A stretch of 64,000 bases of DNA. Origin: Mucilaginibacter dorajii. GTDB taxonomy: Bacteria > Bacteroidota > Bacteroidia > Sphingobacteriales > Sphingobacteriaceae. The position numbers and the translations under genes were made by a program. This document shows positions 1 through 64,000 of the stretch, piece by piece. The stretch spans positions 310,001-374,000 of the forward strand of contig NZ_JANTYS010000005.1 of the NCBI RefSeq assembly GCF_024808255.1, given 5' to 3'. Numbering within the stretch: the first letter of the stretch is position 1; every line of letters starts with the position of its first letter. The notes below the pieces were generated by a model. The model was not told where the DNA came from. It saw only the letters and a list, made by a program, of their open reading frames with translations, and did no database searches.

Positions 1-1445
1 TCGCTTAGTGCTATGCAAACCGGCGATTTGGTTACCCTCAACCTTAATTTAGAGGCTGTAATATTCTGTGTTAAACGGATCAGCCTGTTGCCACCAATGC
101 TGGTTGCAGCACCAATTTGCTGCCATTTGCCATTCATCCAGGCATCTAACTCAACAGCTTCAATCCGCTGGCCTAATTTGATGTTTTCCCTCAGCCTGAT
201 CACGTTAAAAGTTTTTGGGGTGTGCAGATCGATAGTTACCTCGGGAGTGGTCACTTTATCATCAGTTGCCCAATAGCTGTACCTGTCATTATCCAACAAC
301 ATCTGCGGACCAAACTGCGCTTTATTACCGCCGCGCACATTGCTTGCGGTAAGCGTTGCGCCTTTAGCCAGGTTAAGGGCAAAAGTTTGCTTCAACAAAT
401 TGCCAAATTCGGTAAGGGATTTTACGTCGATTTCGTTGACGATGCCCTTTGGATCGGGCGATAGACCTAAATCCAGCGCTGCCCCGCGGCCTACGCTTTT
501 GTAGTACAGATCTAACAAAGTATAGGGTGATTTTACACCATCATCCTGCGTTTTGTGGTAAAACCATCCTGGTCTTAATGATACATCGCACTCGGCAGGC
601 ATCCAGTAATCACCGTTACGGGTCCCTTCGGTACCTTCATAATCTTTCACATAACCGTTGCCCGGCTTTTTACCCTCATCGGGCGCATGAGGCGTATAGG
701 TAGCCCAACAGGTCTCGCCGGCGTGACCTTCCTCGTTACCTACCCAACGAACATCAGGCCCAACATCGCCAAAAATAACGGCATTAGGCTGTAGCTTACG
801 GGTAATAGCCCAGGTAGTGTCCCAGCCGTAATAAGTTGAACGGTCTATCTTCCTTACTTCGCGCTTGCCACCGTAATAACCATCACCTCCGTTGGCTCCA
901 TCGTGCCATGAAATAAACAGCGGACCATAATTGGTATATAATTCTTTTAATTGCTCCCGGTAGATCTTTACATAATCCGCGGTACCATAGTTTGGATTGT
1001 TCCTATCCCATGGCGAGCAATATACACCCAACTGCATGCCTAATTTATCGCATGCCTCACGGTATTCTTTCATCATATCGCCTTTGCCATTTTTGTAAGG
1101 GCTTTTGGAAATATTATGCTCGGTTGTTTTGGTTGGCCAAATACAAAAGCCATCATGGTGTTTGGCAACCACTACCACGCCTTTAAAACCACCGGCTTTG
1201 GCGGCGGCCACAATTTGCATAGCACTAAAGTGCGACGGATTGATGAGCTTTGGATCTTCATCGCCGTAACCCCACTCCTTGTTGGTATACACATCAACTC
1301 CATAATGGATTATACAGTACATGCCCATTTCCTGCCAGTTAAGCTGCCCTTTAGTAGGTAACTTGCCGTAGGGTTTGGGAGCTGTCTGCCCAAAGCTTTG
1401 TAAAGCAATAATTAACAATAAGGCTACGCCCGTAAACTTTTTCAT
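1..1445 (-). CDS. Alpha-L-fucosidase, GH29, with C-terminal discoidin-like domain (3' end cut by window)
   Basis: Secreted glycosidase predicted to release terminal L-fucose from glycans. The frame opens at ATG 1445 and runs off the left edge, giving 481 codons. Residues 1-20 form a signal peptide ending in SFGQ. The family motif KHHDGF lies at residues 95-100, and SWHDGANGGDG carries the probable nucleophile Asp182; this motif form resembles the GH29-B subfamily. From about residue 355 the sequence looks like a beta-sandwich F5/8 type C (discoidin) module. The start lies 8 bp after the stop of the upstream GH20 gene, so the two are probably co-transcribed. The family call rests on motifs. 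Exact linkage specificity (alpha-1,3/4 against alpha-1,2) cannot be read from sequence. Confidence 0.93.
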   Translation of the reverse strand, partial: MKKFTGVALLLIIALQSFGQTAPKPYGKLPTKGQLNWQEMGMYCIIHYGVDVYTNKEWGYGDEDPKLINPSHFSAMQIVAAAKAGGFKGVVVVAKHHDGFCIWPTKTTEHNISKSPYKNGKGDMMKEYREACDKLGMQLGVYCSPWDRNNPNYGTADYVKIYREQLKELYTNYGPLFISWHDGANGGDGYYGGKREVRKIDRSTYYGWDTTWAITRKLQPNAVIFGDVGPDVRWVGNEEGHAGETCWATYTPHAPDEGKKPGNGYVKDYEGTEGTRNGDYWMPAECDVSLRPGWFYHKTQDDGVKSPYTLLDLYYKSVGRGAALDLGLSPDPKGIVNEIDVKSLTEFGNLLKQTFALNLAKGATLTASNVRGGNKAQFGPQMLLDNDRYSYWATDDKVTTPEVTIDLHTPKTFNVIRLRENIKLGQRIEAVELDAWMNGKWQQIGAATSIGGNRLIRLTQNITASKLRLRVTKSPVCIALS

Positions 1446-1453
1446 AAAGATCA

Positions 1454-3760
1454 TTAATTTTTAAACCAGGCGGCTGGTACATCCTGCGGAGCTGAGCCGT
1501 TAACACTATATTTTAGTTTGAGGGTAAAGCCACCGCCGCCCTCAATAAAATCAAGTTTAAAAGGATGCGCACCCATTGCCAAGGCAATTTGCCCGCTGCG
1601 TTCCTGTGCCGAATGGTTGCCATCGTTATTAACAACTACACCCGGGCCAATCTTTAATACACCACCATCATCACAAGTTAAATAAAAGCTGTAAATACCA
1701 TCGGCGGGTACATCAATATAACCTTTATAGGTAATACCAAACGATGGCGCTTTTACTGTTGATGGCACCTCAATTTTATCGGTAGTAAAGGTACTATCAA
1801 CCTTAGCGTTTTGCATTAAAGCTGTTTCTTTAAAATAGGCTTTATAATAGGTACAGGCCAATCCGGGCTTGGGCGGGGCAATTTTTACCGGGCCAAGCAT
1901 GTTTTGTTTGGTATAGTTTAAGTTGTAAACGTCGCCTCGTACGCCAGATGGGGTAAATTCAGCCACCCTGATCAATTCAGATTTTTTGATGACCAATGTT
2001 AATGGCAAAACCGGCGAACTAACATTTGGCAATGTGCCATCTGTGGTGTAACGGATGGTAAGGGTATTTAGCGGCGATGCAATGCTCAGCTTACCTTCGT
2101 CTGTAAAAACGTATTCGTTTAACAGGTTTGGCAAATCGGGCAGGCGGTAGTTAATTTTCATGGCATCCATCCTGCTGTATTGTTTTACAAGGCGCTGCAG
2201 GTATGAATTATATTTAGCATCGTCATTTGTCCATAAACATTCGGCAAGGGCTGTCATTCTTGGCATGCTCATGTAATCGGCCCTGCGTTCTGACGGGATA
2301 TTTTCAGACCAGAGGTTGGCTTGCGCTCCAATGATCGATTTAGCTTCCTGCGCGTTTAAAACTTTAGGGATGGGATTAAAATGGTAAACCTTATCAATAG
2401 AATACTGATCGGGCTGATTATCAAAGTAAAGCGGTTCGCCAGGCGTCATGATCACGGTATTGCCGTTTTTAACAGCCTCAACCGGTGCTTTTGGCACCCA
2501 GGTGCGCCAATACATCACGATAGCCGTTGGGCTAATGCCGCCTTCAATGATCTCGTCCCAACCTATTAGCTTGCGGCCTTTGGAGTTAAAATATTTCTCC
2601 ATGCGGTTAATGAAATAGCTTTGCAGGGCTGCCAGGTCTTTGATCCCTTCTTTTTCCATTAAAGCTTTGCAGGCGTCGGATTTACCCCAGTCGGTACGGT
2701 CCACCTCGTCCCCGCCAATATGAATATATTTAGATGGGAAAATCTCCATGATCTCGTCAAAAACATTCTGCGCAAACTCAAAAGTAGTTTCGTTACAAGG
2801 GCAAATTGGTTTGGTGAACAGTGTTCCCCATTTATTTTCGCCGTTACAGGTTAAAAACGGGTACGAGTTAATGGCAGCCATCATGTGACCGGGCATATCA
2901 ATTTCGGGAATAATATCAATGTGCTTTGCCGCGGCATAGGCTACAACGCCCTTCATCTGTTGTTGGGTGTAAAAGCCGCCATACAGCGTTTTACCATTCT
3001 TTTGAATGATATGCTCTTTATCGATGGTAAAATCGGGATTATCTTTTGAACGTTTGGTGCAGGCGGTATCGTTTTTATCAAAGGTGCGCCATGCGCCTTC
3101 TTCGGTTAGTTTAGGATATTTTTTTATTTCGATGCGCCAGCCCTGATCGTCAGTTAAATGCAGGTGCAGCTTGTTCATCTTATAAAGCGCCATCCTGTCA
3201 ATAAATTTTTTCAGGTAGCTAATCGAAAAAAAGTGACGCGATACATCCAAATGCATCCCGCGCCAGGCGTAAGCAGGCTGATCATCAATAGCCACGGCGG
3301 GCAAAACCAGTTTTTTACTTGTTATTCCTTTTTCAATGGCTACAGGTAATAGCTGCCTGATGGTTTCCACAGCATGAAATACACCGGCGGGGTCATTGGC
3401 TTTAATAGTTACAGCCTGCGGCGTTATGGTTAACCGGTAAGCTTCCGGTGCCGTAATACCTGCATCATAAACTAATTTTATCGTATGCTGACCAGCAGTT
3501 TTAGTCATTTTTAATGATGACCCTAAACCTTTTGCCAATAATTTATTCAGTTCGGCAGCTTCGCCGGTAAATTGTTTGGCAGTTACAATGGTTGTTTGCG
3601 AGGTGATCACGAATGAGCCCTCGCCCGCCGTTAAATTGGTTGGATACGGGATCAACGGATATTTGGTGGCATCCTGGGCGCCGGCTGTAAGGGAAACACT
3701 CAGACTCAGCAGGAATACGGCAGAACAATACCTGATTAAATTTTTGGCGGGTGCTATCAT
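1454..3760 (-). CDS. Beta-N-acetylhexosaminidase, GH20, with C-terminal PA14-like domain
   Basis: Exo-acting enzyme removing terminal GlcNAc or GalNAc from glycans, exported. The frame is open back to 3820, but ATG 3760 is preferred because it places a clean signal peptide at the N-terminus (MIAPAKNLIRYCSAVFLLSL, then AGAQ). An N-terminal GH20b domain precedes the catalytic barrel. The barrel has HLHLTDDQGWR and the catalytic pair Asp-Glu in HIGGDEVDRTDW (about residues 351-352), the polarising Asp and acid/base Glu of the substrate-assisted mechanism. Then come a chitobiase-type C-terminal segment (YTTDGTLPN) and a PA14-like carbohydrate-binding module over the last 130 residues. It is the first gene of a two-gene unit with the GH29 fucosidase. 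The pairing suggests trimming of fucosylated N-acetylhexosamine glycans (inference). Confidence 0.95.
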   Translation of the reverse strand: MIAPAKNLIRYCSAVFLLSLSVSLTAGAQDATKYPLIPYPTNLTAGEGSFVITSQTTIVTAKQFTGEAAELNKLLAKGLGSSLKMTKTAGQHTIKLVYDAGITAPEAYRLTITPQAVTIKANDPAGVFHAVETIRQLLPVAIEKGITSKKLVLPAVAIDDQPAYAWRGMHLDVSRHFFSISYLKKFIDRMALYKMNKLHLHLTDDQGWRIEIKKYPKLTEEGAWRTFDKNDTACTKRSKDNPDFTIDKEHIIQKNGKTLYGGFYTQQQMKGVVAYAAAKHIDIIPEIDMPGHMMAAINSYPFLTCNGENKWGTLFTKPICPCNETTFEFAQNVFDEIMEIFPSKYIHIGGDEVDRTDWGKSDACKALMEKEGIKDLAALQSYFINRMEKYFNSKGRKLIGWDEIIEGGISPTAIVMYWRTWVPKAPVEAVKNGNTVIMTPGEPLYFDNQPDQYSIDKVYHFNPIPKVLNAQEAKSIIGAQANLWSENIPSERRADYMSMPRMTALAECLWTNDDAKYNSYLQRLVKQYSRMDAMKINYRLPDLPNLLNEYVFTDEGKLSIASPLNTLTIRYTTDGTLPNVSSPVLPLTLVIKKSELIRVAEFTPSGVRGDVYNLNYTKQNMLGPVKIAPPKPGLACTYYKAYFKETALMQNAKVDSTFTTDKIEVPSTVKAPSFGITYKGYIDVPADGIYSFYLTCDDGGVLKIGPGVVVNNDGNHSAQERSGQIALAMGAHPFKLDFIEGGGGFTLKLKYSVNGSAPQDVPAAWFKN

Positions 3761-4139
3761 CAATAGTATGTAATTAATATTTAAAACCTCAATCAACAGG
3801 CCACCGTGATAAAAAACCAAGCGAGTTTTTGCCTTATGAATAATTTTATAAACATATTAAAACTTTTTAATTTTATTTCAAAAGCCGGCAAAATTAATAG
3901 CCGATTGTATACAGGTCAATACTTGCATATGGATCACTAATTACACCAATTATTCTAAATTACACGAATACTTTTGGAGTAATTAATTGGCAAAATGATG
4001 AGGGATGGTGGCATGGACATTTGAGAGAATAAATGCTTTACACTGCTCCTATCCCCATTAATATACTTAACCTAAAATCTGGATTTAATGTGACAAACAA
4101 ATTCCCTCGCCTGTTGTCTAACTAATAAATATAAATACT
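3761..4139. other. Intergenic region, AT-rich, divergent promoters
   Basis: This gap separates the divergent GH20 gene and a small plus-strand gene. It is AT-rich and has no convincing open frame. An imperfect inverted sequence around 3948-3990 (CCAATTATTC facing GTAATTAATTGG) could be an operator, but it is weak. I see no RNA gene or terminator. Confidence 0.5.
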
Positions 4140-4463
4140 ATGATCACCAGCGGCGTAACATTCGGCATTAATAAGGCCGACGGAACACATATAGAGATTG
4201 CTGTAGACCCTGCAGATACCAATAAAGCTGAAGATAACAAAGGTGGAACTTACAAGCTATACCGGGATACCGACAGTGCAAAAACTTTTGATAAGGGCTA
4301 CCTTGGCGCTATATTTTTAGATGACTCTGAACTTGGCTATCATTACGCCGGTGGTACCGAGCTTACAGATTTTGAATTGAAACAACTGGCAGCATTCATC
4401 AAAAACTACCACGCTACAGGCAAGGAGTTTGATGATCATCACCGTGATATTACCACTAAATAA
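4140..4463 (+). CDS. Conserved-looking hypothetical protein, 107 aa
   Basis: I do not recognise this protein. It is small, acidic and soluble, with no signal peptide or membrane segment, and rich in Asp, Lys and Gly. It begins MITSGVTFGINKADG and ends with a His/Asp cluster (DDHHRD). ATG 4140 follows an AT-rich leader typical of the phylum. The last 8 bp overlap the 3' end of the convergent uracil-DNA glycosylase gene. The codon pattern looks like a real gene, but the function is unknown and comparison with relatives would be needed to confirm it. Confidence 0.6.
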   Translation: MITSGVTFGINKADGTHIEIAVDPADTNKAEDNKGGTYKLYRDTDSAKTFDKGYLGAIFLDDSELGYHYAGGTELTDFELKQLAAFIKNYHATGKEFDDHHRDITTK

Positions 4464-5154
4464 CTACCTCGCTAAAGGCCTTTACGTACTTATCAATATA
4501 ATCCAGCTTTGTTTTGGATTTATATTGCATAATAAACCGGGGATGTTCAAGCGCTATTATCTTTTTAAAAAACTGCTGCTCATCATTAAGCTTCCTGAGG
4601 AAGGCCTCATTTTTACCTGTGCCGAAACAAAAGCAAACATCAGTTTCAAAGCCTATGGCAATTTGCTTTTGCAGGTTTTCTATAATAAAAGGATATACAG
4701 CTTTAGATAGCTCGGGCATATCGTAATAATTGTAGTTCACTTCTTTACCCTTTGGCCCGGTAATCGTAAATCCTAAGGGACAAACCGAATGGATATAAAA
4801 TTGCTGATAAAATTCTGTGATACCGCCAAAGGCCTTGATCATATCATACACATATTCTGACGATGGCTCATGGGTTATCGGCCCGGTATAAGGGATCTGG
4901 CATTGAGCAATCATCCGCTTCGGATCTGTAAAAGAAACACCGGTCATACCCGAACCAAACCTACCGGGGTTAATTCCCAGCACCAGGTGCCTTGGATGTT
5001 CATCATTATAATACTTACGGTAAAATTGCGATGAAATATCGAATGCAAAATCATTATCCCTAAAGGGGTTCATGATGCTGATACCTGCAGGCAGGGTGCC
5101 ATTATATTGCAGGTTTTTATTAAAATTGATGATCCTATCGGCAAATGTGCTCAT
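4456..5154 (-). CDS. SMUG2-type uracil-DNA glycosylase family protein
   Basis: Predicted base-excision repair glycosylase that removes uracil (and possibly other deaminated bases) from DNA in the cytoplasm. The 232-aa protein carries the two superfamily motifs in the expected order: GINPGRFGSGMTG near residue 60 (motif 1, water-activating and base-pocket loop) and EHPRFIMQY near residue 203 (motif 2, minor-groove loop). PLGFTITGPKGKEVNYNYYD between them is characteristic of the group. A SMUG2 enzyme has been described from Pedobacter heparinus, a close relative of the organism suggested here. The start MSTFADRII at 5154 is the only good ATG. The 3' end overlaps the convergent gene by 8 bp. 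Confidence 0.85.
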   Translation of the reverse strand: MSTFADRIINFNKNLQYNGTLPAGISIMNPFRDNDFAFDISSQFYRKYYNDEHPRHLVLGINPGRFGSGMTGVSFTDPKRMIAQCQIPYTGPITHEPSSEYVYDMIKAFGGITEFYQQFYIHSVCPLGFTITGPKGKEVNYNYYDMPELSKAVYPFIIENLQKQIAIGFETDVCFCFGTGKNEAFLRKLNDEQQFFKKIIALEHPRFIMQYKSKTKLDYIDKYVKAFSEVVI

Positions 5155-5216
5155 GGGTTAAAAATAGCAAAAAGCTTTTTGAATTTGATTGGGATAGACA
5201 CTTATCCGCACCTTGT

Positions 5217-5384
5217 ATTGTTGAGTTTTGCACCTACGGAGCAAAAAATGACTTGTCTATACTCGCTACAAAGCTCGTGTTCCTCTGGAACACAAAACCG
5301 GACATCATACAACCCCATAGGGGTTAAAGCTTTGTAGAAACAAAATAAAAACAAATTTGCTCCATTGGTGCAAAACTTCAACAA
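5217..5384. repeat. Branched (cloverleaf-like) palindromic repeat element
   Basis: A 168-bp nested palindrome fills most of the gap before the LysE-type gene. The outer arms (5217-5247 and 5355-5384) share GTTTTGCACC and GGAGCAAA in inverted orientation. Inside, CTACAAAGCT (5266-5275) pairs with AGCTTTGTAG (5328-5337). The middle holds two perfect short hairpins: GTGTTCC-TCT-GGAACAC (5277-5293) and AACCCC-ATA-GGGGTT (5311-5325). This design resembles REP/MITE-like mobile palindromes spread by single-strand transposases. That origin is inferred; no transposase is present here. Confidence 0.75.
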
Positions 5385-5452
5385 CTTTATTGTTACTTTA
5401 TTTGAAACCTATCGCAATACACAACATAAATGCACTTCACTCGTATATTTAA

Positions 5453-5460
5453 TACCTTTG
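5453..5460 (+). promoter_or_regulatory. Candidate Bacteroidota -7 box for the LysE-type gene
   Basis: TACCTTTG matches the phylum consensus TAnnTTTG and ends only 4 bases before the ATG at 5465, so the transcript may be leaderless or nearly so. No good -33 TTTG is seen at the usual spacing, which lowers confidence. Confidence 0.4.
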
Positions 5461-5464
5461 CGCT

Positions 5465-6091
5465 ATGGGCATTATAAATTTCACAACCTTTTTGGTTACC
5501 TCATTCCTGTTCATTATGTCACCGGGTATTGACACCATGTTTGTGTTAAACAAATCAATAGCGCAGGGTAAAAAAACGGGCATGTATGCTACTTTGGGTA
5601 TTACAACCGGGGTGTTGGTGCATACTACTTTAGCGGCGTTTGGCTTATCGCTGATATTGTCGCAGTCGGCCATGGTATTTAGTTTTGTGAAATACGCCGG
5701 TGCTGCTTATCTGGTGTACCTGGGCGTTAACAAATTTTTTTCAAAGGATGAAGTAGTAAAATCAGATGCCGCGGTTATTGCCGAGCCTGCAAGAAAAACC
5801 TATCTATCGGCAGTGCTTACCAACACGCTTAATCCTAAGGTGGCCATCTTTTTCCTGGCCTTTTTTCCGCAGTTTATACAAACGTTGTATATTCATAATG
5901 CCTTACCTTTTATTTTATTAGGTGTTACTTACGCCACTATGACGGTAATTTGGTTTACTGTTATCACCCTTTTTGCTGGTTCGCTTTCGGCGCGATTAAA
6001 GCAAAAGTCTTCGTTTGGAGTATGGCTCAACAAATTTTCGGCGGTGGTTTTTGTGTTGATGGGCGTTAAAATAGCGTTTACCAAAAGGTAA
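5465..6091 (+). CDS. LysE/RhtB family amino-acid exporter
   Basis: Inner-membrane protein of 208 aa with about six hydrophobic segments, the normal size for the LysE superfamily, which exports amino acids or their derivatives. The N-terminal signature FIMSPGIDTMFVLNKS matches the conserved family motif after TM1. The loop NTLNPKVAIFFLAFFPQF near residue 120 is the second family landmark. The substrate cannot be inferred. It appears monocistronic, with a candidate -7 box directly before the ATG and a palindromic repeat element upstream. Confidence 0.9.
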   Translation: MGIINFTTFLVTSFLFIMSPGIDTMFVLNKSIAQGKKTGMYATLGITTGVLVHTTLAAFGLSLILSQSAMVFSFVKYAGAAYLVYLGVNKFFSKDEVVKSDAAVIAEPARKTYLSAVLTNTLNPKVAIFFLAFFPQFIQTLYIHNALPFILLGVTYATMTVIWFTVITLFAGSLSARLKQKSSFGVWLNKFSAVVFVLMGVKIAFTKR

Positions 6092-6233
6092 AATAATTAT
6101 TGGTTGTTTACACTCCAAATAGTTAATGAGCACAATGTATAAATACCCATAACTTAAAGTTATTTAAGATTGATTATTGTGATGAAAACTACGTAGTGTA
6201 AAAGCCCACCTTTGAGTATCAAAAAACAAAAGA

Positions 6234-7211
6234 ATGAATACTCAAAATCAAGTGACCAATAATACCGGTGCACTGTTAATCAACCTTAATAAAAATGTAC
6301 GTGTTGTAATTTTCGCCATTTGTGTTACACTTTGTTTAACGCCTTTTATCAGCCCCGCAATAGCGTTACTAATGGGTTTGGTAATAGCACAATTTACCGG
6401 GCACCCTTATTTACATTTAAACCATAAGGCTACGCATATTTTATTACAGATGTCAGTTGTGGGTTTAGGCTTCGGCATGAACGTACATAGTGCCTTACAA
6501 GCTGGTAAAGAGGGCATTCTATTCACTATCATATCAATCATCAGTACACTCACTTTTGGTTATTTAATTGGCAAATGGTTCAATATCGAAAAGAAAACAT
6601 CATTCCTGATCTCGGCAGGCACTGCCATTTGCGGCGGAAGCGCCATAGCGGCCATATCACCGGTAATTAAAGCCGAAGAAAAGCAGATCTCCGTTGCCCT
6701 GGGCTGTGTATTTATACTTAACTCGGTAGCATTATTTATTTTCCCCATAATAGGTCATTACCTGGATTTATCGCAAACGCAATTTGGCTTATGGTGTGCT
6801 ATAGCCATTCACGATACCAGCTCTGTAGTTGGCGCAGCCGGTAAATATGGTACACATGCCTTAGAGGTAGCCACCACGGTTAAACTGGCCAGGACTTTGT
6901 GGATCATCCCGGTAGCTTTTATATCATCGTTCCTGTTCAAAAACAAATCAAAAAAGATCAGTATACCCTATTTTATCGGTTTGTTTGTTTTGGCCATGAT
7001 AGCTAATACCTATATACCTGTAGTTTCGTTTATCAGCCCCTATTTTATCATGATAGCCAAAGCAGGATTAACACTCACTTTATTTCTTATTGGTGCCGGC
7101 CTGTCGCGCACTGTACTAATGTCTGTTGGTTTTAAGCCGTTTATGCAAGGCGTGCTGCTTTGGGTGGGTATTTCAGGTACGGCTTTGTATGCGATAATTC
7201 ATCTTGCATAA
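6234..7211 (+). CDS. YeiH/UPF0324 family putative sulfate exporter-like membrane protein
   Basis: Polytopic inner-membrane protein of 325 aa with roughly ten hydrophobic segments. The central signature GTAICGGSAIAAISPVIKA (about residue 131) and AIHDTSSVVGAAGKYG mark the YeiH family (conserved hypothetical 698). Members are annotated as putative sulfate exporters; the substrate is poorly established, so the role is a family-based guess. The first 20 residues are polar. The start at 6234 has an AT-rich, SD-poor leader like its neighbours. It is flanked by short gaps and is probably transcribed alone. Confidence 0.88.
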   Translation: MNTQNQVTNNTGALLINLNKNVRVVIFAICVTLCLTPFISPAIALLMGLVIAQFTGHPYLHLNHKATHILLQMSVVGLGFGMNVHSALQAGKEGILFTIISIISTLTFGYLIGKWFNIEKKTSFLISAGTAICGGSAIAAISPVIKAEEKQISVALGCVFILNSVALFIFPIIGHYLDLSQTQFGLWCAIAIHDTSSVVGAAGKYGTHALEVATTVKLARTLWIIPVAFISSFLFKNKSKKISIPYFIGLFVLAMIANTYIPVVSFISPYFIMIAKAGLTLTLFLIGAGLSRTVLMSVGFKPFMQGVLLWVGISGTALYAIIHLA

Positions 7212-7279
7212 TGTAAATAAATAGAAAATATTTGGCAGGACACAAAATAAGAACTCTCTTTCATTAACTTTATGTCCAT

Positions 7280-7654
7280 ATGATAAAGTTGCTAATCTTT
7301 TTATTCTCTGCCTTGATGGTTGTTTTCTTACATAGCGTGCACGCACAGTCGTCAGCTCTACTTATGGGTAAGGAAAGAAAGGTTTTAGTAATGGTTGAAA
7401 AGTTGCCCGAAGTAGTCAAAAGAGAACAATATGTAGAAAAGATGACTAAAGGAAAAAGGCATCTTATGTTTTACATATCGGAAAAACCGACAAAAAAGCA
7501 GGGGAACTTTTGGGTAAAAGTTGCCGAAGATAATGGTGCCAGCTACTTTACTCATTTTAATTTTGCCGTAAATCCAAACAGTTATGTCATAAAATATTAT
7601 GATACAATCACCGGTAACCTGATCTCCCTAAAAGCCTGGCGAAATCAAAAATAG
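7280..7654 (+). CDS. Small secreted protein of unknown function
   Basis: Not recognised. The 124-aa product starts with a clear signal peptide (MIKLLIFLFSALMVVFLHSV, cleavage after HAQ) and so is exported to the periplasm or beyond. The mature part of about 100 residues is basic in its first half (several Lys) and contains aromatic-rich strands near its end (NFWVKVAEDNGASYFTHF), suggesting a small beta-rich domain. There is no Cys in the mature part and no lipobox. It lies alone between a membrane protein and an aminotransferase. Confidence 0.65.
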   Translation: MIKLLIFLFSALMVVFLHSVHAQSSALLMGKERKVLVMVEKLPEVVKREQYVEKMTKGKRHLMFYISEKPTKKQGNFWVKVAEDNGASYFTHFNFAVNPNSYVIKYYDTITGNLISLKAWRNQK

Positions 7655-7804
7655 ACTGCAAAATTGATGCCCCCTTGAACTAAGCTATTCGTTAGGATAT
7701 CTGTTGATATTATTTTTCCTAAAACGCTACATATTTTCAAAAAACTATAATTGCATTATATTAGATTGATATGATTATAGTTTTTTGTTTACTTTAGCCC
7801 ATAC

Positions 7805-8950
7805 ATGATTCAAGTTGTTTCAAAACTCCCCCAAACCGGCACAACTATTTTCACGGTTATGTCTGCCCTGGCCAATGAGGTTGGTGCTATAAATCTATCA
7901 CAGGGGTTTCCGGATTATAATTGTTCGCCCGAGTTAATCGAGCTGGTTAACAAAGCAATGAAGGATGGGCACAACCAGTATGCGCAAATGGCCGGCGTAA
8001 TGAGCCTGCGTGAACGCATAGCCGAAAAGACAGAAAAATTATACGGCGCGGTTTATAACCCCGACACTGAAATTACCATCACCGCAGGCGGCACACAAGC
8101 CATATTTACGGTTATAAGCGCAATGATCCACCCAAATGATGAGGTGATTATTTTTGAGCCCGCATTTGATTGTTATGCCCCTGCTATTAAGCTGATGGGC
8201 GGTGTGGTAAAATCATTAGCGTTGGAGCCACCTAATTACCGCATTGCCTGGGATATGGTGAAAAGGCTCATCAACCATAAAACCAAAATGATCATCCTCA
8301 ACTCGCCGCATAACCCAACGGCAACTATTTTGCATAAGGAGGATATTGATGAGTTGAGCGCGCTGGTTAAAAATCAGGATATTTTGATTTTAAGCGATGA
8401 GGTATATGAGCACCTGATTTACGACGGCGAAACCCACCATAGTATAGCACGTTACCCCGAGTTGCAGCAACGCAGCTTTATAGTAGCCTCATTTGGCAAG
8501 CCTTTCCATGCTACCGGTTGGAAGGTGGGCTACTGCATGGCCCCTGCAAACCTGATGCTGGAGTTTAGAAAAATTCACCAGTTTTTGGTGTTCGCGGTAA
8601 ACACGCCTATTCAATATGCCATTGCCGAGCATTTAAAAAATGAAGAAACTTATTTGAGCTTACCGGCATTTTTCCAGGAAAAAAGAGACTACTTCCGCAA
8701 GGGATTGGAGCAAACACGTTTTGAACTACTCCCCTGCTATGGATCATATTTTCAATCAGTAAGTTACAGCAATATTACCGACGAAAAAGACGCTGACTTC
8801 GCACTGCGTTTAATTCGGGAATTTGGGGTGGCTTCTATACCTGTTTCGGCCTTTTACAGCAAGGGTATAGACCATCATGTGTTAAGGTTTTGTTTCGCCA
8901 AAAGGCAAGAAACTTTAGATAATGCCGTTGATAGGTTATTGAAAGTATAA
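7805..8950 (+). CDS. Methionine/glutamine-type aminotransferase (class I PLP, YbdL-like)
   Basis: Cytosolic fold-type I PLP aminotransferase of 381 aa. It begins like KAT/YbdL enzymes: SKLPQTGTTIFTVMSALA, then INLSQGFPDY. NSPHNPT holds the conserved Asn, SDEVYEHL the PLP-ring Asp, and SFGKPFHATGWKVGY the Schiff-base lysine (Lys232). Family members transaminate methionine, phenylalanine or kynurenine, often with 2-oxo-4-methylthiobutyrate and glutamine. The next gene encodes an omega-amidase, which removes the alpha-ketoglutaramate made when glutamine is donor. This supports a glutamine-dependent transaminase role, probably in methionine salvage. The start at 7805 is fixed by the family N-terminus. 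Confidence 0.92.
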   Translation: MIQVVSKLPQTGTTIFTVMSALANEVGAINLSQGFPDYNCSPELIELVNKAMKDGHNQYAQMAGVMSLRERIAEKTEKLYGAVYNPDTEITITAGGTQAIFTVISAMIHPNDEVIIFEPAFDCYAPAIKLMGGVVKSLALEPPNYRIAWDMVKRLINHKTKMIILNSPHNPTATILHKEDIDELSALVKNQDILILSDEVYEHLIYDGETHHSIARYPELQQRSFIVASFGKPFHATGWKVGYCMAPANLMLEFRKIHQFLVFAVNTPIQYAIAEHLKNEETYLSLPAFFQEKRDYFRKGLEQTRFELLPCYGSYFQSVSYSNITDEKDADFALRLIREFGVASIPVSAFYSKGIDHHVLRFCFAKRQETLDNAVDRLLKV

Positions 8951-8956
8951 ATTAGG

Positions 8957-9077
8957 TTTATGGTTCATAGTTGATGGATCATAGCCGCAATTTAAGGGTT
9001 GTTCCCTGCCAGCTTATCACTTTTCACAATAATTTGCAAACTTCATCTATGAACGATGAACTATTAACCATGAACTA
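8957..9077. repeat. Intergenic inverted short-word repeat
   Basis: The gap between the aminotransferase and omega-amidase genes holds a degenerate word array (variants of ATGGTTCATAG) at 8957-8986 and its inverted counterpart (variants of CTATGAAC and ACCATGAAC) at 9047-9077, just before the next start codon. The two halves could fold into a long imperfect stem. It belongs to a family of similar elements in other gaps of this window. Confidence 0.6.
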
Positions 9078-9083
9078 AAAAAT

Positions 9084-9869
9084 ATGGATAATTTGAAGAT
9101 AACCGTTTTTCAAGGATACCTTTTTTGGGAAAATACTGATAAAAATTTACAAAATATTTCACTTCGTTTATCGGGAGGTATTCGTGAAAAAACAGATCTG
9201 ATCATTCTGCCCGAAATGTTTAGCACCGGTTTCACCATGGATGCCGAACGCCTTGCCGAACCAATGGACGGTAAAACCATGAAATGGATGCATGAAATAG
9301 CCCGGCAATATGATTGCGTTGTTACCGGCAGCATCATTATTAAAGAAAACGACAAATACTATAACCGCCTCATTTGGATGCGCACTGATGGCACTTATGA
9401 TCACTACGATAAACGCCACCTATTCGCCTTAGGTAAGGAACATAACACCTATACAGCCGGTACCGAAAAGCTTTTTGTAGAACTGAACGGCTGGAGAATT
9501 TGCCCAATGATCTGTTATGATCTGCGTTTCCCGGTATGGTTGCGTAACCATGCCGATAATCCTTATGACCTGCTTATTTTGGTAGCCAACTGGCCCGAGC
9601 GTCGCGCTTTACACTGGCGTACGTTGTTACCAGCGCGCGCCGTTGAAAACCAGGCCTACGTAATTGGCGTTAACCGGGTTGGTCATGACGGTAACGAGGT
9701 TTACCATTCAGGCGACTCCACCTGCATCGACCCTAATGGCAACGTAGTTTACTACAAACGCGATGAAGATGATGTGTACACTTTCTCGATAATTGCTGAT
9801 GAAGTTAAAAAAGCACGCCGTGCACTGCCTTTTTTGAAGGATGCCGACGAATTTACAATAGAAATTTAA
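9084..9869 (+). CDS. Omega-amidase (nitrilase superfamily, YafV-like)
   Basis: Cytosolic carbon-nitrogen hydrolase of 261 aa. The catalytic triad of the superfamily is visible: Glu44 in LPEMFSTGF, Lys110 in YDKRHLF and the nucleophile Cys144 in PMICYDLRFP. The WPERRALHWRTLLPARAVENQ segment is characteristic of the omega-amidase branch. These enzymes hydrolyse alpha-ketoglutaramate (or succinamate) to the dicarboxylate and ammonia. It lies 133 bp downstream of, and co-oriented with, the YbdL-like aminotransferase, whose glutamine-linked reaction would make this substrate. Together they drive the transamination forward. The gap carries an inverted repeat, so co-transcription is likely but not certain. 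Confidence 0.92.
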   Translation: MDNLKITVFQGYLFWENTDKNLQNISLRLSGGIREKTDLIILPEMFSTGFTMDAERLAEPMDGKTMKWMHEIARQYDCVVTGSIIIKENDKYYNRLIWMRTDGTYDHYDKRHLFALGKEHNTYTAGTEKLFVELNGWRICPMICYDLRFPVWLRNHADNPYDLLILVANWPERRALHWRTLLPARAVENQAYVIGVNRVGHDGNEVYHSGDSTCIDPNGNVVYYKRDEDDVYTFSIIADEVKKARRALPFLKDADEFTIEI

Positions 9870-10053
9870 CGGTTGCGCTATTCTTTTTTACCTGCTGATA
9901 TTTAGATATTTATAATAGTTTAAACATGCTTATTAAAACCTCAGGGACACAAAAAGTACTCCTTTTGGTTTTAAATTTGGTTTAATTAATCATCTCTTCA
10001 TACAAAATTCATACCCGTTATGAAGCTTTGTAATGTTGAATTGAATTGAGAAC

Positions 10054-11328
10054 ATGTTTAAAATAAAAACCCTGCTGTTTTTATGCGTAGTATTTTTATG
10101 CTGCAATGAAAACCGGGCATCCGCCCAAACCGACACGCTCAAAATTAACTTCCAGGACGCCGAAAAACAGTTTTTGGAAAATAACCTGAGCCTATTAGCC
10201 CAAAAGTATAACGTTGAAGCTTCAAAAGCACTAATCCAACAGGCAAAGCTTTGGGATAACCCCGTACTAAGCACCGACCAAAATATTTGGGACGGCGGCA
10301 GCAAAAAATTCTTTTACCATGGTAACAACAGCGGACAAGTATTTGTACAGCTGAGCCAGGTATTTGCCACTGCCGGCAAACGCGGCAAACAGGTAAAAGT
10401 TGCCGAAGACGATGCCAAAGTACAGGAAGCCGCCTTTGCCGATCTGATGCGCAACCTGCGCTACAACCTGCAATTAGATTTTAGTCAGCTGGCTACGTTA
10501 AACGCGCAGGAAAAGGTTTATCAGAACGAAATCAGCTCGGCCACCAACCTGGTTGCCGCCATTCAAAAATCATTTGATGCCGGTAACACGTCGATGAAGG
10601 ATCTCATTCGTCTTAAAGCTTTGCTTTTTGGCTTGCAAAATGACATGGTTGAGAACAACCGACAGGTTAATGATTTGCAAACCGAACTAAAAACTTTGCT
10701 GCAAACCAAGGAGACCGCTTTTGTTTACCCCCTCATTAATGATAAACCTGTAGAAAACGTTACGCTCGACGTCGCTGCGCTGATAGAACAGGCAAAAACC
10801 AACAGGCCCGATTATCTTTCAAACCAATACCAGCTAAGTTCGGCAACGCATAACCTGGCTTATCAAAAAGCTTTGGCTGTGCCCGATGTAACTATTGGTG
10901 CCGCATACGATCAAAACAGCAGCTATGCCCGTAACTATTACGGTTTGCAAATTGGCTTGCCCCTGCCCTTGTTTAACCGTAACCAGGGCAATATCAAATC
11001 GGCCAAATATAATATCCAAAGCCAGGAAACTACTTTAAAGCAAAACGAGCTTCAGCTTAAAAACGATGTGGTGGCCGCTGTAAATCAGTATAAACTGAAC
11101 CAACAACTATTCTCAACCCAGCAACTGGAATTTAATGAGCAGTATGATAAACTGTTTAGCAGCATGCTTAAAAGCTTTCAGCAAAGGCAAATCAGTTTGA
11201 TTGAGTTTGTTGACTTTTTTGATACCTATAAAGATACCAAGCTTAAAATACTGCAACAGCAATACAACCTGCAAAAGGCCATTGCCGATCTCAATTTTGC
11301 TACCGGTACCACCATAATTAAATCTTAA
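10054..11328 (+). CDS. TolC/CzcC-family outer-membrane efflux protein
   Basis: Outer-membrane channel component of a tripartite efflux pump. The 424-aa product has a signal sequence (MFKIKTLLFLCVVFLCCNEN, then RASAQ) and two repeated OEP-type halves with long alpha-helical coiled-coil stretches (LLAQKYNVEASKALIQQAK; LKQNELQLKNDVVAAVNQY). The conserved GLPLPLFNRNQG turn near residue 308 is typical of CzcC/CusC proteins. It is the first gene of a three-gene set with an adaptor 18 bp downstream and an HME-RND pump after that. TAAATTTG at 9972 could be its -7 box. A metal substrate is inferred from the partner pump. Confidence 0.92.
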   Translation: MFKIKTLLFLCVVFLCCNENRASAQTDTLKINFQDAEKQFLENNLSLLAQKYNVEASKALIQQAKLWDNPVLSTDQNIWDGGSKKFFYHGNNSGQVFVQLSQVFATAGKRGKQVKVAEDDAKVQEAAFADLMRNLRYNLQLDFSQLATLNAQEKVYQNEISSATNLVAAIQKSFDAGNTSMKDLIRLKALLFGLQNDMVENNRQVNDLQTELKTLLQTKETAFVYPLINDKPVENVTLDVAALIEQAKTNRPDYLSNQYQLSSATHNLAYQKALAVPDVTIGAAYDQNSSYARNYYGLQIGLPLPLFNRNQGNIKSAKYNIQSQETTLKQNELQLKNDVVAAVNQYKLNQQLFSTQQLEFNEQYDKLFSSMLKSFQQRQISLIEFVDFFDTYKDTKLKILQQQYNLQKAIADLNFATGTTIIKS

Positions 11329-11346
11329 AACACCTTTATAACCCAT

Positions 11347-12447
11347 ATGATGAAAAGAGAAACGCTGATACCTGCTCTCTCGGCTTTACTGTTTTTGGCT
11401 GCCTGCAAAGGGAAACCCCAGCCTGTTGAAGAAAAGAAACCAGTTTGCGTAAGCGATTCGATGGCTAAAATTATCACCATTGATACCGCTAAAACTACCC
11501 CTATAAAAAATGAGCTTAGTCTATCGGGCGAAGTTTCAAATGATGAAAACAACGTGGTAAAGGTTTTCCCTTTTTCCAGCGGACAGGTCATCGAAGTAAA
11601 AGTATCCCTCGGCGATAAGGTTACTAAGGGCCAAACGCTTGCCATTATGCGCAGCGCCGATGTTGCAGGTAACTATACCGATCTATCGGCCACAAAATCC
11701 GACCTCGCCATTTCAAAACGGCAGTTGGAGCAGGCCGAATACTTGTACAAAAACGGCATTTCGAGCGAGCGCGATTATACCGAAGCTAAAGAGAACTATA
11801 ACAAAGCCGAAGCGGCTAACCGCAAAATTCAGCAGCAAATATCTATTAATGGCGGTGGCAATACCAATGCAGGCGGTACACTGGTGATCAAAGCACCGCA
11901 AAGCGGCTACATTGTAGAAAAAAACGTAACGGCAGGTGGTTTCATTCGCCAGGATAATAATGCAACCATGTTTACCATTTCAAACATGAAAGATGTATGG
12001 ATCTGGGCCAATGTGTTTGAATCTGATATTAGCAAGGTTAAAACAGGTTACACCGCCAAAGTAACCACCATTGCTTATCCGGGTAAAGTATTTGAAGGCA
12101 AAGTAGACGCGGTAAGCTCGGTACTTGATCCTGATAACAAGGTAATGAAGATAAAAGTGGTATTACCCAATACAGATATGCTGTTAAAACCAGAAATGTT
12201 CACCAACGTGATCATCACCAACAACGATGCGGCTACATCGGTTTCGGTACCCGCCAAAGCGGTGATCTTCGACAGCAGCAAAAACTTTGTGGTGGTTTAC
12301 AACAGCGCCTGCGATTTAAAAGTACGCGAAGTAAGCGTGATCAAAACCGTCGACGACGTTACCTACATCGCCTCAGGCCTGCAAGCCGGCGACAAAGTAG
12401 TATCCAAAAATGGCTTGCTATTATACGATGCAATAACGGGGGATTAA
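11347..12447 (+). CDS. RND efflux periplasmic adaptor (CzcB-type), lipoprotein
   Basis: Membrane-fusion protein linking the inner-membrane RND pump to the outer-membrane channel. The 366-aa product has a lipoprotein signal, LLFLAACKGK, with the lipid-attachment Cys near residue 20. The barrel-sandwich half-motif VIEVKVSLGDKVTKGQTLA precedes an alpha-hairpin, and the second half (GGTLVIKAPQSGYIVEKNV) follows. A membrane-proximal beta-barrel lies in the last 130 residues. There is no C-terminal histidine-rich metal-binding tail. Start is MMKRE at 11347, or the second Met at 11350. It is translated 18 bp after the channel gene, so the two are an operon. Confidence 0.93.
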   Translation: MMKRETLIPALSALLFLAACKGKPQPVEEKKPVCVSDSMAKIITIDTAKTTPIKNELSLSGEVSNDENNVVKVFPFSSGQVIEVKVSLGDKVTKGQTLAIMRSADVAGNYTDLSATKSDLAISKRQLEQAEYLYKNGISSERDYTEAKENYNKAEAANRKIQQQISINGGGNTNAGGTLVIKAPQSGYIVEKNVTAGGFIRQDNNATMFTISNMKDVWIWANVFESDISKVKTGYTAKVTTIAYPGKVFEGKVDAVSSVLDPDNKVMKIKVVLPNTDMLLKPEMFTNVIITNNDAATSVSVPAKAVIFDSSKNFVVVYNSACDLKVREVSVIKTVDDVTYIASGLQAGDKVVSKNGLLLYDAITGD

Positions 12448-12452
12448 TCTTT

Positions 12453-12586
12453 TAGTATCAAGTAGTAAGTATCAAGTATCAAGACCGAATTTTTGGAATC
12501 AGATACCAATAACTAATACTTACTACATGATACTAACTATTTGACAACCAAAAAATCTTGCTACTTGATACTAACTACTTGATACT
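12453..12586. repeat. Intergenic inverted word-array repeat, distant copy at 38170-38206
   Basis: The gap between the adaptor and pump genes contains TAGTATCAAGTAGTAAGTAT and similar words at 12453-12489, and the inverted form CTTGATACTAACTACTTGAT at 12561-12586. The arms pair almost perfectly over about 24 bp. The left arm is also present as a near-identical reverse complement (about 35 of 37 positions) in the gap before the arginine decarboxylase gene. It sits inside a presumed operon, so it may modulate expression of the pump. Confidence 0.75.
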
Positions 12587-12592
12587 ATAAAA

Positions 12593-15500
12593 ATGAATAA
12601 ATTCATTAAAAATATAATCTACTTTTCACTGAGGCACCGCTACTTTGTGTTTTTTATGACACTGGTTTTGGTTGTGCTTGGCGTGTGGAGCTACCTGAAT
12701 ACGCCCATCGAGACGTTTCCGGATGTAACCAATACTCAGATCATCATTATTGCCCAATGGCCCGGCCGCAGTGCCGAGGAAGTGGAGAAAATGATTACCA
12801 TACCGATGGAAACCGTGTTAAACTCGGTACAAAAAAAGGCAAACCTGCGTACTACCTCTGCATTTGGTTTATCCTACGTGCGCATCATTTTTGACGATGA
12901 TGTTGATGATGCTTTTGCGCGCCAGCAGGTATTAAGCCGCCTGGGTAATGCCGACCTACCCGATGGTGTTAAACCCGAAGTAGAGCCGCCCTACGGCCCT
13001 ACAGGCGAGATCTATCGCTATACATTAAAAAGTCATACCAAATCAATCCATGAGCTAACGGCCATACAAGATTGGGTGCTTGACCGCCAATTTAAATCGG
13101 TACCAGGTGTTGCCGACGTAAACAGCTTTGGTGGTGAAGAAAAAACATACGAGGTTGCCGTTAACCCGGCCCTTCTTCAAAAATACGGATTGACATCTTT
13201 GGATGTTTACTCCGCCATAAACCGTAGCAACATTAACGTTGGTGGCGATGTGATTGAAAAGAACGACCAGGCCTACGTGGTGCGTGGTATCGGGGTGATC
13301 AATAATATTGATGAGATCCAAAACATCATCATTAAAAATGTAAACAACGTACCTATCCTGGCTAAGGATATTGCAGATGTAAAAGAAGCTGGTTTACCAC
13401 GTTTAGGCCAGGTAAGCCGCGATAAGCAAAAGGATGTATTGGAAGGCATTATAGTAATGCGTAAAGGAGAGAACCCCGCCGAGGTGTTAGACAAGATCAG
13501 GGATAAGGTTAAAGACCTGAACGATAACATTTTGCCAAAGGATGTAAAGATAGATACCTTTTACGACCGTACCAATCTCATGGATTTTTGTACTGAAACG
13601 GTGATCCATAACTTATGCGAAGGTATAATCCTGGTAACGGTTATCGTGTTCCTGTTCATGGCCGACTGGCGTACTACTTTAACAGTAGCCATCATCATCC
13701 CATTATCCCTGTTATTCGCCTTTGTGTGTATGCGGATAAAGGGCATGAGTGCCAACCTGCTTTCTATGGGTGCGGTCGACTTCGGGATTATCATAGATGG
13801 CGCGGTAGTGATGGTTGAGGGTATTTTTGTGGCTCTTGATCACAGGGCCAAAGAAGTGGGTATGCAAAAGTTCAACGGCCTTGCCAAATTGGGCCTGTTT
13901 AAAAATGTAGGCGCCGAAATGGGTAAAGCCATCTTCTTCTCTAAATTGATCATCATCACCTGTTTGATTCCCATCTTTGCGTTTCAAAAGGTTGAGGGCA
14001 AAATGTTTAGTCCGCTGGCTTACACCTTAGGTTTTGCCTTGTTAGGTGCATTGATCTTCACACTCACGCTGGTGCCTGCCCTATCCAGCATCCTGCTGCA
14101 AAAAAATGTAAAAGAAAAGCACAACCCAATTGTTATCTTCTTTGAAAGCGGCATCCGCCGAATGTTCAACTTCACCTATAAAAATCAAAAGCTAAGCCTG
14201 TTGGTTGCCGTTGGCTTTATGGCGGTCACGTTTTTCTCGGCTAAGTTTTTAGGGTCGGAGTTTTTGCCCGATTTAAACGAGGGGGCACTTTGGGTTGAAG
14301 CCGAGCTGCCGATGAGCGTTTCGCTGTCAAATGCAGAAGCGATCAACCAAAAAATGATGCAGATTTTGGCTAAATTTCCTGAGGTTAAGCAAACACTGGC
14401 CCAGGTAGGCCGTACCAATGACGGTACCGACCCTAAAGGCTTCTTTGATGTACAGATCCAGGTGGATTTGAAAAAGAAAGACGAATGGCGTCCCGGTGTA
14501 AGCGAAGATCAGCTGATTGACCAGATGGACAAGCAACTGAGCAAGATTCCGGGTGCTGTATTCAACTACTCGCAACCCATCCGCGATAATGTGGAAGAAG
14601 CTGTAGCTGGCGTAAATGCAGCCTTAGCTGTAAAGGTATTCGGCCCCGATTTTGAAACGTTGGATAAAAAAGCCGATAGCATCTTGAGCGTGTTAAAAAC
14701 AGTTCAGGGTATTGAGGATTTGGGTGTGCTGCGCAACTTAGGGCAGCCCGAATTCAGGATCGAACTTGATCAGCGTAAAATGGCGCTGTACGGTGTATCC
14801 ACTGCGGATGCCAACTCGGTTATTGAAATGGCAATTGGTGGTAAGGCCGCTACTGAATTATACGAAGGTGAACGCAGATTTGATATCAGGATCCGTTATC
14901 AGAAAGACTACCGCGATACACAGGATAAGATAGAAAACCTGATGGTGCCTACCCTTAACGGTTCCAAAATTGCTATTAAGGAGATCGCAACTATCCGTAC
15001 CATTACTGGTCCCGCGTTTATTTACAGGGACAATAATACCCGGTACATAGCGGTAAAATTCTCGGTTCGCGGTCGCGATTTAGGCAGTACCATTAAAGAA
15101 GCTCAGGAAAAAGTTCACTCCAAAGTTACTTTTGAGCATGGTTATACCGATGTATGGGCCGGCGAATTTGAAAACCAGATCCGTGCATCAAATACCCTGG
15201 CGCACGTAGTACCTATCTGTTTGCTGGTTATATTTTTGATCCTGTTTATAACGTTTGGTAACGCTAAAGATGCAACATTGGTAATCCTAAACGTACCGTT
15301 TGCGTTGATAGGCGGCATTTTGGCCTTGCATATTACGGGCACTAATTTTAGCATCTCGGCAGGTATTGGTTTCATCGCCTTGTTTGGTGTTTGCATCCAA
15401 AATGGGGTGATCCTGGTATCGGTATTTAAAAAGAACCTTGAAGAGCATATGCCACTTGATAAAGCCATATTAGATGGTGTGATCAGCAGGGTACGTCCTG

Positions 15501-15733
15501 TAGTGATGACGGCCCTGATGGCTGCTATTGGTTTAATGCCGGCAGCAGTATCTACAGGCATCGGTTCAGAAACACAAAAACCTTTGGCTATTGTAGTTAT
15601 CGGCGGTTTGGTAACATCAACCATACTTACCTTGTTAATATTACCCATTATATACGCTATTGTTCACCGGCTGATTCATCGCCGGGAAAACCGGAAGCTA
15701 TTGAAAAAAATGGGCGTTGTTCGCAACGCATAA
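12593..15733 (+). CDS. Heavy-metal efflux RND pump (CzcA/CusA family)
   Basis: Proton-driven inner-membrane pump of 1046 aa, the standard size of HME-RND proteins, with 12 predicted TM helices and two large periplasmic loops. TM4 carries DFGIIIDGAVVMVEG near residue 398. This is close to the CzcA-type DFGxxxDGAVxxVEN signature with Asp residues for proton relay; CusA-type pumps have a different motif. The divalent-cation (Co/Zn/Cd) class is therefore favoured over Cu/Ag, but this is inference. The final Asn of the motif is Gly here. It follows TolC-like and adaptor genes with a repeat-containing 145-bp gap and ends 15 bp before a strong terminator. Confidence 0.94.
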   Translation: MNKFIKNIIYFSLRHRYFVFFMTLVLVVLGVWSYLNTPIETFPDVTNTQIIIIAQWPGRSAEEVEKMITIPMETVLNSVQKKANLRTTSAFGLSYVRIIFDDDVDDAFARQQVLSRLGNADLPDGVKPEVEPPYGPTGEIYRYTLKSHTKSIHELTAIQDWVLDRQFKSVPGVADVNSFGGEEKTYEVAVNPALLQKYGLTSLDVYSAINRSNINVGGDVIEKNDQAYVVRGIGVINNIDEIQNIIIKNVNNVPILAKDIADVKEAGLPRLGQVSRDKQKDVLEGIIVMRKGENPAEVLDKIRDKVKDLNDNILPKDVKIDTFYDRTNLMDFCTETVIHNLCEGIILVTVIVFLFMADWRTTLTVAIIIPLSLLFAFVCMRIKGMSANLLSMGAVDFGIIIDGAVVMVEGIFVALDHRAKEVGMQKFNGLAKLGLFKNVGAEMGKAIFFSKLIIITCLIPIFAFQKVEGKMFSPLAYTLGFALLGALIFTLTLVPALSSILLQKNVKEKHNPIVIFFESGIRRMFNFTYKNQKLSLLVAVGFMAVTFFSAKFLGSEFLPDLNEGALWVEAELPMSVSLSNAEAINQKMMQILAKFPEVKQTLAQVGRTNDGTDPKGFFDVQIQVDLKKKDEWRPGVSEDQLIDQMDKQLSKIPGAVFNYSQPIRDNVEEAVAGVNAALAVKVFGPDFETLDKKADSILSVLKTVQGIEDLGVLRNLGQPEFRIELDQRKMALYGVSTADANSVIEMAIGGKAATELYEGERRFDIRIRYQKDYRDTQDKIENLMVPTLNGSKIAIKEIATIRTITGPAFIYRDNNTRYIAVKFSVRGRDLGSTIKEAQEKVHSKVTFEHGYTDVWAGEFENQIRASNTLAHVVPICLLVIFLILFITFGNAKDATLVILNVPFALIGGILALHITGTNFSISAGIGFIALFGVCIQNGVILVSVFKKNLEEHMPLDKAILDGVISRVRPVVMTALMAAIGLMPAAVSTGIGSETQKPLAIVVIGGLVTSTILTLLILPIIYAIVHRLIHRRENRKLLKKMGVVRNA

Positions 15734-15747
15734 TACCCCGCTTCTGC

Positions 15748-15779
15748 AATCGCTCAACCGTTGGTTGAGCGATTTTTTT
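15748..15779 (+). terminator. Rho-independent terminator of the metal-efflux operon
   Basis: AATCGCTCAACC and GGTTGAGCGATT form a perfect 12-bp stem with a 3-base loop, followed by a T tract. It lies directly after the pump stop codon. Confidence 0.93.
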
Positions 15780-15833
15780 ATTTATATATCATTTAAGTTT
15801 TAATTTGCGTAATTATACCATAGCGTTAATTAT

Positions 15834-18800
15834 ATGCCACCTAAGTGTACCATCTGCTGCAGTATTTTCACTGTAGCTTTTCTCTTTTCATCCTTTCATT
15901 CATCGGCACAAAAACGGAAAGACAGGGATTACGCCCTGCTGGTTGATCCCTTTATTGGCACCGGCGGCCATGGGCACACCTACCCCGGCGCGGTGATGCC
16001 TTTTGGGATGGTGCAGCTTAGCCCCGATACACGTTTGGAAGGATGGGATGGCTGTTCGGGCTATCACTATACCGATACGGTGGTTTACGGCTTTTCGCAT
16101 ACGCATTTAAGCGGCACAGGTATCCCCGATTATTGTGATGTATTATTTATGCCCACCACCGGCGAACCGCAATTTAAAAACACAGATTACCGTTCGGGAT
16201 TCAAAAAGAAAAACGAGGTAGCATCACCGGGATACTATAAAACGCTATTAGATAAATATAACATTGGTGTTGAACTTACCGCCACCACCCGCGTTGGGGT
16301 ACATCGGTATGAATACCCATCTGTCCAAAAGGCCAACATTATTATTGATCTGCAACACCGGGATGAGGTGTTAGATTCATGGATAGAAGTTGTGAATGAT
16401 CATGAAGTCCGCGGCTACCGCAAATCAAAATCATGGGCAAACAACCAGCAGGTTTATTTCTATGCCAAGTTTTCAAAACCATTTAAAACCTACGGCATAG
16501 CCAGTAACGATGTTGTGGAGGATGGCAAAAACAAGTTGCAAGGCAAAAACATCAAAATGTACCTGCAGTTTGATAATCCCGGCGAAGTGATCTCCAAAGT
16601 TGGAATTTCGGCCGTGAGCACCGAAGGAGCTTTGAAAAACATGGATGCCGAAGTGTCCGATTTTGACTTTAAAAGAGTACAAAAGGCGGCCCGCGCCGGC
16701 TGGAACAACGAACTGAACAAGATCCAGGTTGATGGTGGAGGCCCGTCCGGCTCACAGGATGAGCCCGAAAATCAAAGTACTGTAAATAGTCCTTACGGCC
16801 CTATGCCGGCCACAGGCAAAAAGGCTAAGGCCGTCAATTACGCCAAAGTTAAACAAACCATATTTTACACAGCCCTGTACCACAGCATGCTTGCTCCTAA
16901 TATCTACAATGATATTGACGGCCAATACAGGGGAATGGATCAGCAAGTGCATACCGCTCAGGGCTTTAATTATTACACCGTATTTTCCTTATGGGACACC
17001 TACCGCGCCGAAAACCCATTATTAAACATCATAGACCGGAAAAGAACGCTTGATTTTGTAAAATCGTTCCTGGCTATGTATGATCAGGGTGGCGTACTCC
17101 CCGTTTGGCCATTGGCCAGTACCGAAACCTATTGCATGATTGGCAATCACTCCATCCCGGTCATTGTAGATGCTTACGCCAAAGGCATCCGCGATTTTGA
17201 CGCAGAAAAAGCCCTCGCCGCAATGAAAGCCAGTGTAAACCATAATCAGTTTGGATTGGATGTTTACCGTAAAAATGGTGCAGTTCTATCCGATGTAGAG
17301 GATGCATCAGTATCAAAAACGCTGGAATATGCTTATGATGATTGGTGCATTGCTCAAATGGCCAAAATGTTGAATAAGCCGCAGGATTATACCGAATACA
17401 TTCAACGTGCACAATACTGGAAAAATGTTTACAATAATCAAAACGGCTTTATGCAGGCCCGTAGCAATGGCAGCTGGCTTACCCCATTTGATCCAACCGA
17501 GATTAACGGTAACTATACAGAAGGTAACGCATGGCAATACTCTTTTTTTGTACCCCAGGATATAGAGACGCTGATAGCAAAAATGGGCGGCAAGGAAACA
17601 TTTGAGGCTAAGTTAGATGAACTATTCACCACCGAATCGAAACTAAAGGGCGCGGATATTCCGGACGTTGCCGGATTGATTGGTCAGTACGCGCATGGCA
17701 ATGAGCCGAGCCATCATATGGCTTACCTGTACAACTTTACCGATTCGCCCGAGAAAACGCAGTTTTATATTGACAGGATCCTGCGCGAAGAGTACAGCAA
17801 CAAACCCGATGGCTTGGCGGGCAATGAAGATTGCGGCCAAATGTCGGCCTGGTATGTAATGAGCTCGCTGGGCATCTACAACATCGCTCCCGGGCAGCAG
17901 CAGTTTCAAATAGGCGTGCCGCAGTTTGATAAGGCTTTAATTAGCCTGGAAAATGGCAAAAGCTTTACCATCATTAATTCGGGTGCAAGCATTGGTAAGG
18001 GTAACATTTATCTGCAAGGTATGAGCCTGGCAAAAAAAGCATACAACAAGCTATACCTTAACTTTGACGACCTGGCTAATGGCGGCGAATTTGAGGTTTT
18101 TGCCGGCAAGCTCGCCAACAAAATGTTTGTACAGGAAATTGAAAGGCCCAACTCAAAGATCAGTGACGATCTGATTGTTGCCAATCCTTATATCATTACC
18201 CCTTCGCGCTCATTTAAAGAGCCAATTAGTGTACAGATCAAAAGCGCGGATACTGATGCTAAATTTTATTATACATTAGATGGCAGTACGCCTACTGCCG
18301 CCTCTACGCTTTACACGCAACCTATCAATATATCTGCCAATACAACCGTTAAGGCTATAGCTATACTTAACGGCAAAAGCAGTTTTGTTGACGAAGCAAG
18401 CTTTGTAAAATTAAGGGGCGATCTTAAACTTAGCCTTACCAATAAGTATCTCCAGGCCTATGCCGATAAAGGCGATGAATCCCTTATTAACGGCATCCAC
18501 GGAACAGCCAACTGGCGTACCGGCAACTGGCAGGGTTACCAGGGTAAGGATTTGGAAGCTGTAATAGATCTTGGAGCGGCTAAACCTGTAAAACAGGTAG
18601 CCATCGGCACGTTACAGGATACCAACTCATGGATCATTTTCCCACGGGAGGTTGAGTATTGGACATCAAACGACGGCAAAACCTATAAACTGGCAGCAAC
18701 TGTGACTACCAAGGTAAATGTTAAAGACCTTAACCCGCAAACACAGGAGTTCGCGGCACCTTTAAATATCAGTACACGTTATATCAAACTGATAGCCAAA

Positions 18801-18881
18801 CAATACGGCCCGTTGCCGGAATGGCACGAAAGCAAAGGCAGCCAGTCATATATTTTTGCTGATGAAATAACAGTGGAGTAA
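15834..18881 (+). CDS. GH92 alpha-mannosidase with C-terminal chitobiase-like and discoidin-like modules
   Basis: Exported glycosidase of 1015 aa. GH92 enzymes are calcium-dependent exo-mannosidases acting on alpha-1,2/1,3/1,6 links of N-glycans or fungal mannan. The N-terminus has a hydrophobic signal ending SSAQ. Then come the family landmarks VDPFIGTGGHGHTYPGA (substrate and Ca region), GFSHTHLSGTG, DTYRAENPL and NEDCGQMSAWYVMSSLG with the catalytic-base region. The core ends near residue 760. The tail adds a chitobiase C-terminal-like segment (FYYTLDGSTPTAAS, about 810) and an F5/8 type C-like beta-sandwich to the end, both likely carbohydrate-binding. It stands alone between two terminator-bounded units. 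There are no SusC/SusD genes in the window. Confidence 0.95.
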   Translation: MPPKCTICCSIFTVAFLFSSFHSSAQKRKDRDYALLVDPFIGTGGHGHTYPGAVMPFGMVQLSPDTRLEGWDGCSGYHYTDTVVYGFSHTHLSGTGIPDYCDVLFMPTTGEPQFKNTDYRSGFKKKNEVASPGYYKTLLDKYNIGVELTATTRVGVHRYEYPSVQKANIIIDLQHRDEVLDSWIEVVNDHEVRGYRKSKSWANNQQVYFYAKFSKPFKTYGIASNDVVEDGKNKLQGKNIKMYLQFDNPGEVISKVGISAVSTEGALKNMDAEVSDFDFKRVQKAARAGWNNELNKIQVDGGGPSGSQDEPENQSTVNSPYGPMPATGKKAKAVNYAKVKQTIFYTALYHSMLAPNIYNDIDGQYRGMDQQVHTAQGFNYYTVFSLWDTYRAENPLLNIIDRKRTLDFVKSFLAMYDQGGVLPVWPLASTETYCMIGNHSIPVIVDAYAKGIRDFDAEKALAAMKASVNHNQFGLDVYRKNGAVLSDVEDASVSKTLEYAYDDWCIAQMAKMLNKPQDYTEYIQRAQYWKNVYNNQNGFMQARSNGSWLTPFDPTEINGNYTEGNAWQYSFFVPQDIETLIAKMGGKETFEAKLDELFTTESKLKGADIPDVAGLIGQYAHGNEPSHHMAYLYNFTDSPEKTQFYIDRILREEYSNKPDGLAGNEDCGQMSAWYVMSSLGIYNIAPGQQQFQIGVPQFDKALISLENGKSFTIINSGASIGKGNIYLQGMSLAKKAYNKLYLNFDDLANGGEFEVFAGKLANKMFVQEIERPNSKISDDLIVANPYIITPSRSFKEPISVQIKSADTDAKFYYTLDGSTPTAASTLYTQPINISANTTVKAIAILNGKSSFVDEASFVKLRGDLKLSLTNKYLQAYADKGDESLINGIHGTANWRTGNWQGYQGKDLEAVIDLGAAKPVKQVAIGTLQDTNSWIIFPREVEYWTSNDGKTYKLAATVTTKVNVKDLNPQTQEFAAPLNISTRYIKLIAKQYGPLPEWHESKGSQSYIFADEITVE

Positions 18882-18995
18882 ATGTGCAGATTTCAGATGT
18901 CAAATGTGCAGATGATAAAAAAACAAGATTAAACAATTGCCCTGTTTTTTGGTTAGCTTTAATAAACAATTCATCAACAATTTAACCTTATTAAA

Positions 18996-19346
18996 ATGAA
19001 CGACTTTTCAAAAGACGATGGCAAACTGGCCGGCATTGTTAGTTACTTTACGATAATTGGTTGGCTGATAGCCTATTTTGCATTTTATCAAAATAGCAAA
19101 AGCTATCTTTCCGGATATCAGCTCAGGCAAACTTTATTATTTCATATTGTGTCAACCATCATTTATTATGCTGTTGGCGCGTTTTTAGTTACGCCCGATG
19201 CATCATTTGGGATAACCATATTCTGGTTGATCAGAGTAGCGCTTTTTATCATTTGGATAATTGGTTTGCTTGGCGCATTACAAGGCGAAAGAAAACCGAT
19301 GCCATTAATTGGCGAACGTGCGCAATCAATGTTTTCGGGCATATAA
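18996..19346 (+). CDS. DUF4870-type small membrane protein
   Basis: A 116-aa integral membrane protein with about three to four hydrophobic helices and a polar N-terminus (MNDFSKDDGKLAGIVSYFTI). The opening GKLAGIVSYFTIIGWLIAYF and the YQLRQTLLFHI segment fit the DUF4870 family of unknown function. The C-terminus (GERKPMPLIGERAQSMF) is polar and probably cytoplasmic. A hairpin terminator shared with the convergent PPK2 gene follows within 5 bp of the stop. Confidence 0.8.
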   Translation: MNDFSKDDGKLAGIVSYFTIIGWLIAYFAFYQNSKSYLSGYQLRQTLLFHIVSTIIYYAVGAFLVTPDASFGITIFWLIRVALFIIWIIGLLGALQGERKPMPLIGERAQSMFSGI

Positions 19347-19350
19347 AAAA

Positions 19351-19392
19351 CACAAGGCAGGTTATTGTTTCAAAATAATAACCTGCCTTGTG
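19351..19392. terminator. Bidirectional terminator between DUF4870 and PPK2 genes
   Basis: CACAAGGCAGGTTATT (19351-19366) pairs perfectly over 16 bp with AATAACCTGCCTTGTG (19377-19392). The hairpin lies between two convergent stop codons. An A run on its left serves as the T tract for the minus strand, while the plus-strand T tract is poor. Confidence 0.85.
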
Positions 19393-19397
19393 TGCCC

Positions 19398-20282
19398 CTA
19401 TTCCTTTTCCAATTCCAGTTCCTTTTTTGATTCGTCTAACCTGTCCTTTTCTTCTTTTGGCAGTACCGGGTATTTAAGGTTTAAGCCCCTCAAGGTTTCT
19501 AATATAATGGTCGATATAGCTATGCGGGTAAACCATTTCTTATCCGCCGGAATCACATACCACGGGCTATCCTTAGTTGCCGTTTCAGTGATCGCCTTTT
19601 CATAAGCCAGCATGTAATCGTCCCATTTTTTCCTTTCTTCAATATCCGCGGCCGAAAATTTCCAATTCTTTTTCGCGTCATCAATCCGTTTTAAAAAGCG
19701 GTCTTTCTGCTCGTGTTTGGATACATTAAGAAAAAATTTGATGATAACCGTTCCATTTTCGGTTATATGGTTTTCAAAAGAACGGATGCTTTCATACCGT
19801 TTATCCCAAAATTTACCGGTAACATCTTTAACACTGCTTACATCGGGCAAATTTTCTTTAAGCAAAAGATCGGGGTGAACTTTAGTTATCAGCACGTTTT
19901 CGTAATGTGACCTATTGTGAATCCCTATCCTGCCCCGCTCTGGCAAAGCACGGTGGTGCCGCCATAAAAAATCGTGTGCATAATCCTCGGCACTTGGCTG
20001 TTTAAAGCTATAAACCTGACATCCCTGCGGATTGAGGCCCGACATCGTATGCGCAATCGCGCTATCCTTGCCTGCAGCATCCATCGCCTGGAAAATAATA
20101 AGAAGCGAATATTTGTTAGCAGCGTAAAGTTCTGTTTGCAAATCAAATGTTTCTGCTATCAGGTTCTCCAATATCCTTTTCGAATCCCCTTTTCTAAAAC
20201 CATCCGCATAATCCGGGTCATGATCTTTAAGCGAAAAACTTTTTCCATTACTTACCTTAAACTTGTTTGTTATACTCGCCAT
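19398..20282 (-). CDS. Polyphosphate kinase 2 family (PPK2) nucleotide phosphotransferase
   Basis: Cytosolic enzyme transferring phosphate between polyphosphate and nucleotides (NMP to NDP or NDP to NTP). The 294-aa protein has the PPK2 Walker A motif FQAMDAAGKDSAI near residue 66. The lid and Walker B region includes GIHNRSHYENVLITKVHP; other members read DRSWY here. IIKFFLNVSKHEQKDRF and PWYVIPADKKWFTR are further family landmarks. The MDAAGKDS and NRSHYE forms resemble class III enzymes, which use both AMP and ADP, but class assignment is tentative. The C-terminus is a charged Lys/Glu helix. Convergent with the DUF4870 gene. Confidence 0.92.
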   Translation of the reverse strand: MASITNKFKVSNGKSFSLKDHDPDYADGFRKGDSKRILENLIAETFDLQTELYAANKYSLLIIFQAMDAAGKDSAIAHTMSGLNPQGCQVYSFKQPSAEDYAHDFLWRHHRALPERGRIGIHNRSHYENVLITKVHPDLLLKENLPDVSSVKDVTGKFWDKRYESIRSFENHITENGTVIIKFFLNVSKHEQKDRFLKRIDDAKKNWKFSAADIEERKKWDDYMLAYEKAITETATKDSPWYVIPADKKWFTRIAISTIILETLRGLNLKYPVLPKEEKDRLDESKKELELEKE

Positions 20283-20561
20283 GATAAAAAATTTGCTTTA
20301 CGCATTGTTAACATAAAATTTAGATGTTAAACTTGCGTTGATTATAATGCTGTTTATTTTAGCCGATATACCCCATCAACGTTCAAACCTAAATATTACT
20401 ATGGTTTAAGGTAGTAATTAATTTGTAACGGAGAATGGTTTTGTGTCTCTAATTTAGCGAAAGTGCTACTGAAGAGTGTATCTCAAACTTTTATGTAAAC
20501 CGCACGTATTAATATTTGTTTGGAGCTATGATTTAGCGCCATAATTTTACATCTTTACCCA

Positions 20562-22889
20562 ATGTTCAGACGAATACGAAACCGTTTTTTAAGGTTTATT
20601 GCCATATTTATTTACTTTGTAATTATCTTCTTTTGCTGCATCGAGCTTAATTTCCTATGGCTATCCGGTTACTCACCTGATATGCAGGATATTAAAAATC
20701 CGGTGATGTCGGTAGGGTCCGAAGTATATACAGCCGATGGTAAATTGATAGGCCAGTACTACAAAGAGAACCGTTCGCCGGTTGATTTAAAACATATTTC
20801 GCCCAACCTGGTTCACGCGCTGGTATCTACAGAGGATGCGCGTTTTTATAGCCACAACGGGGTCGATTTTTACTCTTTTTTTACCAGTATCCTTTCAACC
20901 GCTAAAGGCGACCGCCGTGGTGGCAGTACCATTACGCAACAGCTGGCAAAAAACCTGTTTGAAACCCGCAAGCGTAAATCGCAGGGGATCATCAGGCATG
21001 TACCGCTGATCCGTACCGTGGTTTATAAATGTAAAGAGTGGCTTACCGCTTTTAAAATTGAGCACGTTTACACTAAGGATCAAATCCTAACGATGTATTT
21101 TAATACTGTGCCTTTCGGCAACAATTCCTATGGTATAAAAACAGCGTCATTAAAGTATTTCAATAAACAACCAGATCAGGTTACCCCTGCCGAAGCCGCT
21201 TTATTGATAGGCATGTTAAAGGCAACATCAAGCTATAATCCTATTCGTAACCCCGAGCGCGCTACAGATCGCCGTAATGTGGTTTTGGGACAGATGGAAA
21301 AATATGGCTATCTCAAAAAAGATGAGTACGACGCCAACGTAAAATCGCCCATAAAATTAGATTTAAGCTATGTAGAAGAAGATTCGCATGGCGACTCCTA
21401 CCTACGCCGTGCCGTTGAAAAATGGCTTGATAAATGGTGTAAAGATAATGGCTATGATCTTTATGAAGACGGATTAAAGATCTATACCACCATAGATTCG
21501 CACCTGCAGCAATATGCAGAGGAAGCCGTTGCCGAGAAGATGAAAATGCTGCAAAAGCGTTTTTATAACCTTTGGGGTAATAAAAACCCATGGCGCGATT
21601 CAAAGGGTGTAGAGATCAAAGATTTCATCCTTAAAAACGAGCAAAAGCTACCAATTTATAAGCTATTGGATAAAAAGTTTGGTGGTGATACCGTAAAGAT
21701 CAGCGAATACTTTAAAACCAAAAAACGCATGACCGTTTTCACCTGGAATGGCGAACGGGACACCACTTTCTCTACCATCGATTCGATAAAATACTATGCC
21801 AAAATTTTAAATACCGGTATGATGACCATTGAGCCATCAACAGGTAAAATAAAAGTTTGGATTGGAGGTATTGATCACCGCTTTTTTAATTATGACCATG
21901 TAAATCAATCACGCCGTCAGGCTGGTTCAACATTTAAGCCTTTTGCTTATTTAACCGCTTTAGATAATGGCTATACCCCTTGCGATAAGTTTACCGATCA
22001 GCCGGTGACCATTAAATACAAAGACAACGGTAAAGACGAAGTTTGGCAGCCAAACAATGCCGATTTCCATTTCTCGTACCAGGAAATGTCATTACGCTGG
22101 GCTATGGGTAAATCTGTGAACTCTATAACAGCGCAGCTTACCGAAAAGGTTGGCTGGGATAAAATTGTGCAATACGCGCATAAAGTAGGTATCGAAAGTC
22201 CGCTAAAATCGGTACCGTCGGTATCCCTTGGTTCCAATGATGTTTCGGTATATGAAATGGTGAGGGCTTACAGTACTTTCCTTAATAAAGGCGAAAAGAT
22301 AGATCCTTTATTGGTTACTAAGATCACCGATCAGGATGGCAACGTATTGGATGAGTTTAAACTAAAATCAGAAAAGGTGATTAGTGAGGAAACGGCCTGG
22401 TTGATGCTTTATATGTTCCGAGGCGGTATGGAAGAACCGGGAGGTACTTCACAGGCTTTATGGGAATATCCTGGTCTTTGGAAAAAGGATAACCAGATAG
22501 GTGGCAAAACAGGCACCTCATCTGATTATGTTGATGGCTGGTATATGGGTATTACTAAAGACCTGGTTACTGGCATCTGGGTAGGCTGCGATGACCGTAG
22601 CGTGCACTTCACCTCGTCAGAAACCGGCGAAGGTTCACACACCGCGCTTCCAATTTTTGGCCGCTTTATGGAAAAGGTTTATGCCGATCCAAAATCGGGC
22701 TATACTTATGGTAATTTCCCAAAACCCTGGGTTAAGATCACCAAAAGCTACCAATGCCCATCGCCGCATATCGCGGCTGATACTACAGCAACCGATAGCA
22801 CAAGCAACCCTATTGATACAACTAACGTAATACCTACGCCGGCACCTGCAACAGAAAACCCGGAAAGTACCCCGCCAAATCAAAAATAG
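20562..22889 (+). CDS. Class A penicillin-binding protein (PBP1A-like)
   Basis: Bifunctional peptidoglycan synthase of 775 aa anchored in the inner membrane by one N-terminal helix (FIAIFIYFVIIFFCCIELNF). The GT51 glycosyltransferase domain has EDARFYSHNGVDFYSF with the catalytic Glu, and GGSTITQQLAKNLF. The transpeptidase domain shows the three penicillin-binding motifs: STFK in RQAGSTFKPFAYL (active-site Ser), SVN in GKSVNSITAQL, and KTG in GGKTGTSSDYVDGWY. The last 45 residues are a Pro/Thr-rich tail, probably disordered in the periplasm. The single-gene unit ends at a hairpin terminator. Confidence 0.96.
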   Translation: MFRRIRNRFLRFIAIFIYFVIIFFCCIELNFLWLSGYSPDMQDIKNPVMSVGSEVYTADGKLIGQYYKENRSPVDLKHISPNLVHALVSTEDARFYSHNGVDFYSFFTSILSTAKGDRRGGSTITQQLAKNLFETRKRKSQGIIRHVPLIRTVVYKCKEWLTAFKIEHVYTKDQILTMYFNTVPFGNNSYGIKTASLKYFNKQPDQVTPAEAALLIGMLKATSSYNPIRNPERATDRRNVVLGQMEKYGYLKKDEYDANVKSPIKLDLSYVEEDSHGDSYLRRAVEKWLDKWCKDNGYDLYEDGLKIYTTIDSHLQQYAEEAVAEKMKMLQKRFYNLWGNKNPWRDSKGVEIKDFILKNEQKLPIYKLLDKKFGGDTVKISEYFKTKKRMTVFTWNGERDTTFSTIDSIKYYAKILNTGMMTIEPSTGKIKVWIGGIDHRFFNYDHVNQSRRQAGSTFKPFAYLTALDNGYTPCDKFTDQPVTIKYKDNGKDEVWQPNNADFHFSYQEMSLRWAMGKSVNSITAQLTEKVGWDKIVQYAHKVGIESPLKSVPSVSLGSNDVSVYEMVRAYSTFLNKGEKIDPLLVTKITDQDGNVLDEFKLKSEKVISEETAWLMLYMFRGGMEEPGGTSQALWEYPGLWKKDNQIGGKTGTSSDYVDGWYMGITKDLVTGIWVGCDDRSVHFTSSETGEGSHTALPIFGRFMEKVYADPKSGYTYGNFPKPWVKITKSYQCPSPHIAADTTATDSTSNPIDTTNVIPTPAPATENPESTPPNQK

Positions 22890-22934
22890 CAGGTCATGGT
22901 ATCAGCGGTGTATGTTTAAGTTTTAAAAATATTG

Positions 22935-22965
22935 ATCGGCAGGCTCCTGTAGCCTGCCGATTTAT
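22935..22965 (+). terminator. Terminator after the PBP gene
   Basis: ATCGGCAGGCT and AGCCTGCCGAT form an 11-bp perfect stem with a CCTGT loop, followed by a T-rich stretch. It lies about 45 bp after the PBP stop. Confidence 0.85.
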
Positions 22966-22998
22966 TTGATTAAATTAGCAGTATCTATTTAGTTCCCT

Positions 22999-25900
22999 AT
23001 GAATAATAACTACTCATTTTTTAATAAAGCTAAAAAATTCACCCTTATAATGGCCTGCCTCATTGGTTCATTATTGATCACCCAAAGCGCGCAGGCACAA
23101 TATTTTGGTCAAAATAAGGTACGTTATAAAAACCTAAAGTTTAAAGTTTATAAAACACCGCATTTCGAGATATACTATTATCTAAAAAACGATAGTATGA
23201 TCAAACGCTTTGCCCAGGAAAGCGAGCTTTGGTACACCCTGCACCAACAGGTTTTCAAGGATACGTTTAAAACACCTAATCCGATCATTCTATATGCCAA
23301 CCACCCCGATTTTCAGCAAACAACCGCTATTGATGGCGAAATTGGCGTTGGTACAGGCGGTATTACCGAAGGTTTAAAAAACCGTGTGGTAATGCCCGTG
23401 ATGGAAACCAACCAAATGACCAGGCATGTTATCGGTCACGAGTTGGTTCACGCTTTTCAATATCATGCTTTATTGGGTAGCGGGAACGAAAGCTTCGAGA
23501 ACATCAACAACATTCCCCTTTGGATGATTGAGGGTATGGCCGAGTACCTTTCCTTAGGTAAAAAGGACTCCTACACAGCAATGTGGATGCGCGATGCCTA
23601 CCTCAATCATGATATACCTACCGTACGCGACCTTACCGAAAGCAACAAATATTTCCCCTACCGTTACGGCGAGGCTTTTTGGTCGTTCTTAGGATCAACG
23701 TATGGTGATACCGTAATAGTGCCTTTCTTTAAAAACACCGCCCGTTACGGCCTGGCATACGGTATACGGCGAACGTTTGGATATGATGATAAAACACTCT
23801 CCCGTCTTTGGAAAAACTCGATAGAAAACACTTACAAACCGTTTTTAAAAGATACCGTTCAAAAACCTGTTGGCTTAAAGCTGGTAGATAAAGATAATGG
23901 CGGCGACCTGGTTGTAGCTCCATCTGTTAGTCCCGATGGTAATTACCTGGCCTTCTTATCTGCAAAGAGTTTGTTTAGTATCGACCTTTACCTGGCCGAC
24001 GCGCATACGGGTAAAATTCTCCGAAAGCTCACGAGTAAGGTATCTAACACACATATTGATGAATTTAACTTTATCGAATCGGCGGGCGCATGGTCGCCGG
24101 ATGGCAAGCGGTTTGCCTTTAGTGTATTCAGCAAAGGACGTAACCGCATGGAGGTTGTTGATGTAGCAAGCGGGCGCATGCTTAATGATATTTCGATGGA
24201 AAAGGCCGAGCAGTTTAGCAACCTATCGTGGTCGCCAAATGGAAAGGATATCGTTTTCACCGGCTTGTCAGAAGGGCAAAGTGATTTGTATTCTTATAAT
24301 TTTGACACCAAACAAATTACACAGCTTACCAACGATAAGTATACCGATTACCAGCCCACCTACGCAAGGGATGGTAAAAAGATCCTTTTTTCGAGCGACA
24401 GATCAACCTACGATCAATCTTTAGAGCAGGCCATCACCTTTAACCTTGCCGAGCTTGACCTGCAAACCGGTAAGATCAAAGACATTAAGATATTTAATGG
24501 TGCCAACAATTTAAACCCACAATACTCTGCCGATGGTTCGCAAATCTATTTCTTATCAAACAGGGATGGTTTCCGCAATATGTACCGATATACCATTGGT
24601 ACCGGCCAGGTTGATCAAATGACAGATCTGTTTACCGGCATTTGCGGTATTACCGAGTATTCGCCGGCATTAAGTATTTCCAATAATGACGACATCGTAT
24701 ACTCCTATTACCGTGCGCAAAAATACGCGCTCTATAATGCTAAGGCATCACAATTTAAACCTGTAGGCGTACAAGACCAGGATGTTAATTTTAACGCGGC
24801 CATGCTGCCGCCACCACGTGCCGTCGGTGTCGATCTGATCAATTCAAACCTGAACAATTTCCTGGCCTACCGTAAAATACCAACAGATTCTGTAAAGGAA
24901 ATCGCTTATCACCCTAAGTTTAAGTTGGATTACCTGGCAGGCAGCGGTATTGGCGTTGGCGTGAGCAGTTTTTATGGCACGAGCCTCTCAAGCGGCATCC
25001 AGGGCGTGTTTAGTGATATTTTGGGCCGCAACCAGATCTTTGCAGCCGCATCAGTTAACGGGCAAATTTATGACTCCGGCGCGGCCGTTACCTACGTAAA
25101 TCAAACCGGCAGGTGGAATTTGGGAACCGGAATTTCGCACATCCCCTACCTATTCGGTTTACAAACAGAAACTTTCCCTAAGCAAAACATTGGCGGTAAA
25201 AATGTGACCATACTATCTCAAAATACCGATATCATCCGCAACTTTGAGGATGCGGCAAGGGTATTTACTTCCTATCCTATTGATAAAACCAATAGATTTG
25301 AAATAAGTGCCGGCGCATCATATAACTCATACCGCGTTGACCGTTATAGCGATACCTATAAAATTGATACAGTGGTAGATGCTAATAACAACACTTCTTT
25401 AAAATATACCTATCTGAACTCTGATAAAAAGAAGATCGCGAACTCGGAAGAAAGCACGTTGTTAGATTATAATCTCAAGTCATATTCACTGGTTCAGATT
25501 TCAACCGCGTTGGTGGGCGATAATTCATTTTTTGGGGTAACAGCACCGTTGAATGGTTTCAGATACCGGTTAGAGGCCGGTTATAACTTTGGCACTTACA
25601 AGTTTTTCTCGCCAACTATTGATCTGCGCAAATACGTGCGGGTTGAACCGGTAACTTTTGCAGCAAGGTTTTTTGGCTACGGTCGTTTTGGCGATTCAAA
25701 CGGGATCTATCCTTTATTTATCGGTTATCCCTTTTACATCAGGGGCTACGAAGGACAAACTTTTTATAACAACAATAAAAAAGCAACCAACGGATTCAAT
25801 ATCGACCAATTATCGGGCAGCAGGATGGCCGTGTTTAACTTTGAAACACGCCTGCCCTTTACCGGCCCGGAGAAACTGGCACAGATTAAATCAAAATTCC

Positions 25901-26214
25901 TGTTTACCGATCTTAACCTTTTCTTTGATGCAGGCTTAGCATGGAATGCTGGCGAACACATTTATTTTCAGAAAAATCCGCCGGTGTTGAGCAAAACCCC
26001 GGTAGTTGATGAAAACGGCAATCAAACCGTTGATGCCAGTGGCAATCCGGTATTTAATACCACCTACGGAAGGGTGCCTGCATTAAGCGCGGGTATTTCA
26101 TTAAGGATAAATGTTTTTGGCGCGTTTATTTTGGAGCCCTACCTGGCCATTCCGTTTAATCGCACCGATGTAACAAAACCCGTATTTGGCCTGGGCTTTA
26201 CCCCTGGATGGTAA
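22999..26214 (+). CDS. Zinc-protease / TolB-like propeller / Omp85-like outer-membrane barrel fusion
   Basis: A 1071-aa exported protein with three parts. After a signal peptide (ending SAQAQ), residues 45-270 resemble gluzincin peptidases of the MA type. HELVH at 147-151 gives two zinc His and the catalytic Glu, and EGMAEYLS about 30 residues later offers the third ligand Glu. Residues of about 285-620 contain TolB-like propeller repeats (VSPDGNYLAFLS; WSPDGKRFAFS; WSPNGKDIVFTG). From about 640 to the end are amphipathic strands. These include a YPFYIRGYEGQTF motif like the conserved RGY turn of Omp85/BamA-family barrels, and a C-terminal strand ending PGW. The domain reading is direct; protease activity and insertion in the outer membrane are inferred. 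Proteins of this type are usually annotated only as TolB-like. Confidence 0.85.
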   Translation: MNNNYSFFNKAKKFTLIMACLIGSLLITQSAQAQYFGQNKVRYKNLKFKVYKTPHFEIYYYLKNDSMIKRFAQESELWYTLHQQVFKDTFKTPNPIILYANHPDFQQTTAIDGEIGVGTGGITEGLKNRVVMPVMETNQMTRHVIGHELVHAFQYHALLGSGNESFENINNIPLWMIEGMAEYLSLGKKDSYTAMWMRDAYLNHDIPTVRDLTESNKYFPYRYGEAFWSFLGSTYGDTVIVPFFKNTARYGLAYGIRRTFGYDDKTLSRLWKNSIENTYKPFLKDTVQKPVGLKLVDKDNGGDLVVAPSVSPDGNYLAFLSAKSLFSIDLYLADAHTGKILRKLTSKVSNTHIDEFNFIESAGAWSPDGKRFAFSVFSKGRNRMEVVDVASGRMLNDISMEKAEQFSNLSWSPNGKDIVFTGLSEGQSDLYSYNFDTKQITQLTNDKYTDYQPTYARDGKKILFSSDRSTYDQSLEQAITFNLAELDLQTGKIKDIKIFNGANNLNPQYSADGSQIYFLSNRDGFRNMYRYTIGTGQVDQMTDLFTGICGITEYSPALSISNNDDIVYSYYRAQKYALYNAKASQFKPVGVQDQDVNFNAAMLPPPRAVGVDLINSNLNNFLAYRKIPTDSVKEIAYHPKFKLDYLAGSGIGVGVSSFYGTSLSSGIQGVFSDILGRNQIFAAASVNGQIYDSGAAVTYVNQTGRWNLGTGISHIPYLFGLQTETFPKQNIGGKNVTILSQNTDIIRNFEDAARVFTSYPIDKTNRFEISAGASYNSYRVDRYSDTYKIDTVVDANNNTSLKYTYLNSDKKKIANSEESTLLDYNLKSYSLVQISTALVGDNSFFGVTAPLNGFRYRLEAGYNFGTYKFFSPTIDLRKYVRVEPVTFAARFFGYGRFGDSNGIYPLFIGYPFYIRGYEGQTFYNNNKKATNGFNIDQLSGSRMAVFNFETRLPFTGPEKLAQIKSKFLFTDLNLFFDAGLAWNAGEHIYFQKNPPVLSKTPVVDENGNQTVDASGNPVFNTTYGRVPALSAGISLRINVFGAFILEPYLAIPFNRTDVTKPVFGLGFTPGW

Positions 26215-26237
26215 ACACATTAAAAATCAATATATTT

Positions 26238-26263
26238 AAGCGGCCTAAAAGCCGCTTTTTTTT
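26238..26263 (+). terminator. Terminator after the protease-barrel gene
   Basis: AAGCGGC and GCCGCTT form a 7-bp stem with a 6-base loop followed by an uninterrupted T run. Confidence 0.9.
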
Positions 26264-26329
26264 ATTTAAACCTTAAATTATAGCAAACAGTTGTCTCTTT
26301 AATTGTTATAAGCCTGTAACCATATTGCT

Positions 26330-26917
26330 ATGAAGAAAATAATGATGCTTTCCGTTGCGCTTTTATGCAATTCGATGTTGTTTGCACAAGGCAAAGCAGT
26401 TAACCCCAAGGCTATAGGCCAACTTAAAATTACTGCCGGCGACGGCATGTTAGCAGGTAATGATATCGTTAAAAACATTGCTTTATCAAAGGAGCTATCT
26501 ACCTTTTATAATCTGATTAATGAAAGCAACCTGGCTGTTACCTTACAAAGCCGCGGACCAATAACCATATTTGTACCAGCTAACCCATCTTTTCAAAACC
26601 TGCCAAAGGGTAAGCTCGACTCTTTAGGGAAACCAACCCACCTTTGGGAACTTACAAGTATTGTTTCCTACCATGCTATTCCGGGTAGTTTAAAAGCGAA
26701 GGATATTGAAAAAGAGATCAACAAAGGCAAGGGCCTGGCAACGTTCACCACCCTATCTGGCAATAAACTTATGGCCAGAATAGATGCTAACCGAAACATT
26801 GTTTTAGTGGATGAAAATGGTGGTGAGAGTATTATAAGCCGTTTTGACGTAGAGCAAAGCAACGGCATGCTTCATGTAGTGAATAAAGTATTGATACCAA
26901 AGGCTAAGGTTATTTAA
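26330..26917 (+). CDS. Fasciclin (FAS1) domain secreted protein
   Basis: Exported 195-aa protein with a signal peptide (MKKIMMLSVALLCNSMLFAQ) and one FAS1 domain over about residues 45-193. The H1 box-like GPITIFVPANPSFQNLP and the H2 box-like NGMLHVVNKVLIPK mark the fold, and the YH motif before H2 is seen as SYHAIPG. FAS1 proteins mediate adhesion or surface association; in Bacteroidota the exact role is mostly unknown. It lies between a terminator and the msrB-like gene, in a single-gene context. Confidence 0.92.
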   Translation: MKKIMMLSVALLCNSMLFAQGKAVNPKAIGQLKITAGDGMLAGNDIVKNIALSKELSTFYNLINESNLAVTLQSRGPITIFVPANPSFQNLPKGKLDSLGKPTHLWELTSIVSYHAIPGSLKAKDIEKEINKGKGLATFTTLSGNKLMARIDANRNIVLVDENGGESIISRFDVEQSNGMLHVVNKVLIPKAKVI

Positions 26918-27056
26918 TTGTACTCCGGGATGACAATCTGCCTGAAATAAGATTACGTATTTTAAGTATATATAATTGTAAGGATAACTTAAGTTTTACG
27001 ACTAATCCAATATGATCGTAATTCATAAGAAACAAACACTTAAAAACGAACAAGTA

Positions 27057-27530
27057 ATGAAAAAAGCAATTTTAGCAATAACGATACTAACCATTATTAC
27101 CGCGTTTGGATGCCAAAACAGCAGCGGGCAGGCAAAACGCAAACTAAGCAAACCTGCAGCGGAATGGAAAAAGGCACTCACACCCAATCAATATTACATT
27201 ATGGTTGAAAGCGGTACCGAACCTCCTTATAAAAACGATTACTGGAACAACCATGAAAAGGGTGTTTACGTAAGCGCGGCTACAGGTGATGTATTGTTTA
27301 GTTCGGAAGATAAATTTGACAGCGGCACCGGCTGGCCCAGTTTTGTAAAAGCTGTTGATTCAAAAAAAGTAGCAATTGTTACCGATAACAGCTCCGGCAT
27401 GAGCCGCGATGAGGTTATCGAAAAAAGTACAGGCTTACACCTTGGTCATGTTTTTGGCGATGGCCCTGCCGACCGTGGCGGCAAGCGTTTTTGCATGAAC
27501 TCCGGTGCTTTAAAATTCATTAAAAAGTAA
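27057..27530 (+). CDS. msrB: Methionine-R-sulfoxide reductase, lipoprotein MsrB without zinc cysteines
   Basis: Reduces methionine-R-sulfoxide residues. The frame is open to 27012, but ATG 27057 places a lipoprotein signal at the start (MKKAILAITILTIITAFGCQ), so the enzyme is probably anchored in an envelope membrane. The catalytic core is intact: SSEDKFDSGTGWPSF, HLGHVFGDGP and the nucleophile Cys in RFCMNSGALKF. The two CxxC pairs that bind structural zinc in many MsrB proteins are replaced (YVSAATGDVLF; EKSTGLHLG), so this is the zinc-free form. The other cysteine of a thiol relay is not obvious. Its 3' end overlaps the convergent GIY-YIG-like gene by 11 bp. Confidence 0.92.
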   Translation: MKKAILAITILTIITAFGCQNSSGQAKRKLSKPAAEWKKALTPNQYYIMVESGTEPPYKNDYWNNHEKGVYVSAATGDVLFSSEDKFDSGTGWPSFVKAVDSKKVAIVTDNSSGMSRDEVIEKSTGLHLGHVFGDGPADRGGKRFCMNSGALKFIKK

Positions 27531-27876
27531 GTGCCCTGCGATTAGCATTTACAGACGGACGTAATTGCGGCCTTGTGCGGATTCCGTTCTCATATTTTAA
27601 ACCAATGGTCAGATCTACCCAATCAGGGTTAACCGGTCTGATCATTTTTTCTTTTTGGGGCCTTGTAAAAGTACTTACCACTTTAAAGCGTTCCATAGCC
27701 TGCTCTTCAGTATTGATCTCTTCAAAATAAACCAAACGATTGAGCTGCTGCGCGCTATCAAAAAACAAAGTTGGCATATCACTATAAAATTGCAGTGTTT
27801 TTACCAGGTCAGAGCATAAGCCTACGTGAAGATTTTTCCTGTTTCTGTCGGTGATGATATATACAAAACGTTTCAT
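27520..27876 (-). CDS. GIY-YIG nuclease-like small protein, degenerate motif
   Basis: A 118-aa protein whose first half fits a small GIY-YIG (UPF0213-like) fold. FVYIITDRNRKNLHVGLCSD aligns with the paired GIY...YIG strands, but reads VYI and HVG where the catalytic tyrosines are expected. LVYFEEINTEEQAMERFKVV matches the following helix region. The substitutions make nuclease activity doubtful. The last 40 residues are basic and may bind nucleic acid. It is divergent from a LexA-like repressor 86 bp away, and its 3' end overlaps msrB. The family call is moderately secure; function is unknown. Confidence 0.65.
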   Translation of the reverse strand: MKRFVYIITDRNRKNLHVGLCSDLVKTLQFYSDMPTLFFDSAQQLNRLVYFEEINTEEQAMERFKVVSTFTRPQKEKMIRPVNPDWVDLTIGLKYENGIRTRPQLRPSVNANRRALTF

Positions 27877-27917
27877 TTTTTGATAAAAAATTTGGTGAAC
27901 GAATAAATATTACTAAC

Positions 27918-27931
27918 TTTATGAGCATAAA
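27918..27931. promoter_or_regulatory. Candidate operator palindrome before the LexA-like gene
   Basis: TTTATG-AG-CATAAA is a perfect 6-bp inverted repeat in the divergent spacer between the GIY-YIG-like gene and the repressor gene. GCAAATGCAAAT direct words follow at about 27949. Either could be bound by the repressor itself; there is no independent support. Confidence 0.35.
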
Positions 27932-27962
27932 ATTACTAATAAATTTAGCAAATGCAAATTTT

Positions 27963-28739
27963 ATGTCAATAATTTCACAAAATATTAAGTTCCTTCGCAA
28001 AAAGAAGGGAATTACCCAACAGCAATTTGCCGACGATATGGGTATAAAACGCTCATTAGTAGGTGCATACGAAGAAGAACGTGCCGAACCCAAATACGAA
28101 CTACTAAAAGCATTAGCAATTTACTTTGACATTAGTATTGATGATTTTATCAACGAAACCATCAATGAAAAGTGGGCGCCAAAACCCAAAGGCAACCCTG
28201 CTAACCTGCGCATACTCAGTATTTCTGTTGATAAAGAGGATAATGAAAATATTGAAATGGTACCACTTAAAGCCAGCGCCGGTTATTTAAATGGTTATGC
28301 CGATCCTGAATTTGTAGCGCAGTTACCCAAGTTTTATTTACCTATGTTTAAACAGGGCACTTACCGTGCTTTTGAAATAAAAGGTGATTCTATGCTGCCT
28401 ATAGTATCGGGCGATATTATTATAGCAGAGTACCTGGAGAACTGGGCCGATGTTAAACCAGGCGAAACATACATTGTTATATCAAAAGACGATGGTGTGG
28501 TTTATAAACGCATCGGTAACAAATTCAAAGACAATAAGAAGCTAAAACTGGTATCAGACAACCCTGTTTACGAACCATACGAAATAAACGGCGAGGATGT
28601 ATTGGAAATATGGAAAGCTAAAGGATTTATATCCACCCAGTTACCAAAACCAACACCAGAACCAACTATGGAAAGTTTAACTGCCATGATGGCCCAAATG
28701 CAGCGCTCAATATCTAATTTACATCAAAGCAACAATTAA
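27963..28739 (+). CDS. XRE-family repressor with LexA/S24-like C-terminal domain
   Basis: Cytosolic transcription regulator of 258 aa. Residues 1-65 form a Cro/C1-type helix-turn-helix (NIKFLRKKKGITQQQFADDM, then AYEEERAEPKYELLKALA). The C-terminal half is S24-like, with a possible Ala-Gly cleavage site in KASAGYLNGY, the Ser nucleophile in EIKGDSMLPI and the general-base Lys in DDGVVYKRIG. This combination suggests control by self-cleavage under DNA damage, as for LexA and phage CI, but cleavage is only inferred. ATG 27963 is preferred over 27921 because the HTH normally starts within a few residues. The protein ends with a Met/Gln-rich helix. Confidence 0.88.
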   Translation: MSIISQNIKFLRKKKGITQQQFADDMGIKRSLVGAYEEERAEPKYELLKALAIYFDISIDDFINETINEKWAPKPKGNPANLRILSISVDKEDNENIEMVPLKASAGYLNGYADPEFVAQLPKFYLPMFKQGTYRAFEIKGDSMLPIVSGDIIIAEYLENWADVKPGETYIVISKDDGVVYKRIGNKFKDNKKLKLVSDNPVYEPYEINGEDVLEIWKAKGFISTQLPKPTPEPTMESLTAMMAQMQRSISNLHQSNN

Positions 28740-28812
28740 GTTACATCGGCTTTTTTAAACCATTAGGCTATATCTTTATCATACGATTAAAAACGTAAAT
28801 AAATTAAAAGCT

Positions 28813-29193
28813 ATGAAAAAAATGTTGTTGATGTGCTGCTTCCTGATGGGAATGGCAGCAGTAAGCCATGCACAAGGTGGTGGTATGAGAAAAAGCCCTG
28901 AAGACAGGGCTAAAGATCTGCAAACACAGTTGAAGCTAACTGACGACCAGACCGCTAAAGTTACTGCTGTGTACAAAGAGCAGGCAACTAAAATGGATAG
29001 CGTTAGAACTGCTGCCAACGGCGACAGAGATGCGATGAGAAGCGCGATGATGCCAATGAGAAAAGCGACTAACGATAAGATTAAAGCTATTTTAACTCCA
29101 GACCAGGCTACTACTTTTGATAAAATTCAAAAGGATGCGATGGACAGGATGAGACAAGGTGGAGGCGGCGGTGGCGGCGGCTCACAAAATTAA
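28813..29193 (+). CDS. Small periplasmic Spy/LTxxQ-like protein with glycine-rich tail
   Basis: Exported 126-aa helical protein. The signal peptide ends at AVSHAQ. The mature part is almost entirely helical and charged, with QLKLTDDQTAKVTAVYKEQ and ILTPDQATTFDKIQ matching the paired LTxxQ-type motifs of Spy/CpxP-like or DUF4890 proteins, many of which are chaperones or metal-stress proteins of the periplasm. The last ten residues are a run of glycines then SQN. Without partners nearby the role is open. A terminator follows at once. Confidence 0.75.
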   Translation: MKKMLLMCCFLMGMAAVSHAQGGGMRKSPEDRAKDLQTQLKLTDDQTAKVTAVYKEQATKMDSVRTAANGDRDAMRSAMMPMRKATNDKIKAILTPDQATTFDKIQKDAMDRMRQGGGGGGGGSQN

Positions 29194-29200
29194 TTTGAAT

Positions 29201-29227
29201 AAAAAGCGGCAATGAGCCGCTTTTTTT
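29201..29227 (+). terminator. Terminator after the Spy-like gene
   Basis: AAAAAGCGGC and GCCGC-TTTTTTT form an A/T-flanked GC stem with an AATGA loop. A candidate -7 box for bioF (TATTTTTG, 29227-29234) begins at the end of the T tract. Confidence 0.9.
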
Positions 29228-29308
29228 ATTTTTGCACAACTTTGAGCCTAAAGCGGAAGGCCTAAAGCTAAAAGCCAGCAAAACATAAACGCTACTTTAA
29301 TACGCAAT

Positions 29309-30439
29309 TTGAAATCGGCAAATAATCACCTTCAAAATAAACTCGATGAGCGCAGAGCCTCGGGTAATTATCGTACGCTAAAGGCCGAAAACGAGCTAAT
29401 TGACTTTTGCTCAAATGATTACCTGGGCTTTGCACGGTCGCAGGTTTTAAGACAACGCATTCAGGCCGAAGTAGATAATCATCCTTTGAGCTTAAATGGC
29501 TCAACCGGCTCCCGCTTACTATCCGGCAACCTGCAATACGCGGTAGATTTGGAACAGCAACTTGCCGCTTATCATGGTTTTGAAGCCGGTTTGCTGTTTA
29601 ACTCGGGTTATGATGCAAACCTTGGATTGCTCTCTTCCCTGGCGCAACGCGGAGACACCATTATATTAGATGAGCTGATCCATGCCTCTGCCATTGACGG
29701 AGCGCGTTTAAGCAATGCAAACCGATACAGCTTCAAGCATAACAACCTGAATAGCCTGGAAGCCAAATTAAAGGCATCTAAAGGCAATTGCTACGTGATT
29801 GTTGAAAGTGTGTATTCAATGGATGGAGATTCGGCACCATTAACGGAGATTTTAAATCTCACCGAAAAATACGGTGCCCATTTAATTGTAGACGAAGCCC
29901 ACGCCATAGGGCTTTACAAAAGAGGCCTTGTAAGTGAATCGGGCTTACAAAACAGGATATTTGCCGCGGTTGTTACCTTTGGCAAAGCTTTAGGTTGCCA
30001 TGGCGCTACAGTATTGAGCGGCAAGTTATTGCGGGAATACCTCATCAATTTTGCCAGGCCCTTTATTTACAGTACCGCTCCATCCTTTCATCACCTGGCA
30101 TCTATAAAGATGGCTTATGAGTTGTTAAACACTGCCGATGATGAGATCACCGCACTTAAAAACAATATAAGTATATTTAAGGAAAACATAACGCAAAGTG
30201 CAGAAACGCCGCTTATACCCAGCGACAGCGCTATTCAATGCGTTGTTTTTAAAAATAATGACCAGGCACGCCATGCGGCAAATACTTTACAATCAGCAGG
30301 CTTGGATGTGCGGCCCATATTAAGCCCAACTGTTGCAGCGGGAACAGAAAGAATAAGGATCTGCCTGCATAGTTTTAATACTTTAAATGAATTAAATTTG
30401 CTTACCAACATTATAAACACGCTAATTAATGCCAGCTAA
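29309..30439 (+). CDS. bioF: 8-amino-7-oxononanoate synthase
   Basis: PLP enzyme that condenses pimeloyl-ACP (or CoA) with alanine, the first ring-forming step of biotin synthesis. The 376-aa product has IDFCSNDYLGFA near the N-terminus, NGSTGSRLLSGN, and DEAHAIGLYKRG with the PLP Asp. VTFGKALGCHG holds the Schiff-base lysine. The only in-frame start that includes the conserved N-terminus is TTG at 29309, as there is no ATG until mid-gene, so a rare TTG start is proposed. It overlaps bioD by 11 bp, implying translational coupling. bioA and bioB are not in the window. Confidence 0.93.
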   Translation: MKSANNHLQNKLDERRASGNYRTLKAENELIDFCSNDYLGFARSQVLRQRIQAEVDNHPLSLNGSTGSRLLSGNLQYAVDLEQQLAAYHGFEAGLLFNSGYDANLGLLSSLAQRGDTIILDELIHASAIDGARLSNANRYSFKHNNLNSLEAKLKASKGNCYVIVESVYSMDGDSAPLTEILNLTEKYGAHLIVDEAHAIGLYKRGLVSESGLQNRIFAAVVTFGKALGCHGATVLSGKLLREYLINFARPFIYSTAPSFHHLASIKMAYELLNTADDEITALKNNISIFKENITQSAETPLIPSDSAIQCVVFKNNDQARHAANTLQSAGLDVRPILSPTVAAGTERIRICLHSFNTLNELNLLTNIINTLINAS

Positions 30440-31046
30440 ACAACCCATCTTTATTACCGGTATTGGCACCGGTGTAGGCAAAACCATTGTATCAGCAATT
30501 ATAACCGAAAAACTGAAGGCAGACTACTGGAAACCCATTCAATCGGGAGATCTGGACGATAGCGATACCCTTAAGGTAAAAAGCCTGGTATCTAATGACG
30601 TTACCGTATTTCATCCCGAGGCCTATCGCTTAACTCAGCCATTCTCTCCCCATAAATCGGCCGCTATTGATAAGGTGACTATCGATATGCAAAGCTTCAT
30701 TATACCCAAAACAGAAAACCAACTGGTTATTGAAGGTGCCGGGGGCTTGATGGTGCCGCTCAATGATAATTTTTTAATGATCGATCTTATTAAGCAGCTT
30801 AATGCCAAAGTAATATTGGTATCAAAAAACTATCTCGGCAGTATTAACCACACCCTATTATCAATTCAAGCCCTTAAAAATTACAATATTGAAGTAATGG
30901 GTATAGTATTTAATGGCCCGAAGGATATCTACTCAAAAACTTATATCCTCAATTACTCGGGCCTTACCGAGCTTGGGCAGATCCCGATGTATCCAAAGCC
31001 GGGAAAAAAATCGATTCTTGAGGCAACAGCGCTTATAAGCCTGTAA
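30429..31046 (+). CDS. bioD: Dethiobiotin synthetase
   Basis: Cytosolic ATP-dependent enzyme closing the ureido ring to make dethiobiotin. The 205-aa protein starts FITGIGTGVGKTIVSAII with the P-loop, followed by WKPIQSGDLDDSDT. VIEGAGGLMVPLND, the conserved Gly-rich motif, lies near residue 98. The length is normal for BioD. The ATG lies within the 3' end of bioF, an 11-bp overlap expected for a coupled bioF-bioD operon. The C-terminus (PGKKSILEATALISL) is family-like. Confidence 0.94.
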   Translation: MPAKQPIFITGIGTGVGKTIVSAIITEKLKADYWKPIQSGDLDDSDTLKVKSLVSNDVTVFHPEAYRLTQPFSPHKSAAIDKVTIDMQSFIIPKTENQLVIEGAGGLMVPLNDNFLMIDLIKQLNAKVILVSKNYLGSINHTLLSIQALKNYNIEVMGIVFNGPKDIYSKTYILNYSGLTELGQIPMYPKPGKKSILEATALISL

Positions 31047-31100
31047 CACTTTGCAAAACAAATAATTTGCCCCAACTTAGCACTAATATATCGTGGTAAA

Positions 31101-31991
31101 ATGATAAAGAACGTTACAGTAATTGGCTCCGGAACTATGGGCAATGGCATTGCCCATACCTTTGCCCAGCATGGTTTTGAAGTTTCATTGGTTGATATTA
31201 ACGCTGATGCTTTGGCTAAAGCAGTACAAACCATTATCAATAACCTCGACAGGCAGCTAAAAAAAGGCAACATTGATGAGCAAGGTAAAACCGATACGTT
31301 AGCCAGGATAAAAACTTACACCGATTTACAACAAGGCGCAGCTAACGCGAACCTGGTAATTGAAGCTGCCACAGAAAACCGCGAGACTAAACTAAAGCTA
31401 TTTAAGCAGTTAAGTGAAATTTGTGCAGATGAAGTTATCCTGGCTTCCAATACCTCGTCTATATCCATAACCGAGATAGCCGCTGTAACCCAAAATCCGG
31501 GCAACGTGATAGGCATGCACTTTATGAACCCCGTACCTGTTATGAAGCTGGTTGAGGTGATCAGGGGGTATTCAACCACCAACGAGGTAACACAAACCAT
31601 TATGCAACTGGCCAAAACGTTGGAGAAAGACCCGGTTGAAGTAAATGATTATCCCGGTTTTGTAGCCAACCGTATTTTAATGCCGATGATAAACGAGGCC
31701 ATTTATACCTTGTTTGAGGGCGTGGCCGGCGTACAGGAAATTGATACCGTGATGAAATTAGGCATGGCCCACCCTATGGGTCCGTTGCAATTAGCCGATT
31801 TTATCGGGCTTGATGTTTGCCTGGCTATTTTAAAAGTGTTGCACGACGGCTTTGGCAATCCTAAATACGCGCCATGCCCCCTGCTGGTAAACATGGTTAC
31901 CGCCGGGCACCGCGGTGTTAAAACCGGCAGCGGCTTTTATAAATACACCGCCGGAAGCAAGGATCTGGTGGTGGCCGATAAGTTCAGATAG
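31101..31991 (+). CDS. 3-hydroxyacyl-CoA (3-hydroxybutyryl-CoA) dehydrogenase
   Basis: NAD-dependent oxidoreductase of fatty-acid or butanoate metabolism. The 296-aa length equals single-function Hbd/PaaH proteins. The Rossmann motif is VIGSGTMGNGIAHTFAQHG. SNTSSISITEIA and GMHFMNPVPVMKLVEVI hold the catalytic Ser and His. YPGFVANRILMPMINEA and KLGMAHPMGPLQLADFIG mark the C-terminal dimerisation domain. It follows bioD by 54 bp in the same direction. Co-transcription is possible, but a biotin link is not implied. The acyl-chain preference cannot be read. Confidence 0.94.
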   Translation: MIKNVTVIGSGTMGNGIAHTFAQHGFEVSLVDINADALAKAVQTIINNLDRQLKKGNIDEQGKTDTLARIKTYTDLQQGAANANLVIEAATENRETKLKLFKQLSEICADEVILASNTSSISITEIAAVTQNPGNVIGMHFMNPVPVMKLVEVIRGYSTTNEVTQTIMQLAKTLEKDPVEVNDYPGFVANRILMPMINEAIYTLFEGVAGVQEIDTVMKLGMAHPMGPLQLADFIGLDVCLAILKVLHDGFGNPKYAPCPLLVNMVTAGHRGVKTGSGFYKYTAGSKDLVVADKFR

Positions 31992-32116
31992 CAGTAAGCA
32001 GTAAGCAGTTCTCAGTAGGCGGTTTTATAGCTGTCTGAACCCAGATTCATCAGATTTCCAGGATTTTGATTAACTTATCTGCCATTTTAACTCGCTACTG
32101 GCAACTGAAAACTCAC
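31990..32116. repeat. Composite intergenic repeat, copy 1
   Basis: Three parts follow the dehydrogenase stop: a word array based on AGCAGTAAGCAGT (31990-32022), a core beginning TCTGAACCCAGATTCATCAG and ending GATTAACTT (32034-32076), and an inverted array with words such as CTACTGGCAACTG (32089-32116). The same plan with a matching core occurs after the arginine decarboxylase gene. Confidence 0.7.
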
Positions 32117-32191
32117 CAAAAATTCATTAAACTTTAGCGTTTTGCCATTGTCAAACATCTGTAAGCTTTTTATTTATTAAACATTTTACAG

Positions 32192-32482
32192 ATGAAAACA
32201 ATTGCAAAAATAGGATTAGTATTAGCCTTATCAACTTCGCTATTTACCTCTTGCGCAGCCGATTACTACGTGGCCGAACGCCCTGCCGAGCCGGTTTATG
32301 TACGTCCTGCAGCACCTTATTCCGGTGCCTACTGGGTTCCTGGTGAATGGGCCTGGCGTGGTAGCAGATATGTTTACATAAATGGTTACTATGCAAGGCC
32401 CCGTGCCGGTCGTGTTTACGTACAAGGTTACTGGCACCCGGTACGCCGTGGTTATGCATGGCATAGAGGATATTGGAGGTAA
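32192..32482 (+). CDS. Small YXWGXW-repeat-like lipoprotein
   Basis: A 96-aa envelope protein with a lipoprotein signal (ALSTSLFTSCA; lipidated Cys near residue 21). The mature part is rich in Tyr, Trp, Arg and Gly with repeating short strands: GAYWVPGEWAWRGSRYVYI, YVQGYWHPVRRGY and AWHRGYWR. These resemble YXWGXW-repeat proteins seen widely in bacteria, whose function is unknown. It is very basic apart from its first mature residues. The stop is followed directly by a GC-rich repeat and a terminator shared with the convergent argS. Confidence 0.8.
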   Translation: MKTIAKIGLVLALSTSLFTSCAADYYVAERPAEPVYVRPAAPYSGAYWVPGEWAWRGSRYVYINGYYARPRAGRVYVQGYWHPVRRGYAWHRGYWR

Positions 32483-32593
32483 AGCCCCCCGGCCCCCTAA
32501 AGGGGGAGTTTATAAAAAAACGCTTAGTCAAATCAAATGACTAAGCGTTTCGCTTTATACACCATAGTTCCCCCTTTAGGGGGTTAGGGGGCT
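32483..32593. repeat. GC-rich inverted repeat pair enclosing a terminator
   Basis: AGCCCCCCGGCCCCCTAAAG (from 32483) and the inverted copy ending TTTAGGGGGTTAGGGGGCT (to 32593) flank the hairpin at 32518-32550. Each arm is also self-complementary (CCCCCTAAAGGGGG). The unit fills the whole gap between two convergent stop codons. Confidence 0.8.
32518..32550. terminator. Bidirectional terminator between the YXWGXW lipoprotein and argS
   Basis: AAACGCTTAGTCA (32518-32530) and TGACTAAGCGTTT (32538-32550) form a 13-bp perfect stem. The A run on the left gives a T tract for the minus strand, serving argS. Confidence 0.88.
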
Positions 32594-32597
32594 ATCT

Positions 32598-34526
32598 CTA
32601 CATGCGCTCCGGTACATCAATCCCCAGCAACGCCATTCCCTGGCTAATCACTTTGGCTGATGACGCGGATAGCTGCAGGCGGAATTGTTTTAAGGTCTCG
32701 TCCTCGGCCTGTAGTATTGATTTTTCGTGGTAAAACTTATTGTAAGTTTTGGCCAGTTCATAAACATAGTTGGCCACAATAGCCGGACTATAGCCATTGG
32801 CAGCATCCTGAATTACGGTTGGGAATTGGGTTAACAGTACAATCAAATCACGTTCGACGCCGTCAAGCGCCGCAATATCGGTTTTGATACCGGCATTATA
32901 ATCAGCCCTGCTCAATACCGATTTGATACGGGCATGGGTATACTGAATAAAAGGCCCGGTGTGTCCCTGAAAATCAACCGACTCGTTAGGATCAAACAAT
33001 AAACGTTTTTTTGGATCAACCTTAAGCAGGAAATATTTAAGTGCTCCCATACCAATAGTATGGTATAATTGCAGCTTATATTCTTCGCTAAAGCCATCTA
33101 CCTTGCCCATGGCTTCGGTTTGTTCTTTGGCAGTGGTTTCCATTTCGGCCATCAGGTCATCGGCATCAACTACCGTTCCCTCACGCGATTTCATTTTGCC
33201 CGATGGCAGATCAACCATACCGTACGACAGATGAAATAAACCATCGGCACCCGCCTTGCCCAATTTATTCAGGATCAGGAACAGCACTTTAAAGTGATAG
33301 TCCTGCTCGTTGCCCACCACATAGATGGATTTATCCATGTGGTAGTCGTTATATTTTAACTGTGCAGTACCCATATCCTGGGTAATGTAAACCGATGTAC
33401 CGTCAGATCGCAACACCAGCTTTTCATCCAGTCCATCGGCGGTCAGATCAATCCAAACAGAACCATCTTCTTTTTTAAAGAACACACCCTTTTCAAGCCC
33501 TTCTTCAATAATATCTTTGCCTAACAGGTATGTGTTCGATTCGTAATAGTACTTATCAAAATCAACCCCCATTTGTTTATAGGTTTCTGCAAAGCCTGCG
33601 TATACCCAACCATTCATGGTTCTCCACAAGTCCATAACCACGGCATCTCCCGCTTCCCATTGCTGCAGCATTTGCTGAGTTTCAATCATCAGTTGAGTAG
33701 CACCTTTAGCAATCTCCTTGATCTTATCCTGATCGGCACCAATTTTATCGTTCAGCTCGTCGATAGCCTTGGTATTGGCCTCAGGAGTAGTTTGCTTTTT
33801 TACCTTCAGTTTATCAATTGAATTAAGCAAAGCCTCAATCTTTACCTTTTGGCCTTCTTTAAATAACGACAGGTCGTTTTTTTCGTATATCCGGTCTAAT
33901 ATCGGCGCCAACTGAACCCTTAACTCTTTTTCAAAAAGCACGTAGTATTTACCTACCAGGTGATCGCCCTTCATACCTGTCGACTCCGGCGTTTCGCCAT
34001 TGCCAAACTTTTGCCAGGCCAGCATGGATTTACAGATGTGTATACCACGATCATTAACCAGGTTGGTTTTTATTACCTCATAACCGGCAGCAGCTAAAAT
34101 CTGCGCGACCGAAAACCCTAACAGGTTGTTACGTACGTGGCCAAGGTGCAGGGGTTTATTGGTATTGGGTGATGAATACTCCACCATTACTTTTTGTCCG
34201 TTTGGTTTTGCTACCGCGAAACTATCTGGCAGGATCTCGTTATAAAGCTGTCCTATCCAATATTCATCATTTAATGAAATATTCAAAAAGCCTTTAACCA
34301 CGTTAAACGCGGCAACTTCTTTAAGCTCGCTTAAAAGATATTCGCCAATTTCGGTACCGGTTTGTTCGGGGCCTTTGCGCGAAAATTTGGTAAAAGGGAA
34401 GGTAACTATCGTGATCTGCCCGTCAAACTCTTTACGGGTTTCCTGTAAGCCTATAGCTGCCGGTGCCACATCTATTTGGTACAAATGTTTTATAGCTTTA
34501 ACGGCAGCATCAATAATAAAATCCAT
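32598..34526 (-). CDS. argS: Arginyl-tRNA synthetase
   Basis: Essential class I synthetase charging tRNA-Arg with arginine in the cytoplasm. The 642-aa protein has an N-terminal Add1-type tRNA-binding domain and the HIGH signature in NKPLHLGHVRNNLLG (about residue 123). The active-site region KSIYVVGNEQDYHFKVLF and the KMSKS-equivalent SGKMKSREGTVVDADDL follow. The C-terminal DALR anticodon-binding domain starts near VDFQGHTGPFIQYTHARIKS. A lysine-rich insertion lies at about 230-275. ATG 34526 gives the standard N-terminus. It terminates at a shared bidirectional hairpin. Confidence 0.97.
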   Translation of the reverse strand: MDFIIDAAVKAIKHLYQIDVAPAAIGLQETRKEFDGQITIVTFPFTKFSRKGPEQTGTEIGEYLLSELKEVAAFNVVKGFLNISLNDEYWIGQLYNEILPDSFAVAKPNGQKVMVEYSSPNTNKPLHLGHVRNNLLGFSVAQILAAAGYEVIKTNLVNDRGIHICKSMLAWQKFGNGETPESTGMKGDHLVGKYYVLFEKELRVQLAPILDRIYEKNDLSLFKEGQKVKIEALLNSIDKLKVKKQTTPEANTKAIDELNDKIGADQDKIKEIAKGATQLMIETQQMLQQWEAGDAVVMDLWRTMNGWVYAGFAETYKQMGVDFDKYYYESNTYLLGKDIIEEGLEKGVFFKKEDGSVWIDLTADGLDEKLVLRSDGTSVYITQDMGTAQLKYNDYHMDKSIYVVGNEQDYHFKVLFLILNKLGKAGADGLFHLSYGMVDLPSGKMKSREGTVVDADDLMAEMETTAKEQTEAMGKVDGFSEEYKLQLYHTIGMGALKYFLLKVDPKKRLLFDPNESVDFQGHTGPFIQYTHARIKSVLSRADYNAGIKTDIAALDGVERDLIVLLTQFPTVIQDAANGYSPAIVANYVYELAKTYNKFYHEKSILQAEDETLKQFRLQLSASSAKVISQGMALLGIDVPERM

Positions 34527-34591
34527 GCGGCAAAATTAATTAAATTGCTAATACTGGCTGTATAAAATTTGAGAGGAGATTTTTGAGATAC

Positions 34592-34981
34592 TTAGCTTAT
34601 TAAACGCAGTTTTTCAATTCGTTCAAAATGCTTTTTGTTCAAAGTGGCACATTCCAAATCATTGCTGATAGCTGTGGTAGCTATAAACAAATCAGCTAAA
34701 GCTATTTGCTTATTTATCTTTTTTAATTCGGCGTCAATATTTGCAGCAAGTAATGCTATGTCTGATGTAAAAGGTATGATCGTTATATCTTTAAAGAGAT
34801 TATGCCAAAATTGCAAACTCTCGGTTCGCACACCTTTATAAATTTCAAACTGAGTAACAACCGAAACAGCAAACTTGTGGTGCGTTTTTTCTAATTGAAA
34901 AAGAAGAGTTTTACTTTTGTCTTTCTTTCTGTAAAAATCAATTAAAACAGAGGTATCTAATAAAATCACTTCGTTGTCCAA
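34592..34981 (-). CDS. PIN-domain toxin (VapC-like)
   Basis: A 129-aa PIN-fold ribonuclease, the toxin of a type II toxin-antitoxin pair. Acidic active-site residues sit where expected: Asp9 in ILLDTSVLIDFY, Glu46 in VTQFEIYKG and Asp97 in IALADLFIATTAI. The fourth position (CATLNKKHFER) has Asn in place of the usual acid or neighbouring Asp, as in some active VapC proteins. The start overlaps the stop of the upstream antitoxin gene by 16 bp, typical of coupled TA genes. The target RNA is unknown. Confidence 0.9.
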   Translation of the reverse strand: MDNEVILLDTSVLIDFYRKKDKSKTLLFQLEKTHHKFAVSVVTQFEIYKGVRTESLQFWHNLFKDITIIPFTSDIALLAANIDAELKKINKQIALADLFIATTAISNDLECATLNKKHFERIEKLRLIS

Positions 34982-35223
34982 TTATTCAAACGCGTTCTAA
35001 CCTCTTTAAAGTTTTCGTACTCTTCAGCAGTCATAACAGGAGCATTGAGAAGCATCTTCTGAAAATCTGTTAGATTATCATCATCTGTTTTCTTTTTTTT
35101 TGACGATGCAACAGCCGTTTTAGTAAGCTCTTCCTTCAAAATTGCGCGCTGATTTTCGGGCAAGTGTTGCACAGCATGCAAGATATCCTCAAAAGCCAAT
35201 TCTGTTTTTAATTCCATAATCAA
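34966..35223 (-). CDS. Antitoxin partner of the PIN toxin
   Basis: An 85-aa acidic/basic helical protein directly upstream of, and overlapping, the PIN toxin gene. I do not recognise a standard DNA-binding fold. LAFEDILHAVQHLPENQRAI resembles the N-terminal helix of DUF2281-like antitoxins, and the C-terminal half (FQKMLLNAPVMTAEEYENF) resembles the segment that wraps the PIN toxin. The middle is a Lys run (SSKKKKTDDDN). The start may be Met 35223 or Met 35217 (MELKTE). The call depends mainly on position and size. Confidence 0.75.
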   Translation of the reverse strand: MIMELKTELAFEDILHAVQHLPENQRAILKEELTKTAVASSKKKKTDDDNLTDFQKMLLNAPVMTAEEYENFKEVRTRLNNWTTK

Positions 35224-35228
35224 ATATA

Positions 35229-35246
35229 ATCAATATTTTAATTGAT
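35229..35246. promoter_or_regulatory. Candidate operator of the toxin-antitoxin pair
   Basis: ATCAAT-ATTTTA-ATTGAT is a 6-bp inverted repeat (extendable imperfectly) lying 5 bp upstream of the antitoxin start. TA operons are usually autoregulated at such sites; binding here is inferred. Confidence 0.4.
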
Positions 35247-35618
35247 ATAATTACTATTTCCAATTCAGCGCATACGCATCTAATTGGGTTAACATAACTT
35301 AACATATTTCAGATATATTTCTTTTCAAATACCTAATAATCAATACATTGTATTTTTACAAGGTTAACACTAAACTGATGTATCGAGCAATTTAGGTGCC
35401 CCCCAATATTTGTGCCTGTTGTTGCCCAATACAGGTGCCGAATGGACCCGGATCTTTTACCAGAATCTGGCGATAAAAATAAGGCATCGTTTGATGCTTA
35501 TATATTCCAACGGCATAAGCTTATTTCCTTAGCGTGTTTACCCCGATTTCCAATTTCCTTTACTCACCCTGTTTTCTTAGTTAAATTCTAATAGATTTGT
35601 GTTTCGATCATTCCTTTT
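35247..35618. other. Intergenic region with no convincing gene
   Basis: About 370 bp between the divergent antitoxin and arginine deiminase-like genes. A 49-codon frame at 35442-35591 is present but has no RBS, no recognisable domain and Pro/His-rich content. A second, overlapping frame reads as a possible decayed coding stretch. Promoters for both flanking genes should lie here; none stands out. Confidence 0.45.
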
Positions 35619-37061
35619 ATGACACTTACAAATTCTGATTTTAAAATAGATGTAACTTCCGAAATTGGTACGCTTCGTACTTTACTCATCCACAGCCCCG
35701 ATAGTGGCCTGGGCAAAGTTGTACCCTCAAAAGCACAGGATTGGCTGTTTGAGGATATTGTGCACCTGGATACCATGCGCAGAAATGAGTATGATTACTA
35801 CATAAAGCTTTTACTCTATTTTTTAGATCCAGATAAAATAAAAGGCAAGCTACAAAGCGTTGACAATGATGATGACCGGCTATTTTTCAAACCTGATAAC
35901 GCCAAATTTCACGCTTCTAATAACGTCATTGAGATTCAAAGCTTACTGGCCGATATTTTACAACAGGCCGATATCCGTAAAAAGTTGGTAGCCTCGGTTT
36001 GCGCTATTGAAAGCTGCAATTATCGCCTGCAACAGCAACTGATAGATACCGATCCGGTTGAGCTGGCCAAAATCTTTATCTCCGGCTCATTAGGAAACGA
36101 GGAAATGATCTTTGCCCCTATCCCCAACCTCATTTTTTCAAGAGATTTAGGTATCGCGGTAAACAACCACATGCTGCTTAACAAGCCGGCTAAAAAAGCC
36201 CGTTTCCGCGAAACCTTGTTGATGCGGTATATATTTTTCAACCACCCCTTGTTTGCTGCTTACCAGGATAACATCCTCGAAATTCCCGAAACTGCCCAGC
36301 ACTTTTTGCGCCCGGGTGAGGATAACCAGGGCAAAACCACGTTGGAGGGTGGCGATGTGATGATGGTTAGTCCGCAGCATTTATTAATTGGCTGCAGCGA
36401 ACGCACCTCTATCAGCGGCGCCAATGAGGCTATTAAATTATTGTTTGATAACGATGTAGTAAAGAAGATAACCATTGTAAAAATACCGCACAAACGCGAT
36501 TATATGCACATCGATACGGTGTTTACACAGGTAAAACGCAATACCTGGGTACTGCTGCGCTCATTGGCCATAGCCGAAGCGCCATTGGAGGACCAGGAAC
36601 CAATTTCGTGGTTTACAGATAAAAAATCGAAAGAAAAACCAGAGATAGTACAGTTCCGCAAAGGGAAAAAGCCCAAAGTGATTGATTGCCTGGAGGATTT
36701 ACTTGACGACATCAGCCAAAAAGACCTGCAAAGCCCGGAGAAAACAAAATTCATTTACTCGGGCAATAACACTTTCCCATTTGATGCCCGCGAACAATGG
36801 ACCGATTCCTGTAACCTGCTGGCTGTTAAAGAGGGCGTAGTTTTAGGGTACGACCGTAACGATAAAACAGTAGAAGCGTTTAAACAAAGTGGTTTCAACG
36901 TAATAAAAGTTGGCGACTTACTTCAAAAATTTGAAAGCGGCGAACTTAATCCGCAAACTTTAACCGATACATTAATTTTAATGCCATCGGCAGAACTTTC
37001 CAGGGCCCGCGGTGGTTTTCACTGTATGAGTATGCCGCTTTTAAGGGATAAGGTTTTATAG
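35619..37061 (+). CDS. Arginine deiminase-like guanidino-modifying enzyme
   Basis: Amidinotransferase-fold (pentein) enzyme of 480 aa, probably converting arginine to citrulline and ammonia in the cytoplasm. The pentein landmarks are present. DVTSEIGTLRTLLIHSPDSG is at the N-terminus, FSRDLGIAV lies near residue 173, TTLEGGDVMMVSPQHLLIG holds the substrate-binding Glu/Asp, and KRDYMHIDTVFTQV the catalytic His. RGGFHCMSMPL holds the nucleophile Cys469. It is longer than classic ArcA (about 410 aa), with an insertion rich in Lys/Asp near residues 325-370. The next gene is a CtlX citrulline hydrolase and the one after is an arginine decarboxylase, so the context is arginine metabolism. Confidence 0.85.
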   Translation: MTLTNSDFKIDVTSEIGTLRTLLIHSPDSGLGKVVPSKAQDWLFEDIVHLDTMRRNEYDYYIKLLLYFLDPDKIKGKLQSVDNDDDRLFFKPDNAKFHASNNVIEIQSLLADILQQADIRKKLVASVCAIESCNYRLQQQLIDTDPVELAKIFISGSLGNEEMIFAPIPNLIFSRDLGIAVNNHMLLNKPAKKARFRETLLMRYIFFNHPLFAAYQDNILEIPETAQHFLRPGEDNQGKTTLEGGDVMMVSPQHLLIGCSERTSISGANEAIKLLFDNDVVKKITIVKIPHKRDYMHIDTVFTQVKRNTWVLLRSLAIAEAPLEDQEPISWFTDKKSKEKPEIVQFRKGKKPKVIDCLEDLLDDISQKDLQSPEKTKFIYSGNNTFPFDAREQWTDSCNLLAVKEGVVLGYDRNDKTVEAFKQSGFNVIKVGDLLQKFESGELNPQTLTDTLILMPSAELSRARGGFHCMSMPLLRDKVL

Positions 37062-37185
37062 TCATTGGTCACTGGTCATTAGTCATTGGGCTTTAATAGT
37101 TTGTAAAATGATGAATGACTGGTAATCATGACTAACCAAGCGAACTAATGACTAATGACCATTGACTAATGACCAATAACCAATC
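37062..37185. repeat. Inverted word-array repeat running into the ctlX start
   Basis: Words based on GTCATTGGTCA fill 37062-37090, and the inverted form (CTAATGACTAATGACCATTG and related words) fills 37144-37185. The second array extends across the ATG at 37169 and the first codons of ctlX, so the repeat encodes the protein's N-terminus. Confidence 0.75.
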
Positions 37186-38101
37186 TACCAGTAACATATT
37201 AATGATAAGGCCTGTGAGTTTCGGCTTTAATGAACAAACGGCTGCAAGCAATGCGTTTCAAAATCGCGATGCCGATCAACAGGCTGTACAGGATAAGGCC
37301 CTTGCCGAGTTTGATAGATTTGTAAATACGCTCAGAACCGCGAGTGTGAATGTAACCGTGGTTGACGATACCCCCGAGCCGCACACGCCCGATTCGATTT
37401 TCCCGAATAACTGGGTATCGTTCCATGATGATGGCACAGTTTACCTTTACCCCATGCAGGCCGAAAACCGCCGGTTGGAGCGCAGGGAAGATATTATAAC
37501 CGACCTTGAAGATAAATTTAAAATAGGCCATATAATAGACCTAAGCCGTTTTGAAGCCGATCATCGCTTTTTGGAAGGCACGGGCAGTATGGTGCTTGAC
37601 AGGGAGAATAAAATTGCCTACGCCTGTCTTTCACCACGAACCGATAAAGAAGTGCTTGAGCTTTTTTGCGAGCAAACCGGCTACCAGGCCGTTAGCTTTG
37701 ATGCAGCAGACGAGCATGGCAAAGCTATTTACCATACCAACGTGTTAATGTGCATCGGCAGTGGGTTCGCGGTTATTTGTGTTGATAGTATCCCCAATCC
37801 GCATGAACGGATTGTGGTTTTAGAATCCCTTAAATCGACCCAAAAAGAAGTAATTGAAATTTCATTTGCCCAGATGAACCAATTTGCGGGTAATATGCTG
37901 GAAGTTAAAAGCGAAGCCGGCGAGACGCTGATCGTAATGTCGAAAAATGCTTTTAATGCTTTAAGCAGCGGGCAGAAAACGGTATTGGAGAAATATGGAA
38001 AATTGGTTTATGCTGATATCAATACGATTGAAACCAATGGCGGTGGTAGTGCCAGGTGCATGATGGCCGAAGTGCATTTACCGGTTAATTTGAACAGTTA
38101 A
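37169..38101 (+). CDS. ctlX: Citrulline hydrolase CtlX-like amidinohydrolase
   Basis: Pentein-fold enzyme of 310 aa similar to the citrulline utilisation hydrolase CtlX first linked to citrulline use in Francisella. ILMIRPVSFGFNEQTAASNA is the family N-terminus. PDSIFPNNWVSFHDDGTVYL, then EGTGSMVLDR with the acidic pocket residue, IYHTNVLMCIGSGFAVIC with the catalytic His, and GGGSARCMMAEVHLP with the nucleophile Cys297 follow in order. The expected reaction gives ornithine from citrulline. Met 37169 fits the family length, but part of the start region lies in a repeat array; Met 37202 is an alternative. It lies 107 bp after the arginine deiminase-like gene. Confidence 0.87.
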   Translation: MTNNQSTSNILMIRPVSFGFNEQTAASNAFQNRDADQQAVQDKALAEFDRFVNTLRTASVNVTVVDDTPEPHTPDSIFPNNWVSFHDDGTVYLYPMQAENRRLERREDIITDLEDKFKIGHIIDLSRFEADHRFLEGTGSMVLDRENKIAYACLSPRTDKEVLELFCEQTGYQAVSFDAADEHGKAIYHTNVLMCIGSGFAVICVDSIPNPHERIVVLESLKSTQKEVIEISFAQMNQFAGNMLEVKSEAGETLIVMSKNAFNALSSGQKTVLEKYGKLVYADINTIETNGGGSARCMMAEVHLPVNLNS

Positions 38102-38169
38102 AATCGCATACCAATTCATTTATTTTATCCTTTTTAATAAATGTATTTCCTGATATTGAATCAGCCATT

Positions 38170-38206
38170 TTCGGTCTTGATACTTGATACTAACTACCTG
38201 ATACTA
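38170..38206. repeat. Dispersed 37-bp repeat, inverted copy of 12453-12489
   Basis: TTCGGTCTTGATACTTGATA and the following 17 bases match the reverse complement of the left arm in the metal-efflux operon at about 35 of 37 positions. Here only one arm is present. Confidence 0.8.
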
Positions 38207-38293
38207 AATTTACATTCAAACCATAAATTTAAATCTAACAAATAGCCAATTATTCCGTTTTAAAATCACATTTTTGCCCCAAATTTTTAAAGG

Positions 38294-39688
38294 ATGCAGA
38301 GTTACCAGGAATTTCTTGATCTTAGTGTTGGTTTCCCGCAGGATGGTTTTGAGATCATCGACGATGAACTATATTTTCAGGACCTTAATTTAATGGAGAT
38401 GATTGAAACGTACGGTACTCCCCTACGCTTCACCTATCTGCCACAGATCTCTAAAAAGATCCAACAGGCAAAGCTGTTATTTCAGCAGGCTATCATCAAA
38501 AACAACTATCGCGGCAGCTATAAATATTGTTATTGTACCAAAAGTTCGCATTTTAAGCACATTGTAGAAGAAGCGCTTAAAAACGAGATCCACCTGGAAA
38601 CATCATCAGCTTTTGATATGCCGATGATTGACGCCCTGGAGAAAAAAGGTGCCGTAAACAAAGATATCACCGTGATTTGTAATGGTTTTAAAACCTTCCA
38701 ATACAAAACATACATTATCGACATGCTGCATGATGGCTTTAAAAACATCATCCCGGTATTGGATAACAAGGAAGAGTTTAACCTTTACGATGATGAGATA
38801 GAGATGGAGACCCCATGTAACCTGGGTATCCGTATTGCGGCAGAAGAGCAGCCCGATTCGCAGTTCTACACCTCACGTTTAGGTATCCGCATGGAAGATA
38901 TCATCGATTTTTATCACAATAAAATTGAGGATAATCCTAATTTCCAGGTTAAGTTATTACACTTCTTTATCAACTCCGGTATTTCGGATACGCCATATTA
39001 CTGGAACGAGCTGGAAAAATACGTAACGCTGTACTGCAAGTTCAAAAAGATCAATCCGCATTTGGATACGCTTGATATTGGCGGCGGTATGCCATTTAAA
39101 GATTCGTTGGTGTTTGATTTTGATTACGAGTACATGATCAACGAGATTGTAAGTCGTATCAAAGAAATTTGCGCCGAGCATGATACCATGGAACCGGATA
39201 TTATTACCGAATTTGGTAAATATACCGTTGCCGAAGCATCGGGCATCCTGTACAAAGTATTGGGCCGTAAACAACAGAACGACCGCGAACGCTGGTTAAT
39301 GTTGGATGGCTCTTTTATTACCAACCTGCCGGATGTTTGGGCGTTGAACCAAAAATACATCCTGTTACCGGTTAATAACTGGGATTCTGAATACGAGCGT
39401 GTGAACCTTGGCGGCATCACCTGCGACGGACAGGATTATTACAACCAGGAAGCCCACATGAACAGCGTATTTATGCCTAAAACACGCAAGGTGCAATATT
39501 TAGGCTTTTTTAATACCGGAGCTTACCAGGAAGTTTTAAGCGGCTACGGCGGCATCCACCACTGCCTGTTGCCATCACCTAAACACGTGATCATTCGCCG
39601 CAACCGCGATGAAACTTTCAACTTTGAGGTATTTGGCGAAGAGCAGAACAGTAAACAGGTATTGAAAATCCTGGGTTACACCACTTAA
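38294..39688 (+). CDS. speA: Biosynthetic arginine decarboxylase (SpeA-type)
   Basis: PLP-dependent fold-III decarboxylase making agmatine, the first step of polyamine synthesis from arginine. At 464 aa it is the short Bacteroidota form, compared with about 630 aa in E. coli SpeA. KYCYCTKSSHFKHIVEEAL provides the PLP lysine region. ETSSAFDMPMIDALEKKG, HFFINSGISD, LDIGGGMPFKDS (phosphate-binding Gly-rich loop) and EFGKYTVAEASGILYKVLG follow. It is third in a co-oriented set after the deiminase- and CtlX-like genes and is closed by a terminator. Arginine thus has two possible fates here. Confidence 0.92.
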   Translation: MQSYQEFLDLSVGFPQDGFEIIDDELYFQDLNLMEMIETYGTPLRFTYLPQISKKIQQAKLLFQQAIIKNNYRGSYKYCYCTKSSHFKHIVEEALKNEIHLETSSAFDMPMIDALEKKGAVNKDITVICNGFKTFQYKTYIIDMLHDGFKNIIPVLDNKEEFNLYDDEIEMETPCNLGIRIAAEEQPDSQFYTSRLGIRMEDIIDFYHNKIEDNPNFQVKLLHFFINSGISDTPYYWNELEKYVTLYCKFKKINPHLDTLDIGGGMPFKDSLVFDFDYEYMINEIVSRIKEICAEHDTMEPDIITEFGKYTVAEASGILYKVLGRKQQNDRERWLMLDGSFITNLPDVWALNQKYILLPVNNWDSEYERVNLGGITCDGQDYYNQEAHMNSVFMPKTRKVQYLGFFNTGAYQEVLSGYGGIHHCLLPSPKHVIIRRNRDETFNFEVFGEEQNSKQVLKILGYTT

Positions 39689-39690
39689 GT

Positions 39691-39893
39691 AGTTGGCAGT
39701 TATCAGTGTGCAGTTGGCCCACTGACCAATATAAAATTAAAGCCGTCTGTTTTGCAGACGGCTTTTTTGTTGGATTATGTTTTCTGAACCCTTTTTTCTG
39801 AACCTGGATTAAACAGATTTATCGGATTCTTTGGATTTTCATTAACTTGATGGGCTTTTTATCACAACTCACAACTCACAACTCACAACTGAC
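39691..39893. repeat. Composite intergenic repeat, copy 2
   Basis: A word array (GTTGGCAGTTATCAGTGTGC, 39695-39725) precedes the speA terminator. Then comes the core TCTGAACCTGGATTAAACAG...CATTAACTT (39797-39848), and last an array of four ACAACTC-type units (39862-39893) touching the stop of the PorP/SprF-like gene. Core and order match copy 1 at 31990-32116. Confidence 0.7.
39739..39768 (+). terminator. Terminator after arginine decarboxylase
   Basis: AAAGCCGTCTG and CAGACGGCTTT form an 11-bp perfect stem with a TTTTG loop and a following T run. Confidence 0.92.
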
Positions 39894-40915
39894 TAAAACG
39901 TATGCTGCGGGCAGGTAACTTTATATCGGTTATTGAGCAAAATGCCGATCACAATTTCGTGCGAGCCGTTGCTCACTGTATTCAATGCTGAGGTTGTGAA
40001 ATCATAAGAGTAACCTACATTGATAAATGAACTGAGGTTAAAACCAACCAGGGCAGCAAATGAGTCGTTGCGACGATATGATCCGCCAAGCCAGAATTTA
40101 TCGGCAAATGATAGTTTCATGTTCACATCAAACGTAGTTGGCACGGGCTGTATCACCTTTACCAATACCGATGGGATCAACGTTACATCATCTGACAAAA
40201 AGAGTTTTGTTCCGGCTGTGAAGAAATAATGCGGCACTGTTTTATTTTGAGTAACACTTACCGATGTGGTAGTGTATAAACTTTGTGGTAATAACTGTTG
40301 AACCGATACCCCAAAAAAGTAATTGGAAGCATATGCCCACACACCTAAACCCAGATCGGGCTTCCATTGGTTGTTGTTGATATTATAAAGTACAGGGTCG
40401 CTGTCATCCACGCCGCCAAAATGGAGTTGCGATGTATTGAGCACATTGTGACTTACCCCTGCCGATACACCAACCGCCAAATTAAGCGAGCTGGTAATGC
40501 CCAAATGGTAAGCGTACGTAGCATCTATATTAGTTTGAGTGATTGGCCCTGTTTTATCAGATACCAGGGTAAAACCTATACCATGATGTGGTTCGGCCGC
40601 CTGGTATTGCTGCGTATATAACCTGCTTGAGGGATTAATGCCTCCATTGGCGGGCGACGCTGTAGCATCGCCTTGCAGAAAATTATCACCAATTGGCGCT
40701 GTTACGGTTAAATAACCTGTTACCGGCGCACCTTCAAGCCCTGTCCACTGGCTGCGGTAACCGGCTTTTAAATCAGTATAATTTTCAATCCCTGTTAAAG
40801 CAGGATTTAACAAATAATTATTGAAAATATATTGCGTGTATTGCGGCCGTTGCTGCGCAACGGCAAACTGTGCGCCAGCTGCAAGAAAAATAATGGCGTA
40901 TAAAATTCTCTTCAT
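39893..40915 (-). CDS. PorP/SprF family type IX secretion-associated outer-membrane protein
   Basis: Predicted outer-membrane beta-barrel of 340 aa that serves T9SS cargo. Signal peptide MKRILYAIIFLAAGAQFAVA, then RPQYTQYIFNNYLLNPALTG, the hallmark N-terminus of PorP/SprF proteins. Many alternating amphipathic strands follow, and FINVGYSYDFTTSALN near the C-terminus is also family-like. In Flavobacterium, SprF is needed to secrete or attach SprB, a type B cargo. Here the gene is last in a tight unit (4-bp gap) after three type B cargo genes, so it is probably their dedicated partner (inference). Confidence 0.93.
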   Translation of the reverse strand: MKRILYAIIFLAAGAQFAVAQQRPQYTQYIFNNYLLNPALTGIENYTDLKAGYRSQWTGLEGAPVTGYLTVTAPIGDNFLQGDATASPANGGINPSSRLYTQQYQAAEPHHGIGFTLVSDKTGPITQTNIDATYAYHLGITSSLNLAVGVSAGVSHNVLNTSQLHFGGVDDSDPVLYNINNNQWKPDLGLGVWAYASNYFFGVSVQQLLPQSLYTTTSVSVTQNKTVPHYFFTAGTKLFLSDDVTLIPSVLVKVIQPVPTTFDVNMKLSFADKFWLGGSYRRNDSFAALVGFNLSSFINVGYSYDFTTSALNTVSNGSHEIVIGILLNNRYKVTCPQHTF

Positions 40916-40919
40916 TAAT

Positions 40920-42407
40920 TTATCTAATGATGGTTACGTGTCCGGATATAACCTTACGTCCGTTCTTCGGATTTATTATATAATAGTAAGTTCCGAATGG
41001 AAGATCATTTCCTTTATATCTGCCATTCCAGGGAACGCTGTAACCAATTGACGAATATACCTTTTCTCCGTATCTGTTGTATATATCTACCGTATTATTC
41101 GGATAATTTTCTACATTTTTAATTACCCATGTATCGTTTTGCCCATCACCGTTAGGACTAAACGCGTCCGGGACAATGATATCCTGATTTATTGTTCCGC
41201 TTAACGTGGGCGTAACCGTTATAGTATACGTAGTCGGTGAATTATCACAATCCGTCGATAAATGGGCAAATACTGTTTTATACGGCTGAGGAGCATCAAA
41301 GGTTGAAATATTACTACCGTCAACAATACTAATAACAGAAACCTTATTCGCCTTCAAATCCCCTACGTATAATTTGCTTCCATCCGGGCTTATCGACATA
41401 TAGTCGGGACCGTCTCCCACCGGAAATTTATTAATCACTCCTTTAGCCACCAAATCAATTACTGAAACCATATTGGTTTCACTATTGGTAAGGTATAACA
41501 GACTCCCGTTTTTACCAAGAGCGATTTCGCCCGGATGTTGATCAACAGGAACTGTAAGCTCTGTAATATATGTTGACGTATTAATCCCTAAAACAACATT
41601 ATCAGCGGGATAAGAGGCATATAAAAACTTACCATCGGCGCTCACCGTCATAAACCTGGCGTTTTTACCCATGTAAACCACAAATTTGATAATATGGCTT
41701 GTGGTATTGGCATCTATCCAGGCCAGAGTCCCCCCCACTTGTTGAACATATAACGCTTTCCCGTCGGGGCTTATGGCAAAAGTAACTACCTTATCACCGG
41801 CAGAAAACCTTGTTAAAGCGTTATTTGAAGTATTTATTACTGTTATTTTATCATCATTAAGGTGAGCTACAAACACCTGAGTTCCATCCGGCGACATAAC
41901 AACATCAGCCGGTGAGGCAGCTACAGGAATAGTAGTTGTAACCATGTTGGTTTTGGTATCAATTACCACTATGGTATTCGCCTGCTGGCAACTTACGTAA
42001 ACCTTGCTACCATCGGGGGTAATCGCCGCGCTCACAGGCATCTTCCCTATCCCGTCTGTAATGGTGGTAACCACTTTATCATTTATTGCATCAACTACAG
42101 TTACACTGTTTACGCTGGCATCGGCGTTTACAACATAAGCATATTGGGTTGGCGTAGCAGTAACGGTGATGGTAGCAGTTACATCTGTTGAACCTGTATT
42201 GATAGCGGTAAATGATACAATATTCCCTGTACCGCTTGCGGCCAAACCAACAGAGGGATTATCATTAACCCAATTATTAGTGCAGGAGCCCGTAAAATTT
42301 ATAGCAGTAGTTGCCGAACCGTTTTTAACCGTTTGCGATGTTTGGGCAAAAACAAGTAAAGGAGAAAAAAGAGAAAATATACTTATTGCAAGTAGGTATT
42401 TATACAT
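40920..42407 (-). CDS. Secreted YVTN beta-propeller protein with T9SS type B sorting domain
   Basis: Exported by T9SS. The frame is open to 42491, but ATG 42407 begins a clean signal peptide (MYKYLLAISIFSLFSPLLVF, then AQ). A PKD-like strand block (NNWVNDNPSVGLAASGTGNI) comes first. Next are about seven YVTN-type blades (YVVNADASVNSVTVVDAIND; ITPDGSKVYVSCQQANTIVV; ISPDGSKLYVGDLKANKVSV). The C-terminal 85 residues are a CHU_C/type B domain: FSPNGDGQNDTWVI ... VDIYNRYGEKVYSSIGY ... GTYYYIINPKNG. The domain is very like those of the two upstream cargo genes. It probably acts at the cell surface; ligand unknown. Confidence 0.9.
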   Translation of the reverse strand: MYKYLLAISIFSLFSPLLVFAQTSQTVKNGSATTAINFTGSCTNNWVNDNPSVGLAASGTGNIVSFTAINTGSTDVTATITVTATPTQYAYVVNADASVNSVTVVDAINDKVVTTITDGIGKMPVSAAITPDGSKVYVSCQQANTIVVIDTKTNMVTTTIPVAASPADVVMSPDGTQVFVAHLNDDKITVINTSNNALTRFSAGDKVVTFAISPDGKALYVQQVGGTLAWIDANTTSHIIKFVVYMGKNARFMTVSADGKFLYASYPADNVVLGINTSTYITELTVPVDQHPGEIALGKNGSLLYLTNSETNMVSVIDLVAKGVINKFPVGDGPDYMSISPDGSKLYVGDLKANKVSVISIVDGSNISTFDAPQPYKTVFAHLSTDCDNSPTTYTITVTPTLSGTINQDIIVPDAFSPNGDGQNDTWVIKNVENYPNNTVDIYNRYGEKVYSSIGYSVPWNGRYKGNDLPFGTYYYIINPKNGRKVISGHVTIIR

Positions 42408-42497
42408 CCTATCGGTCCCGTTTTTCCACCGGTAAAAAAAATTAAAATTCGAAGAATTCTTATCCGGGGAGTGGCGATGCAATATTACCAAAATTAT

Positions 42498-45400
42498 TTA
42501 TCTGATGATAGTTACATATCCCGAAATAACACTGCTGCCATTTTTGGGGTTGATGATATAATAATAAGTCCCAAACGGAAGATCAATCCCATTATATCGG
42601 CCATCCCATGGGGTGCCGTACCCTATTGACGAATATAACCTTTCGCCATACCTGTTGTATACATCTACGGTATTACCAGGATAGTTTTGTATGTTACTGA
42701 TGTTCCAGGTATCATTTTGTCCATCACCATTGGGGCTGAATGCGTTGGGTACAATAATGGCAACACTCAAGGGTTCAATATTAAGCGTACCGTTAACGTA
42801 GTTAAAATCATAATTTGTTGCTACCGCGCCGCCCACCTTTATAGGGTAGATCCCTACCGGGGATAACAGGGTTGCCGTTGTACTAACCAACGGTTGAGTT
42901 GATAGTACCGATGCGCCGTCACCATTTTTAAACCCACTGTAATTTAATTCCAATGCGGGATTCGGCTCCCCATATTTCCTGCTATAACTTAAAGCTGTAA
43001 TAGTTAATATAGCCTTGTTTACAACAACATCGGCATTGACATAATTGATATTGTAGTTATTTGCTTTAAATGTATCCCCTGTTGCCTGGTTTGGCACTAT
43101 CGAATTTGTATACGTCCCGGCGTTATCTGAGGCTGCCGCACCCGCAGCATAGGTTACGGATATGCTGCCGATAGTCTCGCCATTTTGAAGCCCCACTGAG
43201 GTAAAAGTTGTAAAATTAGGTCCACCGATGAGATAATCGCCATAAGCCTTATTAACCGTTAAAGCCGTAACGGTTAACGGAGCGGGTGTAACAACACTGT
43301 TGGGGATAAATTCTGTAGCGTTTGTTGCACCTGGGCTACTGATCACTACATTCCCGCTGTATGTTTGTACGTTTGCAGTTGCCTTTAAACGGACATAAAC
43401 GGGTGTTTGCGGTATAAAGCCGGCGGTGCCAAACTGCACCGTGGTATTGTAAGTAATGTTATCTGTACTCACCTCAAAACCGGCAGGCGGTGTAATTAAA
43501 ATACTGCCCTGCATTTGCGAACCCGAAACCAAAAAACTGGTGAACCCCGAAGGCGTACCATACACCGTACTCACAGCCTGCAGTGTATAATTGAGTGTAA
43601 AAATTGGCGGCGGCGGTGGGTCGACCGTTAAACTGCCAGGCAGGTAGGTAATAATATAATTATCGGGGTAAAAAGTACCGCCGGTGGCATCCGTTACGGT
43701 TACCGATTGGGGATATACCGCAGGCGGATCAGATGCTAAAGCACCTGCGCCATAGGCTATGGTTACACTGCCAATAACTTCGGAGTTCTGCAGGCCTTCG
43801 GCTGTAAAAGAAAAGGCGTTGGCAGCGCCATAAATGTTTGTTCCAAAGTTTTTATGCAAATCAAGGGCACTAACTGTTAAAACCGCGCGGTTTACAGTGC
43901 TTAAAATTGTTGGCACGGTAACATCAACAGCACCGGCGCTTGTGAGCAAAATATCGCCAGAGTAAGTGCCCGCATTTGTTGCCGGGGCCAACCTTACATA
44001 TATGATAGTGGCAGCCACCGTGCCTGCTGAACCTACCGTTAAGGTATGGCTGAAATTTACATTATCGGTACTAACCTCAAAACCGTTTGGTGGTGTTACT
44101 AAAATGCCGGCTGTTAAACTTGTACCAGATACATTAAAACTTGTTGAGGTTGACGATGCTTTGCTGTAAGTTGAAGTAAGCGCGGTTAATGTACCAGTGG
44201 TTATTATGGCAGGTACACCAGCGTTAGGTTTAACGGTGATTTTAAATGTGATGGGCGTCCCTGTGCAGCCTACGCCAGGTGTAAATTTTATTGATAACGG
44301 GCCGTCATCAATTGTAGGTCCGCTGCCTATAACCTTATTTGTTTGGGTGCTAATGATCTTGATATCGTTAGTTTGTGTAAGTGTTACATACAACTTGCTT
44401 CCATCCGCACTTATTGAAATTACATTTGGTGCGTATCCAACGGGTATTACGTCTATTACCGCATGAGCCGCATCAAGCGCTGTATTAATCACAGAAACTG
44501 TGCCGTCATTTATATTGGTTACATATAAACGGCTACCATCGGGGCTCATGGCTATATCTGTTGATAATACACCCGTTTTAATGGTGGCTGTAACTTTATT
44601 GGTGGCTGTGTTTATTACAGATACATCGCTTGATGCACCGCTTACTACATATAGCTGTTTACCATCGGGACTTATCACCAGGTTGTTTGGCCCCGCTCCG
44701 GCAACAATCTCATCTGTTACAAAAAATGAAGGGATATCTATAGCGATAACCCTGTCTGAATATTTTATAGCATATAATGTACTACCATCCGGGGTAATTG
44801 CCAAACGATGGCATTTTGCGCCAACATCTAAAACATTAGATACCTTGTTTGTTGATAGATCAATCGCAACAATCGTGTTATCGCCGGTTATCCCAACAAA
44901 CAGTTTTTTGCCATCCGGACTAATGACAATGCCTGTAGGGCCTTCTCCCACCGGGATATAGTTTATTATTTTATTGGTTAATGTATTGATAACCGATATT
45001 GTATTTGAACCTATGTTGGTTACGTAGGCCCTACTCCCATCGGCACTTATAGCTATCTGATCCGGTTCTGAGCCAAATCCCGCAGGAATGGTTTCTACTA
45101 CCTCATTGGTTGTGGAGTTTATTACAGATATACTGCTTCTTACATTTGCTACATAAGCATACCCAACCGATTGAGGTATAACGGTTATGTTTGCCGTAAT
45201 ATCGCTACCTGTATTATTGATTGTTTTCAAAGAAGCTATATTACCTGTACCAGTTGCAGCCAGCCCAATTTGTGGGTTATCGTTTACCCAGGTATAAATT
45301 GGGCCACTCCCGGTAAAAGTAACGGCATCTGTTAAATCGCCATTTATTTTTATCTGATCAGGCACCTGCGTAACTGTGGGCAATTGATTGATCGTTCCAT

Positions 45401-47384
45401 TTACCGCAACCAGGCTATTTACTGCCCCGGCCGATGATAAAACTACGTTACCAGATATACTACCGGTTGCAGTTGCTGCCGATCGTACATATACTGTTTT
45501 ATTGCTTATTACTCCGGCAGATTGCGTAATTAAAACGCTGTTTGCATACCCGGCAGCAGGTGCAAGTGATATTTCAAAACCGGCGGGGGCCGCGGCAGTT
45601 ATATCCGCAGCCAATGCGCTGCCTGAAACTGAAAATTGCTGAATATTTGGGCTTGATGATGCCGAGCCCAAACAAGCCGTTATGTTACCGCTAATACTAC
45701 CTGTAGTAATAACCGACTTAACAGGCGTGACCGTTATGGTAAAAGAAACAGGATTACCATTGCAACCGTTACTTTTTGCAACAAACGCACCCAATGAATA
45801 TGGGTTATGCCCTACAATAGTTGTAGTTGCTACCGAATTTGTTGCCGTGTTAACCACCGTAACATCAGATGAATTTAAATTAACTGAATACAACTGGCTG
45901 CCATCATCGCTAACCGAGATACCATACGGATATTCGCCAACGTCTACAGATGCTATAATCGCGTTATTTGCAGCATTTATAACCTTTATTTTATTTTCAA
46001 CTGCACAACTCACATATATCCGGCTACCATCCGGGCTTACCGCAATACCGTAAGGAGTTTGCCCTACGGGGATACTGGCTATTGCTATTTTAGTTGCAAC
46101 ATCAATTACAGAAAATTTATTATCAAGTTCATTAGTAATATAAACCTTGCTACCGTCCGGGCTCGATACTATACCAAATGGCCCGGGGTTCACAGCAATA
46201 TCACTTATCGTTTCTGTGGCTATATTGATTACAGAAACGGTATTTGCTTCGTAATTTGTAACAAACAGCGTACCTCCATCCTTACTTATGGCGATATTAT
46301 AGGGTACAGCATTAAGCTGCATCGTTTTAATAACCTCAGTTGTTATGGTATTGATAAACGATACGCTGTTTGTACTCTTGTTAATAACATATAACCTACT
46401 GCCATCTTCACTGATAATTGCACCAAGCGGATTAGCGCCGACACCAATGGTGGCAATTACCGCGTTTGTTAAAGTGCTTATAACAGAAACATTATTTGAA
46501 ATACTATTTACCACATAAATCCGGTTGCCATCCTTACTGGCAGTTACCGTATATGGGTTGGCCCCTACCGGTATAGTAGTGATTACCTTATTAGTAGCTG
46601 TGTTAATTACAGATACATTATTTGTCCCATAATTGGCTATATAGGCCAGGCCAACGGATTGTGGCGTAACGGTTATATTAGCTTTTACGGGTGCACCGCT
46701 ATTATTTAAAGCAGTAAAAGAAGCGATGTCCCCGGTTCCGCTTGCCGGAAGACCTATGGAGGGCTTATCATTAGTCCAGGTAAAATATTTTGCAGTACCG
46801 GTAAAACTTACCGCGTTTGTAGCTTCGCCATTTATTTTGGTTTGATCAGCTACTTTGTTCACTGTTGACATTCCGTTTATAATACCGTTAACCAACAGGT
46901 TTTTATCGCTTACCCCGGTTGAGGATAATATCAAAGCCCCGGTTATATCGCCTGTAGCTGTAGCCGAGGACCGCACGTACACAGTTTTGTTGGTTACAAT
47001 TCCACCCAATTGTATTAACAAAACACTACCGGCATATCCGCTGGTTGGGTTTAATGACACTTCAAACCCTGTTGGCGCAGTAGCTTTAATATCCGCAGAT
47101 AAACCTGTTCCGGATACTGTTACTTGCTGAATATTGGGGCTTGCCGATGCCGTACCTGCACAAGCTGTGATGTTGCCTGTTACCGGCCCTGCTGTGGTTA
47201 TGCCTCCCGCCATTTTTTCCCCATACGAATTTAACAGCGCGCCGCCTAAAACCTTATCAATAGCATTGGTTGCCACAAATTTTGATGAGCGGGCAAGAAA
47301 CGTTTGACTTATGCCCTCTGATAAGAAAGATAAAAGTAACGTACTCAATATAAGTATATATCTACCCATGTGAAGCAGGTTCAT
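42498..47384 (-). CDS. Giant modular adhesin: duplicated Ig-like/propeller units, MBG domains, T9SS type B domain
   Basis: Surface protein of 1628 aa. A signal peptide is clearest from the second Met (47369, MGRYILILSTLLLSFLSEG). Residues of about 65-550 form a unit: Ig-like module (GNITACAGTASASPNIQQ), PKD-like block, then a YVTN propeller. About 560-1075 repeats the same order (GNITACLGSASSSPNIQQ). Two diverged Ig-like modules follow (PPNGFEVSTDNVNFSHTL; PPAGFEVSTDNITYNTTV), alternating with MBG-type domains (LTVTALTVNKAYGDYLIGG; ILTITALSYSRKYGEPNPA). The last 85 residues are a CHU_C sorting domain (NAFSPNGDGQNDTWNISNI). It lies 74 bp downstream of the PKD cargo gene. Adhesion is inferred from architecture. 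Confidence 0.92.
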   Translation of the reverse strand: MNLLHMGRYILILSTLLLSFLSEGISQTFLARSSKFVATNAIDKVLGGALLNSYGEKMAGGITTAGPVTGNITACAGTASASPNIQQVTVSGTGLSADIKATAPTGFEVSLNPTSGYAGSVLLIQLGGIVTNKTVYVRSSATATGDITGALILSSTGVSDKNLLVNGIINGMSTVNKVADQTKINGEATNAVSFTGTAKYFTWTNDKPSIGLPASGTGDIASFTALNNSGAPVKANITVTPQSVGLAYIANYGTNNVSVINTATNKVITTIPVGANPYTVTASKDGNRIYVVNSISNNVSVISTLTNAVIATIGVGANPLGAIISEDGSRLYVINKSTNSVSFINTITTEVIKTMQLNAVPYNIAISKDGGTLFVTNYEANTVSVINIATETISDIAVNPGPFGIVSSPDGSKVYITNELDNKFSVIDVATKIAIASIPVGQTPYGIAVSPDGSRIYVSCAVENKIKVINAANNAIIASVDVGEYPYGISVSDDGSQLYSVNLNSSDVTVVNTATNSVATTTIVGHNPYSLGAFVAKSNGCNGNPVSFTITVTPVKSVITTGSISGNITACLGSASSSPNIQQFSVSGSALAADITAAAPAGFEISLAPAAGYANSVLITQSAGVISNKTVYVRSAATATGSISGNVVLSSAGAVNSLVAVNGTINQLPTVTQVPDQIKINGDLTDAVTFTGSGPIYTWVNDNPQIGLAATGTGNIASLKTINNTGSDITANITVIPQSVGYAYVANVRSSISVINSTTNEVVETIPAGFGSEPDQIAISADGSRAYVTNIGSNTISVINTLTNKIINYIPVGEGPTGIVISPDGKKLFVGITGDNTIVAIDLSTNKVSNVLDVGAKCHRLAITPDGSTLYAIKYSDRVIAIDIPSFFVTDEIVAGAGPNNLVISPDGKQLYVVSGASSDVSVINTATNKVTATIKTGVLSTDIAMSPDGSRLYVTNINDGTVSVINTALDAAHAVIDVIPVGYAPNVISISADGSKLYVTLTQTNDIKIISTQTNKVIGSGPTIDDGPLSIKFTPGVGCTGTPITFKITVKPNAGVPAIITTGTLTALTSTYSKASSTSTSFNVSGTSLTAGILVTPPNGFEVSTDNVNFSHTLTVGSAGTVAATIIYVRLAPATNAGTYSGDILLTSAGAVDVTVPTILSTVNRAVLTVSALDLHKNFGTNIYGAANAFSFTAEGLQNSEVIGSVTIAYGAGALASDPPAVYPQSVTVTDATGGTFYPDNYIITYLPGSLTVDPPPPPIFTLNYTLQAVSTVYGTPSGFTSFLVSGSQMQGSILITPPAGFEVSTDNITYNTTVQFGTAGFIPQTPVYVRLKATANVQTYSGNVVISSPGATNATEFIPNSVVTPAPLTVTALTVNKAYGDYLIGGPNFTTFTSVGLQNGETIGSISVTYAAGAAASDNAGTYTNSIVPNQATGDTFKANNYNINYVNADVVVNKAILTITALSYSRKYGEPNPALELNYSGFKNGDGASVLSTQPLVSTTATLLSPVGIYPIKVGGAVATNYDFNYVNGTLNIEPLSVAIIVPNAFSPNGDGQNDTWNISNIQNYPGNTVDVYNRYGERLYSSIGYGTPWDGRYNGIDLPFGTYYYIINPKNGSSVISGYVTIIR

Positions 47385-47458
47385 TTGTATAGCGACAAGA
47401 AATCAAGCGGGGGCTAATCTTTTGCAATTGACTATAAATATAAGACATCTCTTATGAT

Positions 47459-50400
47459 TTATCTAAGGATAGTTACGCTGCCCGATACCGCTTTTCTTCC
47501 ATTTTTAGGAGTAATGATATAATAATAAGTGCCAGGCGAAAGCATGCTACCTTTATATCTGCCATCCCATGGGGTACCATAACCTATGGATGTAAACAGC
47601 TTTTGGCCGTAACGGTTAAATATTTCAACTGTGTTATCGGGATACTGGTTTAGATATTTGATTTCCCAGGCGTCATTTTGGCCATCGCCATTGGGCGAGA
47701 ACGCGTTAGGGATAACCAGGAACTTTAATACCTTAACTGCAACCGTGGCCGTAGCCTGGCAGCCCTCCTGCGATGTTACAGTAAGGTGGTATTCGGCATC
47801 TTCTGTTGGGGTTAATTTAGGTGCCAATACGTCATCATGATCAAGACCTGTTGATGGAGTCCATTTATAGTTGAGGTTATGCCCGCTGGCCGATGCATTT
47901 AAATTAACAGAAGCACCTTCCAAAACGGTTATAGCCCCATCTATAGTAACAGTGGGCGACGTGTAAACCGACACCTGCTGTTTTACCGTATCCGGGCAGT
48001 TGCCGTTACTCGAATAAATATAACTGATCTCGGTTGTACCCGTACCTGCCGCCGCCGGGCTAAACAAGCCATTGGCACTTATCCCATTCCCTGCATAAAC
48101 ACCTGTGCCGGTGATACCCTGGATATTAGAGGGCTTAAAGGTAAAAGGGGCATCTTCGGGGCAAAATGAGGGTGCAGGTGCAAATGTTATGACGTGGGCA
48201 GGCTTTACCACCAATGAAAAATCCTGCGTATTTTGGCAGGTACCACCCGAATACGCGATAAGATGCACGTTGTAAGTACGGTTTCCATCCGTAAATAACG
48301 GGTAGGTATAACGCAATTGCTGACCATAAACAGGGTGCTCATATACTTTTGTGGACTGGGCATCATTATTATCAAAAGTAACTTCAAGCTTGGTTACAAT
48401 CCCAAAATCAACTACCGACCTGTTTTCGAAAAATATTTCACGGTTACTGCATAAGGCCGAAGGATCAGAAACTACGACCCTGGCTCCCGGCGCTTCGCCA
48501 TTGATGGTTATTTTTTGCGTTTTTGAATATGTACAGCCATATTTTGAAGTAACTTTTAAAGTAACCAGGTAGTCCTTTGCCTGGCTAAAATGGTGTTTGG
48601 GGTTTTGTTCTGCAGATGTGTTGCTGATGGAACCGGCATCAGGGTCACCAAAATTCCATTCATAGGTAAAGCCGGCCTCCGTATCATCGGCAATGGTGCT
48701 CTTATTCACAAATTGAACAATATCTGCAACACAGGCATCAGGCCAAACAAAATCAACCACAGGCAAATCATTTATCGTTACTGCTTTTTCACTTACGGCA
48801 CTGGTGCAGCCATTTGAGTTAATTACAGTTAACTTCGTTTTATATGAACCGGGCGCGCTGTATTGATGGATCACGGCGGTGTTATCATTTTTTTCAACTA
48901 CAGTGCTGCCATCCCCAAAATCCCATAGCCACTTGGTGATAGTACCATCGGCACTGGTTGAATGGCTTATAAATGTGATATCCTGCATGGGGCAATTTGG
49001 CGCCGAAAGATCAAAATCGGCTATGGGAAGCTTATTAATGTAAACTGACATAGCATCTGACACATCGCCGCAGCCGTTTTCATTGGTAATGGTCAGTCGC
49101 ACGGTATAATTGCCGGGCTGTGTGTAAACGTGTTTGGGATTTTGTACAATATCTGTACTTCCATCGCCAAAATCCCATAACCATGTTTTAATTTCGCGGT
49201 CGCTTGTTTCAGACAAGTCCTTAAAAAAAGTGGTATCACCCAAACAGGCACCTGCAAAACCAAGTTTAGCCACCGGTATGGCCGATATATTATAATCAAG
49301 CGATATAATCTCATCCGAACCACATTCATTAGCTATAGGGTTAAATACGGTGGCTATTACTGCATGATCGCCGGCGGCAGTGTACGTTTCACTTTGGGCA
49401 AACTCATATAAATACAATGTTTTATCTCCCTTTACCGAAGTTGATTTCACCACGGGGTTGTTATCCTCAAAGGCGGCACCGTTTTCAAAATCCCATTTGA
49501 TATGGGTTGTTTTAAATGGCAGTGTAAGCTGAATTTTATAAGTAACACCGGTACAACCGTTAAGTTGTTGCAATCCGGTTTCAGGATCTTTTAGCGCGAT
49601 AAACTCATTTAGGTTTTTAAGACTGGCACCTGCCGCGTAACCATATGATTCGGCCTGGCCAAATCCATAAGCAATTGCATTGAACCCATCAGATGCTTTA
49701 ATGCGGTGTACCCCGGCTTCTACATCAATTTGGGCATAGGAGTAATCTTCGTTGCCGATAACCTTTGTAAACTGTGTATACGGTTTGCCATCTAACTGAA
49801 AAGTAGGAACAGTGGCGGTTTTTATAACAACATTTATAAAATTATTAAGGATCCTGTAGTTACTGGTTGAATTTAAGGTAACATGATCAAGTGTTTGCTC
49901 AAGCGGGTTAAGGTAAATCATTTCGGGGTCGCCAATATCATACGATGAATCGTTACAATTCATGGTTTTAAACTGGGTAACCGCATATTGCACAACTTGT
50001 ATGGGCTTATCGGCAGTTATAATATTTGTTGCCGATGAGCTAAACTCATTATACAGGCCGTTAACAAAACTACTGGCTGTAAGAATAACTCCATTCAATT
50101 TTACTACTGTATTTGGATCACTCAGCACAATTCTGAATATATCATAATTACGACTTTTTAAAGGTGCGGTAATGTAATTTTTACCCCAGGTGGCGGTTGG
50201 ATATACCTGCTGAAAAAGATTATCGGAGGTGTTACTTGGCGAGTTGCAGCCAATCATGATCTTTGAACTCCCCGAAAACAGGGCAACTTTTTTACAGGAG
50301 CCGGCCTGCGTGCTGATGGTACGGACGCGTGTACCCGTTAAATCGGCATTGGCAAGGGCCTGGTAAACCTGGCCTTTATTTAAAACAACAGTAAAGGGTT

Positions 50401-50980
50401 TACCCGGGGGCTCGCCATTTAACAGGTAGGTAGTTGGGGTTATCTCAACAGTGGTGTTATCTTCGGTACCAATAACAGCGAAAGTTGAATAGGAAGGCTT
50501 TTTTTCGCTGGTTTGCGAATTGGATAATTGTGTATAGTTGATGGAAATATAATCCTTACCCATTACCGTAACTGGTAATAATAAGGTAGCGCCCGATACA
50601 CTTTGCGCAAAAATGTGGGCATAAACGGCCACCGGCTTTTGTGATATAACATGAATACCTTTGTTTGATACCCCTTGTTGGTCAACAAAGGCACTTGCCG
50701 GGATGGCAACAGAAAGTATTTCGTGGGCAACTACATTATAATTTTGCGAAAAGGTACCATCGGCAACGGCAACGGTTACCGTTGTATTTACATCGGCGGT
50801 AATGTACAAGTCCATCTGGCTGGCGCTTATTTTAGGATCAGTTGATTTTGGCGGGTCAATATGATCCATATAAACCGTCCAAAACTCTGTTCCCTGGTTT
50901 GAAAAGCCACCCTGCGCACGCGCATTGAACATAAAGCACAGTAAAATAATGACCGAAGTTATCGCCCGTAAAAATTTCAC
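47459..50980 (-). CDS. Secreted IgGFc-binding-like/PKD protein with T9SS type B sorting domain
   Basis: Surface protein of 1173 aa and the first gene of the T9SS cassette. The signal peptide MKFLRAITSVIILLCFMFNA is followed by RAQ. Residues 28-450 resemble the IgGFc-binding N-terminal domain (GTEFWTVYMDHIDPPKS; VYAHIFAQSVSGATLLLPV; ANADLTGTRVRTIS). At least three PKD domains follow, with the typical WDFGDGS motif twice (TWLWDFGDGSTDIVQNPKHV; KWLWDFGDGSTVVEKN) and the YEWNFGDPDAGS variant. A further Ig-like region (about 950-1080) precedes the C-terminal type B domain (NAFSPNGDGQNDAWEIKYLN). The role is probably adhesion or matrix binding; the ligand is not known. Confidence 0.92.
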   Translation of the reverse strand: MKFLRAITSVIILLCFMFNARAQGGFSNQGTEFWTVYMDHIDPPKSTDPKISASQMDLYITADVNTTVTVAVADGTFSQNYNVVAHEILSVAIPASAFVDQQGVSNKGIHVISQKPVAVYAHIFAQSVSGATLLLPVTVMGKDYISINYTQLSNSQTSEKKPSYSTFAVIGTEDNTTVEITPTTYLLNGEPPGKPFTVVLNKGQVYQALANADLTGTRVRTISTQAGSCKKVALFSGSSKIMIGCNSPSNTSDNLFQQVYPTATWGKNYITAPLKSRNYDIFRIVLSDPNTVVKLNGVILTASSFVNGLYNEFSSSATNIITADKPIQVVQYAVTQFKTMNCNDSSYDIGDPEMIYLNPLEQTLDHVTLNSTSNYRILNNFINVVIKTATVPTFQLDGKPYTQFTKVIGNEDYSYAQIDVEAGVHRIKASDGFNAIAYGFGQAESYGYAAGASLKNLNEFIALKDPETGLQQLNGCTGVTYKIQLTLPFKTTHIKWDFENGAAFEDNNPVVKSTSVKGDKTLYLYEFAQSETYTAAGDHAVIATVFNPIANECGSDEIISLDYNISAIPVAKLGFAGACLGDTTFFKDLSETSDREIKTWLWDFGDGSTDIVQNPKHVYTQPGNYTVRLTITNENGCGDVSDAMSVYINKLPIADFDLSAPNCPMQDITFISHSTSADGTITKWLWDFGDGSTVVEKNDNTAVIHQYSAPGSYKTKLTVINSNGCTSAVSEKAVTINDLPVVDFVWPDACVADIVQFVNKSTIADDTEAGFTYEWNFGDPDAGSISNTSAEQNPKHHFSQAKDYLVTLKVTSKYGCTYSKTQKITINGEAPGARVVVSDPSALCSNREIFFENRSVVDFGIVTKLEVTFDNNDAQSTKVYEHPVYGQQLRYTYPLFTDGNRTYNVHLIAYSGGTCQNTQDFSLVVKPAHVITFAPAPSFCPEDAPFTFKPSNIQGITGTGVYAGNGISANGLFSPAAAGTGTTEISYIYSSNGNCPDTVKQQVSVYTSPTVTIDGAITVLEGASVNLNASASGHNLNYKWTPSTGLDHDDVLAPKLTPTEDAEYHLTVTSQEGCQATATVAVKVLKFLVIPNAFSPNGDGQNDAWEIKYLNQYPDNTVEIFNRYGQKLFTSIGYGTPWDGRYKGSMLSPGTYYYIITPKNGRKAVSGSVTILR

Positions 50981-51002
50981 CCAGCTATAATTGTTTAAAT
51001 AC

Positions 51003-51109
51003 AGATTTGAGACGTGAGATATGAGATTTGAGATTCATTTCGAATTTTAGTTTACCTCTTGTTTAACCTAACCACAACTCACAACTCACAACTTACAACT
51101 CACAACTCA
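51003..51109. repeat. Intergenic word arrays upstream of the T9SS cassette
   Basis: GAGATATGAGATTTGAGATT words (51003-51033) and five ACAACTC-type units (51072-51109) lie between the first cargo gene and the response-regulator stop codon. The second array matches the one at 39862-39893. Confidence 0.65.
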
Positions 51110-51556
51110 GCTCCCCGTTCTCGTTAGCGCTTCTAATTCAATATTGGCCAATTGCAGCTTATAAGTGAGCTCCTTGTTTACTTTTCGCAGCTCGTAAATT
51201 TCGATGGCGTTTTGAATATATATTTTCAATTCATCATTTTGCCATGGCTTTACCAGGTATTTATACACTTGCCCGCGATTGATGGCATCCATAACTGCGT
51301 TAACATCAGAAAAGCCTGTTAAAAGGATCCGGATAGTATCAGGATATGCAGCTAAAATTGATTCTAAAAATTCAATACCCGTAGTAACCGGCATGCGTTG
51401 ATCCGTTATAATTACACCAATGTCATGCTCCTGCAATACCTGCCGGCCCTCGGCGGCCGATTGGGCTGTATAAATATTAAAGCTTCGCCTAAAAGCCGCC
51501 TTAAAACTATTTAAATTATTTATCTCATCATCAACATATAATACTCCAACAGGCAT
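51107..51556 (-). CDS. Single-domain response regulator with C-terminal helix
   Basis: A 149-aa receiver protein. The acidic pocket is in VLYVDDEIN, the phosphorylated residue is Asp52 in IITDQRMP, and the conserved Lys103 lies in KYLVKPW. The LLTGFSDVNAVMDAIN segment is like that of RpfG or hybrid systems. The last 30 residues are a coiled-coil-like helix (ELRKVNKELTYKLQLANIEL) with no DNA-binding domain, so output must be by protein contact. It is divergent from a histidine kinase (118-bp gap) and lies upstream of the T9SS cassette in the same direction. A role in that system is inferred from position only. Confidence 0.92.
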   Translation of the reverse strand: MPVGVLYVDDEINNLNSFKAAFRRSFNIYTAQSAAEGRQVLQEHDIGVIITDQRMPVTTGIEFLESILAAYPDTIRILLTGFSDVNAVMDAINRGQVYKYLVKPWQNDELKIYIQNAIEIYELRKVNKELTYKLQLANIELEALTRTGS

Positions 51557-51674
51557 AATAAAACATTTAGTAAGATGGCTATCTATAATTAGTTTGAAGT
51601 AAATTTATTGAAAGTTTTATTTTTAGCACATTTTTTTATAATTATTGTAAGATGCAAAATGGCGTAGCGTAAAT

Positions 51675-53816
51675 ATGAAGATATTATTGATGGCAACGTA
51701 TTTACTATTCCTAAATGTAATGGCTTTTGCTTACAAAGCCGATACTCTTGTTATAGGTAACAATCAATCGACCCGTTTAACCAATACCTATTTTTATGAG
51801 TTAGATGACCCTAAAGAATTATTAACCATAAATGAGGTTGTTAAAAGCAACAGCTTCCACGCTTGCAAAAACCCTTTGCCCTTTTTGGGATTTACAAAAC
51901 CGGCCACATGGCTCAGGTTTAACCTCAGGAATAATGCCAATGAGCCTTATCTTTTTATTAGTACCGGCCCAAGTATTATTGATACGTTTGATCTTTACTA
52001 TGTTGATAAGCAGGATTTAAAAATACATCATTTATCAATTAATGCCCAGCATGACAAACTTGGATTTCAAAACTTTACCTACATTAAATGTCCGATTGAG
52101 CAAGGTGTATCAAAAACTATTTACTTACATATAAAAAGCAAATCACCTACTATAATTCCGATATCAATTTATGACGAATCGGCCTTCTTTAAAACCAGGA
52201 GCACAGTAAATATCATATCTGGCGCTTTTACAGGAATACTGGTAATTAGTATATTATACAACCTGTTTTTATTTTTTATAATTCGTGATCGCAGTTATCT
52301 TTATTATGCGTTTTACATTATATGCCTGGGGCTTACCCAAGCATTGTTACGGGGATATGGTAATTCGCTTATTAACAATAGGGTGCTGCTGAATGATTAT
52401 GTTATACCTATAACGAGGGTGTGTTTTGGTTCAACAATCTTAATATTCGCCAATGAATTTTTACAACTAAAAACCAATTTAAAAAAATGGTACAAGTACT
52501 ATATGCTCCTGTATACAGTATATTTTGTAGTGCTGGTATTTATATTTATTGGCTACACGGCGTTTGCGTATACTTTAATTACCATAAATCTTACAACTAT
52601 TGTATTGGCTTTGCTGGTTATTGGCCTATACCTTTACAAAAACGGCTTTAAGCCCGCAAAACTATTTATGCTGGCCTGGGGACTTTTTTTAATAGCGACG
52701 TTGTTATCTGTATCCCGCAATAATAACCTTATCCCTTACAATTGGCTTACAGTTAATGTAACACCTCTTAGTTTGGTTATCGGCATTGTGTTATTTTCGG
52801 CGGCGTTGGCCGATAAAATTAACTTTTATCGTAATGAAACCATCGGCTTGCAAAACTTTGCTATTTCGGTGGCGCGGGAAAATGAACGTCTTACCACCGA
52901 GCAAAATATCCTGCTCGAAAACAAGGTTAAAGAACGTACCATCGAACTTATTAATGCCAATAAAGATCTTTCGCGCATTATTGATAACCTGAAAAGCACG
53001 CAGCACCAATTGGTTGACACCGAAAAAATGGCATCCCTGGGCAGATTAACGGCCGGCGTAGCTCATGAAATTAATAACCCCATCAACTTTGTAAGTTCCA
53101 ATATTATGCCTCTGAGACTTGATTTTGATGAGCTTTTTACACTGGTAGATAAATACGAAAGTGTAGTAAACCAACCCAACGATGCGCGACTTGTACAGGA
53201 AGCAAGTGATTATCGTCAAAATGTTGACCCCGTTTTTATTAAGGCCGAGATAAATACCCTGCTTAACGGCATTGAAGAAGGTGCCAGGCGCACTACCGAA
53301 ATTGTAAAAAGCCTTTTCACCTTTAGCAGTACCGACGAACTGGTACTAAAAAAGCTGGATATAAACAAGGCTATATTAGCCAACCTGCTCATATTAAGGA
53401 GCACTATTCCCTGGTACATACAGATAAAAACAATGCTAAATGACATCGAACCATTAAATTGCTATGCAGGCAAAATAAACCAAATGTTTATAAACCTGAT
53501 AGCCAACGCCATACATGCCATAAAAGCGAAAGAAAAACAAGAAGATGAAACTATAACCATTATCACCCAGGACCTAAAAGGCTACATTTCCATTGAAATT
53601 ACCGACACAGGAACGGGTATGGCCGACGAGGTGAAAGAACGCATCTTTGAACCCTTTTTTACTACAAAAAATGTTGGCGAAGGCACTGGCCTGGGCTTAA
53701 GTATTGTATTTGGTATCATTGAAAAACATCACGGCAGCATTAACGTGATATCATCGCCCGGCAGTGGCACAACATTCATTATTCTATTACCTAAAGCTAA
53801 ACCACAAACCAACTAA
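51675..53816 (+). CDS. 7TMR-DISM sensor histidine kinase
   Basis: Inner-membrane sensor of 713 aa. A signal sequence precedes a periplasmic 7TMR-DISMED2-like sugar/ligand-binding domain (GFTKPATWLRFNLRNNANEP; about 25-175). Seven TM helices (about 180-400) and a coiled coil (ENKVKERTIELINANKDLSR) follow. The HisKA H-box is MASLGRLTAGVAHEINNPIN with phospho-acceptor His near residue 464. The HATPase_c domain has LIANAIHAIKAKE (N box), ITDTGTGMADEVKERIFEPF (G1) and GEGTGLGLSIV (G2). It is divergent from a receiver-only response regulator, the likely partner. The convergent NUDIX gene overlaps its end by 4 bp. Confidence 0.94.
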   Translation: MKILLMATYLLFLNVMAFAYKADTLVIGNNQSTRLTNTYFYELDDPKELLTINEVVKSNSFHACKNPLPFLGFTKPATWLRFNLRNNANEPYLFISTGPSIIDTFDLYYVDKQDLKIHHLSINAQHDKLGFQNFTYIKCPIEQGVSKTIYLHIKSKSPTIIPISIYDESAFFKTRSTVNIISGAFTGILVISILYNLFLFFIIRDRSYLYYAFYIICLGLTQALLRGYGNSLINNRVLLNDYVIPITRVCFGSTILIFANEFLQLKTNLKKWYKYYMLLYTVYFVVLVFIFIGYTAFAYTLITINLTTIVLALLVIGLYLYKNGFKPAKLFMLAWGLFLIATLLSVSRNNNLIPYNWLTVNVTPLSLVIGIVLFSAALADKINFYRNETIGLQNFAISVARENERLTTEQNILLENKVKERTIELINANKDLSRIIDNLKSTQHQLVDTEKMASLGRLTAGVAHEINNPINFVSSNIMPLRLDFDELFTLVDKYESVVNQPNDARLVQEASDYRQNVDPVFIKAEINTLLNGIEEGARRTTEIVKSLFTFSSTDELVLKKLDINKAILANLLILRSTIPWYIQIKTMLNDIEPLNCYAGKINQMFINLIANAIHAIKAKEKQEDETITIITQDLKGYISIEITDTGTGMADEVKERIFEPFFTTKNVGEGTGLGLSIVFGIIEKHHGSINVISSPGSGTTFIILLPKAKPQTN

Positions 53817-54517
53817 AAATACTTTTCAGGGTTGGGTACCAGGTTCAGAAACGATTCAAAATTCTCGGCATAGTGCGATTGATCAAGTTTGTAGTAAAAG
53901 GCTCCTTTTTTAGAGGATAGCTTATCTTTTTCTGGTTGTTTAACCAATAAACCCGTTGATAATAGTTTGCGGCTAAAGTTCCTGTCATCAAACTTGGTTT
54001 GATAAACGCCCTCATACAAGGCCTGCAATTGCGGGATGGTAAATTTCTCGGGCAATAGCTGAAACAATAGCGGATGCAGCGCGGCTTTATAACGTAACTG
54101 ACGCAGGGCCAGGCGAACCATTTCGGCATGATCAAAGATCAGGTCTGGCATTTCATCAAGCAAAAACCATTCGGGATGATATTCTTCACTTAATTGTTTT
54201 TCGTATTGATGGATATCTATAAGTGCGAAGTAAGCGATAGATAAAGCCCGTTCAACCGGGTCGCGACCTGGTGCGCCAAATACCCTGAACTGCTCCATGT
54301 ATACATTTTTTAGCCCGGTACGCAATTCCAACACACGGTTGGCCGCATCATCCGGTGATTCCGAAGGTTGTATAAAGCCCCCCATCAGGCTCCACTTATG
54401 TTTCTCTGGTTCAAGCCCGCGCTGTACCAGCAGCAGTTTAATATTCCAGCCGTCAAATCCAAAAATGATACAATCGGTGGCCACTAAGATGCGTTTCTGG
54501 CCGCTATACTTCTGCAT
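53813..54517 (-). CDS. NrtR-like NUDIX-fold transcription regulator
   Basis: A 234-aa protein with a NUDIX domain (about 1-140) and a winged-helix C-terminus (FTIPQLQALYEGVYQTKFDD, then FSRKLLSTGLL). The Nudix box is broken: GGFIQPSESPDDAANRVLEL keeps the first Gly and Glu but loses the REUxEE glutamates, so hydrolysis is unlikely. This fits regulators that use the fold to sense a nucleotide or sugar ligand, like NrtR and the Bacteroides arabinose regulator. The downstream-oriented neighbour upstream on the same strand is a GH78 rhamnosidase, suggesting a sugar-utilisation target; this link is inferred from position. Confidence 0.88.
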   Translation of the reverse strand: MQKYSGQKRILVATDCIIFGFDGWNIKLLLVQRGLEPEKHKWSLMGGFIQPSESPDDAANRVLELRTGLKNVYMEQFRVFGAPGRDPVERALSIAYFALIDIHQYEKQLSEEYHPEWFLLDEMPDLIFDHAEMVRLALRQLRYKAALHPLLFQLLPEKFTIPQLQALYEGVYQTKFDDRNFSRKLLSTGLLVKQPEKDKLSSKKGAFYYKLDQSHYAENFESFLNLVPNPEKYF

Positions 54518-54615
54518 AATTTAGTTTAGAGTTTATTTACAAGTGTAAAAATAATTATGCAATTATTTAGTGTGCAACTGACAACTATTTTGGGGAAGAG
54601 GATAAATGGCGAGAT

Positions 54616-54657
54616 GCCAAAGCCCCGAAAACTTACAAAGTTTTGAAACGGAGTGGC
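54616..54657. repeat. Hairpin in the GH78-NUDIX gap
   Basis: AAAACTT-ACA-AAGTTTT (54628-54644) is nested within short CCG/CGG and GCC/GGC pairs. It may be a weak terminator for the GH78 gene or a small dispersed palindrome. There is no T tract on the minus strand. Confidence 0.35.
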
Positions 54658-54729
54658 CTTCAACAATTCATTTGAAAAAACAATTAACTTAAGTTAAACC
54701 TTGTAATTGTGGCATCTACATCCGCCATC

Positions 54730-57090
54730 TTAAATAACAAATGAGTTCCCCCCTCCTTTAAGGTTATATGTTTTAGATTTCCAAACTAATATCCCCGATG
54801 TTTTTTGCGGCAAGCTGATATTTATTTTCCATTTACCATTTTCCAATGCGTAAGCTACCGAAACGTTGCCATTGGGATGAGGGATTGAGCCGCTGATCTG
54901 GGTTAATTTTCCTAAATGAGGTTCTATTTTTACTTTGGAGAATCCCGGTGCATAGCTATCAATTCCCAATACCGTTCTAAAAAACTCAATATTTGGACTG
55001 GCGCCCCAGGCGTGACAATCTGAGCGGGAGGTGTTAACGTCAGAATATTCGGCCCAGGTGGTCAATCCCATTGCCATGTTTTCCCTATAAATACCCAGCC
55101 AGTTTATGTAATCATTACCTAAGCCTGCTTTTACCAGTGCCTGGTTCAAATAATATTTAAAATAAACAGAACATTGAGTTAAGCTTTTATCGTTAAGCAG
55201 CCCTTTGGCAACGGCAGGTCTATCGGCATTACTAACTGTACCCGTAAGTATCGCCAATGAGTTTACGTGCTGCGAGTAGCCGTTTTTTTCGCGGGTATCG
55301 GCATATAGTTTTTTTGCCGGGTCCCAATATTTACGGTTTATGGTAGCTTTTAACTGCGCGGCTTTCTGGCTGTATATAAGGGCATAATCATGCAAACCAA
55401 TCTTGGCTTCCATTTCTGCAGCCCACTGGTATGCCCACAGCAACTGCAGGTCATAAATTGCCGCGCTTCCATCTTTTCCTTTAACCTCGCCCCACATATT
55501 GCCGGCCCAGTCAACAAATGCCCAGTACGGGGTATCTTTCAAAGAGCCATCGGCTTGTTGGTATTTGCTAAAAAAATTCAATACGCCACGCTCGCCCAAT
55601 AGCTTGTTTCTAATAAAAGCATCGTCGCCGCGATACATCCAGTAATCATGCAGCATGCCAATGTACCATAACGAAAACGGCGAAATAACCTGCGTGCCAT
55701 TTGATGGGTAACAACTGGCGGTTATACCTTCTGGTAAACGGGAATGATCTATCTGGGTGAGTGCATTACGCGCCAGCCGGTCGTCACTGGTGTTGTAGTA
55801 GGATATTACAGCCTGTATACGGGTATCGCCAATGTATTGCAGCTGTTCGTAATACGGGCAATCTGTATAAGTTTCCCACGCATTTAGCCGTGCTGTACGC
55901 CAGCCTATATCCAGCATTTGTGTTATCTCCGCATCGTTTGTATTCATTACTGATGTGCGTTTAAAAGGATAGCCGGTAAAAGTGCCGTATAGATCATCTA
56001 TCACCAAAGGCTCATCTTTTGTTTTTACAAACACCCTGATGTAGCGATAGGTGCGAAAGTTTAATGTGGTGAAAGATTGTGCTTTGCTGCCATCTGCCAC
56101 CAGGCTATCTATTCGTGCTACAAATTCTTTTCCGTCAACATCATTGCGGTTACCTTTATTTACGCCTTTAGTACCTTTTTCATACAGCGATTCCGCATAA
56201 CCAAGTGAAATGCCTGCATCCTTTCCCCCACTAAAATTTAACGTAACAAAGGCATTTGTTTCAAACGTTTGATCAAGTAATAAAGAGACCGAAGTATTTG
56301 CGGGGATAATTAACGGGGTTTTAGTGGCCGGAAACTCCGCCGGCGCATTTATGCCAATAGCACCGCGCAGTTTAAGGAGGCGTTGGTAAGTCATTTCCCT
56401 TGCCGGCAAGGTTGATGGTACCAATGCCCAGTCAATACCCCAGGCTGTCCCTTTGAGTTTTCCATCGGATATTTTATTTGCTCCGGGCCAGGCGCTATCA
56501 TCAAAACCAGTGGCTTTCCAATCGCCCTTAACACTTTTGCTCATATCCACCATTTCGCCTTTACTGGCGGCAAAAAAATACCCCGGAATAGGCTGGTGCC
56601 CCACATCGCGGATCGCTTTCCAGCTCTCATTAGTGTTTAATATATCCTCTGTTGATGAATTGCCCTGCAAAATAAAACCCGTACGTACGCTGATCTGCGC
56701 TGCAGGGCTATATTGAGCCTCATTCCACACCAGCGCGGCTACAGAGTTTTTACCGGCAGTAAGGTAAGGTGCCAGGTCGACAGTTTCATAATTCCAAAAA
56801 TAAGTATCGCCACGTGCCGGACCCAAAGATACCAAGGCACCGTTAACGTAAAGTTTATACCTGTTATCTGCCGATAGGTAAACAATAAATTTAGCGGGCT
56901 TAACAGCTAAATCAATATTTTTCCTGAAGTAATAAACGCCATAAATTTTCCCGTTATCACCCTGCGCAGATATCCATTGCGCGTTCCATGGTCGTTGTAA
57001 AGGTGGAATACTTGCGGATTGAGCATGCACAGATCCAGCCGTTGCTAATCCTAAAGCAACTACAAATATTATGGTAAAGAAGTGTCTCAT
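54730..57090 (-). CDS. Alpha-L-rhamnosidase-like glycosidase, GH78
   Basis: Exported glycosidase of 786 aa predicted to release terminal L-rhamnose from plant polysaccharides or glycosides. The frame is open to 57147, but ATG 57090 begins a good signal peptide (MRHFFTIIFVVALGLATAGS, then VHAQ). The N-terminal beta-sandwich has WNAQWISAQGDNGKIYGVYY and LSADNRYKLYVNGALVSLGP. The (alpha/alpha)6 catalytic domain has DCPYYEQLQYIGDTRIQ, matching the conserved GH78 DCPxRxExxxWxGD region with substitutions. WAEYSDVNTSRSDCHAWGASP and a C-terminal beta-sandwich follow. The altered acid-region motif means family membership is secure but substrate is not. Confidence 0.88.
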   Translation of the reverse strand: MRHFFTIIFVVALGLATAGSVHAQSASIPPLQRPWNAQWISAQGDNGKIYGVYYFRKNIDLAVKPAKFIVYLSADNRYKLYVNGALVSLGPARGDTYFWNYETVDLAPYLTAGKNSVAALVWNEAQYSPAAQISVRTGFILQGNSSTEDILNTNESWKAIRDVGHQPIPGYFFAASKGEMVDMSKSVKGDWKATGFDDSAWPGANKISDGKLKGTAWGIDWALVPSTLPAREMTYQRLLKLRGAIGINAPAEFPATKTPLIIPANTSVSLLLDQTFETNAFVTLNFSGGKDAGISLGYAESLYEKGTKGVNKGNRNDVDGKEFVARIDSLVADGSKAQSFTTLNFRTYRYIRVFVKTKDEPLVIDDLYGTFTGYPFKRTSVMNTNDAEITQMLDIGWRTARLNAWETYTDCPYYEQLQYIGDTRIQAVISYYNTSDDRLARNALTQIDHSRLPEGITASCYPSNGTQVISPFSLWYIGMLHDYWMYRGDDAFIRNKLLGERGVLNFFSKYQQADGSLKDTPYWAFVDWAGNMWGEVKGKDGSAAIYDLQLLWAYQWAAEMEAKIGLHDYALIYSQKAAQLKATINRKYWDPAKKLYADTREKNGYSQHVNSLAILTGTVSNADRPAVAKGLLNDKSLTQCSVYFKYYLNQALVKAGLGNDYINWLGIYRENMAMGLTTWAEYSDVNTSRSDCHAWGASPNIEFFRTVLGIDSYAPGFSKVKIEPHLGKLTQISGSIPHPNGNVSVAYALENGKWKINISLPQKTSGILVWKSKTYNLKGGGNSFVI

Positions 57091-57276
57091 CGATGGTTTA
57101 AATTGGTTAAGCAATAATAGAAATAAATTTATAAATCGATTTAGCAAATGAAGAAAAAATTTGTTAACATACCTTTTAAGGTAAAAATTATTATCCGGGA
57201 AACTTATTTATCACGATTCAACTACAGATGTGTACATCTGCAAACTGCCAGCTACATCAATACAAAAGCACATATA

Positions 57277-57308
57277 TCGAACACTTTTATTGAGGATGTA
57301 AAAAAAAT
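57277..57308. repeat. 32-bp direct repeat, copy 1
   Basis: The sequence TCGAACACTTTTATTGAGGA and its 12-base continuation recur at 58945-58976 with two A/G differences. Read as protein it gives TFIEDVKKMWL followed by a stop. Confidence 0.8.
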
Positions 57309-57398
57309 GTGGCTTTAAAAACAAAAAAAAAGACATAATTCAAAATCTGATTGATCTTCCAGTGAGTTACATCATGCAACTCTTAATTTTCAGTTTTT

Positions 57399-58325
57399 TT
57401 AAAATACATAACTAAGCCCACCCTGAAATATAAATGAATTTTGACGATAGGAGATGTTGGCTACGCGGTCGTTGAGTTTAGCAAATCCGTCAAATGGCAC
57501 CTTTTGATCCATATTAAATGTTTCCAGTTTTTGCGAAAAAGTATGCCCTGCAATCAGGTTCAGTTTCCATCGTTTAGTGAGTTTAAGATCGTAAATAAGT
57601 CCCGCACTATTTTGCTGCAAATGTATATATTGGTCTTTAGCACCTTCGTTCAGGCGGTACATGCTGCTGTTGAGTGACCCTGTAATACCCAAAGACTGTA
57701 TTTCTGATAGCCTGTACTTTAAAGAAGCCCTGGCAGGTATAACGCCGGTAAAACTTAGTTTGTTACTGATTGTCCAGTCGATATCAGGTATCGGCAGCAG
57801 GAACTTACCCGAGTAATTGCTAATATAAGCTAACGTGATACCGTAGCTGAAAGACTTGCCGGGCCGAAAACCTATCCGCACACCGGCAGTATAGAGGATA
57901 TCATCCGCGTCTATACTTCGTTTAAAGTCGGAACCCACAGTTGCCAAACCCACAAAAGAGATACTGGTGGTGCGCGAAAGCGAATAATTTAACAATACCG
58001 GAACGGTAATAGACTGGAACGCGTTGCCACCTAAATTTTGCTTGCCTGAAAGAAAGAGGCCCTGGTAACGGATGCCTGTTTTTATCAAAATGGGATGAGG
58101 TGCCGAAAAATCCTTATATACAGGAAAACCCAGGTCTACAATAGGTTGTTGCATGGTTAGGGAATTCCCGTTGGCGTCAATAGAGGCTACAATATTGGTT
58201 ACATTGACGCCACCGAGCAGGGGCGCTGTAGTGGTAAATTTTTTGCGCATGCTACTGCTATCAACGCTTTGGCAATAGCCAAGCACAGGCAATAAAATGC
58301 CCATCAAAAATAAGCTTCTTTTCAT
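57399..58325 (-). CDS. DUF6268-like outer-membrane beta-barrel protein
   Basis: Exported 308-aa protein of unknown function with a signal peptide (MKRSLFLMGILLPVLGYC, then QSV). The mature part is built of alternating amphipathic strands (FVGLATVGSDFKRSIDADDI; AGVRIGFRPGKSFSYGITLA; SFIFQGGLSYVF) and ends in an aromatic residue, as outer-membrane barrels do. The pattern resembles DUF6268. It starts 38 bp after the marR-like stop codon on the same strand, so it is probably controlled by that regulator. No substrate can be suggested. Confidence 0.75.
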   Translation of the reverse strand: MKRSLFLMGILLPVLGYCQSVDSSSMRKKFTTTAPLLGGVNVTNIVASIDANGNSLTMQQPIVDLGFPVYKDFSAPHPILIKTGIRYQGLFLSGKQNLGGNAFQSITVPVLLNYSLSRTTSISFVGLATVGSDFKRSIDADDILYTAGVRIGFRPGKSFSYGITLAYISNYSGKFLLPIPDIDWTISNKLSFTGVIPARASLKYRLSEIQSLGITGSLNSSMYRLNEGAKDQYIHLQQNSAGLIYDLKLTKRWKLNLIAGHTFSQKLETFNMDQKVPFDGFAKLNDRVANISYRQNSFIFQGGLSYVF

Positions 58326-58363
58326 TTTTGTTAAGTGTTTTTTGTGATGAAGGAGTTGTTACG

Positions 58364-58813
58364 TTAGCAGGGAGTAACTAACCCTATTAATTTCAGCATT
58401 GTTTTATCCAATCCTTTTCTTTCTTCTAAAGTTAGTTCCGAAGATAGTACCGCGTCAAATCTTCCAAGTATAGCATCAGCCTGCTTTGCCAGTTTTTGGC
58501 CGCTTGCCGTAAGTTCTACATGAGTTTTCCGCTTGTCAACAGCATCAGGGATTACCTTTACAAAATCTTTTTTGAGCAAAACTGATATTGTTCTGTTAAT
58601 TGACGCTTTATCGCGTCCCAAAGCAGTACCAACATCTTTCTGAGAGGCTCCGCCAGCATAATAAAGTACCATCAAAACCGGCACCTGATCCATTTGAAGA
58701 GGAAAATCGTGCTCCCGGAAGAGTTTATCACTTTCTTTATATAATCTATGATAAAGAGCACCTATTTGTGCCACCAGCGAAGGAGGCACAGGATGATCAA
58801 TTTTGTGATTCAT
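58364..58813 (-). CDS. MarR-family transcription regulator
   Basis: Winged-helix regulator of 149 aa from ATG 58813; the frame is open to 58846, but the longer start would begin inside the operator. The winged-helix core is visible: QMDQVPVLMVLYYAGGASQK, then DVGTALGRDKASINRTISVL (recognition helix) and the wing VIPDAVDKRKTHVELTASG. Flanking helices form the dimer interface. A perfect 36-bp palindrome lies 10 bp upstream, the expected site for autorepression. The DUF6268 gene follows in the same unit. The effector ligand is unknown. Confidence 0.93.
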   Translation of the reverse strand: MNHKIDHPVPPSLVAQIGALYHRLYKESDKLFREHDFPLQMDQVPVLMVLYYAGGASQKDVGTALGRDKASINRTISVLLKKDFVKVIPDAVDKRKTHVELTASGQKLAKQADAILGRFDAVLSSELTLEERKGLDKTMLKLIGLVTPC

Positions 58814-58822
58814 GCCGCAAAT

Positions 58823-58858
58823 ATAAAAAATTGGTTGATATATCAACCAATTTTTTAT
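58823..58858. promoter_or_regulatory. 36-bp perfect palindrome, probable MarR operator
   Basis: The half-site TTGGTTGATA meets its exact complement TATCAACCAA at 58840/58841, and flanking A and T runs extend the symmetry to 36 bp. It lies 10 bp before the MarR start codon. The TTGATATATCAA centre is like known MarR-family operators. Confidence 0.8.
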
Positions 58859-58944
58859 GGGAAATTATTTCTTTTTATGGATACCAATAACCCAATAAAT
58901 AGTAGGGGTGTTTTTGAAATTTGGTAAACGATAAAATACCGATG

Positions 58945-58976
58945 TCGGACACTTTTATTGAGGATGTAAAGAAAAT
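58945..58976. repeat. 32-bp direct repeat, copy 2, within a micro-ORF
   Basis: This copy starts one codon into a 21-codon frame (ATG 58942, stop ending 59007) encoding SDTFIEDVKKIVALKSDDNT. The matching copy at 57277 lies on the other side of the marR-DUF6268 unit. Confidence 0.7.
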
Positions 58977-59097
58977 AGTTGCGTTGAAAAGTGACGACAA
59001 CACCTAAAATTGGGGCCGGAAAGAGCAAGAAAACTGTAGCCACCAATTTGGTATGCTTTCTCCGGCAAAAAACCTTGATGGCAGTCTCCAGGCCGAT

Positions 59098-59613
59098 TTA
59101 ACGGGCGATTATTTCCATTTGGAACAAACTTACGGTTGCATTGTGATAATGAGCGGGAAGCCCCGCTGTACTTTTAAGCTTAGACAACCCTAAAAAGCCA
59201 AAACCGCATTTTGTATAATAGGCAATCAGTCCCGGATTATTGCCTACCGTATCCATACGAATGAATTTTTTCTTATTAGTCAAGGCGTATTGTTTTGCCC
59301 ATTCCGTAATGTGTTGTACAAGATTTTGCCCTCTAAATTCCGGATTTGTTGCAATTCGATGAATATAAACGGCTGGGTCGTCATTTCGCTCTTCCCAAAT
59401 CTGGGGATCGTTAAACGTTGTTGCCCAAATGCAGGCTATTCTATTGTCAATAACTATCTTCCATTGCCTTTTTTCATTGATTTCGGTTTCGATCATGCTT
59501 CTTTCAAATTCAGGCCAATGAACAATAAATTTCCCCTTTTGAAAATCGGTTGCAATACTGTAGAGTCTGAAGATTTCATCAATATCTTCGAGTGTTGAAT
59601 GGTGTATTTCCAT
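59098..59613 (-). CDS. GNAT-family N-acetyltransferase
   Basis: A 171-aa acyl-CoA-dependent acetyltransferase. Motif A with the pyrophosphate-binding loop reads YIHRIATNPEFRGQNLVQHI near residue 85. KFIRMDTVGNNPGLIAYYTK and CGFGFLGLS give motif B and the C-terminal strand. The N-terminal EIHHSTLEDIDEIFRLYSIA is typical for GNAT enzymes acting on small molecules. The substrate is unknown. It lies 34 bp downstream of the solute-binding-protein-like gene on the same strand and could be co-transcribed with it. Confidence 0.9.
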   Translation of the reverse strand: MEIHHSTLEDIDEIFRLYSIATDFQKGKFIVHWPEFERSMIETEINEKRQWKIVIDNRIACIWATTFNDPQIWEERNDDPAVYIHRIATNPEFRGQNLVQHITEWAKQYALTNKKKFIRMDTVGNNPGLIAYYTKCGFGFLGLSKLKSTAGLPAHYHNATVSLFQMEIIAR

Positions 59614-59647
59614 ATTTTTATACTTGCTTATAGCTGTAATGAATCTG

Positions 59648-60451
59648 TTATTTCGCGCCGTTGCCTCCTACCACGTTATCAATCTCGGTTTGAGTGATCC
59701 CGTATTTCGCCATTCGTGTACGATGATCGGCCGAGCCTAAGTACACGTGAAGTTGTGCATTCACAGCCTGCAGAAGATCATGATTGCTCTTGCTAAATGA
59801 GAAGGCGCCGACGGGCGCTTTTCCATCTTTACTATCCTCGAAAGGGACTGCTTCCAGCCTTGGGTTGGCATTGGCAGTAACATGGTTGCCTACCGCCGTG
59901 GCGGCAAACGCGTCAATCTTTCCGGCTAACAATGCAGCGGCAGCCTCTGGCTGGCTATTGAACATCACAATCTGGCTGTCACCCAATCCCGCCGCCCTTG
60001 CCGCATCGAACTGTACCTGACCGGGAATAAGCCCAAGCAGCGCATCACCACGCGTCAGCACGGATCTATAGCTCATCAGCGCTTTCGGATTGCCATGAAG
60101 CACAAGGAATCCATCGCCAAGCGACCATACCGGCAAGCTGAAAGCTACATTACTTGCACGTTCGGGTGTAACAAAAATGGGCACGTTCATATCCCAGCGC
60201 CCAGCCTGCACACCTGGTAAAAGCTCCTCGAAGGTGGTGAGCTGATATTCGATGGATGTTACGCCAATTGCCTGTAGTACCACTTCGGCCAGTTCGATGT
60301 CTGCACCCTTTACCAGATGGTTTTCGTCGGTCCAATAAAAAGGGGGTTCCTCAATATACGCGATTCGTACTTTCATATCTTTATTCCACAACGTTAAAGG
60401 TGATTGCGCTGCAATTGATGAAGAACCATGTTGTGAAATTTCTGTTGCCAT
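59648..60451 (-). CDS. Family 3 solute-binding protein-like, no signal peptide
   Basis: A 267-aa protein with the amino-acid-binding fold of ABC-uptake SBPs (SBP_bac_3). VRIAYIEEPPFYWTDENHLV starts lobe 1. DIELAEVVLQAIGVTSIEYQ, WDMNVPIFVTPERASNVAFS (ligand Arg/Glu region), AAALLAGKIDAFAATAVGNH and VGAFSFSKSNHDLLQAVNAQ follow. The protein lacks any hydrophobic leader: both possible starts (60451 MATEISQ and 60376 MKVRIAY) give a polar N-terminus, so the product should be cytoplasmic. It has no permease or ATPase neighbours, and the gene is visibly richer in G+C (Ala/Arg codons) than the genes around it. Transfer from a proteobacterium and reuse as a sensor or enzyme are inferences. Confidence 0.85.
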   Translation of the reverse strand: MATEISQHGSSSIAAQSPLTLWNKDMKVRIAYIEEPPFYWTDENHLVKGADIELAEVVLQAIGVTSIEYQLTTFEELLPGVQAGRWDMNVPIFVTPERASNVAFSLPVWSLGDGFLVLHGNPKALMSYRSVLTRGDALLGLIPGQVQFDAARAAGLGDSQIVMFNSQPEAAAALLAGKIDAFAATAVGNHVTANANPRLEAVPFEDSKDGKAPVGAFSFSKSNHDLLQAVNAQLHVYLGSADHRTRMAKYGITQTEIDNVVGGNGAK

Positions 60452-60812
60452 TTTGCTTGTCTTGATCTTGTTTATCTATGCCCGTTGTATTTATAAGGAA
60501 TATCTCATGATGAACGCGAACTACTTATCGCATTTCATGTAACATTGCAAAGTTATGGGGATAAATAAAACCATAACAGATACAGATTACGAAAATCCAG
60601 ACATAACAGATACAAAAAATCAGGTGGTAGCTTGTTAAGGTCCTCCATTCGCCTTAACCCAACAAGGTTCGAACTCTAAAAGGAAAAACGTCACTCAAAA
60701 CCGGACGTTCGCCTGTACGTTTTTGTTACAATACCCTGCCGCGTGAAAATTACATCCAACTATCAATCAATACTTTATTAATTTGGAATATAAATTGACC
60801 CGAAGTTTTGAA
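60452..60812. promoter_or_regulatory. Divergent intergenic region with a 13-bp direct repeat
   Basis: CATAACAGATACA occurs at 60572-60584 and again at 60602-60614, exactly 30 bp apart. The spacing, about three helical turns, suits a dimeric or multimeric regulator. A further inverted pair (AAAAACGT and ACGTTTTT around 60683-60726) lies nearer to the plus-strand gene. No ORF or RNA gene is seen. Confidence 0.5.
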
Positions 60813-63800
60813 TTGAACTCTCACACATTCCATATAAGCTGGTACGACCTGTTATTGCTCGGAACAATTTTTACCGGGCTTATTTTCGCTGCGTTATTAG
60901 TTTTTATGAAAAGTGTCCACCTGGGCGCCAATCGGTTTCTCGCACTCGCGTTGGTAGTGATGGTTTTGTGCATGGTGCATGTTATAAATACCAACATCGG
61001 GGTGCCCTTGCAGTTTTCGCTGGCGCTTGGCCCCCTGATCTTTTTTTATGTGCTTAAACTAACCCGACCGGAGTTTAAATTCAATTGGAAATACTTATGG
61101 CATTTCATCCCGGTATTATTGGAACAGGTTATCCTATCAGATGCTGTATTGCAACTGTTGACTTTTATTTCGGTTTTTACCTACCTGCGATGGTGTAATA
61201 AGCTGATAGAAGGCTATTATAATCAGCTAAAATTCATTGAAGGGGACCGGTACCGGCTCAAATTACGTTGGCTGCAACGCCTATTGACGGGTTTCAGCGT
61301 ATTGTGCTTATTATGGATGCCTTGCGCAATAGCCAATCGTTTTAATATAAATGTCCATTACCCTTTATACCCCATTTCGGCGGTTATGACGATTTGGTTA
61401 GGGGTTGTAGCCTTTGTCAGGTTTAAAGAAATACCTACCGAAACAATTTCGGTGTACCCCTCCCCTGCCTCCACGGAATTGAAGCAAAAGGCTGCCTGGC
61501 TAAAGCATGTAATGAAAAACAAACGGTATTACCAGGACCCGGAACTCACCTTAAGTTCATTGGCTAAAAAACTTGGACTAACTACCCATGACTTGTCCCG
61601 GATCATTAATACAGGGCTCAAAAAAAGTTTCAATGATTTGATCAATGAATATCGCGTTGCCGAAATAACCCAAAAAATGCGGGACCCGGCCTACAACCGA
61701 CTCACCCTGCTGGGCATGGCTTATGATACCGGTTTCAACTCCCAGAGTACCTTTCATCGGGCATTCAAGGAAGTAACTGGGAAAACCCCTGCAGAATATA
61801 AAAAAGAACTCCCATTTTATAACTTGACATATCGTTCAGGCGCTGCCCCGTTAATTTCACCCCGGAAATTAAACCGCATTAATATGTTTAAAAATTATTT
61901 AAAGATGGCATGGCGCAACATGCTGTACAACAAAGGTTACAGCGTACTGAACATTACGGGTTTAGCAACCGGCATGGCAGTAGCGCTTTTGATTGGTTTA
62001 TGGGTAACAGATCAGTATTCTTATGACCGTTTTTTACCGGGCTATCAGCAACTGTACCAGGTTGAGATGAACCTTACCAGCCAGCACTTTGGTACCAGTA
62101 CACAAACGTCCATAGCGCTGCCGCTGACCGACGTTTTAAAGAAAGAGATCCCGGGGGTAAAGTATGTGGCCGAAACTGACAATATAGGCAAGATGAACCA
62201 CGGCTTGCTGGTAGGCGATAAAAAGCTATACATGGAAGGTGGTGCCGCAGGTGCTGATTTTTTCAAAATATTTCAATATCCATTTATAAAAGGCAATGCC
62301 AATTCGGCTTTAAAGGACATTTACTCCATCGTTTTAACCGAATCGACTGCCATGGCATTATTCGGTGATGCCGACCCGATGGGTAAGGATGTTCGTTTTG
62401 ATAATGCGCAAAACATGAAGGTTACGGGTATTATCCGGGATATTCCAAAAAACGCCACGCTGCAATTTAATTATATTACCCCATTTGCCTATAATGAAGC
62501 TACCCAGGAGTGGATCAGGGAAGGCCGGACCAAATGGACCTACAATTCGTTTTCCGCTTATGTGGCACTGGAAAAGGGTGTGACCTATGCGCAGGTGGCA
62601 CCGAGGATCAGGAATATCGTATATCAAAAAAGCCCGGATATGCGAACATTGAAGCCCGAGGTGCTGATGCATCCTTTGAAGGACTGGCATTTATACAGCG
62701 AATTTAAGAACGGCAGGGCGGTCGGCGGCTTTGTAGATTATGTTCGCCTGTTCAGCATCATCGGACTTTTGGTACTGGCTATCGCGTGCATCAATTTCAT
62801 GAACCTATCTACCGCGCGATCCGAAAAACGGGCAAGGGAGGTCGGTGTCCGCAAAGCCATCGGCTCCAGACGTATCGATTTGATTTACCAGTTTTTGCTT
62901 GAGTCGGTTTTGATTACGTTTATTTCTTTTCTGCTAAGCCTGCTCTTTGTACAGCTTGCTTTGCCATCTTTCAACGCGCTCACCGGCTCAGCCATTCGTA
63001 TTCCTTTCGGCAATATCGGCTTTTGGTCTATCATGATCGCTTTTATATTGCTTACGGGTTTAGCAGCAGGAAGCAGACCGGCGTTCTACCTATCTTCCTT
63101 CAATCCGGTTAAAGTGTTGAAGGGAAGTATCCAGGTAGGTAAAGCTGCAACACTGCCCCGGAAAATACTGGTTGTGATCCAATTCACGTGCTCTGTTGCT
63201 TTAATCATCAGCACAATCATTGTTTACCAGCAAATAGCGTATGTCAAGAACCGGCCAACAGGCTATAGCGCAGACCGCTTGGTTATGACCGATATGAACG
63301 GCGACCTTTACCAGCATTATGACGCGCTCAGAAATGAGCTACTGTCAACGGGATTGGTGGAAAGCGTGGCCTCCTCTACGTCGCCAGCGACGCAGGTGTA
63401 CAGCCATTTTTCGCTGGAGAAATGGCCGGGCAAAAATGCCGGAGATGAAAGTGTGAACATCGGCGCCATATGGGTCTCCAATGAATATTTTCAAACGCTG
63501 GGCATGACCATGGCAGCCGGGCTGCAGTTTTCCGGTGATTCGAAAAAGGATTCGCTTAATGTGATCGTCAACGAAGCCACCGTAAGGCGCATGGGGTTAA
63601 AGGAAGCCGTTGGTCAAACGATCTCCTGGAATGGCAGCAACCAGCCGGTAAGGATTGTTGGCGTTGTGAAGGATGCCTTGATGGAGTCGCCCTACAAGCC
63701 TGTGGAGCCCGCCATTTTCGGGCATAGCCCGAGTGGGTTCGTGATCACTTACCGTTTGCCGAAAAACGCCGATGCTCATACCGTAATAGAAAAGATAGGT

Positions 63801-64000
63801 AAAGTGTTTGAAAGATATAACCCGGCTTACCCTTACCAATTTAAGTTTGTTGACGACGAGTATGCGCACAAATTTAGCCTTGAGGTGTTGGTAGGAAAAC
63901 TGGCAGGCGTATTTGCCGGCCTGGCAATCTTCATTTCCTGCCTGGGTTTATTCGGCCTGGCCGCCTACGTTGCCGAACAGCGCACCAAAGAGATCGGCAT
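60813..64000 (+). CDS. Fusion: membrane AraC-family regulator joined to FtsX/MacB-type ABC permease (3' end cut)
   Basis: One open frame without a stop from 60747 to the window end. TTG 60813 is the proposed start because it precedes the first membrane helix by a few residues; TTG 60783 and ATG 60906 are alternatives. Residues 1-215 hold about seven hydrophobic segments (WYDLLLLGTIFTGLIFAALL first). At about 235-345 is an AraC-type double HTH (LTLSSLAKKLGLTTHDLSRI; DTGFNSQSTFHRAFKEVTGK). A 19-residue linker leads to MFKNYLKMAWRNMLYNKGYS at ATG 61884, the usual first residues of Bacteroidota FtsX permeases. Then come the MacB periplasmic domain and the FtsX TM domain (SEKRAREVGVRKAIGSRRID). 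The frame was checked codon by codon across the junction. About 90 residues should be missing at the 3' end. No ATPase gene is visible. Two separately started proteins remain possible. Confidence 0.85.
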   Translation, partial: MNSHTFHISWYDLLLLGTIFTGLIFAALLVFMKSVHLGANRFLALALVVMVLCMVHVINTNIGVPLQFSLALGPLIFFYVLKLTRPEFKFNWKYLWHFIPVLLEQVILSDAVLQLLTFISVFTYLRWCNKLIEGYYNQLKFIEGDRYRLKLRWLQRLLTGFSVLCLLWMPCAIANRFNINVHYPLYPISAVMTIWLGVVAFVRFKEIPTETISVYPSPASTELKQKAAWLKHVMKNKRYYQDPELTLSSLAKKLGLTTHDLSRIINTGLKKSFNDLINEYRVAEITQKMRDPAYNRLTLLGMAYDTGFNSQSTFHRAFKEVTGKTPAEYKKELPFYNLTYRSGAAPLISPRKLNRINMFKNYLKMAWRNMLYNKGYSVLNITGLATGMAVALLIGLWVTDQYSYDRFLPGYQQLYQVEMNLTSQHFGTSTQTSIALPLTDVLKKEIPGVKYVAETDNIGKMNHGLLVGDKKLYMEGGAAGADFFKIFQYPFIKGNANSALKDIYSIVLTESTAMALFGDADPMGKDVRFDNAQNMKVTGIIRDIPKNATLQFNYITPFAYNEATQEWIREGRTKWTYNSFSAYVALEKGVTYAQVAPRIRNIVYQKSPDMRTLKPEVLMHPLKDWHLYSEFKNGRAVGGFVDYVRLFSIIGLLVLAIACINFMNLSTARSEKRAREVGVRKAIGSRRIDLIYQFLLESVLITFISFLLSLLFVQLALPSFNALTGSAIRIPFGNIGFWSIMIAFILLTGLAAGSRPAFYLSSFNPVKVLKGSIQVGKAATLPRKILVVIQFTCSVALIISTIIVYQQIAYVKNRPTGYSADRLVMTDMNGDLYQHYDALRNELLSTGLVESVASSTSPATQVYSHFSLEKWPGKNAGDESVNIGAIWVSNEYFQTLGMTMAAGLQFSGDSKKDSLNVIVNEATVRRMGLKEAVGQTISWNGSNQPVRIVGVVKDALMESPYKPVEPAIFGHSPSGFVITYRLPKNADAHTVIEKIGKVFERYNPAYPYQFKFVDDEYAHKFSLEVLVGKLAGVFAGLAIFISCLGLFGLAAYVAEQRTKEIG

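Follow-up and report, generated by a model that had tools for sequence, protein, structure and literature searches.

Permeases of the FtsX/MacB type are used for sensing in the BceAB-BceRS systems, in which sensor, pump and regulator are separate proteins. The locus analyzed here encodes a permease of the same type, but regulator and permease form one chain and there is no kinase; an ATPase, a permease, a kinase and a response regulator encoded together as separate proteins were not found for this fusion or its relatives. By sequence and fold, the permease half belongs to the same family as the MacB, YbbP and LolCE permeases, from which the fusions differ in having no ATPase domain and no obvious ATPase gene nearby and in carrying a fused regulator. 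The ADOP permeases (TIGR03434) are similar to this half in the match over nearly the whole model, in the duplicated MacB_PCD/FtsX build and possibly in being without a partner ATPase; the fusions are distinguished from them by scores of 259–325 bits against a cut-off of 622 and by a seven-transmembrane (7-TM) AraC module in front. As for this N-terminal module, the same module is found in the standalone 7-TM AraC regulators of Bacteroidota, which are encoded by separate genes, mostly have a length of ~300–500 aa and contain no permease. A transporter-like domain and a signalling output are likewise joined in one chain in the SLC5-STAC-histidine kinases CbrA and CrbS, whose signalling is described as independent of transport (PMC5715377). 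According to the same source, their output is a kinase acting via a response regulator, whereas the fusions contain a DNA-binding domain between two membrane domains, together with an ABC-type permease; Pfam analysis confirmed that SLC5 transporter and kinase domains are absent from the fusions of the genome studied here. Some Bacteroidota carry dozens of orphan MacB/FtsX permeases: 28 and 33, annotated as having unknown function, have been noted in two Dyadobacter genomes (PMC11573002). No study describing a regulator-permease fusion of the present architecture was found in the literature searched, and papers of a general kind were what it yielded on internal initiation.

The gene is located at the end of the analyzed window, i.e., a stretch of 64,000 nucleotides of the Mucilaginibacter dorajii genome (contig NZ_JANTYS010000005.1, positions 310,001 to 374,000). 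From the TTG codon at 60813 to the stop at 64274, which lies outside the window in the extended contig, it forms one open frame of 1153 aa; within the window, the frame is open from 60783/60813 up to the window end. The features of the locus, in window coordinates, are the following.

60696..60725, no strand assigned: inverted repeat CAAAACCGGAC / GTACGTTTTTG that runs into TTGTTACA, operator- or terminator-like (sequence)
60778..60789, plus strand: promoter-like element TTAATTTGGAAT, its TTTGG lying 31 nt upstream of the start (motif comparison)
60813..60815, plus strand: TTG codon at which the fusion starts; translation may instead begin at the in-frame TTG 60783
60840..61430, plus strand: 7-TM domain, residues 10–206, predicted N-out/C-in (hydropathy, Lys/Arg pattern, AlphaFold helices)
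61560..61805, plus strand: AraC-type DNA-binding domain HTH_18, residues 250–331 (Pfam E 9.8e-15; fold matches)
61806..61883, plus strand: linker, residues 332–357, disordered as protein and conserved as DNA (codon-position conservation, pLDDT)
61884..61886, plus strand: internal ATG (Met358), the seam and a candidate second start (Met in 93/93 fusions; similarity to standalone permeases starts there in 5/6 pairs)
61884..64000, continuing to the stop at 64274, plus strand: duplicated MacB/FtsX (ADOP-like) permease (Pfam MacB_PCD twice, FtsX twice)

The in-frame fusion of an AraC regulator with a permease, claimed in a sequence-only reading of the window, is real and is conserved across a family. 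The junction was correctly said to contain no stop, but this applies to the frame starting at 61743; position 61741, from which it had been translated, is two bases out of frame and gives stops. What had been called a full FtsX-type permease is of the FtsX/MacB type, but is not a single unit, since two halves of a duplicated ADOP-like permease are present in one chain.

According to the hydropathy analysis, seven hydrophobic segments precede the HTH domain and eight follow it in the permease (mean over 93 fusion sequences). Lys/Arg counts alternate clearly over the first seven segments, which predicts that the N-terminus is outside and the HTH inside. The cytoplasmic position of the HTH proposed earlier is thereby supported, whereas for the permease segments, included in the same topology, the counts show no clear pattern; the N-terminus of the permease is predicted to be cytoplasmic from the position of the HTH and from knowledge of the family. 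In the AlphaFold model of the full-length protein (mean pLDDT 77, pTM 0.62), the helices agree with the hydropathy segments, the N-terminal helices being only of modest confidence, and the linker (residues 333–354) is disordered, with pLDDT below 50. A fold search matched the AraC domain with solved AraC-type DNA-binding domains. For the 7-TM domain, no Pfam match above the cut-off was found. Its similarity to GPCR/rhodopsin folds reached VIA Z values of 14.3–15.8 among the 50 matches listed, values of ~14 being often obtained by chance for helical bundles; in Foldseek, GPCR-like entries fill the list at E 0.1 or weaker, near the same chance level. HTH_18, HTH_AraC, MacB_PCD and FtsX were the only Pfam families matched in the six fusions of the M. 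dorajii genome, HTH_18 with 40.2–55.1 bits, above the gathering cut-off of 33.6 in 6/6.

These six comprise the focal gene and five further fusions of 1135–1231 aa. A broader set was obtained by a genome scan, in which the best 80 of 420 confirmed stretches corresponded to 75 loci; 182 ORFs matched both module profiles and 101 passed the cuts (at least 1000 aa, regulator match from near its start). After removal of three ORFs touching locus ends, three duplicates and two sequences above 90% identity, 93 non-redundant fusions remained (six from M. dorajii and 87 others; median pairwise identity 43%), so that homologues with both HTH and MacB/FtsX domains, a search for which had been proposed, do exist. 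The named hosts of the 75 loci are mostly Mucilaginibacter, with Parapedobacter, Olivibacter, Hufsiella and Bacteroidetes MAGs.

The 93 fusions are open frames by selection, and the unselected share was obtained from a scan of 301 genomes of the bacterial family. The regulator module was detected at E 1e-60 or better in 36/301 genomes and 5/25 genera, and 66 of the 74 matches listed had an open frame of at least 1130 aa, a count that is a lower bound because five candidates per genome were scored. The other eight consisted of three frames of 354–385 aa, among them a frameshifted fused copy (G323), and five of 473–898 aa. At the level of the phylum, 395 genomes were scanned at E 1e-25 or better, with up to four candidates scored in each. 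Among the matches listed there, the only fusion outside the family was a decayed copy in genome G568, and separate frames of ~300–500 aa prevailed. Two candidates, G025 and G033, matched the HTH part only and were rejected.

Analysis of the permease half showed MacB_PCD together with FtsX in all six M. dorajii fusions, FtsX being found twice in 6/6 and MacB_PCD twice in 5/6 (once in P0002). The ADOP model matched with 290 bits in the focal protein and with 258.7–325.3 bits across the six; the curated cut-off of 622.3 bits was reached in none of them, though nearly the whole model was aligned. The best fold match was YbbP of entry 9ge6 (TM-score 0.46 on target, rmsd 12), followed by MacB and, lower, by LolCDE and BceAB chains. 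Entry 9ge6 is titled as the YbbAP complex, which we take to be an ATPase plus a permease. This retained MacB/YbbP architecture, as well as the many ATPase frames of ~220–260 aa in the M. dorajii genome, would suit a true flux sensor, in which the permease half would pump a compound by means of a shared ABC ATPase and signal this transport to the HTH fused to it. We consider such a sensor rather unlikely. An ABC ATPase gene, thought of earlier as possibly lying downstream, does not adjoin the focal gene: the PF00005 match closest to it belongs to an exporter-type frame of 586 aa, encoded on the opposite strand ~3.4 kb downstream. An ATPase frame of 239 aa was found ~10 kb downstream of the focal gene, beside one of about 44 standalone orphan permeases of this genome. 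PF00005 had no match at E 0.001 in the six fusion proteins, and when the 14 largest clusters of genes neighbouring the fusions were inspected by eye, a single one, occurring near 4/93, was ABC-ATPase-like. Since no adjoining or obvious partner ATPase was found, independent pumping is not indicated; with 59 PF00005 matches in the genome, the permease may transport with an ATPase acting in trans. In addition, CbrA/CrbS signalling does not need transport, as described in PMC5715377, and by this analogy the permease half would be favoured as a sensor.

As for the linker, its conservation, also proposed for checking, was found at the DNA level and at all three codon positions. Codon positions 1/2/3 are about equally conserved (e.g., 0.61/0.65/0.60, compared with 0.57/0.68/0.40 in the whole gene). 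Pooled identity at fourfold sites is 0.71 in the linker, 0.42–0.49 in the regulator and 0.34–0.35 in the permease, and in 917 pairs with both halves diverged the third positions of the linker are still 0.62 identical. When 455 columns are ranked by codon bias, five of the top ten fall in the linker, namely, P334 (the first) and four at residues 347–355. The equal conservation of codon positions, the fourfold identity and the codon bias therefore indicate a constraint on the linker at the DNA or RNA level. An RNA hairpin CCAC/GTGG before the seam is suggestive: its four core pairs are kept in 67–75 of 78 equal-length sequences, with mostly one-sided changes.

The seam itself is the ATG at 61884, which encodes Met in 93/93 fusions, the ATG codon being confirmed in each. 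No changes were counted at this site, whereas the median for sites of the permease is 19 (25/796 permease sites are likewise unchanged). The GC content at −20..+22 is 19.8% compared with 45% in the CDS, and the RNA around the ATG is less paired (0.53 vs 0.45 unpaired, n = 60 of 93). Upstream, A occupies positions −6, −12 and −13 in 98, 98 and 94% of fusions, and T occupies position −3 in 76%. In Flavobacterium johnsoniae, A at such positions is reported to favour initiation and T at −3 to be less frequent in well-translated genes (PMC6847099). The outer start codon is TTG in 82 of the 91 fusions that have a residue in the corresponding column (ATG in 4, GTG in 4, CTT in 1), and a further in-frame start is located upstream of it in 33/91. 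In one relative, L092, a frameshift and a stop in the linker split the halves, and the permease frame retains this ATG and runs without a stop to the end of the locus.

The unchanged Met358, the AT-rich and less paired context, the A residues agreeing with the F. johnsoniae determinants, the outer TTG and the split relative are what would be expected of two overlapping genes, where the ATG at 61884, perhaps with transcription from the linker as well, gives an ordinary free permease and the full-length protein is minor. We find this unlikely, even more so than the flux sensor. The T at −3 does not agree with it, and a frame open through the linker in 66 of the 74 matches listed, or a linker of 144 nt in 78/93 fusions (a set chosen as open frames), would be needless if the halves were separate. 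Moreover, the Met is also maintained when permeases are exchanged with standalone ones. An internal promoter in the linker is not supported: the −7-like box TAATTTCG has C in place of the expected T at T-6, the focal copy departs further from it, and the upstream TTG is 25 nt off. Such a gap is wider than usual for promoters of this kind.

The invariance of Met358 was rejected as proof of internal initiation, Met289 in the HTH being invariant too and exchange with standalone permeases, for which the Met is indispensable, accounting for part of the invariance. Internal initiation is plausible rather than proven, since exchange with standalone permeases preserves the Met as well, and it is likewise plausible from the sequence context that the modular seam may also start a free permease as a second product. 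The claim that the gene makes a single polypeptide thus holds as far as the conserved fusion is concerned; that this is the only product is partly put in doubt by the invariant ATG, its AT-rich, DNA-conserved context and L092.

The two halves of the fusions have separate histories. Identities of regulator and permease are hardly correlated (r = 0.147 over 4278 pairs). In the pair L076/L011 the permeases are 90% and the regulators 47% identical, and in L099/L098 the regulators are 88% and the permeases 40% identical; identity profiles of eight pairs change at or near the linker. Of the 61 well-supported splits in the permease tree, 52 conflict with a supported split of the regulator tree and 7 occur in both trees; conversely, 37/45 regulator splits are contradicted by the permease tree. 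When 19 standalone permeases from the fetched loci were added to the permease tree, fused and standalone sequences were interleaved, with 13 Fitch changes of state. Six fused/standalone pairs were chosen by hand from this tree. In five of them, identity rises from 0.13–0.47 over the 60 nt preceding the ATG to 0.80–0.90 over the 30 nt that begin with it; in the sixth, distant pair (L098/L140), identity after the ATG is 0.43. The strongest new result, as deduced from these sequence comparisons, is that the halves are swapped in either direction at a seam conserved as DNA.

Frames of the fusion/permease cluster were found within 4 kb of 56/93 fusions, and 88/95 such frames are on the same strand. 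In the 19 adjacent fusion pairs, the regulators are 0.69 identical and the permeases, with 0.34 (0.37 over all pairs), are unrelated. Recombination between conserved permease starts and linkers within such arrays would explain the swapping. Silent donor cassettes were sought with a seam motif and were not revealed, all 20 matches listed (in 8/26 genomes; reversed control 0) lying inside fusions already found; at three mismatches the motif recovers only 2/6 of the M. dorajii seams, and diverged cassettes may exist.

The alike regulators of adjacent copies, the DNA conservation at both ends and the 0 to 13 matches per genome of the same genus could also reflect a self-spreading cassette, consisting of the regulator module and the linker, that recombines onto permease genes, the joined protein having no selected combined function. 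This seems improbable, given the numerous invariant residues in both halves and the open frames of the family scan; no recombinase or transposase was noticed by eye among representatives of the 14 largest neighbour clusters. Finally, a sequencing or assembly artefact or a decaying read-through, to which the interrupted copies (the eight shorter matches; L185, a decayed copy) might point, can be practically dismissed and a sequencing error is ruled out, because five intact genes of the same build are present in the M. dorajii genome and relatives with open frames of at least 1130 aa are found elsewhere.

In the upstream region, a promoter-like site resembling TTTGGAAC..ATTG, with at most 5 of 16 positions mismatched, was found 30–33 nt before the start in 78/91 fusions; the motif by itself is unspecific genome-wide. 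A core inverted repeat of the CGnAC/GTnCG type was found in 41 of these 78 promoter-like upstream regions, compared with 0.05 expected in shuffles, its consensus being CAAAACCGnAC...GTtCGnTTttG followed by TTACA. The same repeat precedes a standalone permease, a GH30 glycosidase and a few other genes elsewhere; since it precedes other genes too, it may not be an AraC operator and may represent the site of another regulator or a terminator. A search for AraC targets with TTTGGAACARCGATTGA at two mismatches was useless, the counts being close to the control in many genomes. No regulon is visible around the fusions, since no cluster of neighbours other than fusion/permease genes was near more than 6/93 of them. 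Of the five unfused 7-TM AraC relatives whose surroundings were fetched, four are followed by a gene for a PF00144 serine hydrolase, which is the next gene in L188, L190 and L059 and the next but one in L189; around L192, other small genes are present instead. This neighbour hints at an envelope-related origin of the module and is a lead only. For the 93 fusions, inspection of the 14 largest neighbour clusters by eye did not reveal the hydrolase. A serine hydrolase gene also occurs beside two of the M. dorajii fusions.

The reading that we moderately favour is that the protein is a membrane-tethered one-component regulator composed of two interchangeable modules, with a swappable permease-like sensor. 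The output module would be the conserved 7-TM domain with the AraC HTH, and the input a variable orphan permease, joined to it by the disordered linker. Most likely, the two periplasmic MacB-like domains would detect an outside compound or the state of the envelope; we infer that the change would be passed through the membrane to the HTH in its cytoplasmic loop, which would act on its own conserved promoter and possibly on other genes. Re-pairing of the halves by recombination at the linker/permease start would provide a given switch with a new sensor, and the start context kept there would probably give rise to some free permease as well. Median amino acid identity is 0.71 in the HTH, 0.60 in the TM part and 0.30–0.37 in the permease thirds; a conserved DNA-binding half with a variable permease half would be expected where numerous inputs converge on a single type of output. 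More tentatively, the fusions could be a combinatorial family, in which the 7-TM output module is re-paired with an open repertoire of orphan permeases at a seam that keeps a translation start, each gene making both the full regulator-permease and a free permease; the permease would then be an interchangeable sensor, with the free form tuning the response.

The fused and swapped permeases suggest that at least some orphan MacB/FtsX permeases are sensors, and the attached HTH offers a direct handle that could report what each permease detects. If true, the fusions would represent a naturally occurring case in which sensor and output domains are swapped at a fixed seam, and such swapping of modules could wire many outside signals to a similar switch.

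When the predicted 7-TM bundle of the fusion (residues 4-209; model m66ff50d855bc, built from window positions 60813-61904) was compared with GPCR structures, VIA Z values of 14-16 were obtained, which places the resemblance only slightly above the chance level of helical bundles.

For five unfused 7-TM AraC relatives, the surroundings were fetched, and a gene encoding a PF00144 (beta-lactamase family) serine hydrolase was found downstream of four of them. It follows the AraC gene immediately in L188, L190 and L059, and after one intervening gene in L189; in the fifth locus, L192, no PF00144 gene was found after the AraC gene.

The inverted repeat of the type lying upstream of the fusion, with TTTTGTTACA, was also found at other genes in three loci:
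L149, 5' of a standalone ADOP-like permease
L148, 5' of a GH30 glycosidase
L155, 5' of a 488-aa secreted protein that looks similar

According to our own tally, the source genome encodes approximately 44 standalone MacB_PCD permease frames of 780-930 aa each, versus six fused permeases. The standalone frames are located on contigs C39, C40, C28, C5 and others, several of them in tandem arrays.

A further AraC fusion was found at L186:4026-6314 (minus strand), where a single 762-aa frame joins a GNAT acetyltransferase, TPR repeats and HTH_18. A frameshifted, decaying copy of the 7-TM AraC-permease fusion is present in locus L185 (G568:C1:5403276 region), whose host belongs to another family of the same class; this suggests horizontal transfer or loss of the fusion.
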